From NCBI GenBank assembly GCA_003279615.1, contig QCHM01000008.1:1-64000 (forward strand): DNA of 64,000 nucleotides. Direction: 5' to 3'. The notes under the pieces were generated by a model. It saw only the letters and a list, made by a program, of their open reading frames with translations, had not been told where the DNA came from and did no database searches. Every line of letters begins with the position of its first letter. The stretch's first letter is position 1. The DNA comes from Prochlorococcus sp. AG-402-B19 (lineage in GTDB: Bacteria > Cyanobacteriota > Cyanobacteriia > PCC-6307 > Cyanobiaceae). Shown piece after piece: positions 1-64,000 of this stretch. A program made the position numbers and the translations under genes.

Positions 1-49
1 CCTTAAGCCAAGGAACGGGGAGCTTAAGTTAAAACGATCCAAATTAATC

Positions 50-364
50 ATGTCTACGAGTTCCGCACGAAGCACTGAAAGAAGTGCCATTACTGTTTCA
101 GCAGGATTTTTGGGAGCTTTCATTGTTAGTTCTTTAGCTGTTCAGCTTTTTAGAAACTACTCCCCTACTGTTCAAAATAAATTAACTACTGTTGACCCAG
201 TAATTGCTAGTCCTGCCACTCTTTGGTCTGAACTGGGAACACGAGATAACATTATGATTAAACAATCAAATACAAAATTAAATAAAAACAGTTCAACTTC
301 TATCAATATTCAACCTGTAATAGCCTCTGAGGCAACTTTGTGGTCTCCTCTTTTTATTGATTGA
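50..364 (+). CDS. Small hypothetical membrane protein with duplicated PVIAS-x-ATLWS motif
   Basis: 104 aa ORF with ATG start; hydrophobic segment near residues 15-35; DPVIASPATLWSEL and QPVIASEATLWSPL repeated. Confidence 0.6.
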   Translation: MSTSSARSTERSAITVSAGFLGAFIVSSLAVQLFRNYSPTVQNKLTTVDPVIASPATLWSELGTRDNIMIKQSNTKLNKNSSTSINIQPVIASEATLWSPLFID

Positions 365-538
365 TTTTACTAATCTTCAATTCATTAATTGATTCAAATA
401 TGATTAATCAGAATTTAGATTATCAGTATAAAATTTAAACTTAATTCAAGAAAATCAATAAATTCTATATATAAATTTTGTATTTTTTACCAGATAATAT
501 TCAACATCTTGAAATCCTCAGACGACTAATTCATTTTG

Positions 539-552
539 GTAGCAATAACTAC
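539..552 (+). promoter_or_regulatory. NtcA-type box GTAGCAATAACTAC (distal)
   Basis: Perfect GTA-N8-TAC in the 342-bp intergenic region upstream of napA. Confidence 0.6.
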
Positions 553-588
553 TCAATTAAACAAATAAGTATAAAACTCTCATTTTTT

Positions 589-630
589 GTATCGACTACT
601 ACTTAGTTGGAATATGCCGGCTGATTTAAT
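589..630 (+). promoter_or_regulatory. NtcA-type promoter: box GTATCGACTACTAC (589-602), -10-like TTTAAT (625-630)
   Basis: Perfect GTA-N8-TAC followed after 22 nt by TTTAAT, the canonical geometry of NtcA-activated promoters. Confidence 0.75.
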
Positions 631-635
631 TCTTC

Positions 636-661
636 AAAACGGTTTCATTTTTTACCGTTTT
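636..661 (+). other. Inverted repeat AAAACGGT-N10-ACCGTTTT in predicted napA 5' UTR
   Basis: Perfect 8-bp arms read directly. Confidence 0.5.
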
Positions 662-706
662 CAATAGGCAAACTTTTCAAGCCTTCTTTCTTACTTTTTA
701 ATTTCA

Positions 707-2248
707 ATGCTTGGCAATCTTTGGACATTTCAAGGGAGATATCGAACACTTCATCTCACTTGGTTTGCGTTTTTTCTAACTTTTGTTGTTTGGTTCAATT
801 TGGCTCCCCTGGCTACGACTGTTAAAGCAGACTTGGGGCTCACTTTGGGTCAAATTCGAACGGTCGCTATCTGTAATGTTGCATTAACAATTCCAGCGAG
901 AGTGCTCATTGGAATGCTTCTAGATAAATTTGGACCACGTAAAACATACTCTAGTCTTCTCGTATTTTCGGTAGTTCCATGCTTACTTTTCGCCTCAGCA
1001 GAAACTTTTAATCAATTAGTTATCGCTCGCTTATTACTTTCAATTGTAGGTGCAGGATTTGTAATTGGTATTCGGATGGTTGCTGAATGGTTCCCACCTA
1101 AAGAAATCGGTCTAGCAGAAGGAATATATGGAGGTTGGGGTAATTTTGGCTCGGCTTTCTCGGCCCTGACGATGGTTGCCATTGCTGGGTTACTTTCTTT
1201 TTCAGGTGGATTTGAATTACCAACAGGTGCCGTTCTTAACTGGCGAGGTGCTATCGCTGGAAGTGGTGTGATTTCAGCATTGTATGGCATCTTTTATTTC
1301 ATTAATGTCAGAGATACACCTCCTGGAAAGATTTATCAGCGCCCAACTAAAACAGCTGGTCTAGAAGTCACTTCTATGCGAGATTTTTGGGGGCTTTTGG
1401 GTATGAATGTACCTTTTGCAGCCATACTTTCTGTTTTATGTTGGAGGTTAAAGAAAGTTGGTTTCCTTGATGAGGGAACATATCCATTAGCTCTTTTCGC
1501 TGTTTTAATTTGGTTCGCTTTTCAGACCTGGGGAATTATTCGTACAAACTCAGAATTAATTGCAGGAACTAAAATTTATCCAAAAGAAGACCGTTATGAA
1601 TTTAAACAAGTAGCCATTCTTGAACTCACTTATATTGTGAATTTTGGTTCTGAGCTAGCAGTTGTTTCAATGTTACCTACATTTTTTGAGACAACATTTG
1701 ATTTACCAAAAGCAACAGCAGGTATTCTCGCCTCCTCCTTTGCTTTCGTTAACCTTGTTGCACGTCCAGCTGGAGGTCTAATTTCTGACAAGCTCGGAAG
1801 TAGAAAAAATACTATGAGTTTTCTAACCGGAGGCCTTGGAATTGGATATCTTGTCATGAGTTGGATCAAACCTGGTACTTTTTCAGGTATAAATGGAATT
1901 ATCGTTGCATTGTTCATAACAATGCTTGCTTCCTTCTTTGTTCAGGCAGGGGAAGGTGCTACTTTTGCTCTAGTGCCACTTGTTAAACGAAGAGTTACTG
2001 GACAGGTCGCTGGTCTTGTTGGTGCCTATGGCAACGTAGGAGCAGTAACTTATCTAACTATATTTAGTCTTCTACCTATGTGGATGAGTGGAGGTGGAGA
2101 AGCGACAGCAGAGATAATTGCTAATTCCAATAGTGCCTTTTTCCAAATCTTAGGAATAGCAGGGCTGATAGTTGCATTCATGTGCTTTTTCTTTCTTAAA
2201 GAACCAAAAGGATCCTTCGATGAATTACATGAAGGGGAAATTGCTTAA
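707..2248 (+). CDS. napA: Nitrate permease, major facilitator superfamily (NapA/NrtP type)
   Basis: 513 aa MFS protein with NNP-like motifs, directly upstream of narB. Confidence 0.88.
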   Translation: MLGNLWTFQGRYRTLHLTWFAFFLTFVVWFNLAPLATTVKADLGLTLGQIRTVAICNVALTIPARVLIGMLLDKFGPRKTYSSLLVFSVVPCLLFASAETFNQLVIARLLLSIVGAGFVIGIRMVAEWFPPKEIGLAEGIYGGWGNFGSAFSALTMVAIAGLLSFSGGFELPTGAVLNWRGAIAGSGVISALYGIFYFINVRDTPPGKIYQRPTKTAGLEVTSMRDFWGLLGMNVPFAAILSVLCWRLKKVGFLDEGTYPLALFAVLIWFAFQTWGIIRTNSELIAGTKIYPKEDRYEFKQVAILELTYIVNFGSELAVVSMLPTFFETTFDLPKATAGILASSFAFVNLVARPAGGLISDKLGSRKNTMSFLTGGLGIGYLVMSWIKPGTFSGINGIIVALFITMLASFFVQAGEGATFALVPLVKRRVTGQVAGLVGAYGNVGAVTYLTIFSLLPMWMSGGGEATAEIIANSNSAFFQILGIAGLIVAFMCFFFLKEPKGSFDELHEGEIA

Positions 2249-2269
2249 AATATCAATCAATTTTCAATC

Positions 2270-2297
2270 AAAACCTTGGGTAACTACCCAAGGTTTT
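2270..2297 (+). terminator. Perfect 12-bp stem hairpin between napA and narB (terminator/attenuator)
   Basis: AAAACCTTGGGT-AACT-ACCCAAGGTTTT followed by ATTTTCTT. Confidence 0.7.
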
Positions 2298-2321
2298 ATT
2301 TTCTTATCTCATTGAATTGAG

Positions 2322-4547
2322 ATGACAGAGAAAATTGAAAATTTAACTACTCAATGTCCATATTGCGGAGTTGGATGTGGTCTAGAAATGCAACCACCAG
2401 CTGAAATCGGAAAGGCAGTCCGTAGAGATGCAGATGGTTATCCGATGTGGAGGTCTAGAGGAAATCGCAATCATCCATCCAACCTTGGACAAATATGTAT
2501 TAAAGGTGCAACCGTAGGAGAAACCTTGTCTCCAGGAAGATTAATTCAACCTCTGTTTCGAAAGAATTTCAATGATAAATATCAACCGATTAGCTGGAAT
2601 GAAGCTACAGATAAGATAGTTTCACAAATCAAGAAAAGTTTAATCAAAAAAGGTCCAAACTCTATAGCGATGTATGGTTCTGGACAATTTCATACTGAAG
2701 ACTACTATATTGCTCAAAAATTACTCAAAGGAGCTTTAGGTACAAATAATTTCGATGCAAATTCAAGACTATGTATGAGCTCAGCTGTAGCTGGATATAA
2801 TTTAAGTTTTGGATCAGATGGTCCTCCATGTTGTTATGAAGATCTTGATCACTACACCGTTGCATTCCTTATTGGTACTAATACTGCGGAATGCCATCCA
2901 GTACTTTTTCAACGTCTACTCAAAAGGAAAAAACAACATCGTGATAAAGTAAAAATTATTGTTATAGATCCAAGATTAACCGACACTGCAAAAGCTGCTG
3001 ACATTTACCTGCCTATTGCTCCAGGCAGTGACTTAGCTCTGTTATATGGTATTGCCCATTTGGTTCTGAAAAAGAACGGGCAAAATACAGAATTTATTGA
3101 ACATCATACAGATAAATATTCAGAATTTTTAGAGATTATAAAAAATTGGACACCACGAAAAGTTGCTCGCTTTTGTGGTATCCCAGAAAAAAAATTAGAA
3201 GAAGTAGCTAATATGTTTAATCATCACGAAAGGGTGCTCAGTCTTTGGTCAATGGGTGTAAATCAACGCAGAGAAGGTACTGCGGTTGTTGGCGGACTTA
3301 TCAATCTACATCTTCTTACAGGGCAAATTGGGAAAGAAGGAGCAGGACCTTTTTCACTTACTGGCCAACCAAATGCTATGGGAGGACGGGAAGCAGGAGG
3401 CCTATCTCATCTACTTCCTGGTTATCGAAATATTTCTAATACGGAGCATAGACAAGTAGTCGAAAATCACTGGGATTTTCCTGCAGGAAGTATCTCTGAA
3501 GAACCAGGTTTAAATGCCTGGCAACAAATAGAAGCAATGGAAAAAGGAGAAATAGATCTTTGGTGGGTGGCTGCAACTAACCCACTCGTAAGCATGCCTG
3601 ATCTAAATCGAGTAAAAGCAGCAATAAAAAACTGTTCACTGGTTGTTTTGTCTGAAGCATATATAAATACTGAAACCTCTCATTACGCCCACCTATTATT
3701 GCCCGCTGCACAGTGGAGTGAGAAAGCAGGTGTGATGACTAACTCAGAAAGGCGAATTACTTATTGTCCAGCTTTTCGTCCTTGCTTTGGTCAAAGTCGT
3801 GCAGATTGGGAGATCTTTGCTGAAGTAGGCCAAAAACTTGGATTTATTGATCAGTTTACTTACAATTCTGCTTCTGAGGTATATTCAGAATTCACAGCTC
3901 TGACAAGTGGTCGTCTTTGTGATAGTTCGGGACTTAATCATGAATTATTAAAAAGTATTGGTCCCCAACAATGGCCATTTCCAAGAGAGAGTAATCCTAC
4001 GAAAAAAGCCAAGCGACTTTATGAAGATAAAAAGTTTGCGACACCTAATGGTCGAGCCCAGTTTTACACCAAGGAACCTCTGGGAATTGCTGAGCCTCCA
4101 TGCGATATGTACCCCTTAGTCTTAACGGTTGGGCGTTACCTCGGACAATGGCATACCATGACTCGTACGGGGAAAGTAAATCGACTCAATAAAATGCACC
4201 CTGAGCCATTACTTGAAATTCATCCAATGGATGCAAAAGATATGAATATTAAAGATGGTGAGTTATCTGCTCTTAATTCTCGTCGAGGACATCTTACAGT
4301 ACGTGTAAAAGAAACTGATCGTATACGTCGAGGCACAGTTTTTCTCCCAATGCACTGGGGTTTCACTCAAGCAAATCACTGTGAGACAAATAACTTAATG
4401 CATGAACAAGCATGTCCCGTATCTAAACAGCCTGAACTAAAAGCAAGCGCTGTAATTGTAGCTCCAGTGAATCCAGTCAATCAACCAATTGAAAACGATG
4501 AAAAAGGATTTGTTAAATACGTCAAAGAAATAGTCAATATGCAATAA
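2322..4547 (+). CDS. narB: Assimilatory ferredoxin-nitrate reductase (molybdopterin oxidoreductase)
   Basis: 741 aa; N-terminal CPYCGVGCG [4Fe-4S] motif and molybdopterin oxidoreductase body. Confidence 0.93.
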   Translation: MTEKIENLTTQCPYCGVGCGLEMQPPAEIGKAVRRDADGYPMWRSRGNRNHPSNLGQICIKGATVGETLSPGRLIQPLFRKNFNDKYQPISWNEATDKIVSQIKKSLIKKGPNSIAMYGSGQFHTEDYYIAQKLLKGALGTNNFDANSRLCMSSAVAGYNLSFGSDGPPCCYEDLDHYTVAFLIGTNTAECHPVLFQRLLKRKKQHRDKVKIIVIDPRLTDTAKAADIYLPIAPGSDLALLYGIAHLVLKKNGQNTEFIEHHTDKYSEFLEIIKNWTPRKVARFCGIPEKKLEEVANMFNHHERVLSLWSMGVNQRREGTAVVGGLINLHLLTGQIGKEGAGPFSLTGQPNAMGGREAGGLSHLLPGYRNISNTEHRQVVENHWDFPAGSISEEPGLNAWQQIEAMEKGEIDLWWVAATNPLVSMPDLNRVKAAIKNCSLVVLSEAYINTETSHYAHLLLPAAQWSEKAGVMTNSERRITYCPAFRPCFGQSRADWEIFAEVGQKLGFIDQFTYNSASEVYSEFTALTSGRLCDSSGLNHELLKSIGPQQWPFPRESNPTKKAKRLYEDKKFATPNGRAQFYTKEPLGIAEPPCDMYPLVLTVGRYLGQWHTMTRTGKVNRLNKMHPEPLLEIHPMDAKDMNIKDGELSALNSRRGHLTVRVKETDRIRRGTVFLPMHWGFTQANHCETNNLMHEQACPVSKQPELKASAVIVAPVNPVNQPIENDEKGFVKYVKEIVNMQ

Positions 4548-4585
4548 AAAATGAATAACAACACTTTCTTTGAGAAATAACTCCT

Positions 4586-5644
4586 ATGTCGAACAACTAC
4601 GAAGAATTTAAACCCTATTTAAAAAAAATTGGTAGTGGTGAGTTTACAGGAAAAAGTCTCACTCGCGAAGAGACTAAATTAGCTCTCAAGATGATGCTGA
4701 GAGAAGAAGCAAGTGCAGCACAAATCGGTGGTTTCATGATTGCACATAGAATTAGACGTCCTATTCCTGAAGAATTAGCCGGGATGATTGATGCCTATAT
4801 AGAACTAGGACCAAAGATTCAATCACCCAGTAATCAATGTCAACCGATATTTTTTGGAATGCCTTTTGATGGTCGAAAAAAAACAGCACCTATTTATCCT
4901 CTAACAACTTTATTATTACTCAGTCAAAAACAGCCTGTTATTTTGCATGGTGGTTCTCGTATGCCAATGAAATACGGCATTACCCATAACGAACTCTTTC
5001 AAGCTTTAGGAATAAATTTAACCGGTCTATCCATAAAACAATTACAAAGTTTTTTCAACCATAACGACCTTGCCTTATTCCATCAGCCAGATCATTTCCC
5101 ACTAGCTGAAAATTTAATTCCATACAGAGATCAAATAGGTAAGCGACCACCTCTAGCAAGTATGGAATTAATCTGGACATGTCATCAAGGAAATCATCTA
5201 CATATAAGTGGTTATGTTCATACTCCTACAGAAGAAAGACACTGGAAAACACTTGAGCTGATGGGGGAACAAAATATCATTACTGTCAAAGGACTTGAAG
5301 GTGGGATAGATCTTTCAATATGTCGTTCATCAACAATTGGACAATACAACAATCAACATGGAACTAGAACAGTTTTTCATCCAAAAGACTACGAATGTTC
5401 AGGAAAAGATATTGAATGGAACGATATCGCAGAATGGAAGAGATTTGCTCTGCAAGCTCTTAATGGCGAGGGTCCTTTAACTAAAGCATTAGAATGGAAT
5501 GCTGGTATTTACTTTTTTTATGCAGGCCTAAGCTCTGATGTTAAAAAAGGGGTTGAAAAAGCTAAAGAAGTAATCAATTCAGGATTAGCTTTAAGCCACT
5601 TAAAAAAATTAATTAATTGGAAAAAAGAAAATATTGATTCATAA
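4586..5644 (+). CDS. Anthranilate phosphoribosyltransferase-like (TrpD2/YbiB-type) protein
   Basis: 352 aa; N-terminal helical domain and HGGSR segment like TrpD family; lacks canonical KIGSGGDG. Confidence 0.7.
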   Translation: MSNNYEEFKPYLKKIGSGEFTGKSLTREETKLALKMMLREEASAAQIGGFMIAHRIRRPIPEELAGMIDAYIELGPKIQSPSNQCQPIFFGMPFDGRKKTAPIYPLTTLLLLSQKQPVILHGGSRMPMKYGITHNELFQALGINLTGLSIKQLQSFFNHNDLALFHQPDHFPLAENLIPYRDQIGKRPPLASMELIWTCHQGNHLHISGYVHTPTEERHWKTLELMGEQNIITVKGLEGGIDLSICRSSTIGQYNNQHGTRTVFHPKDYECSGKDIEWNDIAEWKRFALQALNGEGPLTKALEWNAGIYFFYAGLSSDVKKGVEKAKEVINSGLALSHLKKLINWKKENIDS

Positions 5645-5665
5645 GACCTTGTTTAAAAAATAGAT

Positions 5666-6172
5666 TTAATACAAAGTTTTTTCCATTAAATAACGAGAAA
5701 AACCAACACCACCTATTTGAATTTCCTCAGGAGCAATAATTATCCATCCATGACGTAACAGCAGTTGATAACTACATAAACTTGCCTCCGTTTTTAAATT
5801 AATAGGTCTATCTTGAATAGTATCTGCCTCAATCTGATGCAAAAGAGCTGTGGCATGGCCTTGTCTTGAAGAACGACCTCGGCAATAGAGTAATGCCAAA
5901 CGATTTTGAGGATATTTCAAGGCAAATGCTTCAATTGTTTTATTAACGCAACTTACCCAGCCCACGCCTTCCTTCAGAGGTTTATCTAGAATCCCAGGAA
6001 GATACGCTAAAGCTGACCACGCTTCAATCTGTTCTTGACTATATAAGGATTTATCGCAAGTTCGAATCGCATCTTCATAAACTTCTCTGAGAGCAATTTC
6101 ATCAGAAATCTCACAAGGTCGCAAATATCGATTTAAACTGTTTTTATTAATCGAAGTCAAGTTCTCTGACAA
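5666..6172 (-). CDS. GNAT-family N-acetyltransferase
   Basis: 168 aa; GRSSRQGHATALL acetyl-CoA-binding-like motif. Confidence 0.65.
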   Translation of the reverse strand: MSENLTSINKNSLNRYLRPCEISDEIALREVYEDAIRTCDKSLYSQEQIEAWSALAYLPGILDKPLKEGVGWVSCVNKTIEAFALKYPQNRLALLYCRGRSSRQGHATALLHQIEADTIQDRPINLKTEASLCSYQLLLRHGWIIIAPEEIQIGGVGFSRYLMEKTLY

Positions 6173-6206
6173 TATGAGAGGGTGAATAAATTATGAGCTA
6201 TTTGCT

Positions 6207-7451
6207 TTGAGAAGGCTAAGAATTCCCACACTTTTAGGAGCTTTCATAACACTTCTAGATGATCGATTGGGTGAAACTATTGTTTTGCCTTTATTACCTT
6301 TTTTATTAGAACAATTCACCACAAGCGCGACGACCCTCGGTTTTCTAACAGGAACTTATGCAATATCCCAGTTTGCTGCAGCCCCATTAATTGGAGCCAT
6401 GAGTGATCGTTTCGGTCGTAAACCTATCATGATCACATGTGTATCAGGTTCAGTAATAGGAATATGTCTCTTTGCATTAACTGTAAGCCTGAATTGGGAT
6501 AATTATTTACCTTTATGGGCCTCAACTTTGCCGTTATCTTTACTGTTTTTAGCAAGAATAATTGATGGTATAAGTGGAGGGACAGCAGCTACTGCTACTA
6601 CAATACTTGCAGATATCTCAACTCCCGAAAATCGTGCGAAAACCTTTGGTTTAATTGGTGTAGCGTTTGGTTTAGGTTTTATTCTTGGGCCAGGATTAGG
6701 AACCGCGCTAGCTAAATTTAGTGTTACTTTACCTGTATGGGTTGCTAGCGGATTTGCAATATTTAATCTTATTTTTGTAATTTGTTTTTTACCTGAAACA
6801 CTGCCAAAAAACAAAAGAAATTTATTACCAAGAAAAAGAGATTTGAATCCAATTAGTCAGCTACTAATTGTATTCAAAAACCCCTTAGCTAGAAAACTTT
6901 GCTTGTCATTTTTTGTTTTCTTTATGGCATTTAATGGCTTTACAGCTGTTTTAGTCCTTTATTTAAAAGAAAAATTTGAATGGAGTCCTGAATTATGTAG
7001 TGCTGCTTTTATTGTGGTTGGAGTTATTGCGATGATTGTTCAAGGAGCACTAATTGGTCCGCTGGTGAAAAGATTTGGGGAATCGAGACTAACTTTTACT
7101 GGTATTGGCTTTGTAATGACAGGATGTATGCTTTTGACGCTAGCAAATATAGACACTTCAATTCCTCTTGTATTTACGGGCGTCGCAATACTTGCAATGG
7201 GTACTGGACTAGTCACTCCTAGTTTAAGAGCACTCATCTCGAGAAGACTAAGTTCTATTGGGCAAGGAGCAGTATTAGGAAATCTACAAGGTTTACAAAG
7301 TCTGGGAACTTTTCTTGGGGCAATTGCAGCGGGACGCTCATATGATCTTTTTGGTCCAAGAAGTCCATTTTTTGGCACAATATTGCTTCTAATTTTTGTT
7401 ATGTTTTTAATTTCAGGAAAAAATTTTAGCAAGAAAAAAGTACCCGTCTAG
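6207..7451 (+). CDS. MFS transporter
   Basis: 414 aa, many TM segments, DRFGRKP motif; TTG start. Confidence 0.85.
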   Translation: MRRLRIPTLLGAFITLLDDRLGETIVLPLLPFLLEQFTTSATTLGFLTGTYAISQFAAAPLIGAMSDRFGRKPIMITCVSGSVIGICLFALTVSLNWDNYLPLWASTLPLSLLFLARIIDGISGGTAATATTILADISTPENRAKTFGLIGVAFGLGFILGPGLGTALAKFSVTLPVWVASGFAIFNLIFVICFLPETLPKNKRNLLPRKRDLNPISQLLIVFKNPLARKLCLSFFVFFMAFNGFTAVLVLYLKEKFEWSPELCSAAFIVVGVIAMIVQGALIGPLVKRFGESRLTFTGIGFVMTGCMLLTLANIDTSIPLVFTGVAILAMGTGLVTPSLRALISRRLSSIGQGAVLGNLQGLQSLGTFLGAIAAGRSYDLFGPRSPFFGTILLLIFVMFLISGKNFSKKKVPV

Positions 7452-7510
7452 ACTTATAGATGGCCAAGATATTAAAATAATATTAGAAATTAAATAAATT
7501 ATTTATAGAT

Positions 7511-9640
7511 ATGAGTACTACCAACTTAAATAATGAAACTTATATTAATCGTGAACTTAGTTGGATAGATTTTAATAAACGTGTGTTAGAACTAGCTATA
7601 GAAGAAGACACACCTCTACTAGAAAAAATTAAATTCAGCTCAATTTTTAGCAATAATTTAGACGAATTTTTTATGGTTAGAGTGGCTTCATTAAAATCAC
7701 AAGTAGATGGTGGTATCTTAAAAAAAAGCCAAGATGGCAAATCTGCAGGAGAACAACTTCTTGCAATTAGAGAATATCTAGATCCCATTTTAGAAACACA
7801 ACAATCTAAAACAATACAATATATAAAAGAAGAATTTAAAAAAAATAATTTATTTATACTTGAATATAAAGAATTAAACGAAAAACAAAGACATTGGATT
7901 GATAATTATTTTACAAATGCAATCTTTCCTATATTGACTCCCTTAGCAGTTGACCCTGCTCACCCATTCCCTTTTATAAGCAATCTTAGTTTAAATTTAG
8001 CTGCTATTGTCTTTGATAAAGAATTAGAAAAAGAACAATTTACTCGTATCAAAATTCCAGGCGAAAGTATTTCTAGATTTATAAGTATTCCAATTGAACT
8101 AGATAATAATGATATAGCACAATATACATGCATTCCCATTGAGCAGATTATTGCAAATAATTTATCAATGCTTTTTCCTGGAATGGAAGTTAAAGAATTT
8201 TCGTTCTTTCGAGTAACTAGAGATGCTGATCTTGAGCTTCGAGATATTGAGGCTGATGATTTAATGAGTGCACTAGAAGAAGGTTTACGCAAACGGCGAA
8301 AAGGAGGTGAAGTTGTCAGGCTTGAAGTCTCCTCAAATACACCAAAAAACATTCTTGATCTTTTACAAGAGGGAATGCATGTTGAGAAAGAAAATTTATA
8401 TCACATTGAGGGATTACTAGCCTTAGATGAACTAATTGAATTAACAGCAATTAATCTTCCTAAACTAAAATTTAAAGACCATCAAGGTATTACTCATAAT
8501 TTACTAAAAAATAGTCAATTAAGAGATCATGAAGATTTAGATTTAAGAAATAAAAGTAACTTTAAAAGTATATTTTCTATTATTCGTCGTAATGATTTAC
8601 TAGTTCATCACCCATACAATCTTTTTTCTACATCAGTAGAAGAATTTATCAATCAAGCTGCAGAAGATACACAGGTAATGGGGATCAAAATGACATTATA
8701 TAGAATCTCAAAAGACTCTTTAATTATTGATGCTCTTATAAGAGCTGCTGAAAAAGGCAAACAAGTCATGGCTCTAGTTGAACTTAAAGCAAGATTTGAT
8801 GAAGATAATAATATCCAATGGGCAAAGCAACTAGAACAATCGGGAGTCCATGTTGTCTATGGAGTGATTGGACTGAAAACTCATACAAAAATTGCATTAG
8901 TCATAAGAAAAGAAAAAAATAGATTAAGAACATATTTTCATATTGGAACTGGAAATTATAATTCAAAAACATCTAAGACATATACGGATATTGGTCTATT
9001 ATCTTGTCAGCCTGAACTCGGACAAGATCTTATTGAGCTATTTAATTATCTAACAGGATTTGCCAAGCAACAATCCTATAGAAAATTATTAGTTGCTCCA
9101 GTAAGTCTTAGACATGGAATAGAGAAATTAATCAAAAGAGAAATTAAATATGCAAAAGATAACTTACCTGCAAAAATAATAGCGAAAATGAATTCGCTTG
9201 TTGATCCAGAAATCATAAAATTGCTTTATGAAGCATCACAAGAAGGAGTCAAAATTGAACTTATAATTAGAGGAATGTGTTGCCTATATCCTCAGAAAAA
9301 AGGACTAAGCGAAAATATAAAAGTAACAAGCATTATTGGTAGATTTTTAGAGCATTCAAGAATTTTTTGGTTTAATAATGATGGAAATTCAGAAGTTTTT
9401 ATTGGCAGTGCAGACTGGATGAGGCGAAATTTAGACAGAAGAGTAGAAGCAGTGACACCTCTTGAAGATAACAAAATCAAAAAAGAAATTAAACATTTAT
9501 TAGATTCTTATTTAGAAGAAAATAAAGACTCTTGGAATATGCAAAGTGATGGGAGCTACGTAAAAAATAAAATTTTGAATGATAAAAAAAAATATATTCA
9601 AGAAAAAATTATCAAGTTATACAAAAAAGAAGAAAATTAA
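7511..9640 (+). CDS. ppk: Polyphosphate kinase
   Basis: 709 aa; INRELSWIDFNKRVL N-terminus and catalytic HxK regions typical of PPK1. Confidence 0.93.
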   Translation: MSTTNLNNETYINRELSWIDFNKRVLELAIEEDTPLLEKIKFSSIFSNNLDEFFMVRVASLKSQVDGGILKKSQDGKSAGEQLLAIREYLDPILETQQSKTIQYIKEEFKKNNLFILEYKELNEKQRHWIDNYFTNAIFPILTPLAVDPAHPFPFISNLSLNLAAIVFDKELEKEQFTRIKIPGESISRFISIPIELDNNDIAQYTCIPIEQIIANNLSMLFPGMEVKEFSFFRVTRDADLELRDIEADDLMSALEEGLRKRRKGGEVVRLEVSSNTPKNILDLLQEGMHVEKENLYHIEGLLALDELIELTAINLPKLKFKDHQGITHNLLKNSQLRDHEDLDLRNKSNFKSIFSIIRRNDLLVHHPYNLFSTSVEEFINQAAEDTQVMGIKMTLYRISKDSLIIDALIRAAEKGKQVMALVELKARFDEDNNIQWAKQLEQSGVHVVYGVIGLKTHTKIALVIRKEKNRLRTYFHIGTGNYNSKTSKTYTDIGLLSCQPELGQDLIELFNYLTGFAKQQSYRKLLVAPVSLRHGIEKLIKREIKYAKDNLPAKIIAKMNSLVDPEIIKLLYEASQEGVKIELIIRGMCCLYPQKKGLSENIKVTSIIGRFLEHSRIFWFNNDGNSEVFIGSADWMRRNLDRRVEAVTPLEDNKIKKEIKHLLDSYLEENKDSWNMQSDGSYVKNKILNDKKKYIQEKIIKLYKKEEN

Positions 9641-9792
9641 AGATTTCAAAGTTTTTTATGAAAACATTTAATCTATTTTTTTGATGCGCTTTATACCTAA
9701 TTAGCCCAAAAAACATAAATTTTTCGTTTCAATTAGTCAACTTCTGCTTATAAGTGCTACCTTCTTAATAAATCTAATTTCAAGAGGCCAGG

Positions 9793-10818
9793 GTGATGGG
9801 GATCCCGCTGGAATCTGCCAGAGATCTTTCTGATGTTTCATCAGAGAAATCAATTGCGGCAAGTACAACTGACAAACTATCTGCATCAATTGTAAGTAGT
9901 CAAAAATCTCGGACGTCACGAAAGCCAAGTAATCGTCTCGCGACTGATGCCATAGGTTTCTATCTGACAAGTATTGGAAGAGTCCCACTTCTTACTCCTG
10001 CTGAAGAAATTGAGTTAGCTCATCACGTTCAACAGATGAAAGATTTGTTGAAACTTCCGCAAGAACAAAGAACTACTCGTCAAAAACACAAAATAAAAAT
10101 GGGTAAGCGGGCCAGAGATCGTATGATGGCTGCAAATCTAAGATTAGTTGTAAGCGTTGCAAAGAAATATCAAAATCAAGGTCTAGAGTTACTTGATTTA
10201 GTACAAGAGGGAGCAATTGGTCTTGAAAGAGCTGTTGATAAATTTGATCCTGCAATGGGTTATAAATTCTCAACCTATGCATACTGGTGGATAAGACAAG
10301 GGATGACTCGTGCCATTGATAACAGTGCAAGAACTATTCGACTACCAATACATATCAGTGAAAAGCTTTCAAAAATGCGTCGTATCTCACGTGAATTATC
10401 TCATCGATTTGGGAGACAACCAAATCGACTAGAACTTGCCAATGCAATGGGCATTGAACCTCAAGATCTAGAGGATCTTGTATCTCAAAGCGCTCCATGT
10501 GCATCACTTGACGCTCATGCAAGAGGAGAAGAGGATCGTAGTACTCTAGGCGAATTAATTCCAGATCCAAATTATGATGAGCCTATGGAAGGAATGGATA
10601 GGAGTATTCAAAAAGAGCACCTTGGTGGATGGTTATCTCAATTAAACGAGAGAGAGCAAAAAATCATGAGACTTCGATTTGGTCTTGATGGAGAAGAACC
10701 ACTTACTCTTGCTGAAATTGGAAGACAAATAAATGTTTCAAGAGAACGTGTAAGACAACTTGAGGCAAAAGCAATTTTAAAATTGAGGGTAATGACTACT
10801 CACCAAAACGCTGCATAA
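9793..10818 (+). CDS. Group 2 (alternative) RNA polymerase sigma factor, sigma-70 family
   Basis: 341 aa; DAIGFYLTSIGRVPLLTPAEEIELA, region 2 YAYWWIRQGMTRAI, region 4 HTH. Confidence 0.92.
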   Translation: MMGIPLESARDLSDVSSEKSIAASTTDKLSASIVSSQKSRTSRKPSNRLATDAIGFYLTSIGRVPLLTPAEEIELAHHVQQMKDLLKLPQEQRTTRQKHKIKMGKRARDRMMAANLRLVVSVAKKYQNQGLELLDLVQEGAIGLERAVDKFDPAMGYKFSTYAYWWIRQGMTRAIDNSARTIRLPIHISEKLSKMRRISRELSHRFGRQPNRLELANAMGIEPQDLEDLVSQSAPCASLDAHARGEEDRSTLGELIPDPNYDEPMEGMDRSIQKEHLGGWLSQLNEREQKIMRLRFGLDGEEPLTLAEIGRQINVSRERVRQLEAKAILKLRVMTTHQNAA

Positions 10819-10821
10819 ACA

Positions 10822-11475
10822 TTGCCTGTCCAAATAGCTATTATTATTATTGCTGTATGGATAATAACAATTTTAATCATTGCATTTTTATGTAAAAGAT
10901 ATTTTCCAAAACAAGAAGAATTAAGTCGAAAAATTATTCATATTGGAACTGGACCAGTAATTTTATTGGCTGCATTATTTGAGATTCCAAAAAATATAGC
11001 TTTCTTTTCTGCATTTTTTATCACCATAGCCTTAGGTATTAATTACCAATACCGTTTATTGCCAGCCATTGAAGATATAGAGAGAAAGAGTTTTGGAACA
11101 ATTGCATATGGTATCAGTATCACACTTTTACTCTTAATGTTCTGGCCACGCTATTCATCATCTATTTCGATAGGAGTCTTATCAATGGCTTTTGGTGACG
11201 GATTAGCAGGCTTAATTGGGCGATCAATTAATTCTCCAAAATGGTTAATACTTGGTCAAACAAAATCAATAGCAGGAACATTCACAATGGGGACTGTAGT
11301 AGCTATTTCGACTGAAACAATCTCTTCATTTAATAGTCTGGAGATACAACCTCTAGAAATAATAGTCATCTCACTAGTAGCAACTATTTTTGAACAGATA
11401 AGTCCCTGGGGAATTGACAATATAACTGTTCCCATTGGAGTAACGTGTCTGGGAGTATGGTTAATAGGAACATAA
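10822..11475 (+). CDS. Phytol/dolichol kinase-like (CTP transferase) membrane protein
   Basis: 217 aa; SRKIIHIGTG and GDGLAGLIGR motifs. Confidence 0.7.
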   Translation: MPVQIAIIIIAVWIITILIIAFLCKRYFPKQEELSRKIIHIGTGPVILLAALFEIPKNIAFFSAFFITIALGINYQYRLLPAIEDIERKSFGTIAYGISITLLLLMFWPRYSSSISIGVLSMAFGDGLAGLIGRSINSPKWLILGQTKSIAGTFTMGTVVAISTETISSFNSLEIQPLEIIVISLVATIFEQISPWGIDNITVPIGVTCLGVWLIGT

Positions 11476-11481
11476 AACAAG

Positions 11482-12552
11482 TTATTTGATTGATTCAGCT
11501 AGTTCCCCTAATAAAATTTCTGTTGTAGAAAAGTTGATGCATGCATCGGTAACACTTTGTCCATAGGTAAGTTTTGATAAATCTGAATTTAATTTCTGAT
11601 TACCTTCAACAAGATGGCTTTCAATCATAACGCCCATAACATTCTTGGATCCAGCTTTTAATTGTGATGCCACATCACGTAAAACTTCTGATTGCCTACG
11701 AAAATCTTTATTTGAATTGCCATGACTACAATCAACCATCAATCTTTTAGGCATATTAAATCTTTCTAACTCTTCAACAATTAAATTAATTGCATCAAGA
11801 TGATAATTAGTACCGTTTTTGCCACCTCTCAACACAAGATGACCATCTGGATTACCTGTAGTACTAACTATCGAAGCATGACCATCGTTATTAATTCCTA
11901 AAAAATGATGAGGTTTTGAAGCCGCTTGCATTGCATTAATCGCTATCGTTGCTGTCCCATCAGTACCATTTTTATAACCAACCGGCATTGATAATCCAGA
12001 CGCCATTTCACGATGAGTCTGACTCTCTGTCGTTCTTGCTCCAATAGCAGTCCAACTAATTAAATCAGCAATATATTGAGGAACAACTGGATCAAGTAAT
12101 TCAGTTGCTGCTGGCATTCCTTTTTTGGCTAAATCAAGTAATAGACCTCTTGCCTTTCTTAAACCAGTATTAATATCGTAAGAATTATCAAGATGAGGAT
12201 CATTAATAAGTCCTTTCCAACCAACAGTTGTGCGTGGTTTCTCAAAATAAACACGCATCACGATCTCTAACTTTTGATTATATTTTTCCCTCAATGGGGC
12301 TAAACGAGTTGCATATTCAATGGCAGCATCAACATCATGAACCGAGCATGGTCCAACAATCACCAAAATTCTTGGATCATTACCATGAAGAATCGATTGA
12401 ATCTTATTTCTAGTAGTAGAGACAACTCCAGAGGCTGCCTTATCTAAAGGCAAATCTCTATGAAGTAATGCTGGTGACATTAATGGACGAGTCTCGACCA
12501 CGTGAAGGTCAGAGGTGCTATCCACCATTGAAAAATATGATGAGGTGGACAT
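11482..12552 (-). CDS. 3-deoxy-7-phosphoheptulonate (DAHP) synthase, class I
   Basis: 356 aa; ILVIVGPCSVHD, YFEKPRTTVGWKGLINDP, DCSHGNSNKD. Confidence 0.93.
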   Translation of the reverse strand: MSTSSYFSMVDSTSDLHVVETRPLMSPALLHRDLPLDKAASGVVSTTRNKIQSILHGNDPRILVIVGPCSVHDVDAAIEYATRLAPLREKYNQKLEIVMRVYFEKPRTTVGWKGLINDPHLDNSYDINTGLRKARGLLLDLAKKGMPAATELLDPVVPQYIADLISWTAIGARTTESQTHREMASGLSMPVGYKNGTDGTATIAINAMQAASKPHHFLGINNDGHASIVSTTGNPDGHLVLRGGKNGTNYHLDAINLIVEELERFNMPKRLMVDCSHGNSNKDFRRQSEVLRDVASQLKAGSKNVMGVMIESHLVEGNQKLNSDLSKLTYGQSVTDACINFSTTEILLGELAESIK

Positions 12553-12705
12553 TTAAAACGTGTTCATAGATATAAGATTAGAGAAGTATCAGTCATAGGG
12601 GGGTAATAAGTTGCATTATCTGAATGTTTGTTCAAGAAACATGGGGTTGTAAACAATGAAAACACAAGGCCCTCACTCCAATACATTCTCTGTTGAGATT
12701 TAAAA

Positions 12706-15306
12706 ATGCTAAAAAATTACTTATCACATCTTGCAGAAAGAGAAGCGTTAGGAATCCCTCCGCTTCCTTTAGATGCAAAACAGACAAAAAATTTAACAGA
12801 GGTTTTAGAAAAACCAGATAAAGAGTTTGATCAAAACTTCTTACTTGATCTCCTTGTTAATCGAATTCCTCCTGGAGTGGATCAAGCCTCTTATGTCAAA
12901 GCGACTTGGCTAAGCTCAATTGCTCAAGAAGAATCAAAAAGTCCGCTAGTAAGTCCTTTAAAAGCAACTGAGCTTTTGGGTACAATGATTGGAGGATATA
13001 ATGTAGGAGCATTAATTGAAATACTAAAATCTAATAATAAAGAATTAGCATCTATAGCCTGTGAAGCATTAAGTAATACTCTTTTAGTTTATGATGGACT
13101 AAATGATCTTTTAGAATTAGGAAAAAATAATATTTATGCAGAAAAAGTTATAAATAGCTGGGCAAATGGAGAATGGTTCACAAATAAACAACCTTTGGCT
13201 AACGAAATAACAGTAACAGTATTTAAAGTTGAAGGAGAAACAAATACAGACGACCTCTCTCCCGCAACGCATGCCACAACAAGACCTGATATTCCTTTAC
13301 ATGCTCTAGCGATGCTAGAAACTCGAGATCCAAATGGTTTAAGCACCATTGAAAAATTAAAAGAGAAAGGACATGCCATTACATATGTTGGCGATGTAGT
13401 TGGAACAGGAAGCTCTCGAAAATCAGCAATAAACTCTGTCCTTTGGCATACAGGACAGGACATACCTTACGTTCCAAATAAACGAGGTGGTGGAGTTGTA
13501 ATAGGAGGAAAAATCGCTCCTATTTTCTTTAATACGGCTGAAGATTCAGGTGCGCTTCCAATTGAATGCGATGTAAGCAATCTCAAAACAGGAGATGTAA
13601 TTACTATTTTTCCTTATAAAGGAGAAATTAGAAGAAGTAAAAATGAGACAAACAGTGGAGAACTCCTATCAAAATTTGACTTAAAACCACAAACTATTAC
13701 TGATGAAGTAAGAGCAGGCGGGCGAATTCCTTTAATGATTGGAAGAGCTTTGACAGACAAAGTGAGAGCAAAATTAAAACTTCCTCCCTCTACTCTTTTT
13801 ATTCGTCCTGCTCAGCCACCTGCATCAAAGCATGGGTTTACACAAGCTCAAAAAATGGTTGGAAAAGCTTGCGGTGTACCAGGGGTACTTCCAGGTGCAA
13901 GTTGTGAGCCAATAATGACAACAGTTGGTAGTCAAGACACTACTGGTCCGATGACTAGAGATGAAATGAAAGAATTAGCCTGTTTAGGATTTTCTGCGGA
14001 TCTAGTTATGCAGAGTTTCTGTCATACGGCAGCATATCCCAAGCCCGTTGATATCAAAACTCAGAAAGAACTCCCTGATTTTTTTGCTGAAAGAGGAGGA
14101 GTAGCATTAAAACCCGGCGATGGAATTATTCACAGTTGGCTAAATAGAATGCTTTTACCGGACACAGTGGGGACAGGTGGCGATAGTCATACACGATTCC
14201 CATTGGGCATCTCATTTCCAGGAGGTTCGGGGGTTGTGGCATTTGCTGCAGCTATTGGTTCTATGCCTTTAGATATGCCAGAGTCAGTTCTTGTACGTTT
14301 TAAAGGGTCTTTACAAACTGGCGTCACTTTAAGAGATGTGGTTAATGCCATTCCGTGGATGGCTATACAACAAGGGCTTCTGACCGTCGCAAAAACGAAC
14401 AAAGTTAATGTGTTTAATGGAAAAATATTAGAAATTGAAGGTCTACCAAACCTAAAATTAGAGCAAGCCTTTGAATTGACTGATGCAAGTGCAGAAAGAT
14501 CTTGTGCTGGGTGTACTATTCAACTCTCTGAATCAACAATAAGTGAATATTTAAAAAGCAATATTGTTTTACTTAAAAATATGATTGCTAGGGGATATAA
14601 AGACGCAAGAACAATCAGTAGAAGAATTAAAGAAATGGAGGATTGGTTAAAAAAACCAGCTTTACTATCAGCCGACTCAAATGCGCAATACTCAGAAATC
14701 ATCGAAATAGACTTAAATGAACTCAAAGAACCTGTTTTAGCTTGTCCTAATGATCCTGATAACGTCAAACTTTTAAGCGAAGTCGCAGGCACTCTCATTC
14801 AAGAAGTTTTTATTGGTTCATGTATGACTAATATTGGTCATTATCGAGCCGCTGCAAAAATTCTCGAAGGAGAAGGGAAGATAGCAGCGCGATTATGGGT
14901 ATGTCCCCCAACACGAATGGACGAGGAAATTTTGAAAAAAGAAGGATATTACAAGATTTTTGAAAAAGCTGGTAGCCGAATGGAAATGCCTGGTTGTTCT
15001 CTATGCATGGGCAATCAAGCTCGTGTAGAAGATAATTCAACTGTTTTCTCAACCAGTACAAGGAATTTCAACAACAGATTAGGAAAAGGAGCTCAGGTAT
15101 TCTTAGGAAGTGCAGAACTAGCCGCTGTTTGCGCTTTGTTGGGTCATATACCTACAACTGATGAATATCTTGCAATAGCTTCCAAAAAAGTTTCCCCTTT
15201 AACTGAAGAAATATACAGATACTTAAACTTTGATGAAATACCAAACTTTATCGAAGATGGCCGTGTAATAACAAAAGAAGAAGAGGCCTCTATTTTTCAA
15301 ACCTAA
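12706..15306 (+). CDS. acnB: Aconitate hydratase B
   Basis: 866 aa full-length Acn[18 protein letters not shown] etc. Confidence 0.95.
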
Positions 15307-15316
15307 TTTGAATTAA

Positions 15317-16678
15317 ATGATCAACAATCAAAGTCAAAATCCCGTAATAAAGAAATCAAGTCAAAGCATAAACAGACTTCTTCAAAGAAAATGGCTAAAT
15401 GTAATTCTTGCTCTAATCCTTACAGGTTTAGGAGCAGCATTAACAGGAATATTATTTAAAACTGGAATTCATGCATTAGAAGATTATCGATCAAATCTTC
15501 TGGGATATATGCCTAGATGGATCGTTTTACCAATATTAGGAGCAGTAGGAGGGGTGATTTCAGGATCGCTAATTCAAAATTGTTCCCCTGCAGCAAAAGG
15601 AGCAGGAGTAAGTCACATCATTGCATTTCTTCGCCATAAGCCAGTCCCTATGGGATTAAGAGTTGGAATCGTAAAACTATTTGCTGGAATAATTGCTATT
15701 GGCAGTGGATTTCCATTAGGCCCAGAAGGCCCAGCAGTACAAATGGGAGGATCTGTTGCCTGGAAAATGGCAAAATGGCTAAAAGCCCCTATATCATTTC
15801 GCAGAGTCATAGTTGCAGCAGGAGGAGGAGCTGGAATTGCAGCAATTTTCAGTGCACCAATTGGAGGCTTTGTCTATGCAGTTGAAGAACTTCTCAATTC
15901 AGCCAGACCAGTTGTCCTCTTACTAGTAGTAGTAACAACATTCTGGGCGGATAGTTGCGCGGATATTCTACAAGCGATTGGACTAGATCAAAAAGCTGGT
16001 GGATTTGTGAATAATTTAGGTTTTCAACTCGAGAGAGCATATACACCAGTAATCAAATTCTTTCCGATAGATTTTTTATACCTAATAGTTTTAGGTATCT
16101 TACTTGGATTCTTAGCAGAAATGTATTGCCAATATGTGTTAAAGATGCAAGTTATAGGAAACAAATGGTTTAAAAATAAAACTATTCAAAGAATGAGTTT
16201 ATCCGGATTATTGCTCGGCTCAATGTATTCGATAATGCCAGAAAGTTTTCACAATATCGAAGGATTACAAAAGATTATTGTTAATGAAAGTAGTAGCTTC
16301 ACGCTCGCAATAAGTATATTTTTAGTTTTATTTCTTGCATCTGGTTTAGCAGCTGCCTCAGGAGCCCCAGGTGGTTTATTTTATCCAATGCTTACACTAG
16401 GAGGCGCTATAGGATTAGCTAGCGGAATAGGAGTAGAAACATTAACAGGACATGTTCCAACAACCTATATTTTTGCAGGAATGGGAGGATTCGTTGCTGG
16501 ATGCTCTAGAACCCCTTTAACAGCAATGTTTCTAGCATTTGCCTTAACTAAAAACCTGCTAATACTTAAACCACTCTTAATAACATGTATAACTAGTTTT
16601 TTAACTGCAAGAATATTCAATGAACATTCAATTTATGAAAGACAAATTGAAATTGAAGAAGGAGAATTAATAGCGTAA
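15317..16678 (+). CDS. ClC-family chloride channel/antiporter
   Basis: 453 aa; GSGFPLGPEGP and GAPGGLFYPML signatures. Confidence 0.9.
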   Translation: MINNQSQNPVIKKSSQSINRLLQRKWLNVILALILTGLGAALTGILFKTGIHALEDYRSNLLGYMPRWIVLPILGAVGGVISGSLIQNCSPAAKGAGVSHIIAFLRHKPVPMGLRVGIVKLFAGIIAIGSGFPLGPEGPAVQMGGSVAWKMAKWLKAPISFRRVIVAAGGGAGIAAIFSAPIGGFVYAVEELLNSARPVVLLLVVVTTFWADSCADILQAIGLDQKAGGFVNNLGFQLERAYTPVIKFFPIDFLYLIVLGILLGFLAEMYCQYVLKMQVIGNKWFKNKTIQRMSLSGLLLGSMYSIMPESFHNIEGLQKIIVNESSSFTLAISIFLVLFLASGLAAASGAPGGLFYPMLTLGGAIGLASGIGVETLTGHVPTTYIFAGMGGFVAGCSRTPLTAMFLAFALTKNLLILKPLLITCITSFLTARIFNEHSIYERQIEIEEGELIA

Positions 16679-16681
16679 AAT

Positions 16682-17989
16682 CTAACTTTTTCTAAATTGA
16701 ATCAAATCTAAATTAGATTCAGATTGAATGATCATACATCTAAGACCTATTAGTAGTATCCAACCTAAAATATTAATCCTACTATCAAACATTGGGATAT
16801 CAGTTGCATGGAAACAAATAAGAATCAAAAGAGATGTCCACCATGCTCTATCAATTAAAAAGCTTTTTTGTGAATGTAATTTATTAAATATTTTATAATA
16901 GGCAGAAATTATTAATAAGCTAAAGACAAAAATATTTAATAAAAAAGAGACTAAAATTCCATGACTAATAGCCAATTCTAAAGGCAAGTTATGAGAATGA
17001 CCATGAGATAAACCTGTCCGCAAAGGATAAATAATAGAAAAGGCTGCAGCTCCCCAACCCCATAGAGGTTTTTCAAAAATTAAATCAGTTGCAATTTTCC
17101 ATTGGCCAATTCGTGTTGCCTCAAAAGGTCTATCAACAAACTTCATATCATTTAATCTCATCCAAATAGATTCAGGCACAATACTTCTTGCAAATTGTTG
17201 TATTCCAAAATCAAAAAATGGTACAACCGATATAACAACAGGTATTAGACAAACCAGCATCAAAGGAATCAACCAAATCCATGATGCAGAACCAACAACC
17301 AGAGGCAATCCTAACAAAATTGCGCCCCATGCATTTCGAGAATCAGTCAACATCATTGCCAACACAAATGCAATCAAAAGAGCAAAAGGAATGACTCGAT
17401 TTCTACCAAAAATAAAAGGATGAATAACCGAAGCCAAGCAAAATGACCATACCCCCGACAACCAGGCAGCAGTTATATTCGCATAACTAAATAATCCAGA
17501 CAATCTGCCAAAAGGCTCTCCACCTGGAGAAATATGCCAAATTATCAAACCATCTAAAAGCTCCCAAGGACCCTCCCATCCAAGCCATAACTGACCAAAG
17601 CCAGTAATCAGAACAGGAAGACTTCCGAATACAAGCAAAGAAGCACATTTCATTCTTCTTTCAGGAGTTAACAAATATGGTTGCAAACCCCAAAAGCACA
17701 AAAAAAATGGCAACCAATTAAAAAGACCGAGCCAGGCTAACCAACCAGTTTGAGAATGAATACAACCAACTAGCATCAAAAAGGATATAAGTAAAAGGGG
17801 ATAATTCCAATATTCCTTCCAATAAAGATCTCTTCTGCTAAAAATTCCTTTGAAAAGAGCAAAAAGCAAAAATATATATGAAACTAATGCACTGGAAGGC
17901 AAACACAATACTCCAATCTGAAAAGAGGTCCAGCCAATATTTTCGAATAGATTGTTTTTGAAATTAAATACGTACCTATTATTAATCAT
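16682..17989 (-). CDS. IctB/O-antigen-ligase-like membrane protein
   Basis: 435 aa polytopic; HGHSHNLPLELAISHG motif of the Wzy/IctB family. Confidence 0.75.
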   Translation of the reverse strand: MINNRYVFNFKNNLFENIGWTSFQIGVLCLPSSALVSYIFLLFALFKGIFSRRDLYWKEYWNYPLLLISFLMLVGCIHSQTGWLAWLGLFNWLPFFLCFWGLQPYLLTPERRMKCASLLVFGSLPVLITGFGQLWLGWEGPWELLDGLIIWHISPGGEPFGRLSGLFSYANITAAWLSGVWSFCLASVIHPFIFGRNRVIPFALLIAFVLAMMLTDSRNAWGAILLGLPLVVGSASWIWLIPLMLVCLIPVVISVVPFFDFGIQQFARSIVPESIWMRLNDMKFVDRPFEATRIGQWKIATDLIFEKPLWGWGAAAFSIIYPLRTGLSHGHSHNLPLELAISHGILVSFLLNIFVFSLLIISAYYKIFNKLHSQKSFLIDRAWWTSLLILICFHATDIPMFDSRINILGWILLIGLRCMIIQSESNLDLIQFRKS

Positions 17990-18882
17990 GTAAATACAGC
18001 AGTTCTACCCCTATAAACAATAACTTGTCGCCTTAAATGCAATCTTAAAGCTCTTGCTAAAGCGACTCGCTCCAAATCCCTGCCCTTTCGTATTAAATCT
18101 GAAACCTCATCACGATGACTCACATTAGATATAGTCTGTTCAATGATAGGACCTGCATCAAGATCGCTGGTAACATAATGCGCTGTTGCACCAATTAACT
18201 TCACTCCTCTTTCCCAAGCTTGATGATATGGTTGAGCACCTTTAAAAGCAGGAAGAAAAGAGTGATGAATATTGATTAGATTAGGAAATTTTTCTAAAAA
18301 TGACCCACTTAGAATTTGCATATATTTAGCCAACACCCCTAGATCAATGTTGTACTCATTCAATAAATCCAAAATTTTACTTTCTGTATTCGCTTTATTA
18401 TTTTTATCAACTTTTAAAAGCTGAAAAGGAATTTGAAAGCTAGAGCAAAGATCCTCTAAATCTGAATGATTTGAGATCACTAAAGGAACATTCATACATA
18501 ATTCACCTGCCTTCACTCTCCATAAAAGATCAACTAAGCAGTGACTTTGCTTGCTAACAAAAATAGCAACATTTGGAATATCATCCGAAAAGCTCAAAAC
18601 TGCTTTTCCTTTTAATCGCTTCTCAAGTAACATTACCTCAGAATTTATTTCATTTTTATCAAGCATAAAACCTTCTAAATCCCATTCAATACGACTAAGA
18701 AACAAATTTGCATCAGCATCTGTATGGTGATCTGCATGTCTAATATTCCCATTTTTACTTGCAATCCAATTAGCCAAATCACTAACAAGTCCAGGTTTAT
18801 CAGGACAAATGAACTGCAAGATAACTGTTTTAATACTCACTCGACCAATATCATTAACTATTCTCTTTTTTAGAGCACTCAC
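17986..18882 (-). CDS. purU: Formyltetrahydrofolate deformylase
   Basis: 298 aa; N-terminal ACT domain plus formyltransferase domain (NIHHSFLPAFKGAQPYHQAWERGVKLIGATAHYV). Confidence 0.93.
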   Translation of the reverse strand: MSALKKRIVNDIGRVSIKTVILQFICPDKPGLVSDLANWIASKNGNIRHADHHTDADANLFLSRIEWDLEGFMLDKNEINSEVMLLEKRLKGKAVLSFSDDIPNVAIFVSKQSHCLVDLLWRVKAGELCMNVPLVISNHSDLEDLCSSFQIPFQLLKVDKNNKANTESKILDLLNEYNIDLGVLAKYMQILSGSFLEKFPNLINIHHSFLPAFKGAQPYHQAWERGVKLIGATAHYVTSDLDAGPIIEQTISNVSHRDEVSDLIRKGRDLERVALARALRLHLRRQVIVYRGRTAVFT

Positions 18883-18913
18883 TGAAAATTAACAAGCCAA
18901 ATTCCTAGCATTT

Positions 18914-20035
18914 GTGGAAATGAATAGCCAAAAAGCCAAAAAAAATGAAATCGAAATCTCAGTAATTGGTAGTGGGATAGCAGGAATTACAACTGCTTTT
19001 TATCTAGGGAGAAAAGGATATAAAGTAAATTTAATAGACCCAAAAGTGAACTCAGAAATCAATAATTTAAATCCAAATAATGGAACACAAGCTGCTTTAG
19101 GTGTGCTTATGGGAAATATATACAAAAAATCAAAAGGAAGAGCTTTTTTATTACGTAATACAAGTATGAGATTATGGAAAGAATGGCTTATTGAAATAGA
19201 TCATTCTGAATCACATATAAAATTTGAAACACCATTAATTAAATTAGCAAATTCAGAACAAGAATATCAATCTATGATTGAAATAAGTAAAAATAAAAGA
19301 ATATATGGAATTGAACTCTTAGATAAAACCTCTATAGAATTCTGGAGTTCAATCTTTGAAAAAAAATTAATAGGTGGCTTAATATCTCATGAGGATGGTC
19401 GATTAAATCCTATTAAATTAATCAAATCCTTAATGAAAAACCTAGACAAGATTAAAGTAAATAAAGTAGAAGATAGTGTAATAAAAATAAGTAAGAATGT
19501 TAATTCATCTGAAAAAAACTGGAAAATCTATCTAGAAAAAAAGGAAAGTATTTATCAAGATTATGTAATAATTTGTTCTGCAATAAATACCCAAAAACTA
19601 CTGAATCCATTAGGCCATAATATAAATTTAGAGCCGGTGCTCGGACAAGTTATCGAATTAGAATTAAAGAATCCCCTTACAAATTGGAGAAAATGGCCAG
19701 CAATATTAAATCATCAATCTATAAATTTTATACATCATAATCCCAATCATATAATTATGGGGGCAACTATTGAATCCGGAACTAAACCATCTATTTTATA
19801 TAAAAAGGAAATGTTAAATAGTAACAACTTGTCTCTAGCGTGGATGAAACAAGCAAAGATCATAAAAGAATGGCACGGAATCAGAGCTAGACCAACTAAT
19901 GAACCTTCACCATTATTAAAAGAATTAGAGCCTGGATTATTAATTAATACTGGTCACTATAGAAATGGCATTTTATTGGCTCCTTCTTGCGCAGAATGGA
20001 TTGGACTAAAAATAGACGACAGAATAAATAGTTAA
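18914..20035 (+). CDS. FAD-dependent amine/amino-acid oxidoreductase (DadA/ThiO-like)
   Basis: 373 aa; N-terminal GSGIAGITTAFYL Rossmann motif. Confidence 0.75.
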   Translation: MEMNSQKAKKNEIEISVIGSGIAGITTAFYLGRKGYKVNLIDPKVNSEINNLNPNNGTQAALGVLMGNIYKKSKGRAFLLRNTSMRLWKEWLIEIDHSESHIKFETPLIKLANSEQEYQSMIEISKNKRIYGIELLDKTSIEFWSSIFEKKLIGGLISHEDGRLNPIKLIKSLMKNLDKIKVNKVEDSVIKISKNVNSSEKNWKIYLEKKESIYQDYVIICSAINTQKLLNPLGHNINLEPVLGQVIELELKNPLTNWRKWPAILNHQSINFIHHNPNHIIMGATIESGTKPSILYKKEMLNSNNLSLAWMKQAKIIKEWHGIRARPTNEPSPLLKELEPGLLINTGHYRNGILLAPSCAEWIGLKIDDRINS

Positions 20036-20038
20036 TTC

Positions 20039-21931
20039 TTATTTTGTCTCAGTAAATTCAGCATCAATAACATCGTCTCCATCATTTTTCGTATCAGTAT
20101 TAGAATCATCAGCAGCCTGTGAAGCAGCATTTGCTTGTTGGTATACAGAAGCTCCTAATGTGTACAACTCTTGCTGTAATTCCTCAACTAATGTCTTCAT
20201 AGATTCGTAATCATCTTTTTCAGTTGCCTCTTTCAACTTGACTCTTTTTTCTTCAACTTTATTTTTTGCAGCTTCATCAACTTTATCGCCAAGCTCAGTT
20301 ATCTGTTTTTCAGCTTGATAGACAAGTGTTTCAGCTTGATTTTTTATATCAATTTTTTCACGCTTTTCTTTATCAGCAGATGCATTCATTTCTGCATCTT
20401 TCACCATTTTATCAACTTCGTTATCAGACAAAGTAGATGCACCAGTTATGGAGATACTCTGTTCTTTGCCACTACCTTTATCTTTTGCGGTAACACTTAA
20501 AATTCCATTAGCGTCAATATCAAAAGTGACTTCTATTTGTGGAACACCTCTAGGAGCAGGAGGAATTCCATCCAAACGGAAGGTCCCTAAGCTTTTGTTA
20601 TCTGAAGCCATCTCACGTTCACCTTGTAAAACGTGTATTTCTACATTTGTTTGACCATCTACTGCTGTTGAATAGGTTTCTGCCTTTTTAGTAGGAACAG
20701 TAGTATTTCTAGAAATCATTTTTGTCATCACCCCACCCAAAGTTTCAACACCAAGAGATAAAGGTGTTACGTCCAGTAGCAATATGTCTTTAACTTCACC
20801 AGCCAAAACTCCTCCTTGAATAGCAGCTCCTACAGCAACTACTTCATCAGGATTGACTGTTTGATTAGGGTCCTTAGTAGTAACTCTTTTGACTAACTCC
20901 TTAACTGCTGGCATACGGGTAGAACCTCCAACCATAACAATCTCATCTATTTCTCCGGTAGATAACTTTGCATCTTTCAAAGCTTGCTCTACAGGAACCC
21001 TGCAACGATCAATAAGAGTTGAGGCTAGCTCTTCAAATTTCCCCCTGGTAAGAGTCAAATCAAGATGCTTAGGTCCTTCTGGTGTAGCTGTGATAAAAGG
21101 AAGATTGATTTCACTTTGAGTCGCATTTGATAGTTCAATCTTGGCTTTTTCAGCTGCTTCAGTTAATCGCTGCAATGCCTGTTTATCTTGGCGCAAATCA
21201 ATTCCTTCATTGCCTTTGAATGTAGAGGCCAAATGATCAACTATAACTCTATCGAAATCATCGCCACCTAAATGAGTATCTCCTGATGTTGAGAGGACTT
21301 CAAATACTCCATCACCTACTTCTAAAACAGAAACATCAAAGGTACCACCACCCAAATCAAAAACTAATATTCTTTCATTACTTTTTTTATCTAAGCCATA
21401 TGCGAGTGCTGCAGCAGTTGGTTCATTAATAATTCTAAGAACCTCTAGCCCCGCAATCTTTCCTGCATCTTTTGTTGCTTGACGCTGTGAATCATTGAAA
21501 TATGCCGGTACTGTAATTACAGCTTGAGTTATTGTTTCACCTAAATATTTGCCAGCATCCTCAGAAAGTTTTCTTAAAACTTGAGCACTCACTTCTTCAG
21601 GAGAAAACTGTTTGTCAAGTATTGGGCATTTTAATTTGACGTTAGAACCTGATTTTTCTACTCCATAACTGACTTCTTTTGATTCATCATTCACCTCATC
21701 TACTCTACGTCCAACAAATCTTTTAGAAGAATAAAAAGTATTCTCAGGATTCATCACAGCTTGACGCTTTGCAATTTGTCCAACTAATTGATCTTGATTT
21801 TTGGTATAAGCAACGACAGATGGTGTTGTTCTAAATCCCTCCGCATTTGCGATTACAGTGGGCTTACCACCTTCCATAACAGCCACGCAACTATTTGTAG
21901 TACCTAGATCGATTCCAACTACCTTCCCCAT
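20039..21931 (-). CDS. dnaK: Molecular chaperone DnaK
   Basis: 630 aa; [19 protein letters not shown]. Confidence 0.97.
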
Positions 21932-22049
21932 GAGTGAAGAGCTCCTTTAATTTCTTTCTTTAGCTAACATCCTCCTCAGTGAAATACATTTGAGGCAGGC
22001 GTGGTTCCCGAACATTCTCCTTGCAATTTTGAATCTTCAGTAACACCAA

Positions 22050-22937
22050 ATGAGCACTATTACTGGAAAAACTAGTCTGGTAGGACTCCTGGGACAACCA
22101 GTAAATCATTCTCTTTCACCGATTATGCATAATGCTGCATATGAAGAAATGGGACTTGACTGGTGTTATGTAGCTTTTCCTTGCGATACAAAAAACCTAA
22201 AAAAAGTAACAACAGCCTTGAGAGTTATAAATTGCAAAGGCTTAAATGTAACTATCCCTCACAAGCAAGAAGTTTTAAAAGCTTGCAATAGCTTAACTGC
22301 AATTGCAAATGATATTAAAGCAGTTAACACGTTAATTCCAGAAAAAAACAATCAATGGATTGGTGCAAATACTGACGTAGAAGGTTTTTTAATGCCATTA
22401 AAAGATAAAAATTTAATTAATAAGAATGCAGTTGTGATCGGTTGCGGGGGAAGTGCTAGAGCAGTTGCTATGGGTTTAAATAATCTGAATGTTAAAAAAA
22501 TAACAATACTTGGTCGCAACGAGACTTCCTTGAATATTTTCGTCAATAATATGAAAAATATATTATCAAAAAATAATATATTAATTGAGGGTATTAATCA
22601 TGAAAAATTAAATATTAGCGCATATATTGAAGAAGCAGATTTAATTATTAATACAACTCCGATAGGGATGAATAGAAAAACAACAGAAGAAAAAAGTATT
22701 CCTCTTGGCCGTAAAATATGGGATAGTCTTTCTAAAAAAACTATTTTATATGACCTAATTTACTCTCCCAGACCAACCAACTGGTTAAAGCTAGGAGCAC
22801 AAAGCAATTGTCTCACGATTGATGGGCTTGATATGCTTGTAGAACAAGGTGCCTTATCAATAAAACTTTGGAGTGGTTTTAATGATGTTCCTACTGAAAC
22901 AATGAAATCATCTGCCAAAAAACATTTAATGGTTTAA
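22050..22937 (+). CDS. aroE: Shikimate dehydrogenase
   Basis: 295 aa; LLGQPVNHSLSPIMHNAAY, GLNVTIPHK. Confidence 0.95.
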   Translation: MSTITGKTSLVGLLGQPVNHSLSPIMHNAAYEEMGLDWCYVAFPCDTKNLKKVTTALRVINCKGLNVTIPHKQEVLKACNSLTAIANDIKAVNTLIPEKNNQWIGANTDVEGFLMPLKDKNLINKNAVVIGCGGSARAVAMGLNNLNVKKITILGRNETSLNIFVNNMKNILSKNNILIEGINHEKLNISAYIEEADLIINTTPIGMNRKTTEEKSIPLGRKIWDSLSKKTILYDLIYSPRPTNWLKLGAQSNCLTIDGLDMLVEQGALSIKLWSGFNDVPTETMKSSAKKHLMV

Positions 22938-22954
22938 TCTAAACTAAAATTAAA

Positions 22955-23419
22955 TTGCTTATGCCTTCGCTAGGAGAAAGAATATTAGGAATTCTTTTAT
23001 ATTTAATTCCATGGGCAGACTCCCTTAAATTTGGTAATCATTTATTTATAAAATATCCTTACACTCAGATAATACAAATACCAGCAATCCCAATAATAAT
23101 AATAGAAAGATTGATACCTTTCGGTAATTTTTTATTATTTTTGTTAATATTTATTGGACTAGTAAGAAATAGCAAAGTATCATATTTTTTACGTTTCAAT
23201 GCACTTCAATCTCTGCTAATAAATATTGGTATTATCATAGTCAGTTTTATATTTGATATCTTATTTAATCCTTTTGGAAACTCATTAATTATAAGGACTT
23301 TTTCAAGCACGCTATTAATTAGTCTATTTTCAATTATTACTTATTGTGTCTGGTCTTGCACACAAGGTAATGAACCTAATCTGCCCGGAATCAGTCAGGC
23401 AACAAAAATACAATTGTGA
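22955..23419 (+). CDS. Tic20-family membrane protein
   Basis: 154 aa; four TM segments, FLRFNALQSLLI motif. Confidence 0.8.
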   Translation: MLMPSLGERILGILLYLIPWADSLKFGNHLFIKYPYTQIIQIPAIPIIIIERLIPFGNFLLFLLIFIGLVRNSKVSYFLRFNALQSLLINIGIIIVSFIFDILFNPFGNSLIIRTFSSTLLISLFSIITYCVWSCTQGNEPNLPGISQATKIQL

Positions 23420-23445
23420 AAAGTTACCTCTTAGGTATAAGATTA

Positions 23446-23474
23446 TAAATCGGCCGCTCTTAATGAGCCATTTA
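23446..23474 (+). promoter_or_regulatory. Candidate S6:S18-type rpsF mRNA leader hairpin with bulged CCG
   Basis: TAAAT-c-GG-[CCG]-CTC-TTAAT-GAG-CC-ATTTA; ends 19 nt before the likely rpsF ATG at 23494. Confidence 0.6.
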
Positions 23475-23478
23475 GTCC

Positions 23479-23928
23479 TTGCCGGAAATTACTATGTCTG
23501 ATCAACCTTATTACGAAACCATGTACATTCTTCGCCCGGATATTCCGGAAGAAGAAGTTGATAACCATCTAAAAAAATATAGTGAAATTCTTGAGAAATC
23601 AGGTACAGAAGTATTAGATAGTCAAATGAGAGGGAAAAGAAGACTCGCTTATCCCATAGCTAAACATAAAGAAGGCATATACGTTCAACTAAGTCATCAA
23701 GGCGATGGACAACAAGTTGTCGTCCTTGAAAGAGCTATGAGATTAAGTGAAGACGTTATACGCTACCTCACAGTCAAACAAAATGGTCCTTTACCGACTC
23801 CAAAATCAACTTCTAAAGAGGATGACACTGATAAATCTGAAACCACTGAAAAGGAAGAAATAAAGCCTACTCAAGACAAAAATGAAACGGAAACTAAAGA
23901 CGAGAAAATAGAAGGCGAAAAGAAATAA
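23479..23928 (+). CDS. rpsF: Ribosomal protein S6 (start more likely ATG at 23494)
   Basis: [17 protein letters not shown]...[10 protein letters not shown] typical S6; acidic/lysine-rich C-terminal extension. Confidence 0.93.
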
Positions 23929-23963
23929 TATCAAGGAGGTTATCAATTCAAAAATTCATTATT

Positions 23964-25166
23964 TTATTTATTGATCCAAGACCAAATTCGACCAGGCAAG
24001 CCCCATACATAAATAAATCCTTCAGCGGATTTATGGTTGAACTTGTCCTCTTTCCCATAAGTAGACATATCTGGAATATATAAACTATTGTTTTTTGACT
24101 TGCGACCAATAATATCTGCATTGCCCTTGAAAAGCCTAATTCTCACTGTCCCATTAACTTGCTTTTGAGAACAATTAATAAATCCATCCAAGGCTTCTTT
24201 TAAAGGACTAAACCAAAAACCTTGATAGACCAAATTAGCCCATTGCCTTTCCAGGCCATATTTAGTATTTAATAAATCTGCAGGAAGAGTTAAACTCTCA
24301 ATCTCTTGGTGAGCTTTAATCAATAAAAGCAATCCTGGTGTTTCATAAATTTCTCTGCTTTTAATTCCGACAACTCTATCTTCAATAATATCCAAACGTC
24401 CAAAGCCGTGTTTTCCAGCAAGGCTATTAACTTTCTTAATGAGAGATACTGGTTCCATTCCTTGACCATCAATGGCAACTGGGTAACCATTTTCAAAAAG
24501 AATATCTACCATCTGTGGTTCATTAGGTGAATTAGAAATAGAAGAAGTAATTCCAAAAACGTCTTCAGATGGCATCTCAAATGGATCTTCAAGCGGACCT
24601 GCCTCAATGCTTCTCCCCAAAAGATTCAAATCAATTGAATAAGGATTTTTTTTACTTACAGGGGGGATAATTCCATACTTTTCACCATAAGCAATAGTTT
24701 CTTCGCGACTCATACCCCATTCCCTTGCAGGTGTAAGTAATTTCAGATCAGGAGCCAAAGCTCCAATAGTCACGTCAAAACGAACTTGATCATTACCTTT
24801 GCCAGTACACCCATGAGCGACTCCATCAGCATTCAATTCCCTCGCAATTTCAACTAGTTTTTTGGCAATTAATGGTCTTGCCAATGCAGTTGAGAGAGGA
24901 TATTTACCTTGATATAACGCGTTAGCCCTAATTGCTGGAAAAGCAAAATCTTCAATAAAAGGTTTGACTAAATTACCAATAATTGAATCAGAGGCTCCAG
25001 CGGAAATAGCCTTTTTTTTAATTTCATCAAGCTCATCACCCTGACCAAGATCTGCTGCAAAAGCAATTACGTCCTGCACTCCATATTCCTTTTTCAAATA
25101 AGGGATACAAACACTCGTATCAACTCCTCCTGAATAAGCCAAAACAACCTTTTTAACTTTTCCCAT
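23964..25166 (-). CDS. argG: Argininosuccinate synthase
   Basis: 400 aa; [20 protein letters not shown]. Confidence 0.97.
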
Positions 25167-25303
25167 ATGCTTCGCTCAGTTAAGGAATTTCAATTCTCCT
25201 TATTAAATATAGAGAACTATTGGGCAATATTTCTGATTTGGAGAATCAATATAAAATCAAAATTTTTCAAAGCATAGAAATCTAGTGAAAAATCATTAAA
25301 AGA

Positions 25304-25513
25304 TTATTCCCATGGCTGCTTAATAGATTTTCCAGATTGTCTTTCAACGAACAATCCCACGAACCATACTGAAACAAAAGCAAAAGAAGATAACCCAAAA
25401 AAAATCAAGACGTAAATCAACCAAGTATCAATGTTATGACCAAAAACCAGCAAATCTTGAACATCATTATTTGAAGTGAAAATAAAATAAATTGATAAAA
25501 AATTCATAGTCAA
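25304..25513 (-). CDS. Small hypothetical membrane protein
   Basis: 69 aa with one strong TM segment. Confidence 0.5.
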   Translation of the reverse strand: MTMNFLSIYFIFTSNNDVQDLLVFGHNIDTWLIYVLIFFGLSSFAFVSVWFVGLFVERQSGKSIKQPWE

Positions 25514-25526
25514 TGAATATAGAAAA

Positions 25527-25733
25527 TTAAATTAACGAATCCAAAGCCAAAGACCTTTTTAGCCAAAAATATACTAAAAGGAAAAAAGAAGGGCCAAATA
25601 CCAAAAACCACACTAAAAAATGATTGATATAAAAGGATTCCGGATGAAGAATGCCAGCTGCTCGAAGAGAAAGACTCACTAACAAAGCCATACTCCAAGT
25701 AATGGTCATCACTATCAGCTTTGAAGTCAGCAT
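25527..25733 (-). CDS. Small hypothetical membrane protein (two predicted TM segments)
   Basis: 68 aa; MLTSKLIVMTITWSMALLVSLSLRAAGILHPESFY... Confidence 0.5.
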   Translation of the reverse strand: MLTSKLIVMTITWSMALLVSLSLRAAGILHPESFYINHFLVWFLVFGPSFFLLVYFWLKRSLALDSLI

Positions 25734-25791
25734 AAAGATAAGAAAATTAAACCATAATGCATTATGTTAATTCATCGAACATAATCTTGAT

Positions 25792-26067
25792 ATGAGCGAT
25801 CTAGAAAAAATCAATTTGTCTGATTTAGACGGAATTAACCCTGCATTGACTCGTTATGGCAGGGAAGAACCTGCACCTGTGCTGCCACTTCGCGAAGAGC
25901 CTGATTTATTATCATGGTTGGAAACAAGTGGAAGATTAGTTTCTGATGAAGATTCAAATGATCAAGAAATAAGTACAGTTGAGGAAGAAGAGTTGTCAGC
26001 TTTAATGGGAGAAAAAGAAGACTATAAAGCTGAAGAAGAATCAACAGATGACGAATGGGAAGACTAA
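25792..26067 (+). CDS. DUF3134-type conserved cyanobacterial protein
   Basis: 91 aa; NPALTRYGREEPAPVLPLREEPDLLSWLE. Confidence 0.7.
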   Translation: MSDLEKINLSDLDGINPALTRYGREEPAPVLPLREEPDLLSWLETSGRLVSDEDSNDQEISTVEEEELSALMGEKEDYKAEEESTDDEWED

Positions 26068-26082
26068 TTAAAATCTTAAATT

Positions 26083-27198
26083 TTGAAAAAATCTAAGAAT
26101 CTTTTAGATAAACAAAAAATATCATTTATTAATAATATTAATAAGCAAATATTTATTATATTTGGATTAATAACATTAGTATGTTTATTTTTTGATTTTT
26201 ATTTTCATAATAGTAATTTCACAATATCATTTTTAGTAACAACTCTTATCTCTGTATGTATTACTGTTTTATGTATCCCTAAATTAAAAGAAATCAAAAT
26301 TAAACAAATAATCAGAGAAGAAGGACCAAAGAAACATTTTCTTAAGCAAGGGACACCAACAATGGGAGGAGTATTCTTTATTCCAATAGGAATAATAATA
26401 AGTAATATTTTATGTATTAACAAACCAAATTACGATATTATTCTGACTTTAAGCTTTCTTATTATATGTTTTATGTTTATTGGCCTAATTGATGATTTAC
26501 TAAGTCTAAAAAAACAATTTAATACTGGACTTAAAGCGAATCAAAAATTAATTTTACAAATAATTATTAGTTGTATTTTTATGATTATTTGCTCTGTTAA
26601 TAATTTTATACCATTCAGACTTCAAATAGCAAATCAAAGTATCGATATAGGAAATTTAATTTATCCATTAGGGCTATTCGTATTGTTAGCTGAAAGTAAT
26701 TCAACTAATTTAACAGATGGTTTAGATGGTTTATTAAGTGGTTGTAGCGCTATAATTTTTACCGGTTTAGCTATTACTTTATTAATAGATAATCAAAGCA
26801 ATAATGAAGCATTAGCTTCTTTATGCATAGTAATGGCTGGAGCTTGTATTGGATTTCTTTTTCTAAATAAATTTCCTGCAAAACTATTTATGGGAGATTC
26901 TGGTTCTTTAGCTATTGGAGCCTCCTTAGGTGGTATCGCTTTGGTATCAAATAATCTTTGGTCTCTATTAATCATGGGAGGCGTATTTGCAGCAGAATCT
27001 ATCTCAGTAATAATTCAAGTAAGCATTTTTAAAATTTCTAAGCAACTAAAAGGCAAAGGTTATAAATTCTTTTTGATGACACCAATACATCATCACTTTG
27101 AACTTAAAGGTAACAATGAGAGATTTATTGTTAGTTCTTTTTGGTTAATTACATTATTATTGGTAATAATAAATCTAACGTTTTTAATTAAATCTTAA
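26083..27198 (+). CDS. mraY: Phospho-N-acetylmuramoyl-pentapeptide-transferase
   Basis: 371 aa; KQGTPTMGG, NLTDGLDGL, MTPIHHHFE signatures. Confidence 0.96.
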   Translation: MKKSKNLLDKQKISFINNINKQIFIIFGLITLVCLFFDFYFHNSNFTISFLVTTLISVCITVLCIPKLKEIKIKQIIREEGPKKHFLKQGTPTMGGVFFIPIGIIISNILCINKPNYDIILTLSFLIICFMFIGLIDDLLSLKKQFNTGLKANQKLILQIIISCIFMIICSVNNFIPFRLQIANQSIDIGNLIYPLGLFVLLAESNSTNLTDGLDGLLSGCSAIIFTGLAITLLIDNQSNNEALASLCIVMAGACIGFLFLNKFPAKLFMGDSGSLAIGASLGGIALVSNNLWSLLIMGGVFAAESISVIIQVSIFKISKQLKGKGYKFFLMTPIHHHFELKGNNERFIVSSFWLITLLLVIINLTFLIKS

Positions 27199-27215
27199 AT
27201 TTTCAAATTGAAGAT

Positions 27216-27455
27216 ATGAGCTATTTCACTTGGAAAGAAGAAGGATTAACAAACGATTGTGAAACTCTAGATTCTATGGCCGCTCGGTTTGAAGAATCTG
27301 CAAGACTAATGAGAAAAATGTCAGCAGAGGGTTTTAAAGTAGAAAAAAAGAATAAACGTCAAATAATAACTCATATAGATTCACAGATTTTTAACGATTG
27401 GGGGTTTATAAGCGAAGAGCCACCATATCAACAACTTACTTTAGTACTTGAATAA
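27216..27455 (+). CDS. Conserved hypothetical protein
   Basis: 79 aa intact ORF in a compact gene row after mraY. Confidence 0.6.
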   Translation: MSYFTWKEEGLTNDCETLDSMAARFEESARLMRKMSAEGFKVEKKNKRQIITHIDSQIFNDWGFISEEPPYQQLTLVLE

Positions 27456-27479
27456 GATAAACCAATTATTTTAGACTTT

Positions 27480-29630
27480 TTAAAAGTCATTGATTTTTAA
27501 TTTTTTATTACTCATATTTACAAAATATTTTAAACCATCAACAACACTATCTTGAGTATCAGAAAAGAACACTCTTGGTTGAGATTTAAAAGAATCTAAT
27601 GATAAGTCATGATCGAAAGGAACAATATTAGTGGTCAATCCCTTGATTAATTCAGCATCACCCTGCTGACTCGCCACAATAATAACCTGCTCTAAAGATA
27701 AACCCCAACGTAACGTCAAAAATCTAATAGCTTCCGCTCGTGATGCTCGCAAAGGAACAACATCTAAATACCAATGACATTTTAGGTGAGGAAAAGCAGC
27801 CAACCCAGAATTGCTGAGTCTTTTACGTACTAAAGGTAAAATTGCTTCACTTGGCTCTTTTAATAGATAACTAACCTTGAAAGGCGCTTGATTTTCTATT
27901 GATTGAAGTTCTAAATAATCTTTTAAATCGAACAAAACTTTTTCTACGCCTTGACGATCCCACTCAAGCGCTATTAAATCTTGCCAAAAAATATCTGATT
28001 TATCTGCATCCGCATAATAAATTTCAGTGCCAGCTTGGCATATCCAAACTGTGGGTTTGGGTAATTTTGTTTCTGCATATCGATAACGAGCAGATTTAAT
28101 TGATCTTCCAGTTAATATTCCCAATTCAAGATTCAAATTTAATGAATGATCTTGTAACTGATTTCTCAAAATAGATAAGCCATTATTAGATTGCTCAAGA
28201 TAATTATCTAAATCAAGAAATAATAATTTCTTTTTAATAGGAGAGGTCTCTGGAATATTTGCGAATGTCAAGTGACGAGGTGCAAGAAATTTCAATCGCT
28301 TTTGCATCAATGCAATGTAATTACAAACATGAGCATCCCAACTGAAATGCCTACTTACACCTTCAACGCCATTATTACTCCAGGTTTTCCATACAGAAAG
28401 ATTTGAACCTGCAGTCTCTAAGCCATCTCGAAACGCTTCTAAATCAGTTACGTCTACAAGTAAACCATTTTCACAGCGCGACAAAATATCTCTTGGGCCA
28501 CCATCATCAGTAGCCACCATAGGCAAACCACAGGCAGCAGCTTCTAATAATGTCAAACCAAATGGTTCTGTTAACGCAGGATTAACAAATAATCCCTTTC
28601 TATTTGCCACCCAACGGTATATTGAAGGAATTTGTTCTCTTTTATGTTGTTTTGGATAAGCAACTTTTCCATATAAATTATATTTATCAACCAGCTCAAA
28701 AACCTGTTGAAATACGTCTCTTTGTTGTTTATCAAGCTGACGTGAATCATCTCGACAACCTAAGATTAAAATAAGATTATGTCTTTGCTGAAGCAAGGAA
28801 GAACGTCCATAAGTCTCAATCAAAGCAGGAATATTTTTTCTCCTTACTGCTCTAGATATAGCCAAAAGAGGAGGAAGGTTTGTATCTCGCAAAAAGGGTG
28901 TAAAAAGTTTATCTAATTCTTTTTCTTCTAAATCTAAGTTGAGATCTTGTGAATGAAAACGATTTAAATCAACACCTGGTGGAATCACCTCTACTTTATT
29001 AGAACTAAATCGTCCATAACGAGCATATTGCTCTTCAGATTCTTGCCTAGTACTTGTTATCAGTAAATTTGCATGTGCTAAAGCCAATTCCTCAGCATCA
29101 ATTCTTTTACTAATTGAATAAGTCTGTTCTATTTGATCATGATCTACTCCAGCTGCTAATAATCTCCTGAGTTTTTCACGACCTAATGAATGACCAGTAA
29201 AAACCAAAGGCAAGCCCAATCTTCTACTTACCAATGCTCCGACATAACCAGCATCCGCATAATGAGCATGAATCCAATTAGGTAAATGATTTTTTTTCTG
29301 TAATCTTTGAACTATTTTATCGGCAAGATCATCTAAATAAGGCCATAACAATTCTTTTCTGATATAACGCTTAGGACCAAAAGGTAATCTAATAATTTCA
29401 GCAGAACTCGATATTTTTTCACATGGATTTGAGTAGTCAGAAGATACCCTTCTATCAACAATTAATCTAGTAATAAGTTCAACTTTTTCAACTTCTGGCC
29501 TTGCTGCAAGAACTTTGACTAATTCTAAAACGTATAAAGTTTGCCCCCCAGTATCTGAATCTCTTCCCAATTCAAGATCATGTGAACGGATTAAACCATG
29601 CAAATTTAAATGTAGAAGTCTTAATCCCAA
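27480..29630 (-). CDS. sps: Sucrose-phosphate synthase with C-terminal SPP-like HAD domain
   Basis: 716 aa; GT-B glycosyltransferase with GRDSDTGGQTLYVLEL and EPFGLTLLEAAACGLP, then HAD-like domain. Confidence 0.92.
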   Translation of the reverse strand: MGLRLLHLNLHGLIRSHDLELGRDSDTGGQTLYVLELVKVLAARPEVEKVELITRLIVDRRVSSDYSNPCEKISSSAEIIRLPFGPKRYIRKELLWPYLDDLADKIVQRLQKKNHLPNWIHAHYADAGYVGALVSRRLGLPLVFTGHSLGREKLRRLLAAGVDHDQIEQTYSISKRIDAEELALAHANLLITSTRQESEEQYARYGRFSSNKVEVIPPGVDLNRFHSQDLNLDLEEKELDKLFTPFLRDTNLPPLLAISRAVRRKNIPALIETYGRSSLLQQRHNLILILGCRDDSRQLDKQQRDVFQQVFELVDKYNLYGKVAYPKQHKREQIPSIYRWVANRKGLFVNPALTEPFGLTLLEAAACGLPMVATDDGGPRDILSRCENGLLVDVTDLEAFRDGLETAGSNLSVWKTWSNNGVEGVSRHFSWDAHVCNYIALMQKRLKFLAPRHLTFANIPETSPIKKKLLFLDLDNYLEQSNNGLSILRNQLQDHSLNLNLELGILTGRSIKSARYRYAETKLPKPTVWICQAGTEIYYADADKSDIFWQDLIALEWDRQGVEKVLFDLKDYLELQSIENQAPFKVSYLLKEPSEAILPLVRKRLSNSGLAAFPHLKCHWYLDVVPLRASRAEAIRFLTLRWGLSLEQVIIVASQQGDAELIKGLTTNIVPFDHDLSLDSFKSQPRVFFSDTQDSVVDGLKYFVNMSNKKLKINDF

Positions 29631-29832
29631 GCAAAAACAATGGAAAGAATGCAGGATAATTAATTGATTTTTTGTTCATTAAACATAAAGAAAGAATAAT
29701 AATTTTATTTTTAAAATTAATGTAAATCTTTAAACTCCAGTGATAGAATGACTTTTAAAAGGAAAACTGAGAATAACGCCTAGAAAAAGAATCTTTGAAG
29801 TTAAGTAATATGAACAGAAGTCAATATTATTT

Positions 29833-32781
29833 TCATGCTTTTTTTGGCGGATGATGTTCTAAAACTTTTTTAAGATATTTACCGGTATAACTATTTGAAT
29901 TTGATGCAACTTCTTCAGGAGTACCCATAGCAATAATTTCACCTCCTCGATTGCCTCCTTCCGGACCCATATCAATAATCCAATCTGAACATCTAATAAC
30001 ATCTAAATTATGTTCAATAACAATAATTGAGTTTCCTTTATCTACTAATCTCTGTATAACATCCATTAATTTATGCACATCATAAAAACTTAAACCAGTT
30101 GTAGGTTCGTCAATTAAATAAAGAGTTTTACCAGTAGCTCTTCTAGATAGCTCTGTCGCAAGTTTTACTCGTTGAGCTTCACCTCCAGATAATGTTGGAG
30201 CAGGTTGACCAAGCTTGATATAACCTAAACCAACATCTAAGAGTGTTCGTAATCGATCTGAAGCTTGTGGGATTGCAGAAAAAACATCAACAGCTTGTTC
30301 AACAGTCATTTCTAATACATCAGAAATAGAAAAATTTTTATATTTCACTTGTAATGTCTCTCGATTAAATCTGGCTCCTTTGCAGACATCACATTGAACA
30401 TAAACATCTGGGAGAAAATTCATCTCAATGATATTTACACCTTGACCACGACACGCCTCGCATCTTCCACCTTTTACATTAAAACTAAATTGCCCTGCTT
30501 GATATCCTCTTGCTTTTGCTTCAACAGAAGAAGCGAAGATTTGACGTATAGGATCAAATGCACCTGTATAAGTAGCCGTATTAGAGCGAGGAGTTCTGCC
30601 AATTGGTGACTGATCAATAACAATAACTTTATCAATGGATTTTATACCTTTTAGTTCTTTTAAACCTTTTGGGAAAGGAACTTTTAAACCAAGAGAATGA
30701 GTTAAAGCAGGATGTAGTAATTCATTTATTAAAGTACTTTTACCACTTCCACTAACTCCAGTAACAGCAACCAATCTACCTAATGGAAAGTCTACTGAAA
30801 CATTTTTTAAATTATTTTTATCACAATCAATCAAGCGCAATTTTCTTTGCACTGAATCTCTGCGACTAGTAGGAGTTGGAATAGATGAACGGCCACTAAG
30901 ATAAGCTCCTGTTAATGATTCTTTTGCGCCCAACAAACGCCCTATAGATCCTTCAGCAATAATTTTCCCTCCATGCACACCAGCTCCAGGACCAATATCA
31001 ACCAAGTGATCTGCCGCCCTTATAGTATCTTCATCATGTTCAACAACCACCAAAGTATTACCTAAATCGCGTAATTTTTTCAATGTAGACAATAATCGAT
31101 CATTGTCTCTTTGATGTAGTCCAATACTAGGCTCGTCTAATACATATAGAACTCCTGTTAAGCCTGCACCTATTTGAGTAGCAAGACGTATACGTTGAGC
31201 TTCCCCTCCTGACAAGGTCATTGCAGGTCTATCTAAGGTTAAATAATCCAGTCCAACATCCAAAAGAAATTTAAGCCGTAATCGAATCTCTTTTAAGACT
31301 AATTCTCCAATCTTTTTTTGTTTATTAGAAAGTAATTGCTTTGAGTTTTTAGACTTCTCAAGACCCATTAATTCTTCTACATTCTCAAGTGTTTTGGAAA
31401 CACTACATGAAGTAAGATCAGTGATTGAATAAGGACCAAGTTTTACAGCAAGAGCTTCAGCACGTAATCTCTTGCCATGACAAGTTGCACAAGGTACTAG
31501 TTCAAGATATTTTTCTAACTTTTGTCGAACAGATTCACCATTTGCATCCTGTAATTGTCTTTCTAAAATTGGTAAAATACCTTCAAAAGGTCTTTTAAAA
31601 CCAGAATCTTGTTTATATCTACTATCAACTTTTATTAAAATTGGTTCTTTACTTCCATTTAACAAAATATTTTTTTGCTCTTCTTTTAAATCTTTCCAAG
31701 GAGTTTTTATCTCAAAACCAAACGCTTCCCCAACAGAGAATAATAATGAAAAATAATATGAATTATCCTTATCACTCCATGGTGCAACTGCAGCATAAAC
31801 AGGCAATGATGGATCAGGTATAACTCTTTCGCAAGTAAATTTCTTTAAATGTCCAAGACCATGACAATCAGGACATGCTCCATATGGACTATTGAATGAA
31901 AATAACCTAGGAGACAATTCTTCTATAACTGCTCCATGCACTGGGCAAGCAAAATTTTCAGAAAATAATCTTTCTCTATCAATCCCATTAGGAAGTTCTT
32001 CATTCTTTTTGGGGACTGCTTCAACTATCGCTAAACCATCACCTCTTTTCAAAGTAGTAGTTAATGAATCGGTTAATCTCTCTTCAATTCCCTCTCTAGC
32101 AATCAATCTATCAACAACGACTTCAATAGAATGAACTTGATTTTTATCTAGCTCTATATTATCTGCTAATTCTCTAACTTCTTTATTAATTCTGACTCTG
32201 ACAAATCCCTCTGCAGCAAGTCCAGACAATAACTTTGAGTGAGTGCCTTTTTTACCTCTAACCACTGGAGCAAGTAATTGATATCGAGTGCCTTCTGGAA
32301 GGGTCTTTATTTGATCAACCATCTCGTCAATAGTTTGAGGCTTAATTGGCCTGGAACACTCTGGACAATGAGGCTCTCCTGCTCTGCCAAAAAGCAAACG
32401 AAAATAATCTTGTATTTCTGTAACCGTTCCAACTGTTGAACGAGGGTTATGACTTGTTGATTTTTGATCAATAGAAATAGCTGGAGATAGACCCTCAATT
32501 GAATCAACATCTGGTTTATCAACCTGACCCAAAAATTGTCGTGCATAAGCAGACAAACTCTCAACATATCTCCTTTGTCCTTCAGCAAAAATAGTGTCAA
32601 AAGCTAAAGAACTTTTACCACTTCCACTTACACCTGTAAAAACAACGAGTTTATTTCTTGGAATTGATAAATCAACGTTTTTTAAATTGTGCTGCCTTGC
32701 ACCACGAACAGTTATGACCCCTTCACTAGAAGGATCAGTATTTAATCTCTTTTTTATTGAATTAGATTCTGAACTTCCCAT
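29833..32781 (-). CDS. uvrA: Excinuclease ABC subunit A
   Basis: 982 aa; VFTGVSGSGKSSLAFDTIFAEGQRRYVESLSAYARQFL. Confidence 0.97.
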   Translation of the reverse strand: MGSSESNSIKKRLNTDPSSEGVITVRGARQHNLKNVDLSIPRNKLVVFTGVSGSGKSSLAFDTIFAEGQRRYVESLSAYARQFLGQVDKPDVDSIEGLSPAISIDQKSTSHNPRSTVGTVTEIQDYFRLLFGRAGEPHCPECSRPIKPQTIDEMVDQIKTLPEGTRYQLLAPVVRGKKGTHSKLLSGLAAEGFVRVRINKEVRELADNIELDKNQVHSIEVVVDRLIAREGIEERLTDSLTTTLKRGDGLAIVEAVPKKNEELPNGIDRERLFSENFACPVHGAVIEELSPRLFSFNSPYGACPDCHGLGHLKKFTCERVIPDPSLPVYAAVAPWSDKDNSYYFSLLFSVGEAFGFEIKTPWKDLKEEQKNILLNGSKEPILIKVDSRYKQDSGFKRPFEGILPILERQLQDANGESVRQKLEKYLELVPCATCHGKRLRAEALAVKLGPYSITDLTSCSVSKTLENVEELMGLEKSKNSKQLLSNKQKKIGELVLKEIRLRLKFLLDVGLDYLTLDRPAMTLSGGEAQRIRLATQIGAGLTGVLYVLDEPSIGLHQRDNDRLLSTLKKLRDLGNTLVVVEHDEDTIRAADHLVDIGPGAGVHGGKIIAEGSIGRLLGAKESLTGAYLSGRSSIPTPTSRRDSVQRKLRLIDCDKNNLKNVSVDFPLGRLVAVTGVSGSGKSTLINELLHPALTHSLGLKVPFPKGLKELKGIKSIDKVIVIDQSPIGRTPRSNTATYTGAFDPIRQIFASSVEAKARGYQAGQFSFNVKGGRCEACRGQGVNIIEMNFLPDVYVQCDVCKGARFNRETLQVKYKNFSISDVLEMTVEQAVDVFSAIPQASDRLRTLLDVGLGYIKLGQPAPTLSGGEAQRVKLATELSRRATGKTLYLIDEPTTGLSFYDVHKLMDVIQRLVDKGNSIIVIEHNLDVIRCSDWIIDMGPEGGNRGGEIIAMGTPEEVASNSNSYTGKYLKKVLEHHPPKKA

Positions 32782-32825
32782 TAGGGAAAATTGTTAATGA
32801 TTAATTGTATAAAAAAATATGCTCA

Positions 32826-34511
32826 TCATGCAGCTTTGTGTTCAAGCAAACTCGCCGCATAAGCTTTTGCTTCTACGATTTCTCCTCCAGCTAATGTCGC
32901 TAGTTCCTTCTCTCTATCTGCTATTTCCTTCAAATAAGTAAGCTTAGAAACAGTATTCCCATCGATTACAGTCTTTTTAAAAGCAAAATGATTATCAGCA
33001 AATGCTGCAATTAAAGGTTGATGAGTCACACAAAATACTTGCCTATGAGCGGATAACTCACTAAGAAGATTAGCGACGTAACTACTAACTGATCCACTAA
33101 CACCTGAATCAATTTCATCAAAAATCAAAAGATTCGTTTGATCGAATGAAGAAAATATCGCCTTTATAGCAAGAAGAACTCTAGACTTTTCACCACCGGA
33201 TGCTATTTCTGACAAAGGAGCCAAAGGAAATCCAGGATTTGCAGAAAACATGAAATTAACTTTATCTATTCCATTAACCGTTGGTTCACATTCTTGGAAA
33301 ATAATTTTAAATCGAACATTAGGAATGCCTAATTCTTTTAAACTTTTTATTAACTTGTCTTCTAGTTTTAGAGCAGTTGTTTTTCTTATGCTTGATAATT
33401 CTTGATTTGAAGTATCTCTTTGAATTCTATACTTTTTCTCTAGAGAAATAAGTTCTTTGATTTTAAAATCATCATTTTGAGGAGACAAATAATTATTTAA
33501 TTCATCTTTATAAGAAATGAGCTCAGGTAAATTTTTTTGATATTTTTTTTGATATAATTTAAGAGTAGACAGTCTAACTTGTATATCATTTAATAAAATG
33601 GGGTCTATATCAAGTGTGTTTTCATAATCTTTAATCTGGCAAATTAAATCATACAATGTATTAACTATTGCAGAAAAATTATCAAAAATTGGTTCCAAGG
33701 TGGAATCAATTTTTGATAAATGCTTTAATTCATTAATGCAAAAATTTGTATGATCTAAAAGTGAAGGGTATTCATCCATGCTCTCATCTAAACGAATTAA
33801 TAGAGACTTAATTCCCTCTTTTAGTCTTAATAGATTTGAATTTCTTGTCTGATCAATTTCTAGCTTAATATCTTCATGTGAATCCTCTAATTTTAATTTT
33901 TCTAAGTCTTGATATATATATTGCATTTCCTCAAGTTCTTTTTTAGATTCTAAAATTTTAGATTGAGCTTCATTTAATTTAAAATTAGAATCTTGCCAAA
34001 TCTTCCAATTTTGACTGACATTAGTAATAGATTGCTGATTTTTTGTTAAACCTAAAGAATCTAATAACTTCAATTGATAAGATATATCATGAAGGAAAAA
34101 AGTATCTCCCTGCAGCGTAAAGTCTAATAATAATGATCTCAAGTGTGAAATTTGATCTCTATTCACCAGTACACCATTAATTCTAAATCTAGATTTATAT
34201 TTACCTTCTTTTAAACGCCACTCACGCGTAACTATTAACTCATCCTCAGCATCAACCTTTTGATCGATGAGCCACTCTTTAGTAGATGGCAAAACAAAAA
34301 ACATACCTTCAACTGATGAAAAAGATGAACCTTTTGCAACCAATCGACTATCTAGCGGGGCTTTTTTCGTTGCCAAAAGAGCATTTAAAGAATCGATAAA
34401 TATTGATTTTCCCGAACCAGTTTGGCCTGTAAAAACAGTAAATCCCTTCTTAAAGTCGATCTCTATATTTCCAAATAGAGTTATATTTTGAAAGCGAAGA
34501 CTGTTTAGCAT
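32826..34511 (-). CDS. recN: DNA repair protein RecN
   Basis: 561 aa; Walker A GQTGSGKSIFIDSL, LLIFDEIDSGVSG. Confidence 0.93.
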   Translation of the reverse strand: MLNSLRFQNITLFGNIEIDFKKGFTVFTGQTGSGKSIFIDSLNALLATKKAPLDSRLVAKGSSFSSVEGMFFVLPSTKEWLIDQKVDAEDELIVTREWRLKEGKYKSRFRINGVLVNRDQISHLRSLLLDFTLQGDTFFLHDISYQLKLLDSLGLTKNQQSITNVSQNWKIWQDSNFKLNEAQSKILESKKELEEMQYIYQDLEKLKLEDSHEDIKLEIDQTRNSNLLRLKEGIKSLLIRLDESMDEYPSLLDHTNFCINELKHLSKIDSTLEPIFDNFSAIVNTLYDLICQIKDYENTLDIDPILLNDIQVRLSTLKLYQKKYQKNLPELISYKDELNNYLSPQNDDFKIKELISLEKKYRIQRDTSNQELSSIRKTTALKLEDKLIKSLKELGIPNVRFKIIFQECEPTVNGIDKVNFMFSANPGFPLAPLSEIASGGEKSRVLLAIKAIFSSFDQTNLLIFDEIDSGVSGSVSSYVANLLSELSAHRQVFCVTHQPLIAAFADNHFAFKKTVIDGNTVSKLTYLKEIADREKELATLAGGEIVEAKAYAASLLEHKAA

Positions 34512-34586
34512 AACTCAAAGCAATCAAAAAGACGCAAACTAGGCCTAGAATGGTTTAGAAGGGATGTAGAACATTGCCATACCAAA

Positions 34587-36446
34587 ATGGCTGAAGAATT
34601 AAGCGATTTTATTGAAGCCTCAGGTCTACTTAACTATGACCCTGAAGCTATTGACTCAATCTACAAAAAAAATCCAATTCGTCTACTACGCAGACTTTGG
34701 CAGACACTTCTACCGATAGGATTATTTTTACTTGGCGTTGGATGGGAAAAATTAATTGGAACTTTAGAAAAAGACGAAAGAAAAACTATTAGAGCGAAAG
34801 AATTTACAAAATTACTTGTTGATTTAGGACCAGCATTCATCAAAGCTGGACAAGCACTGTCTACTAGACCAGACATAGTTCCTGCAATAGTCTTAGAAGA
34901 GTTAGCACAGCTTCAAGATCAACTACCAGGATTTGAAAGCAAACTTGCAATGGCATGCATTGAAGAAGATCTAGAAGATAAAGTAAAAAACATTTTCAAA
35001 GAAATAGATAAAGAACCTATTTCTGCTGCATCTCTAGGTCAAGTACATAAAGCAGTACTAAAAAGCGGAGAAAAAGTTGCTGTTAAGATCCAAAGACCAG
35101 GTTTAAGGGAACAAATCACTCTAGATTTATATATAGTAAGAAATATAGCTATCTGGTTTAAAAATAATATTGGATTAATCAGAAGTGATTTAGTAGCATT
35201 AATTGATGAATTAGGTAAAAGAATTTTTGAAGAAATGGATTATATTAATGAAGCTAATAATGCAGAAAAGTTTAAAGAACTTCATAAAGAAAATAATAAA
35301 ATAGCAGTACCAAAAATATATAGACAAGCAACGAGCAGAAGAGTTCTGACAATGGAATGGATAGATGGTATAAAATTAACAAACATAGATGCAGTCAAAA
35401 AATTAGGAATTAATCCAAACGAAATGATAGAGATCGGAGTAAGTTGCAGTCTTCAACAACTTATTGAACATGGTTTCTTTCACGCAGATCCTCATCCTGG
35501 TAATATTTTAGCAATGAAAGATGGCCGATTATGTTATCTAGACTTTGGAATGATGAGTGACATTACACAACAATCAAGAGTCGGATTAATAAGAGCAGTA
35601 GTTCATCTTGTAAATAGAAAATTTGATAAACTCTCTTATGATTTTGTGCAATTAGGTTTCCTGTCTGAACAAGTTGATTTAGAACCAATAGCTCCAGCGT
35701 TTGAAAGTGTTTTTACTAATGCTTTAGAAATAGGAGTAAATAAAATGGACTTTAAAGCTGTAACAGATGATATGTCAGGGATTATGTATAAATTTCCATT
35801 TAAATTGCCTCCTTATTATGCATTAATAATTAGATCATTAATCACATTAGAAGGTATAGCACTAAGTGTAGATCCGAATTTTAAAATACTTGGAGCAGCA
35901 TATCCTTATTTTGCAAGAAGATTAATGGAAGATGAAAACCCAGAACTAAGAAATAGTTTAAAAGAAATGCTTTTTGATCAAGATAGTTTAAAATTAGAGA
36001 GGTTAGATGATCTTTTAACAAGCGCGACTAAAGAAAAGCAATTAGATAGTGAAAAAATCCTAGATCAAACAATAGATTTTTTATATTCAAAAAAGGGAAT
36101 TATTCTTAGAAATGAATTAGTAAATGTATTAGCTACAAAAATAGATAGTATTGGATGGAAAACTATAATAAAAATAAATAATAGACTACCATTTAAAATT
36201 CGTTCAAAAACTATTGCAAAATCTTCAAAAATAAATACTAGTCAAATTTTAAACATGTCTTCAATCAAAAAATTATTTAACACGTCGTCAATGAAGCCAG
36301 GATTTAAGAGAAAAATGATATTTAAAAAAATACCACGAATTCTAATAACTAAAGATACCTATAAAATGGGGTTAGGTCTAATGAAGAAAACATCGGAAAA
36401 AAGCATTATAAGATTAGTTAAAGTCGCAGCAGGTGTACAACAATAA
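34587..36446 (+). CDS. ABC1/UbiB-family atypical kinase
   Basis: 619 aa; KAGQALSTRPDIVP, AAASLGQVHKA-like segment, HGFFHADPHPGN. Confidence 0.92.
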   Translation: MAEELSDFIEASGLLNYDPEAIDSIYKKNPIRLLRRLWQTLLPIGLFLLGVGWEKLIGTLEKDERKTIRAKEFTKLLVDLGPAFIKAGQALSTRPDIVPAIVLEELAQLQDQLPGFESKLAMACIEEDLEDKVKNIFKEIDKEPISAASLGQVHKAVLKSGEKVAVKIQRPGLREQITLDLYIVRNIAIWFKNNIGLIRSDLVALIDELGKRIFEEMDYINEANNAEKFKELHKENNKIAVPKIYRQATSRRVLTMEWIDGIKLTNIDAVKKLGINPNEMIEIGVSCSLQQLIEHGFFHADPHPGNILAMKDGRLCYLDFGMMSDITQQSRVGLIRAVVHLVNRKFDKLSYDFVQLGFLSEQVDLEPIAPAFESVFTNALEIGVNKMDFKAVTDDMSGIMYKFPFKLPPYYALIIRSLITLEGIALSVDPNFKILGAAYPYFARRLMEDENPELRNSLKEMLFDQDSLKLERLDDLLTSATKEKQLDSEKILDQTIDFLYSKKGIILRNELVNVLATKIDSIGWKTIIKINNRLPFKIRSKTIAKSSKINTSQILNMSSIKKLFNTSSMKPGFKRKMIFKKIPRILITKDTYKMGLGLMKKTSEKSIIRLVKVAAGVQQ

Positions 36447-37010
36447 ATGAATCTAAAATATCAGAATATTATATTATTAATAGTGCTATTTTTATTTCCA
36501 AGTGGTAAATGTGCGGAAACAATATTTCTTTATAAAGGGACTTTTAGTAGAACAATAACAATTGAAGATTTATATAATTTTAAAAAATCTAAAGTACCAA
36601 GCAATCAATTAAAAAACCTTATAAAAATCACTAATCAAAATGAAAAAGACTTACATAAAGTTTTATCTTATGAAATAGATATACCTCTAAAAACCAGTAG
36701 CAGGTTAATGAATAGCAAAATAGGAAAAGTATTTTTAAGTAGAATATCTAAAATTATTTATCCTAATAAAATTTTAGATAGAAACATAGGAATCAAAGCA
36801 TTAAGGTCTGGAATTCTATTAAGTTCATACAATAAAAATGAAAAAATCAATCTAATAGATTTTTTTAAAGCTTATCCAAATAAAAATATTGCTATTGACC
36901 TAAACGCATTGAGTAAAACCTTAAAAAAGGTAAAATCATTAAAAGAATTAATCGAATTTTACTCAAATTCACCTTTCAAGAAACTAAAAGATGGAAGCTC
37001 GAGCAATTAG
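36447..37010 (+). CDS. DUF1400 (alpha/beta-hydrolase-associated) secreted protein
   Basis: 187 aa with signal-like N-terminus; fold segment ETIFLYKGTFSRTITIEDLYNF. Confidence 0.6.
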   Translation: MNLKYQNIILLIVLFLFPSGKCAETIFLYKGTFSRTITIEDLYNFKKSKVPSNQLKNLIKITNQNEKDLHKVLSYEIDIPLKTSSRLMNSKIGKVFLSRISKIIYPNKILDRNIGIKALRSGILLSSYNKNEKINLIDFFKAYPNKNIAIDLNALSKTLKKVKSLKELIEFYSNSPFKKLKDGSSSN

Positions 37011-37036
37011 ATTGTTTAAAACTATTTAATGAATAA

Positions 37037-38143
37037 GTGGCATTTTCAAAAAAATTAAAACAGTTTTTCTCCTCTTCTCCAAAAAATAATAATTGGAATG
37101 GTCTTATAGAAACCTATAAAGACTGGTTACCAGTTACAAAGAAAACACCAATCATCACTTTAAAAGAAGGTGGAACTCCTCTTATAGAAATAAAAGCAAT
37201 AGCTGATCGAATTGGAAAAGGAGTAAAAGTATATGCAAAATATGACGGTCTCAACCCAACAGGGTCATTCAAAGATAGAGGAATGACCATGGCAATAAGC
37301 AAAGCAAAAGAGGCTGGTTGTGAAGCTGTAATTTGTGCAAGCACAGGCAATACATCGGCCTCTGCCGCTGCCTATGCGAGAAGAGGGGGCATGAGAGCAT
37401 TTGTTGTTATTCCAGAAGGTTATGTAGCTCAAGGAAAATTGGCTCAAGCTTTAGTTTATGGAGCAGAAGTTTTAGCTATTAAAGGAAATTTCGATAACGC
37501 GTTAGATATCGTTAGAGAATTATCAGATAAATATCCAATAACTTTAGTTAATTCCGTAAATCCATATAGATTACAAGGACAAAAAACAGCAGCTTTTGAA
37601 ATAATAGAAAATCTTGGAAATGCACCAGATTGGTTATGCATTCCAATGGGAAATGCAGGAAATATAACAGCTTACTGGATGGGTTTTGAAGAATATTTTC
37701 ATGCTAATAAATCTAAAAAACTTCCTAGAATGATGGGTTTTCAGGCTAGTGGTTCTGCCCCACTAGTTGAAGGGAAAAGCATCACCAATCCAGACACAAT
37801 TGCCACTGCAATTAGAATTGGGAATCCTGTAAATAAAGAAAAGGCTCTTTTAGTAAGAGAAGCAAGCAATGGTAACTTTTCCTCCGTAACAGATTTAGAA
37901 ATCATAAATGCATATAAAATTCTTGGAAAAGAAGAAGGTATTTTTTGCGAGCCAGCTAGCGCAGCCTCTGTTGCAGGTTTATTAAAGAAAAAAGACGATG
38001 TACCAAAAAACTCAACAATTGTTTGTGTTCTTACAGGTAATGGTCTGAAAGATCCTGATTGTGCAATAGAAAATAATGAGGCTATTTTTCATACTGGCGT
38101 AGACGCTGAAATAAATTCAATTACAAAAAAAATGGGCTTTTAA
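37037..38143 (+). CDS. thrC: Threonine synthase
   Basis: 368 aa; NPTGSFKDRGMTMAISKA PLP motif. Confidence 0.95.
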   Translation: MAFSKKLKQFFSSSPKNNNWNGLIETYKDWLPVTKKTPIITLKEGGTPLIEIKAIADRIGKGVKVYAKYDGLNPTGSFKDRGMTMAISKAKEAGCEAVICASTGNTSASAAAYARRGGMRAFVVIPEGYVAQGKLAQALVYGAEVLAIKGNFDNALDIVRELSDKYPITLVNSVNPYRLQGQKTAAFEIIENLGNAPDWLCIPMGNAGNITAYWMGFEEYFHANKSKKLPRMMGFQASGSAPLVEGKSITNPDTIATAIRIGNPVNKEKALLVREASNGNFSSVTDLEIINAYKILGKEEGIFCEPASAASVAGLLKKKDDVPKNSTIVCVLTGNGLKDPDCAIENNEAIFHTGVDAEINSITKKMGF

Positions 38144-38199
38144 AGATATAAAAAGATCCAAAAAAAAAACTGTCTGTTGAATGAGGGGTTTTGTTTGTA

Positions 38200-38460
38200 T
38201 TTTTAATGTGGAAAAAAGAGCAAAAAATCTAAATACGGTTTTGTTTGTTTTCCACAACTGATCCTATTCGTGGAAAAATGATTTTTTCTCCACGGTCATA
38301 GTATTTTTTCCACACAAAAAAAATTAGATATTCCTTTGCTCCATTGATTTTTTTGAAATAACCACAAAACCCACAGGTACTACTACTACTAGTTTAATTT
38401 CAATAAAAAAAGAGAATATAATAGAAGAAAAAAAATTTCGTTTTTTTTAACGGTCTTGCT
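38200..38460. other. oriC: Candidate chromosomal replication origin (oriC)
   Basis: 375-bp non-coding gap upstream of dnaN; TTTTCCACA at 38248-38256 and 38306-38314, its reverse complement at 38207-38215, CGTGGAAAA at 38269-38277, (TAC)4TAG at 38378-38392, AT-rich tract 38391-38450. Confidence 0.88.
38378..38392 (+). repeat. Trinucleotide tract TACTACTACTACTAG (DnaA-trio-like)
   Basis: Four TAC plus TAG immediately after CCCACAGG. Confidence 0.7.
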
Positions 38461-38518
38461 ATTTTGAAATGGCTATGAAATTCTTATACCAAAGGATTTT
38501 ATTTTTTTAGATAACTGG

Positions 38519-39679
38519 ATGAAATTAAATTGTTCCCAATTTGAATTGAATGCGGCTTTGCAGTTAGTTAGTAAAGCAGTTTCTAATCGACCAACACATC
38601 CTGTTTTAGCAAATGTTTTATTAGCAGCTGATGAAGTAACTGGAAAATTACGTTTAACAGGATTTGATTTAAGTTTAGGAATACAAACTTCAATATCCGC
38701 TTCTATAGAAAATAGTGGAGCGATTACCTTGCCAGCTAAATTGTTTTGTGAAATTGTTTCTAAATTATCTAATGATTCTCCATTAGTTTTAAGTTCAGAT
38801 GATATTAGTCAGCAAGTTGAATTAACTAGTAATAATGGATCATATAAAGTTAAAGGAATGCCAGCTGATGATTTTCCCGATTTACCTTTAGTAGAAAGTG
38901 GAACTTCTCTTAAGTTAAATCCTTTGTCGCTATCAAGTGCTATTAAATCAACTTTATTTGCAAGTAGTACTGATGAGGCTAAACAATTACTTACGGGCGT
39001 AAATCTTACGTTTGATGGTTATGGTCTCGAATCTGCTGCTACTGATGGACATAGATTGGCTATTTTAAATTTAAATAACATTATATCTGAATCAAATGAT
39101 AAAACTACAGTTACAAATATAGAAAAGTTTTCTATTACATTACCATCTAAATCGTTAAGGGAAATAGAAAAGTTTTTAAGTACTTGTGATATTAATCAGC
39201 CAATTGAATTTTTTATTGATAACGGTCAAGTAGTTTTTATATCTTTAGACGAAATTATAACTATTAGAGCTTTAGATGGTTCTTATCCAAACTATTCTCA
39301 ATTATTACCACAAACATTTTCAAATATTTTAGAATTTGATAGAAAACAATTTATTGCATCATTAGAAAGGATAGCTGTTTTAGCTGATCAACATAATAAT
39401 GTTATTAAAATAAATTGTGATAATTCTGAAAATTTAATTCAAATAACTACCGATGCTCAAGATGTAGGAGCTGGTTCAGAATCTTTGCCAGTATCGTTTA
39501 ATGGTGAATCATTTCAAATAGCTTTTAATGTTAGATATTTATTAGATGGTTTGAAAGTTATAGATTCAAATTCTATAAAGTTAAGTTGTAATGCCCCTAC
39601 AACACCAGCAGTTTTTTCTCCAATTAATAGCGATATTAATTTTACTTATTTAGTTATGCCAATACAAATAAGAAACTAA
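38519..39679 (+). CDS. dnaN: DNA polymerase III beta subunit
   Basis: 386 aa; SNRPTHPVLANVLL, ATDGHRLA, YLVMPI. Confidence 0.97.
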   Translation: MKLNCSQFELNAALQLVSKAVSNRPTHPVLANVLLAADEVTGKLRLTGFDLSLGIQTSISASIENSGAITLPAKLFCEIVSKLSNDSPLVLSSDDISQQVELTSNNGSYKVKGMPADDFPDLPLVESGTSLKLNPLSLSSAIKSTLFASSTDEAKQLLTGVNLTFDGYGLESAATDGHRLAILNLNNIISESNDKTTVTNIEKFSITLPSKSLREIEKFLSTCDINQPIEFFIDNGQVVFISLDEIITIRALDGSYPNYSQLLPQTFSNILEFDRKQFIASLERIAVLADQHNNVIKINCDNSENLIQITTDAQDVGAGSESLPVSFNGESFQIAFNVRYLLDGLKVIDSNSIKLSCNAPTTPAVFSPINSDINFTYLVMPIQIRN

Positions 39680-39681
39680 TT

Positions 39682-40467
39682 TTGGCAATACCAACTAAAT
39701 TATTATTAAGCGATTTATTAAAACTTAATGTTCGCTGCGATAAAGGATTTGATCATGGTCCTGTTGTTCGTGCTTGGATGCATCCTCCTGCTCATAGAAT
39801 ATTAGGATGGATAAGTCGTCCATCGACTTTGAAATTACAAAGAGAGGTTTGGAAACTAGATCAATTAAAAGGAATTAATCAGCAGGAAGTATATGTAAAA
39901 GGGAATTGTTCTATTTCAGATGAACAAACTTTAGAACGTTTTCCAACTTTAATGAATTCAAATATTTTTAATAGAAGTGGACAGAGATTAGGTTTTCTGG
40001 CCGATTTTGTTTTTGAAATTAAAAAAGGAAAGATTCAATATTATTTAGTTAGTCGTTCAAATCCATTAATACCTGGAACAAGTCGATGGCGCTTATCTAT
40101 ATCTCAAATTATGGATAAACAACCTGGTTCCATTTCTTGCGATATTGATACATTTAATGATTTACCAATACAAAAAGCAAGTTTAAGAGAAGAAATTCTT
40201 ACTAAGAGTAGAAAGTGGAAAAGCCAATTTGATGATTTAACTTATAATGCGTCAGATAGACTCGAAGGTTGGATCGATGATCAAATTAATGATGATGAAA
40301 ATGAAAATATAGAAAATTCATTTATTTCTGAAAATAATTTTCACTCTTATGATGATTGGATCGACAACCTAGATATAGATAGTTCGGATGAATTCAATAC
40401 AATGAAAGAAAAAGATCGTAAAACAAGCTCAATCAATGAAAGAGATCTTGATCCCTGGATTGAATAA
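39682..40467 (+). CDS. PRC-barrel domain conserved protein
   Basis: 261 aa; GQRLGFLADFVFEIKKGKIQYYLVSRSNP. Confidence 0.7.
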   Translation: MAIPTKLLLSDLLKLNVRCDKGFDHGPVVRAWMHPPAHRILGWISRPSTLKLQREVWKLDQLKGINQQEVYVKGNCSISDEQTLERFPTLMNSNIFNRSGQRLGFLADFVFEIKKGKIQYYLVSRSNPLIPGTSRWRLSISQIMDKQPGSISCDIDTFNDLPIQKASLREEILTKSRKWKSQFDDLTYNASDRLEGWIDDQINDDENENIENSFISENNFHSYDDWIDNLDIDSSDEFNTMKEKDRKTSSINERDLDPWIE

Positions 40468-42873
40468 ATGACAATTTTTTCTGAGAACGAAGATTTTAAT
40501 CAATTAATTAATTCATCAAAATTTTTTGTTGAATATGACGTCTTATCTTCACTAAGTCAAGAAGGTTTAAAAAAAACTGATTATATAGAAATTTGTAGAA
40601 GATTAAATCGACCACCCAATAGAAATGAATTAGGAATGTTTGGTGTTATGTGGTCTGAGCATTGTTGTTATCGTAATTCTAAGCCTTTATTAATGAATTT
40701 TCCTACAACAGGTAAACGAATACTTGTTGGTCCAGGAGAAAATGCAGGAGTAGTGGATATTGGTTTTGGTCAAAAGTTAGTTTTTAAAATTGAGAGTCAT
40801 AATCATCCATCTGCTGTAGAACCTTTTCAAGGAGCTGCAACTGGTGTAGGTGGCATTTTAAGAGATATTTTTACCATGGGCGCCAGGCCAATTGCTTTAT
40901 TAAATGCTTTAAGGTTTGGTCCTTTAGAAGATGAAAAAAACATCACTTTATTGGAAGGTGTTGTCGCAGGAATTTCGCATTATGGCAACTGTGTAGGTGT
41001 TCCTACTGTCGGAGGAGAAGTTCGTTTTGATACTAGTTACGCTGGTAATCCTTTAGTTAATGCAATGGCATTAGGTCTAATGGAAACAGATGAAATAGTT
41101 TGCTCAGGAGCTAGTGGAATAGATTTTCCAGTTCTTTATGTAGGAAACACTACTGGTAGAGATGGCATGGGAGGAGCAAGTTTTGCTAGTTCTGAACTTT
41201 CAAAAACTTCAATTGATGATCGTCCTGCTGTTCAAGTAGGTGATCCTTTTTTTGAAAAAGGATTAATAGAAGCTTGTTTAGAAGCATTTAAAACAGGATA
41301 TGTAGTTGCTGCACAGGATATGGGAGCGGCAGGTCTTACATGTAGCTGTTCTGAAATGGCTTCAAAAGGTGAGGTTGGTATCGAATTGAATCTTGACCTT
41401 GTTCCAGCTAGAGAAAAAGGAATGACTGCATATGAATTTTTATTATCTGAGTCCCAAGAAAGAATGCTTTTTGTTGTGAAACCAGGTTCAGAAAAACAAT
41501 TAACAGAATTATTTACGAGATGGGGATTATATGTTGAAGTTGTGGGAAAAATCTTACAAGAAAAAGTTGTTAGGGTACTTCATAAAGGACAAGTAGTAGC
41601 TAATTTACCAGCATCTGCACTTGCTGACGATACTCCTATAGAAGAACATTTATTATTAAATTCAATACCTGATTATTTACAAGATCATTGGAAATGGACA
41701 GAAGATTTGTTACCAACACATTTAAATAATGGAATCATAAATATAAAGAATAATTTATTTATTAGCTGGAATAATATTTTATTAGATTTATTGAGCAATC
41801 CTTCAATAGCTTCAAAGAATTGGGTTTATAAACAATATGATTATCAAGTGCAATCAAATACGGTTGTTTTTCCTGGTGAAGCTGATGCTGCAGTTATTAG
41901 AATTCGTCCTCAAAATGAATTTAAAAACAAATTAAATCAAGATAGAGGGATAGCATCTGTAGTTGATTGTAATGACAGATGGGTATATTTAGACCCTCAA
42001 CGAGGAAGTATGTCTGCTGTTGCAGAAGCAGCTAGAAATTTAAGTTGTGTTGGAGCCGAACCTATTGCTATTACTAATAATCTAAATTTTTCGTCTCCAG
42101 ATAATCCCGTAGGTTTTTGGCAATTATCAATGTCATGTAAAGGCATAACAAATGCTTGTAATGCATTAAATACTCCTGTTACAGGAGGAAATGTTTCTTT
42201 GTACAATGAAACAAAATTATCAGATGATACCGTGATTCCTATACATCCAACTCCGGTAATTGGTATGGTTGGATTAATAGAAAATATAAATAATATTTGT
42301 AAAAAATCTTGGCTTAAATCAGGTGATCAAATATGGATGATTGGTATACCTTTAGAAACTGATACTAATAAAGATAATAGAATTACACTTTCCGCTTCAT
42401 CTTATTTAGAGTATATTCATGGGTTAAAAACTGGTAGACCTCCAGAAATAGATTTAATTTTAGAAAAACAAGTTCAATCATTTTTAAGAACAATAATTAA
42501 AAAAAATATTATTAATTCAGCTCATGACTTGGGTGATGGTGGTCTAGCAGTAGCTATATCTGAATGTTGTATTTCTTCTGGGTTTGGAGCAAATATTGTC
42601 TTACCGCCAAGTCAGTCAAGATTAGATCGTCTTCTTTTTGCTGAAGGAGGAGGTAGAGTCTTAATTAGTTGTTCAGATGATCAAGCATTGGACTTAAAAG
42701 ATTATTATAAAAAAACATCAGTATCTAATTGTTTTTCTATCTCTCATTTAGGTACTGTAAATAATAATAAAAACTTATCAGTGTATCAATCAGATAATTT
42801 GATTTTAGATATAAATATTATTGATTTAAAAGAGAAATATAAAAATACTATTTATAAAAAAATATCTAAATAA
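40468..42873 (+). CDS. purL: Phosphoribosylformylglycinamidine synthase II
   Basis: 801 aa; [34 protein letters not shown]. Confidence 0.97.
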
Positions 42874-42934
42874 AATAAACTATGATTTATAATTTTAAAA
42901 TTAAAATTATTTTATTTAACGGGGGAAATATAAT

Positions 42935-44392
42935 ATGTGTGGAATTGTAGGAGTAGTTTCAACAGAGCAATGTAATCAACAAATTTATGACAGTTTGTTG
43001 TTGCTACAGCATAGAGGACAAGATTCCACTGGTATTGCAACAATGGATGGAAGTGTTTTTCATATTAATAAATCTAAAGGTCAAGTCCGCGAAGCTTATA
43101 GAACTAGAGATATGAGAGGTTTGATTGGAAAAACTGGGTTAGGCCATGTAAGGTACGCTACTAAAGGAGCTGCTCATCGAGAGGAAGAAGCTCAACCTTT
43201 TTATGTAAACGCTCCTTATGGAATTATTCTTGTACATAATGGAAATTTAACTAATACAAGAGAGTTAGAAAAAGAACTTTTTAAAATTGATAGAAGACAT
43301 ACAAATACTTCAAGTGATACAGAAATGTTATTAAATGTTTTTGCAACTGAGTTAAATGATGCAATACAAGGAAGAGATTTAAACCCAGAGGATCTTTTTG
43401 ATTCTGTTAAAAGACTTCATTCAAGGGTTGAAGGATCTTATGCTTCAATTGCTTTAATTGCTGGGCATGGTCTTTTAGCTTTTAGAGATCCTTTTGGTAT
43501 TCGGCCTTTAGTTATTGGGAAAAGGACTACAAGAGATAATAAATCTGAGTGGGTGATTGCAAGTGAATCATTGGTCATTGAAAATAATGATTATCAAATT
43601 CTTAGAGATGTTGAACCAGGAGAGGCAATATTTATTTCTTCTGATGGTGAGTTTTTCTCTAAACAATGCTCAAATAATCCTCAATTATTTCCTTGTTCAT
43701 TTGAATATGTGTATTTAGCCAGACCTGATTCAATCATGAATGGTATTTCTGTTTATGAGTCAAGATTAAGAATGGGAGACTTATTGGCTGAAACTATAAA
43801 AAAACAAATTTCGTTAGGAGATATAGATGTAGTAATGCCAATTCCTGACTCATCTAGACCAGCTGCAATGCAAGTAGCAAGACAGCTCGGGATTGAATAT
43901 AGAGAGGGCTTTTTTAAGAATCGTTATGTTGGTAGAACATTTATTATGCCCGGTCAATCTTTAAGAAAACGTTCTGTTCGTCAAAAGTTAAATGCAATGA
44001 GTACTGAATTTAAAAATAAAAATGTTTTAATAGTTGATGATTCTGTTGTTCGTGGAACAACATCTCAACAAATCGTTCAAATGGCTAGGAGTGCAGGTGC
44101 TAACAATGTTACGTTTACCTCTGCTGCACCACCAATTAGATATCCACATGTTTATGGAATTAATATGCCAAGTAGAAATGAATTGATTGCTTATAATAGA
44201 AATATAGATGAAATAGAAGATAATTTATCTATCGATAAAATGATCTATCAAGAAGTAGATGATCTTATGAAAGCCATAATAAAAGGCTCTAAAATTAAGG
44301 ACTTAGATTTATCTTGTTTTACCGGAAAGTATGTTACGGGAACAGTCACTGATGAATATTTGGCTTGGGTAGAAAAAACCTCTTTATCTTAA
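42935..44392 (+). CDS. purF: Amidophosphoribosyltransferase
   Basis: 485 aa; [31 protein letters not shown]. Confidence 0.97.
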
Positions 44393-46896
44393 TTATTTTC
44401 TGGTAAAATCATTGAAAAAATAGATTCTATAGATTCATCATCATTTAGGGTTAAATTTAATTTACTTTCTTTTTTATATGGACTATCAAAAATTTGATCT
44501 GCTTCTAAGTTTTTATATCTTTCTTGACTGGTTTTGATATAAATATAATTATTATTTATAAAACAACTTATAACTCTATTTTTTACCATTTTAGTATCTT
44601 TTATATTTATTCCTATTATTCCTAATTCGCCTTTTTTTGATGTTTTTATTTCATTAGTCTTATATTTTATGAATGATCCTTTACTAGTTATTAAAACTAA
44701 ATCTTTAACACTTTTTTCATCTATATTTAATACTTCAATAATACTTTCACCGGGAAATAATTTTATTATACTTGTTCCTTGAGCTAATTTTCCCATGCAA
44801 GGAAAATCATTTAATGTTACCTTTAGCTTAATAATTCTCCCAATATCACTTATTATAAAAAGATAGCTATTTTCTTCGCAAAGTATACAAGATTTAAGTT
44901 TAATATCTTTTTTTAATTTTAAAATAGTAGTTGATCTATTGGAAATCTCACTAATTTCATTAATTGCAATTCTTTTAAACTTTCCATCACTACTTATTAA
45001 ACCTAAAATAACATCTTTATTTGCTGGCAATGGAATAAAATTAATTATTTTTTTATCTTCTAAACCGGCTGGTAAAAATTGTTCTAAAGGTCCAGGTCTT
45101 TGTCCTGCAAATTCCCATTTTAGAAGACCTAGTTTTCCTTGAGCATCGACCACTAATATTTTCGGCTCATCTTTAACTGGCCATATTAGTTGAGTAGGTT
45201 GTATATTTTTATTTTCTTGATTATTCTCCTTCAACTTTAATTTTTTTACTGTCATTGAGGGTACTATTTTTATGTCATTGTTTGATTGAATTATGATTTC
45301 AGAATCTAATGATAATTGCTTTAAAGCATTCATTCTTTGTAGTTCTTTATTTGGTCTTTGATTTGCTATTCGTTCTGCAATAAGTGCATCTCCACCTTCT
45401 ATTAATTTTGTTTTTCTAGAACTTCCAAATCTTTTTTTAAGTTCTTTTAATTCTTTAATCATTACTTTCATTAAGTTTTCTCTGTTGTTAATTATTGATT
45501 CCAGTTCATTCCTTTCTAGTTTTAAATCTTTAATTTCATTCTTTAATGAGTTTTTTTCAAGGCTTGTTATTTTTTTTAATGGCATTGCTAAAATCCCATC
45601 AGCTTGTCTTTCATTAATATTTAAGCTATTAATTAATTTATTTTTTGCTTCAGTTGCATCTTTAGATTTTTCAATTAAATTAATTATTTCTCTAAGATTA
45701 TTTATTGCTTGAATAAGAGCCTCAACTATTTCTTGCCTTGTTTTTAATTTTTTTAATAAAAAATTACTTCTATGTAAAATTGTATTTTCTCTGAATTCTA
45801 GAAAATTATCTAATAATTTTCTTAATGTTAGTTGTACTGGTTGACCATTTACTAAAGCAAGCAAAATAGCACCAAAATTACTTTGTAAGGAAGTTTTTTG
45901 ATATAAAAAATCAAGAATTTTTTCAGGATCAGAATCTCTTTTAACCTCTATAAGAATTCTCATCCCATCCCGATCACTTTCATCTCTAATATCTGCTATG
46001 CCAGATACTTTACCGCTATTTACAAGTTCAGCTAACTTTTCAATCCAGTTAGCTTTATTTAATTGATATGGTAATTCACTAATAATAATACCGCTTCTTT
46101 TATGTTTACCTTTACCAGGATTAATTTCTTCAATGTGTGCTATTCCTCTCATTGTTATACTTCCTCTTCCCTTTGTATAAGTTTCTTTTATTCCATTACT
46201 AATTAATATTTCACCTCCTGTTGGAAAGTCTGGTCCGGGGATGATATCTAATAATTTTTCTTCGTTTAAAGAGGGTTTCTTTATTATTGCTATTAATGCT
46301 TCTACTACTTCATTCAAGTTATGGGGAGGAATACTTGTTGCCATTCCTACGGCAATTCCTGCACTTCCATTTAAAAGAAGAAAAGGAAGTTGAGCAGGTA
46401 AGACATCAGGTTCTTGTTGGGATCCATCAAAATTTGGCGAAAAATCAACAGTTTCTTGATCTATTTCACTTAAAATTGCATCGTTGGATATTGGTGCTAA
46501 TCGAGTTTCTGTATATCTCATTGCAGCTGGTGGATCATCATCAATTGATCCAAAGTTTCCATGTCCATCAAGAATTGGATATCTTGAACTGAAAATCTGT
46601 ACTTGTCTTACAAGGGCGTCATAAACTGCTTGATCTCCGTGTGGATGATATTTTCCAAGAACATCTCCTACAACACGAGCACATTTTCTGTATGGCCTAT
46701 CGGGTGTAAGTCCTAATTCGTGCATTGCAAAAAGAATTCTTCTTTGCACTGGTTTCAAACCATCTCTCGCATCCGGCAATGCTCTGCCAACGATTACGCT
46801 CATTGCGTACTCGAGGTAAGAACGTTGCATTTCTTGATGCAACGATATTGGTTTCAGTCTTTCTTTGGCCATCTTTAAGTATCTTAGAGGCCTCAA
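44389..46896 (-). CDS. DNA gyrase/topoisomerase IV subunit A-like (start probably ATG at 46872)
   Basis: 835 aa; [39 protein letters not shown] catalytic Tyr. Confidence 0.93.
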
Positions 46897-46955
46897 TTTC
46901 TTTATTTAGGCTACTAACTAATCTGTTAAAAACCAGTTTTGTGTGAAAGATTAAT

Positions 46956-47825
46956 TCATTGAGTTTTTTCTTTCGCCTCTTCAACTGCCTTTTCCATTTC
47001 TTTAATTCTAAATAAAACTTGTGCTAATTTTTGTAATTTTTTACCCCATAATTGTTTTGCTTGATATTTGTTTGAAACATATTGAGGATTAGATTTTAGA
47101 GCATTTTTTGCTAATTTTATTGATTCAGTAGATTTATTATCAATTGAGAATAATGCGATTGCAAGAGCTAACATTGGTTCAGCATCATTGCTAATTTTAC
47201 TTGCTAATCTAAATTTTTTTATTGCTTCTTTTAAATTATCTAATTCATATAAAAGAAGCCCTTCATTGTTAATAGCTTGCCAAAAATTTGGCTTAATCTT
47301 TGATGATTTTTTAAAGGCAATAAGTGCTGATTTATAATTATTTAGCATTATTTCACAATTACCTAAAAGAAAATATCCTTTTTCATTATTTTTATTAATT
47401 GACAATCCTTTTTCTACAGAAACTTTACCTTTTTGGGGATCATTTAAATCCATATATATAGAAGCTTTTGTAAAATATATATTTTGTTCTTTTGGATTTA
47501 GCTTTATAGCTTCATTTATTGATGATAATGCCTCATGTTTTTTATTTGATCTTATTTGAGCTTCTGCAAGGCTTATCCAAAGAGCTATTTCTTTAGGATT
47601 TAATTTAATTCCTAATTTTAAAAGATTAATTGCTTCTTGATTTTGTCCAAATTGAATGAGTTGTATTGCTGTTTTTCCAATTTGTATGGATGAGGATTCT
47701 AATTCTTGTTTATTTGGTTCGTTAATTGTAGGTGAAAAAGCTTCTAATGATCTATTTATTATAGAAAATTCTAATAGACTTATACAAATTATAAATTGAT
47801 AAATTGTTGGAATTATTTTTTTCAT
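46956..47825 (-). CDS. TPR-repeat protein
   Basis: 289 aa; several 34-residue TPR-like units. Confidence 0.85.
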   Translation of the reverse strand: MKKIIPTIYQFIICISLLEFSIINRSLEAFSPTINEPNKQELESSSIQIGKTAIQLIQFGQNQEAINLLKLGIKLNPKEIALWISLAEAQIRSNKKHEALSSINEAIKLNPKEQNIYFTKASIYMDLNDPQKGKVSVEKGLSINKNNEKGYFLLGNCEIMLNNYKSALIAFKKSSKIKPNFWQAINNEGLLLYELDNLKEAIKKFRLASKISNDAEPMLALAIALFSIDNKSTESIKLAKNALKSNPQYVSNKYQAKQLWGKKLQKLAQVLFRIKEMEKAVEEAKEKTQ

Positions 47826-47827
47826 AT

Positions 47828-48772
47828 TTATTGGTTAGTGGAGATTGAATTTATATTTCTACGCCACATCCATGGCTTAATACGTTTTAATGCTGACTTG
47901 TTTAACTTTTCTTTCCATTGTGAATCGCTCCATGATAAAGCCTCTTTTTTAGTTATATTTAATATCCATTCGGATGGTTGTAGATCTGGTTCAGATGTGC
48001 TTTGTATGTTTTGTTTGTTCCATGGACATACTTCTTGACAGATGTCACAACCTGCAATCCAATTTCCCATTTTATTAATAATATTTTTTGGTAATTCTTG
48101 TTCCCTGTTTTCTAATGTGTGATATGCCAAGCATTTATTTGAGTTAACAATGAATGGTTCTTCTATTGCTTTAGTTGGACATGCTTCCATACACTTTTCA
48201 CATTCACCACATATAGATTTTGAAGGTTGGTCTGCTTCCAAAGGTTCAGTAGATAAAAGATGACCTAAAAACATCCATGAGCCAATTTTAGAATTAATTA
48301 TATTGCTGTGTTTTCCAATCCACCCTATTCCTGCTTCTTCAGCCCATGCTTTATCTAAAAATGGGCTTGTATCGATACAAATTTTCCATCTAGAGTTTGG
48401 TCTTTCTTTTTCTACAAGTCGACCAATTCTTTTTAATTTCTTTTCAATAACTTTGTGATAATCTTTACCCCATCCGTATCTTGCGATTGATAGATCTTTA
48501 GGAGTTTGTTCTGTATCTATGTAGTAATTAAGTCCTACTGCAACAATACTTTGCACACCTTTAAGCATGTGTTCTACATTTTTTCTTCTTGGGCTTTTCA
48601 TCCATTCCATTTTTGCTTGATGGCCAGCTTCGAGCCATCTTTCTAAAGCAGCAGTCCGAAGTTTTATTCTTGAAGATCCTGGAATTTTTGCAATACCCAC
48701 TGCATCAAAACCTTCTGCAAAAGCTTTTTCTTTGATTTTTTTTGTAAGATCATTAGATTTATTCAAGTTCAC
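47828..48772 (-). CDS. queG: Epoxyqueuosine reductase
   Basis: 314 aa; CGECEKCMEACPTKAI and CDICQEVCPWN ferredoxin motifs. Confidence 0.92.
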   Translation of the reverse strand: MNLNKSNDLTKKIKEKAFAEGFDAVGIAKIPGSSRIKLRTAALERWLEAGHQAKMEWMKSPRRKNVEHMLKGVQSIVAVGLNYYIDTEQTPKDLSIARYGWGKDYHKVIEKKLKRIGRLVEKERPNSRWKICIDTSPFLDKAWAEEAGIGWIGKHSNIINSKIGSWMFLGHLLSTEPLEADQPSKSICGECEKCMEACPTKAIEEPFIVNSNKCLAYHTLENREQELPKNIINKMGNWIAGCDICQEVCPWNKQNIQSTSEPDLQPSEWILNITKKEALSWSDSQWKEKLNKSALKRIKPWMWRRNINSISTNQ

Positions 48773-48923
48773 AGTAAGTTTTTCATAAATAATTTTTTTA
48801 CCTTTAATTAAAAGGTCCTCTAGTCAGTTCGACGTTTGCTGTGGCTTGAAATGCTTTGTTTTTAATGTTTTATTTCTATTATTAGCTTAAATTTTTTAAT
48901 TAATGCACTGAATTTGGTTAGAT

Positions 48924-48937
48924 TGTATATATATACA
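48924..48937. promoter_or_regulatory. 14-bp perfect palindrome TGTATATATATACA upstream of DUF502 gene
   Basis: Read directly; overlaps possible -10 region. Confidence 0.4.
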
Positions 48938-48956
48938 CTTTTCGGACTCTCTTTAT

Positions 48957-49682
48957 TTGGTGCAGTCCTCTCCCAAGGAAGATCTGACTCTTGGCTCAAG
49001 GCTTCAGCAGGATCTAAAAAATGACCTTATAGCTGGTCTATTGGTGGTTATTCCCTTAGCTACCACTATTTGGTTGTCTACAATTGTCAGTCGCTTCGTT
49101 CTGGCAATATTGACTTCAATTCCAAAACAATTAAATCCCTTTATTACGCTTAACCCTTTATTGCAAGACTTGATCAATCTTGCTTTGGGTTTAACTGTTC
49201 CGTTGCTAGGTATTTTATTAATTGGTCTAATGGCCAGAAATTTTGTAGGAAGATGGTTGCTTGAGTTTGGAGAAGGAACCCTTTCACGTATACCTCTTGC
49301 AGGGTCAGTTTATAAAACCCTTAAACAACTTTTAGAAACTTTTCTGAGAGACAACTCAACTAGATTTCGAAGAGTTGTATTAGTTGAATATCCTCGTGAA
49401 GGATTATTCAGTGTTGGTTTTGTAACTGGTATTGTTGGACCATCTTTGCAAACTGAGCCTGATAAACCTTTATTAAGTGTTTTTATACCTACAGCGCCAA
49501 ATCCCACAACAGGTTGGTACACATTAGTGCCAGAGGGTTCAGTTAAAGATTTAGATATTTCTGTTGAAGATGCATTTAGAACAATTATTTCTGCTGGAAT
49601 TGTAAATCCAGATGATAGAAATAACTCAACAAACACTTCTTTTTCTAGTTTATTTTCTCAGTTAAGAGCTTCATCTTCATAA
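48957..49682 (+). CDS. DUF502 family membrane protein
   Basis: 241 aa; LKNDLIAGLLVVIPLATTIWL, GRIPLAGSVYKTLKQ-like segment. Confidence 0.88.
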   Translation: MVQSSPKEDLTLGSRLQQDLKNDLIAGLLVVIPLATTIWLSTIVSRFVLAILTSIPKQLNPFITLNPLLQDLINLALGLTVPLLGILLIGLMARNFVGRWLLEFGEGTLSRIPLAGSVYKTLKQLLETFLRDNSTRFRRVVLVEYPREGLFSVGFVTGIVGPSLQTEPDKPLLSVFIPTAPNPTTGWYTLVPEGSVKDLDISVEDAFRTIISAGIVNPDDRNNSTNTSFSSLFSQLRASSS

Positions 49683-49700
49683 AGTTTTTCAGTTATAGTT

Positions 49701-50321
49701 ATGCAATTAAAATCAATTTCTAGAGAACTAGCTCTTTTGCTTTTGGGACAAATTAAACAAAATGATATTAATAAAATGAATATTGAAAGTCTACTTAGTA
49801 AAGCAATTGAATCTTTAAGTCAACATTGGAGAGAACAATTAGATTCTTGTGCTTTAAGATTAGAAAAAGCAAATCAGGAATTATTAGATAGTGAATTCCA
49901 AGAAGATGTTGGACTATTAAAACAATCTCGTAATCATATAAAAACTTGTTTAATTGATTCAGAGAATATTTTAAATAGCTTATCTGAAAGTATTGAGTTA
50001 CCAAGATTATTAGCACTAGTTGATCAAAAAGAAATTCGTGACCTAGCTTTAAAGCGTGTTAATTTAGTCATTCAAAAGCAAAATCAGATAGATAATAATC
50101 TTGATAGTGTTATGGAGGGTTGGCGATTAAAAAGATTACCTAGAATTGATAGAGATATTTTAAGATTGGCTGTTGTTGATTTGATCGATTTTAATACTCC
50201 TACCGCTGTGACTTGTAATGAAGCCGTAAACTTGGCTAATCGTTATAGTGATGAACAAGGACGCAAAATGATAAATGGAGTGTTGAGAAAACTTCAAAAC
50301 TCTACTTTGAAATTAAATTAG
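49701..50321 (+). CDS. nusB: Transcription antitermination factor NusB
   Basis: 206 aa; RIDRDILRLAVVDLI...VTCNEAVNLANRYSDEQGRKMINGVL. Confidence 0.93.
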   Translation: MQLKSISRELALLLLGQIKQNDINKMNIESLLSKAIESLSQHWREQLDSCALRLEKANQELLDSEFQEDVGLLKQSRNHIKTCLIDSENILNSLSESIELPRLLALVDQKEIRDLALKRVNLVIQKQNQIDNNLDSVMEGWRLKRLPRIDRDILRLAVVDLIDFNTPTAVTCNEAVNLANRYSDEQGRKMINGVLRKLQNSTLKLN

Positions 50322-50323
50322 AC

Positions 50324-51637
50324 ATGAAACACGATCTTTTTCCGGATGAAACAACTCCTTCTAATAATAATCAAAATAAGAACTCTTCATCTGTGAATGA
50401 CGATTCTTTAGATTGGGCGAAAGAAGCCTATTTGCAATTAAAGAAAAAGCAAAATGAGGAGAAACAAATTCGTGAAAAAGAAATTCAAGAACAAGAAATA
50501 TTGAACAAGAAAAATATTGATAAGACTATTAAAAATAATATAAAAGACGATTTTAAATCAAATATTTTAGACAAAAAGAATCCTCAAGTTACTCAAGATG
50601 TAAAAGAAGAAGAGCTTCATTTGGGTGATTTTGATGATACTTTTACATGGTCAGCAGAGGTTTTAGCTGCACAAGGTAAAAAAGTTGATGAATTCTCATT
50701 AGATGAAATTGATTGGCTAAGTAGGTTAAAACAAGGACTAGAAAAAACTCGAAAAGGATTTGTTACTGATTTATTAGACAAATTAGGGGACGACCCATTA
50801 ACTCCTGAAGTGCTTGATGATTTAGAAACTCTTTTGCTGAGAGCAGATGCGGGAGTCTTAGCTACAGATCAGATTTTAGATTCATTGAGAAGTAAGTTAA
50901 ATGAGGAAGTTGTTGAAGCTTCAGAAGGATTGCGTTTTTTAAAAGAACAGTTGGTTAATGTTTTAGAAAAGCCAATTAAAGATAGTGGTGTTGATTTACT
51001 TTCTCCAAAAAAAGGTTTTTTAAATATTTGGATGTTAGTAGGAGTTAATGGAGTTGGTAAAACAACTACACTTGGCAAATTGGCTAGTGTAGCGAGAAGA
51101 AGTGGTTTTTCTGCAATGATTGCAGCAGCAGATACTTTTAGAGCTGCAGCTGTTCAACAAGTAAAGGTATGGGGCGAGAGAACTGGCGTTGAAGTTATTG
51201 CAAATGAATCTAAAAATGCTGATCCAGCATCAATAGTTTTTGATGCTATCGGTGCAAGTAAATCAAAAAAAATAGATCTGTTATTGGTTGATACTGCTGG
51301 ACGCCTACAAACCAAAAACAATTTAATGGAAGAGTTAAAAAAAATTCGAAAAATTATAGATAAGCTTGCTCCTAACGCAAATGTTGAATCTCTATTAGTT
51401 CTAGATTCTAGTCAAGGTCAAAATGGTCTGAAACAGGCTCTGGCTTTTGCTGATTCAGCAGAATTAACAGGAGTAATACTCACAAAACTTGATGGATCTT
51501 CAAGGGGAGGTGTTGCTATGGCTGTTGCATCTGAAGCAAAACTGCCTGTTAGATTTATAGGTGCTGGTGAGAAACTTAGAGATTTACGACCATTCAATAG
51601 CTTTGAATTTATAGAGGCTCTTTTAACTAATCGATGA
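50324..51637 (+). CDS. ftsY: Signal recognition particle receptor FtsY
   Basis: 437 aa; GVNGVGKTTTLGKLA, DTAGRLQTKNNLMEEL; charged N-terminal domain. Confidence 0.97.
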   Translation: MKHDLFPDETTPSNNNQNKNSSSVNDDSLDWAKEAYLQLKKKQNEEKQIREKEIQEQEILNKKNIDKTIKNNIKDDFKSNILDKKNPQVTQDVKEEELHLGDFDDTFTWSAEVLAAQGKKVDEFSLDEIDWLSRLKQGLEKTRKGFVTDLLDKLGDDPLTPEVLDDLETLLLRADAGVLATDQILDSLRSKLNEEVVEASEGLRFLKEQLVNVLEKPIKDSGVDLLSPKKGFLNIWMLVGVNGVGKTTTLGKLASVARRSGFSAMIAAADTFRAAAVQQVKVWGERTGVEVIANESKNADPASIVFDAIGASKSKKIDLLLVDTAGRLQTKNNLMEELKKIRKIIDKLAPNANVESLLVLDSSQGQNGLKQALAFADSAELTGVILTKLDGSSRGGVAMAVASEAKLPVRFIGAGEKLRDLRPFNSFEFIEALLTNR

Positions 51638-51693
51638 TTTTTTAGAATTTTTTTTGAAATCTTGCTAAGTTTTAGTTTCTTGATGAGTGGAGA

Positions 51694-53097
51694 ATGATAA
51701 ATAAAAATTCTCTAATCTCAGAGCAAAAATATCAACGAATAACTAATTCTTTGTCAAATGCTGCGTCTAATTCTTTAACAGATTTGATTGATAGTCTGTC
51801 TCAAGAGCAAATAGCCAACCAAGATTTATTACTTTCTCTAAGCTTTGCTTTACGAAGTTTTACTAATTTACAGCGTTTTCTTGAATTAATTCCACTTCTT
51901 GTTACTCAATTAGTTGGTATTAAAGGATCATTGTTAGTTCCTTTTCAGGACAATGGAAGTCTTTGGCGTGAACAATTACAAATAGTTCCTATTGATCAAG
52001 ATCAAGAACTATTTAGACAATTATTTCTTTTAGAGGAAGGTATGCAAGCGGGTTTTGGGATGCAAGAAAAGAATATTTTGTTGTTAGATAGATTGGTGCA
52101 AAGGCATTTTGAGTCTTTTAATGTGATTGCTACATCAATAGTTTCTCGAGGAAGACAACGAGGACGTTTGTATGCATTTGATAAAAGAGAGATTGATTTT
52201 GGAAGTAATATTCATAGAAAACATATTCAATTAGTTGCTGATTTAACTGGTGTAGCGATAGAAAATGATGTTATTTTTCAAGTAATAAGGAATCATGAGA
52301 AAGTTGATAGACAATTAAGTATTGGTGCCGAAATTCAATCACAATTATTACCTGATCAATGTCCAATCATTGAAGGAGTTGAATTAGCTGCCTGTTGTAG
52401 ACCTGCTTTTCAAGTAGGTGGTGATTATTACGATTTCATGCCGACGCGTCCAGATTTGACTGAAACAGCCAAATCTATTGGTCGATGGGCTTTTGTGATT
52501 GGGGATGTAATGGGTAAAGGAGTGCCTGCCGGATTGTTAATGACTATGTTGCGCGGGATGCTTAGAGCTGAGGTCTTAAGTGGATTGCCCCCAGATTGTA
52601 TTTTGCATGACTTGAATCAATTAGCTCTTGAAGATTTGACTCAATCACATCGTTTCGTAACTTTGTTTTACTCAGACTTTGATGCAAGATCGAGAAAATT
52701 ACGGTTTGCTAATGCAGCGCATAATCCACCTTTGCTTTGGAGCTCTAAATCAAAATCAATAAATAGATTAGATGCACCTGGTTTATTGATTGGACTTCAA
52801 CCCGAAGCTGAATATGGATGTGGAGAGATCATTCTTCAGCCTGGTGATGTTCTTCTTTATTACACTGATGGCGTTACTGAGGCGCCTGGTTTATCAGGTG
52901 AACGTTTTGACGAAAAACGTTTAATAAATTTTTTAGATAGGTTTGCCAGGCAAGGTTTAGGTGCTCAAGAAATACTAGATAAACTTTTTGAGCGACTAGA
53001 TGGTTTTGTTGGGGTAGGTGATCATCATCTTGAAGATGATGCTTCAATGGTAGTTTTAAAAGTTAATGAAGAATTAACGCTTCCTGAATTAACTTAG
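51694..53097 (+). CDS. SpoIIE/RsbU-type PP2C serine phosphatase with N-terminal sensor region
   Basis: 467 aa; GGDYYDFM, GDVMGKGVPAGLLM, DGVTEA. Confidence 0.92.
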   Translation: MINKNSLISEQKYQRITNSLSNAASNSLTDLIDSLSQEQIANQDLLLSLSFALRSFTNLQRFLELIPLLVTQLVGIKGSLLVPFQDNGSLWREQLQIVPIDQDQELFRQLFLLEEGMQAGFGMQEKNILLLDRLVQRHFESFNVIATSIVSRGRQRGRLYAFDKREIDFGSNIHRKHIQLVADLTGVAIENDVIFQVIRNHEKVDRQLSIGAEIQSQLLPDQCPIIEGVELAACCRPAFQVGGDYYDFMPTRPDLTETAKSIGRWAFVIGDVMGKGVPAGLLMTMLRGMLRAEVLSGLPPDCILHDLNQLALEDLTQSHRFVTLFYSDFDARSRKLRFANAAHNPPLLWSSKSKSINRLDAPGLLIGLQPEAEYGCGEIILQPGDVLLYYTDGVTEAPGLSGERFDEKRLINFLDRFARQGLGAQEILDKLFERLDGFVGVGDHHLEDDASMVVLKVNEELTLPELT

Positions 53098-53158
53098 TAA
53101 ATTCACTGACAATTACTAATACTCTTGCTTTATTTGTATTAGTAATTGGGAAAGTGCG

Positions 53159-54538
53159 TTGACCAAAAAGTGGAGCGATAGATTTGATAAAGGATTAAAT
53201 CCTTTTATAGAAAAATTTAATGCTTCAATTGAGTTTGATATTTGTCTATTAGAAGAAGATTTGGATGGATCAATTGCACATGCGCGCATGCTAGGGATTC
53301 AAGGAATTATCACTAAGGAAGAAGCGAATAAATTAGAAAATGGTCTTCAACAGATTAAGAAAGAAGCGGAGGATGGTTTTTTTCAGCCTACTATTGCAGA
53401 TGAGGATGTACATTTTGCAGTCGAAAAAAGATTAATAGATTTAATAGGTCCTATTGGAAAAAAATTGCACACAGGGCGAAGTCGCAATGATCAAGTTGGC
53501 ACAGATCTGAGACTATGGTTGAGAAAGCGTATTGATGAAATTGATATTTATTTGGAACGTCTGCAGGTGTCTCTTTTTTTAGTAGCTGAGCAAAATCTCT
53601 ATACTCTCATTCCTGGTTATACCCATTTACAAAGAGCACAACCTTTGTCGTTAGCTCATCACTTATTGGCATATGTTGAGATGGCACAAAGAGATAGAAA
53701 TAGATTAAAAGATGTAAGAAAACGAGTTAATATTTCTCCACTAGGGGCAGCAGCTTTGGCTGGGACTCCTATTTCTATTGATAGAGAGATTACTTCTTCA
53801 GAATTGCAATTTCAGGATATCTATTCTAATAGTTTAGATGCTGTAAGTGACAGAGATTTTGCCGTAGAATTTTTAGGAGCCTCAGCTTTAATTATGGCTC
53901 ATTTAAGTAGATTATCGGAAGAAGTTATTTTATGGGCAACTGAAGAATTTGGATTTATAAAATTAACAGATCGATGTGCTACTGGAAGTAGCCTTATGCC
54001 TCAAAAGAAGAATCCGGATGTTCCAGAATTAGTTCGAGGTAAGTCAGGCAGGGTATTTGGACATTTACAAGCAATGTTAACCATGATTAAAGGATTACCA
54101 TTGGCTTACAATAAAGACTTTCAAGAAGATAAAGAAGCAATTTTTGATAGTGTTAAAACTGTAAAGGATTCATTGATAGCAATATCAATCCTGTTTGAAG
54201 AAGGCTTAATTTTTAGAAAAGAAAAACTCAATCAGGCTGTTTCATCAGACTTTTCAAATGCTACTGATGTTGCAGATTATTTAGTGGCTAAGCAAATACC
54301 ATTCAGGGAGGCTTATCAATTGGTTGGAAGAATTGTTAAGACCTCTTTGGAAGAGGGAATTTTGTTGAAAGATATTCCTTTGGAGAGATGGAAAACATTT
54401 CATCAATATTTTGAAGAAGATATTTTTCAAAAGCTCTTGCCTTCTAGTGTGGTTGAGGCACGTTTGAGTTCTGGTGGAACTGGATTTGAGAGAGTTCAGG
54501 AACAACTAGTTTTTTGGCGCGAAAAATTATTTAAGTAA
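53159..54538 (+). CDS. argH: Argininosuccinate lyase
   Basis: 459 aa; [17 protein letters not shown]. Confidence 0.97.
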
Positions 54539-54614
54539 AAAAATTGTTTTCAATCTATTTGAGGGGTTTCAGTATTAAAGTATTGGATGATAACTCATTT
54601 TAGAGTTATTAATT

Positions 54615-55121
54615 TTGGCTATTCGTAGCCAAAGAGTTACATTTCATTTTCAGTCCAATTTTCAAGTGAGTATTTTTGTCGGCAACTTACCCTTCCGCGC
54701 TGAGCAGGAAGATGTCATTGAATTGTTTTCTCCCTTTGGGGAGGTGGCAAATTGTTCTTTACCTTTAGAACGAGATACAGGACGCAAAAGAGGTTTTGCT
54801 TTTGTTGAGATGGCTGATGAAGCAGTTGAAGCTTCAGCAATTGAATCTCTACAAGGTGCTGAGCTTATGGGCCGTCCTTTGAGAATTAATAAAGCCGAAC
54901 CTCGAGGTAGTGCTCCTAGAAGAGGTGGCGGCGGTTATGGCGGCGGCGGTCAAGCTGATCAAGATAGACCTTCTGGCGCTAAAGGTTGGGAAGATCGTAG
55001 TCATGGCAATGCTTCACAAGATCAAAATGGCTTTGATCAAGGTCGTAGTAGAAGAAGAAGAGGTGCTTCTCCTGAAGGTGGAGATGACACCACTGCAGAT
55101 TATGGTGGAGCAGAATCTTAA
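54615..55121 (+). CDS. RRM RNA-binding protein with Gly-rich tail (start probably GTG at 54666)
   Basis: SIFVGNLPFRAEQEDV RNP2 and KRGFAFVEM RNP1; GGGGYGGGG tail. Confidence 0.92.
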   Translation: MAIRSQRVTFHFQSNFQVSIFVGNLPFRAEQEDVIELFSPFGEVANCSLPLERDTGRKRGFAFVEMADEAVEASAIESLQGAELMGRPLRINKAEPRGSAPRRGGGGYGGGGQADQDRPSGAKGWEDRSHGNASQDQNGFDQGRSRRRRGASPEGGDDTTADYGGAES

Positions 55122-55138
55122 AAATTTTGTTCCTTGTT

Positions 55139-56149
55139 TTAATGCCCAGCATCTTCAAGTTGCTGGGCAATTTTTTTTATGATAGCTATATCAGCTTTAT
55201 TATTTTGACAATTTTCGCTTAATTCATGTCTTAATTTTTTTGCATTGGGGATGTTCTCTATCAGATTTATAATATGTTTAGCAATATTCCAAAGACGTCC
55301 ATTATCTTCTTCTAAGTGTTTTTGAGCAAAAGGAATAATATTGTTAATGATTTTTGATCTTGAAAGATACTTTTCTTCTTGTCCAAAAATCATTGAGTCT
55401 ATTTTTGTCCAAATAAATGGATGACTGTATGCAGCTCTGCCAACCATCGCACCATCAAATGTTTTAAGAGCTTTAATACATTCATTAATTGTATTTAAAC
55501 AACCATTAAGTTCTATAATTAATTCAGGTCTTTTATCTTTTAATTTCTGAACTCTTTCATATTGAAGTGGTGGAATTGTTCTATTTTCTTTCGGATTCAA
55601 ACCATTTAGCCAAGCTTTTCTTGCGTGAACTATAAATCTATCCGCTCCTGCAATTGAACAATTATCAACAAATTCCATAAGGTAATCATCATTGTCAAGA
55701 TTATCAATACCAAGCCTATGTTTCACAGTGATTGGTATATTGCATGATTTTTTCATTTTCTCAATACAGCTAGCTACTATTTTTGGTTTTCCCATGAGGC
55801 AAGCACCAAAGTTACCTACTTTTACTTTTGGACTTGGACAACCAACATTGAAATTAATTTCGTCGTATCCCCAATCTTCTGCCATTTGAGCTGCTTCAGC
55901 TAAAAGTTTCGGATCGTCTCCTCCTAGTTGTATGGAGATTGGATGCTCAATCTCATCAAAATCTAATAATTTATTCCTGTTTTTGCTGTAATGAAGTGCT
56001 TGGGCCACAATCATTTCTGTGTATAGGAGCGATTTTTTTGTGATTTGGCGCATAAGGACACGAAAATGTCTATCGGTGCAATCCATCATTGGAGCAATAC
56101 TTAACCTGTAGTTAGCTATTTCATTTGTTTTTAAAGAATTGGAAATCAT
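55139..56149 (-). CDS. dus: tRNA-dihydrouridine synthase
   Basis: 336 aa; APMMDCTDRHFR, NFNVGCPSPKV. Confidence 0.93.
   Translation of the reverse strand: MISNSLKTNEIANYRLSIAPMMDCTDRHFRVLMRQITKKSLLYTEMIVAQALHYSKNRNKLLDFDEIEHPISIQLGGDDPKLLAEAAQMAEDWGYDEINFNVGCPSPKVKVGNFGACLMGKPKIVASCIEKMKKSCNIPITVKHRLGIDNLDNDDYLMEFVDNCSIAGADRFIVHARKAWLNGLNPKENRTIPPLQYERVQKLKDKRPELIIELNGCLNTINECIKALKTFDGAMVGRAAYSHPFIWTKIDSMIFGQEEKYLSRSKIINNIIPFAQKHLEEDNGRLWNIAKHIINLIENIPNAKKLRHELSENCQNNKADIAIIKKIAQQLEDAGH
55143..55178 (+). terminator. Rho-independent terminator of the RRM gene, inside dus 3' coding end
   Basis: TGCCCAGCA-N9-TGCTGGGCA then A and eight T. Confidence 0.85.
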
Positions 56150-56220
56150 TTTTATGAATTAATTTTTTTCAACTTTTAGGGCGGAAATTTTATTAAGATT
56201 TATCGAATTGAGAAATTTCT

Positions 56221-56706
56221 TTGAAGCGTAGATTTTTTATGATTGGACTCTTGAATACTCTTTTTGGTTTTACTATCAAACCAAAAAGTGCTTTTGCTAC
56301 ACCTAAACCAATGGAGAACTATAAAACTTTAACGGATAAAGAATGGGAAAATCGTTTACCCAAAGACGCTTTTTACGTTTTACGTAAGGAAGGAACAGAG
56401 AGACCGTTTTCTAGTCCTTTCAATGATGAAAAAAGGAAAGGAGTTTTTCGTTGTGCAGGATGCGGGCTTGCTTTATTTTCTTCAAAAACAAAGTTTGACA
56501 GTGGAACAGGCTGGCCAAGTTTTTTCGATCATTTACCAGATGCAATAGAGACAAAAACAGACTTTAAATTAATTGTCCCAAGAACTGAATATCACTGTAG
56601 GCGTTGTGGTGGGCATCAAGGGCATGTTTTTAATGATGGTCCAAGGCCAACTGGTAAACGATATTGCAATAATGGTGTCGCGCTTACGTTTGAAGTTGAT
56701 TCATAA
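56221..56706 (+). CDS. msrB: Peptide-methionine (R)-S-oxide reductase with N-terminal signal-like segment
   Basis: CAGCGLALF, SGTGWPSF, YHCRRCGGHQGHVFNDGP, RYCNNG. Confidence 0.92.
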   Translation: MKRRFFMIGLLNTLFGFTIKPKSAFATPKPMENYKTLTDKEWENRLPKDAFYVLRKEGTERPFSSPFNDEKRKGVFRCAGCGLALFSSKTKFDSGTGWPSFFDHLPDAIETKTDFKLIVPRTEYHCRRCGGHQGHVFNDGPRPTGKRYCNNGVALTFEVDS

Positions 56707-56796
56707 ATGATTTTTTTTATTTAATAGGTGTGGGCTTCCGTAGCTTGTACAAAAAACCCTTTGCAATCAACATGGTCTAATAGCTGATCAAATTAT

Positions 56797-57576
56797 ATGC
56801 ATTCAGACGTTTCCTCCTCGGAACATGAATTACCTCAAGATGCTTCATTACAAGATGATTCCAATGAAAATTCTGTAAGTTCTCAAACAAGTAATGAATC
56901 ACTCAATCAAGCTGAGCTTTCTGATAATCAGGAAGTAGAGCCTCAATTGAACAATGATTCAGTAGATACAGCAAACGAACAATCTTCAACTGCCTCTGAT
57001 TCGAATATTAAAGGTCCAGATACTGAAGCAAGATTACAGCAATTAGAAAAAGAATATGAAACGTTAAATAGTCAATATATGAGGATAGCTGCCGATTTTG
57101 ATAATTTCCGAAAACGTCAGACTCGTGATCAGGATGATCTGAAAATTCAGCTCACATGCAGCACTCTTAGCGAAATACTTCCTATTGTTGATAATTTTGA
57201 AAGAGCAAGACAGCAATTAAATCCTGAGGGTGAAGAAGCTCAAGCGTTACATCGAAGTTATCAAGGACTTTATAAGCAATTAGTTGAAGTTCTTAAGCAA
57301 TTAGGTGTTGCTCCAATGCGTGTCGTTGATCAGGTTTTTGATCCTTCTTTACATGAAGCAGTTATGAGAGAGCCCAGTGATGAAAAGGCTGAGGATATCG
57401 TGATTGAAGAATTACAAAGGGGCTATCACTTGAATGGTCGTGTTTTAAGGCATGCTTTGGTCAAAGTTTCTATGGGACCTGGACCTAAAATTTCTAATGA
57501 AGACGTTCCTGATCAGAGTGCTGCTAATCAAGGACAAAGCGAGTCATCAGATGGATCAAATAAAGATGAGAATTAA
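56797..57576 (+). CDS. grpE: Nucleotide exchange factor GrpE
   Basis: 259 aa; [15 protein letters not shown]. Confidence 0.94.
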
Positions 57577-57620
57577 CTACATGATGATCGAAACGGAATT
57601 GAATTTGTTTAAATGGACTA

Positions 57621-58754
57621 ATGGCTGATTTTTACGATCTATTGGGTGTCAGCAGAGATGCTGATGCTGACACTTTAAAAAGAGCTTATAGACAGCAAGC
57701 TCGCAAATATCATCCTGACGTAAATAAAGATGCAGGTGCTGAAGAAAAGTTTAAAGAAATTGGTAAAGCATATGAAGTTTTAAGTGACTCTCAAAAGCGA
57801 GCTCGTTATGACCAATTTGGGGAAGCTGGATTAGGCGGTGCAGCTGGGATGCCAGACATGGGGGATATGGGAGGCTTTGCAGATTTGTTTGAAACCTTTT
57901 TTAATGGATTTGGTGGCTCTGGTTCACCAGGAGGGTCCCGCCCTCAAAGACGTGGACCTCAGCAAGGCGATGATTTACGTTACGACCTCACGATTGATTT
58001 TGATAAAGCTATTTTTGGGCAAGAAAAAGAAATCAAAGTTCCTCATCTAGAAACTTGTGATGTCTGCCGCGGTACTGGTGCTAAGCCAGGCACTGGTCCT
58101 GTTACTTGTCCAACATGTGGAGGTGCTGGTCAAGTAAGAAGAGCTACACGTACACCTTTTGGAAGTTTTACCCAAGTAGCTGAATGCCCCAATTGTGGTG
58201 GAACTGGACAAATCATTAAAGATCCTTGTAATTCTTGTAGTGGGAAAGGTGTTAAACAAGTAAGAAAACAATTAAGGATTAATATTCCTGCAGGTGTTGA
58301 TAGTGGGACACGTTTAAGAGTTTCAGGCGAGGGTAATGCTGGATTGAAAGGTGGTCCGTCTGGGGATTTATATGTTTTTTTAAAAGTTAAAAATCATCCA
58401 AATCTTAAGAGAGATGGATTAACTATTTCATCCGAAGTAAATATAAGTTACTTGCAGGCAATATTAGGTGATACTATTGAAATAGATACCGTAGATGGCC
58501 CTACTAAGTTAAACATTCCAGTGGGAACACAACCCAATTCTATATTGAATTTAGAAAATAAAGGAGTACCAAAACTTGGAAATCCTGTTGCTAGAGGAGA
58601 TCATCAAGTTTCAGTCAAGATTAAGCTACCTACAAGATTATCAGATTCTGAAAGAAATTTATTGGAAAAATTAGCTGGACACTACTCAGCGCGTGGTCCT
58701 CAACATCATTATCATAAAAGTGGTCTATTTAGTAAATTATTTGGAAAAGAATAG
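57621..58754 (+). CDS. dnaJ: Chaperone DnaJ
   Basis: 377 aa; J-domain with HPD, four CxxCxGxG repeats. Confidence 0.97.
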
Positions 58755-58993
58755 TGGAGAAAAATATATTAATTGACCATTATCTAGACTTACGAGGTTT
58801 ATCTTGTCCAACTAATTTTATTAAATGTTGCTTGGCTTTAGAAACCCTATCTTTGAATGAAGTCCTAAAGGTAGATTTGGATACTGGTGAAGCTGAAGCT
58901 AGTGTTATTGAGGGATTGCAGGAGAAGGGTTATATTGTAGATATTCTGAATAAAGATTCTAAAAAGGTTTCTATAATAATATTTAGTGAATAA
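58754..58993 (+). CDS. TusA/SirA-like sulfurtransferase protein
   Basis: 79 aa; DLRGLSCPTNFIKC. Confidence 0.82.
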   Translation: MEKNILIDHYLDLRGLSCPTNFIKCCLALETLSLNEVLKVDLDTGEAEASVIEGLQEKGYIVDILNKDSKKVSIIIFSE

Positions 58994-59918
58994 AGATAAT
59001 ACCTACAGAGGAATTGTTGTCGCTCTTAAAGCAAATTTTTTAATTGTAGAATTAGATAATCAAGATTTTAAAGAAGATTGTTTGTATGAATTTTCTAAAA
59101 AAATTAGATTATTATGTACAAGAAGAAGTAAATTAGATTATAAAGGTTTATTTATAGATGTAGGTGATATAGTTTTTGTTGAATCAATAGACCATCAAAA
59201 TAATAGAGGTGTAGTTTCAGATGTAGAGCCAAGAAAAAGTTTTTTAAAACGTCCTGCAGTAGCAAACGTTACTTTAATTGCTATTTGTATATCTGTTAAA
59301 GAACCTCTCTTTGATATCGAGCAAACCAGTCGTTTCATAATTACAGCTGAATGCGCAAAAATTAAACCTATTATAATTTTAACCAAAATTGATTTGATTA
59401 ATAAAAATGAGTTGGACTTATATATAAATAAATTAAGAAATTGGGGCTATGATTGTTTACCAGTATCTATAAAAAATACTAAGAGTATTGATTTGCTAAT
59501 TGAACGTTTTAGAAACACTAGATTAACTGTACTTGCTGGTCCATCTGGTGTAGGAAAAACAAGTTTAATTAATTACTTACTTCCTACTCTTTCATTAGCT
59601 ACTTCATCTGTTTCAAAAAAACTAAAGAGAGGGACTCATACGACTAGACACGTCGAACTTTTTGCTATTGGAAATGAATCATTGCTTGCTGATACGCCAG
59701 GATTTAATCGTCCAGAAATTGTTTGCGAAGCATCCACTTTTGCGACTTTGTTTCCTGAATTTCGATCTCAGTTAACTCATTCGAAGTGTAAATTTCGCAA
59801 TTGTCTACATCTAGATGAGCCTGGTTGCGTGATCAATAAAGATCTTGAAAGATATTCTTTTTATCGCGAGAACCTTGAGGAAATAATTAATTTTCGTCAC
59901 CCATACCTGGGAGGTTGA
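58986..59918 (+). CDS. rsgA: Ribosome small subunit-dependent GTPase A
   Basis: 310 aa; [25 protein letters not shown], circularly permuted GTPase and Zn Cys cluster. Confidence 0.95.
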
Positions 59919-60234
59919 GTTTGAAACCACCAGTTATATCCTCCATTCGTTCTTTCATTGTTGAAGTTGAGGCTTCGTGAGCGGATTTCATCGCTTCAAG
60001 GATGGCTTGTTCTATTATTGTTTTTTCCTCCGAAAGGAGAGATTGATCAATTTCTACTCTTAAAGGTTTTTGATTGCCAGACATCCATATTGTTGCACGA
60101 TTGTCAGTATTAGTCCCCTCTATTTCCATGATCTCAAGCTCTTCTTGCAGCTTTTGAGCATTTTGTTGAATTTGTTGTGCTTTTTTAAAAGCTTCAGTTA
60201 GTTGTCCAAAATTTGGTAGTCCGAATCCAGCCAT
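59887..60234 (-). CDS. YbaB/EbfC nucleoid-associated protein
   Basis: 115 aa YbaB-type sequence. Confidence 0.9.
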
Positions 60235-60271
60235 GAGATTTTCCTATTGTTTTTGATTTTAGGGTTTAAAT

Positions 60272-61147
60272 TTAAAAGCCACATTGTTTGACTTCTGTTT
60301 CTAACAAGATTCCATAAGAGTCAAAAACTTTTTTTTGGATATATTTAATTAACTCTTGTATGTCACAAGAAGAAGCTTTATTTGTGTTAACTATAAAGTT
60401 TGAATGAATTTTGGATATTTCAGCGCCACCAAAACGAAATCCTTTTAAACCAAGTTCTTCAATTAATTTTGCAGCTTTCAAAGGTTCAGGGTTACGAAAA
60501 ACACTACCGCAGCTTTGATCTTTATATGGTTGCGTTCTTAATCGATGATTTAAATTTTCATTAGTCATTTGACGAATTTTGTCTGCATGACCAGGTTCTA
60601 GTTTGAGTCGTGCAGATACAACAATCAATGTTTCTTGTTGAAGAAGACTATATCTATATCCAAATTTGAGATCATCTGCTTTGATCATTTTGTATTTACC
60701 GTTCAAAGATATTGTGGTAATACTTTCGAGGTGGTCTGCTATGCAACTGCCTTGAGCCCCTGCATTCATAACTATTGCACCACCAATAGTGCCTGGTATT
60801 CCTACTGCCCATTCGAGTCCATGGAGTCCATTGGCAGCAGCTTTTCTGGCTAATGTAGGAAGCATTTCTCCGCTAAGGACTTCAATTATTCCAGTACTTT
60901 TATCAATTTGAATTCCTTTCAACTGACGCATACAAATGCTCAATCCTTTAATTCCTTTATCATTGATTAAAAGATTTGAGCCAGCACCTATAATATTGCA
61001 TGAAATATTTTTTTTGTTGATCCAGTTAATTAAATATTTGATTTCCTTAGGATTTTTTGGCTGGGCAATCCATTCCGCAGGGCCTCCTATTCTCCAAGTT
61101 GTAAAATTTGATAAGGAAATATTTTTTTTTAATTGAAGTGAGTTCAT
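60272..61147 (-). CDS. murB: UDP-N-acetylenolpyruvoylglucosamine reductase
   Basis: 291 aa; GAGSNLLI, GIPGTIGGAIVMNAGA. Confidence 0.95.
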   Translation of the reverse strand: MNSLQLKKNISLSNFTTWRIGGPAEWIAQPKNPKEIKYLINWINKKNISCNIIGAGSNLLINDKGIKGLSICMRQLKGIQIDKSTGIIEVLSGEMLPTLARKAAANGLHGLEWAVGIPGTIGGAIVMNAGAQGSCIADHLESITTISLNGKYKMIKADDLKFGYRYSLLQQETLIVVSARLKLEPGHADKIRQMTNENLNHRLRTQPYKDQSCGSVFRNPEPLKAAKLIEELGLKGFRFGGAEISKIHSNFIVNTNKASSCDIQELIKYIQKKVFDSYGILLETEVKQCGF

Positions 61148-61150
61148 TTT

Positions 61151-62605
61151 TTAAGCAGCTAAGTCACTTCTAATTGATTCATTATCAATTAATTCTAAAA
61201 ATAGATTTGCAGATACCATGTTAATATCGCCTGCACCCATAATTAAAATTAAATCTTTTTCAATTGTTTTTTTCTTTATTAGCCTTATTAATTCTTGATT
61301 AGTATCCGGAGTATATATTTCTAAATTAGGGTTTAATTTTTTTAGCTCATTTCCAATAGAGTGATGATTAATTCCATCGATTATATCTTCTCCGGCAGAG
61401 TAAATTGGAGTTATAAATACTAAATCAGATTTACTTAGACTACTTGCAAATTTTTTATCAAATTTTTTAGTTCTACTGAATCGATGTGGCTGAAATACAG
61501 TCACTAATCTTTTTGGTGATATTGTAGAAAAATTATTTTTTGTTTTAATTATAATGGAGGCCATTGATATTGCCGCATCAACTTCACTAGGGTGATGTGC
61601 ATAATCATCAATTATCAATCTATTTTTCCATAATCCTTTATAGTCAAATCTTCTCGCGGGTAATTGTAAATTCTCAATTCCTTTCTTTATATCTTTTAAA
61701 TCAATTCCATTTATTCTGCAAGCAGCAATTGCTGCAATTGTGTTGCTTAAATTATGAATTCCAGGAACAGGTACTATTAGGGTATCTTTAAATTTTTTTT
61801 GTTCATAATAATCTGCAATTATTTCACATCCGTTAGACTCTTTTGGAATTAATGCAAAATCTACATTATCAATTTGTTGTGTTGAGAACCATGTTGATGC
61901 TTTTATATTTTCTTTTAAGTTTTGACAGTCAAAATTTGCAATTAAGTGTTTACAATTGCTAGCAAATTTTTTCATAGTTATTATTAATTCCTCTAAATTT
62001 TTATAATGATCAACATGTTCATGATCAATATTCGTGATAATTCCAATATTTGGCTTGAATGTAACTAATGATCCGTCTGACTCATCTGCTTCTGCTACTA
62101 ATAGTTCACTATTACTAACATTATAATTTTTTTTATAGAGAGGAACTATTCCTCCTATTACAGCTGTAGGATCTTTTTTTAAAATTGAAAGTATTGTTGT
62201 TATGTAAGTACTTGTTGTTGTTTTCCCATGTGATCCTGATATAACTATTGATTTCTTTTTTTCAATTAATAATTCTAGTATTTCAGACCTATGCTTGATA
62301 GGTAAATTATATTCTTTTGCCTTTTGTAATTCCAAGTTGTCGTCACGTATTGCAGAGCTTATGACAACTAACATATTTTTATTATTCTTTTTAAAAATTT
62401 TTTCAATATTTGATGCTTCCTGACTGTTAAAGATAATTATGTCATTTGCAGCTAATTCATTTAGTATCTGGCTTTTTTTATGATCAGAACCTGATATGTA
62501 ATATCCATTTTCAGCAAGAATCATTGCTAAAGCAGACATACCAATACCTCCAATGCCAATAAAGTGGATGTATGGAGGTAAGTGTTGAGACTTCTTCACT
62601 TTCAC
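61151..62605 (-). CDS. murC: UDP-N-acetylmuramate--L-alanine ligase
   Basis: 484 aa; [27 protein letters not shown]. Confidence 0.96.
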
Positions 62606-62726
62606 TTAGGTGTCGAGTGCAAGATACCTCTTCATCTATTGAAAGGCACATTTTTTAAAGAATTAGAGAGTTTTTTACTTTTTTTGTACTGAAGGCTTCA
62701 ATTATTTTTTAAAATACTCAGAAAAG

Positions 62727-62748
62727 TGATCATCGTTCTGTATGATCA
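62727..62748. promoter_or_regulatory. Inverted/direct repeat TGATCA-N10-TGATCA upstream of gap2
   Basis: Two identical 6-bp palindromes 16 bp apart in the murC-gap2 divergent region. Confidence 0.4.
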
Positions 62749-62784
62749 GCGGCCAGTAGCTTATGCGGTTGAACCGTTTTTGAA

Positions 62785-63807
62785 ATGACTTTGCGTGTTG
62801 CGATTAATGGATTCGGAAGAATTGGACGCAATTTTATGCGTTGTTGGTTGAGTAGGGGTGCAAACACAAATATTGAGGTGGTCGGTATTAACGTCACTTC
62901 AGATCCAAAGACTTGTGCTCATTTGCTTAAGTATGATTCTATTCTCGGCGCAATCAACGATGCTGAAATTTCACATACAGATGACACCTTTGAAATTAAC
63001 GGTAAAACGATTAAATGTTATTCAGATAGAAACCCTTTAAATCTTCCCTGGAAAGAGTGGGGTATTGATTTGGTTATTGAGTCAACAGGTGTATTTAATA
63101 CAGATGTTGGTGCGAGTAAGCATTTACAAGTTGGAGCAAAAAAAGTCATTCTGACTGCACCTGGCAAAGGCGAAGGTGTTGGTACATATGTTGTTGGTGT
63201 TAATGCTGATAAGTACTCTCATGATGATTTTGATATTCTTAGCAACGCAAGTTGCACTACTAATTGTTTAGCTCCAATAGTTAAAGTTTTAGATCAAAAG
63301 TTAGGAATTAATAAAGGTTTAATGACAACAATTCATAGTTACACGGGAGATCAAAGAATTTTGGATAATGCACATCGTGATTTACGTCGTGCAAGGGCTG
63401 CAGCAATGAATTTGGTTCCTACTTCTACTGGAGCAGCAAAAGCTGTCGCATTAGTTTATCCAGAAATGAAAGGGAAATTAACTGGTATTGCGATGAGAGT
63501 TCCAACTCCAAATGTTTCTGCGGTTGATTTGGTTTTTGAATCTAGTCGTAAAACTAGTTCAGAAGAAGTAAACGCATTACTTAAAACTGCTTCAGAAGGG
63601 GAAATGAAAGGAATAATTAAATATGGAGATTTACCTTTGGTGTCATCTGATTATGCTGGAACAAATGAATCTACTATTGTTGATGAAGCGTTAACTATGT
63701 GTATAGATGAAAATATGGTTAAGGTATTAGCTTGGTATGATAATGAATGGGGTTATAGCCAAAGAGTTGTTGACTTAGCTGAAATTGTTGCTCAAAAATG
63801 GAAATAA
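62785..63807 (+). CDS. gap2: Glyceraldehyde-3-phosphate dehydrogenase (photosynthetic type)
   Basis: 340 aa; [27 protein letters not shown]. Confidence 0.95.
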
Positions 63808-63823
63808 ATTTTAGATTTATGAT

Positions 63824-64000
63824 TTAAAAATGTTGAAATATTTCTGACTGATTCGTATTAATTTCTTCTAAATTATCCCAGAAAATATTGGGTTTACCTT
63901 TTCTTGTAAACCCAATAATTTTTGCTGTTTTGTATTCTTTTATTAAAGCTCTCGCCCACTTCTTTGGGATGCTAAGAACTAGTTCATAGTCTTCTCCTCC
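63824..64000 (-). CDS. thiL: Thiamine-monophosphate kinase, C-terminal part (truncated by window end)
   Basis: Reverse-strand reading GGEDYELVLSIPKKWARALIKEYKTAKIIGF... ending at TAA 63824-63826. Confidence 0.85.
   Translation of the reverse strand, partial: GGEDYELVLSIPKKWARALIKEYKTAKIIGFTRKGKPNIFWDNLEEINTNQSEIFQHF
63886..63923 (+). terminator. Candidate gap2 terminator inside thiL 3' coding end
   Basis: TATTGGGTTTAC-N8-GTAAACCCAATA (12-bp stem) followed by ATTTTTG. Confidence 0.7.

Follow-up and report, generated by a model that had tools for sequence, protein, structure and literature searches.

The segment at positions 38358–38391 of the analysed stretch of Prochlorococcus DNA (64 kb in length, hereafter the window), together with the AT-rich DNA on its right, is very probably the origin-unwinding module, or basal unwinding system (BUS), of this chromosome, as judged from sequence comparisons. 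It lies in the 375-bp gap (38144–38518) that separates thrC from dnaN. The BUS itself is known already, and the copy in the window stands out by how weak the boxes next to its trios are; what is newer concerns the C-centred trios of the relatives. The features of the region are as follows.

37037–38143, plus strand: thrC, threonine synthase (368-aa ORF), left flank of the origin gap
38207–38215, minus strand: DnaA box TTTTCCACA, found by scanning, an exact match to the cyanobacterial consensus
38248–38256, plus strand: DnaA box TTTTCCACA, found by scanning, exact
38269–38277, minus strand: DnaA box TTTTCCACG, found by scanning, 1 mismatch
38306–38314, plus strand: DnaA box TTTTCCACA, found by scanning, exact
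38358–38366, plus strand: BUS box 1, ATAACCACA, a divergent DnaA box, from the aligned core of 165 family genomes
38367–38375, plus strand: BUS box 2, AAACCCACA, a divergent DnaA box abutting box 1, from the aligned family cores
38376–38379, plus strand: spacer GGTA between box 2 and the first trio, 4 nt long in the aligned family cores
38380–38391, minus strand: four DnaA-trios, 3'-GAT-5' ×4 on the bottom strand, (CTA)4 on the plus strand
38392–38470, no strand: AT-rich flank (81% AT), candidate opening region, from composition and nearest-neighbour stability
38450–38481, no strand: second conserved block, ACGGTCTTGC-N14-TATGAAAT, from conservation in the genus
38519–39679, plus strand: dnaN, beta clamp (386-aa ORF), right flank of the origin

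The preliminary description of this DNA had pointed to a (TAC)4TAG tract between a single weak DnaA box and AT-rich DNA and had read it as DnaA-trios. The tract is present (TACTACTACTACTAG, 38378–38392, within the thrC–dnaN gap), as is the AT-rich DNA beside the trinucleotides, and the trio reading is supported, the bottom strand carrying 4 copies of the published trio consensus 3'-GAT-5' and the tract recurring across the class. The register had to be shifted within the same tract, the functional one being CTA ×4 after GGTA, and the box is weak as described but is in fact a pair of abutting box-like 9-mers.

The genomic setting is that of a chromosome origin: the candidate BUS shares the gap with four further DnaA boxes, and the thrC–dnaN gap is the published position of oriC in Prochlorococcus (PMC2836286). 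The cumulative GC-skew minimum of the window, at 34.7 kb and thus approximately 3.7 kb off the site, is consistent with an origin here, though not sharp. The dnaA gene is found on another contig (C6) than the gap, and dnaN homologues were identified in 34 of the 41 genus genomes. Separately, contigs C3, C4, and C6 of the same genome carry seven short genes of the chlorophyll-binding PSII/Pcb family, five of them clustered on C4, with no match to a full-size psbB or psbC in this incomplete assembly; together with the position of the origin, the number of Pcb genes makes a low-light Prochlorococcus the likely source.

The tract is exceptional in the window and in the genome. The 64 kb contain a single copy of CTACTACTACTA, compared with 1.3 × 10−3 occurrences expected from the dinucleotide content. 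A 34-column position-weight model, trained without the genus of the window and scanned over both strands of the 64 kb, placed its top score on either strand at 38358 (17.8; runner-up, 0.5). Under the same model, the site ranks 102nd in the window when only the boxes are scored and first when only the trios are, indicating that the trios carry the signal in this genome. CCACANNNN(CTN)4 has a single occurrence in the organism's own 1.55-Mb genome (0 for the reversed control) and is present in 31 of the 41 genus genomes, nearly always approximately 146 bp upstream of dnaN and with few matches elsewhere. A BUS is recognized by a run of three or more trios whose central base is A on the strand that DnaA binds, and by an AT-rich, easily melted flank; the site has four 3'-GAT-5' trios at 38380–38391 and such a flank at 38392–38470, where 50-bp windows fall among the lowest 1% to 3% of the window by stability and stretches of 80 to 100 bp are only moderately unstable for so AT-rich a genome (lowest 8% to 9%).

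Absence of the tract or its loss of phase in close relatives had been put forward as the observation that would speak against the trio reading. Instead, wherever the upstream DNA was readable, in 29 genus genomes, two boxes, exactly 4 nt, and four trios follow one another in phase. The only trio variants in the genus are CTT, CTG, and TTA, altered in the first or third base, the middle base being T on the plus strand in 116 of 116 cells, and the spacer varies in its bases while keeping its length of 4. The neighbouring AT-rich DNA is poorly conserved, with abundant indels and substitutions in the genus, and the core is thus conserved beyond its surroundings. At the family level, the core was located in 165 of 168 genomes, the upstream sequence of the other 3 ending at a contig edge, and 151 of the 165 have CTA as trio 1. 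The 34-column model is ungapped and therefore imposes the 4-nt spacer; in nearly every family genome, however, its top match stands far clear of the runner-up, and the same spacing was seen by independent regular-expression and pattern searches.

Across the class, the strict form TTTCCACA-N4-CTANTACT was found in 117 of 242 genomes, in one copy each (reversed control, 3 genomes), and in 106 of the 202 cyanobacterial genomes outside the family, again as a single copy per genome. It splits sharply by family, being found in 26/26 (f20), 18/21, 14/18, and 5/5 genomes of some families versus 0/16 (f19), 0/7 (f28), and 0/6 (f14) of others, and in none of the 4 class genomes without a full-length DnaA. 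Its absence by family could mark the loss of DnaA–oriC dependence, and its family-wise presence or absence provides a sequence marker to set against DnaA dependence. The distance to dnaN ranges from approximately 120 to several hundred bp across the class, and in some genomes the element is located away from dnaN, with the box–spacer–trio geometry constant throughout. Two side observations concern single genomes: G433, a single-contig class genome of 3.8 Mb, gave no dnaN match and no full-length dnaA in our searches, and a 19-kb contig (G025:C19) has two equal-scoring dnaN regions in opposite orientation, probably an assembly artefact.

The boxes next to the trios are the weaker part of the element. 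Under the published BUS rule, the trios must have a DnaA box no more than 16 bp away, and the better box may depart from the standard motif at up to 2 positions (2 and 4 for the pair) (PMC8287927). The distance here is 4 bp, well inside the limit; boxes 1 and 2 have 2 and 3 mismatches to TTATCCACA, which is within the rule, and 3 and 4 to the cyanobacterial TTTTCCACA, which is outside it, so that the published BUS program run with the cyanobacterial box would reject the pair, its limit being 2 for the better box. The homologous boxes of relatives match the consensus, the counterpart of box 1 in class outgroups being TTTTCCACA, and both boxes have drifted in the genus, from TTTTCCACA towards TTAACCACA and (G/A)AAACCACA. 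The case would hence lean on the trios and on homology, the boxes being weak. The trio-adjacent boxes are of the NNAACCACA type in the genus, and the upstream boxes in the window are still TTTTCCACA; the drifted pair may be a lower-affinity gate.

The initiator itself has retained what a BUS demands of it. Asn187, Ile190, Ile193, Arg202, Glu228, and Arg264 of Bacillus subtilis DnaA (numbered by the B. subtilis sequence, in agreement with the PDB 8btg alignment) are identical in 27 of 27 alignable cyanobacterial DnaA proteins, that of the window's organism included, in an alignment that leaves out two S. elongatus-like proteins. The first five are the base-capture residues named for B. subtilis DnaA (PMC10721633), and Arg264 is the arginine finger; contact residues and finger are both DnaA features by which BUS membership is judged. 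DnaA was found in 33 of the 41 genus genomes, many of the remaining ones being incomplete.

Preceding the dnaN start by approximately 130 bp, and with a TATAAT-like hexamer after it in the window, the tract could also be placed to control dnaN transcription as a promoter, operator, or leader, with the CTA repeat unrelated to unwinding. We consider this very improbable: TATAAT is not kept in the genus, sigma-70-type promoters in the gap number 0 versus 2.0 in shuffled sequences, the geometry is fixed across the class at variable distances from dnaN and also in copies that are not near it, and both geometry and trio degeneracy agree with the BUS rules. Scanning the thrC–dnaN gap for promoters and terminators yielded no promoter-like or terminator-like site, and an Rfam search no match. 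A structured dnaN leader was considered as well; the consensus RNA fold of the genus is weak (−1.6 kcal/mol), with little covariation, and such a leader is thus unsupported.

There is likewise little to recommend the view that the element is a relic or the site of another protein, in an origin inherited by a lineage that opens its chromosome mainly without DnaA, as some cyanobacteria do. DnaA–oriC dependence has been lost several times within cyanobacteria (PMC7198777), and the drift of the trio-adjacent boxes would agree with such a history. However, strong conservation with no length change in 29 genus genomes, and the intact contact residues of the DnaA proteins found in the genus, argue for a site in use, as does the expression of dnaA before S phase in Prochlorococcus, whose cells have first one chromosome copy and then two (PMC2921402). 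A trinucleotide microsatellite that arose by chance in the AT-rich spacer, of the kind that slippage generates in intergenic regions, is refuted by conservation and almost certainly wrong, with 1.3 × 10−3 copies expected per 64 kb, no frame-breaking gain or loss of bases in 29 genomes, and the tract kept across the class.

Across the AT-rich stretch from the trios lies a second conserved block, its genus form being ACGGTATTGC-N14-TATGAAATTCTT. The counterpart in relatives is CGTTGCGC-N-TGTGGAAGCGTGG, Synechococcus/Cyanobium-like genomes reading CGTTGCGC-N-TGTG(G/A)AA(G/A)CGTGG, and the counterparts in the family and in two class genomes outside it (G344 and G326, see below) are located 50 to 118 bp past the trios. 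Within this block, TGTGGAAGC resembles an inverted DnaA box, possibly an eroded one.

Comparison within the family bears on how DnaA reads the trios. In B. subtilis, cytosine is the only good substitute for the adenine in the middle of a trio, as both bases offer Asn187 an amino group to contact (PMC10721633), and an earlier survey already suspected trios without a central A (PMC8287927). The aligned tracts of GC-rich family members read CTA CGA CTA CGG, CTA CTA CGG CTG, CTA CGA CGA CGG, and similar, corresponding for instance to 3'-GAT GCT GAT GCC-5' on the trio strand, with a register that depends on the fixed 4-nt spacer; the natural CTACGACTACGG trios of Synechococcus/Cyanobium are thus C-centred. 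Among 660 family cells, the trio-strand centre is A in 462, C in 187, T in 10, and G in 1, counts taken over related genomes that are not independent of one another. The T positions of the boxes in the same genomes outside the window's genus behave in the opposite way, having become C in 25 cases and G in 2 on the plus strand, as compared with 187 G and 1 C at the trio centres. Counted once per genus and position (plus strand), trios give 31 G, 5 A, and 1 C, and boxes 1 G, 17 A, and 13 C; within-genus polymorphism gives 12 G, 4 A, and 0 C in the trios and 23 G, 26 A, and 23 C in T-majority columns just downstream. C-centred trios become more numerous as the upstream DNA becomes richer in GC (Spearman 0.79). 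Only 63 of the 165 genomes satisfy the published A-centred three-trio rule at the site, whereas in 154 every one of the four centres is A or C.

This pattern fits GC drift filtered by a requirement that the central trio base carry an amino group, and it has the appearance of natural selection acting for the proposed rule. We find it moderately likely that picocyanobacteria form a natural series testing the amino-group rule, in which rising GC turns centres from A to C, almost never to G or T, and the C-centred trios work. Among the papers searched, we found none reporting the C-centred trio pattern for cyanobacteria. The GC-rich relatives are ready natural variants with which to test the reading of single-stranded DNA by DnaA.

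The sequence of the element, its uniqueness, its fixed geometry, its conservation, and the DnaA contact residues were seen directly, and we infer that in this organism DnaA binds the site, the strands separate, and the helicase is loaded. In the proposed mechanism, DnaA would sit on the box pair, aided by the exact upstream TTTTCCACA boxes, and the rigid 4-nt spacer would steer it onto the bottom strand. A filament would form there with one DnaA subunit per 3'-GAT-5' trio, capturing the G and A bases; base capture would stretch the bottom strand and open the AT-rich DNA towards dnaN, and the opened DNA would serve helicase loading. The element is a precise, testable candidate opening site for a very abundant photosynthetic group, with a geometry common to cyanobacteria.

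Placing the BUS in Firmicutes and as predicted elsewhere, as the preliminary description did, understates earlier work: it has been predicted in 85% of 2,070 predicted origins, and S. elongatus DnaA has been reconstituted on its own origin, which it unwinds in vitro only with boxes, trios, and arginine finger intact, the isoleucine of the ISM being needed too (PMC8287927). The BUS of Helicobacter pylori, essential in vivo (PMC8287927), shares the box-plus-trio logic with the window but belongs to another phylum and origin layout. The BUS of B. subtilis oriC (DnaA-box 6/7, spacer, trios) resembles that of the window in its tandem, same-orientation boxes, repeated 3'-GAT-5', AT-rich neighbour, and DnaA contact residues, as well as in its short spacer, which averages approximately 4 bp in the published survey. 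It differs in having six trios rather than four and a box 6 that matches the consensus, whereas both trio-adjacent boxes of the window are weak; also unlike in B. subtilis, thrC and dnaN border the origin of the window, and dnaA sits on a different contig. G344 and G326 (2.7 to 2.8 Mb; their DnaN is the closest outside the family) read TTTTCCACATTTTCCACAGCCCCTA(C/T)TACTACTG; G344 is probably S. elongatus, of the same phylum as the window's organism, and G326 probably its sister, DnaN similarity being among the grounds. Upstream of dnaN, G344 shares with the window the order of the parts, the 4-nt spacer length, and the CTA trios, but its two boxes are exact TTTTCCACA and its spacer is GCCC, where the window has ATAACCACA/AAACCCACA and GGTA.
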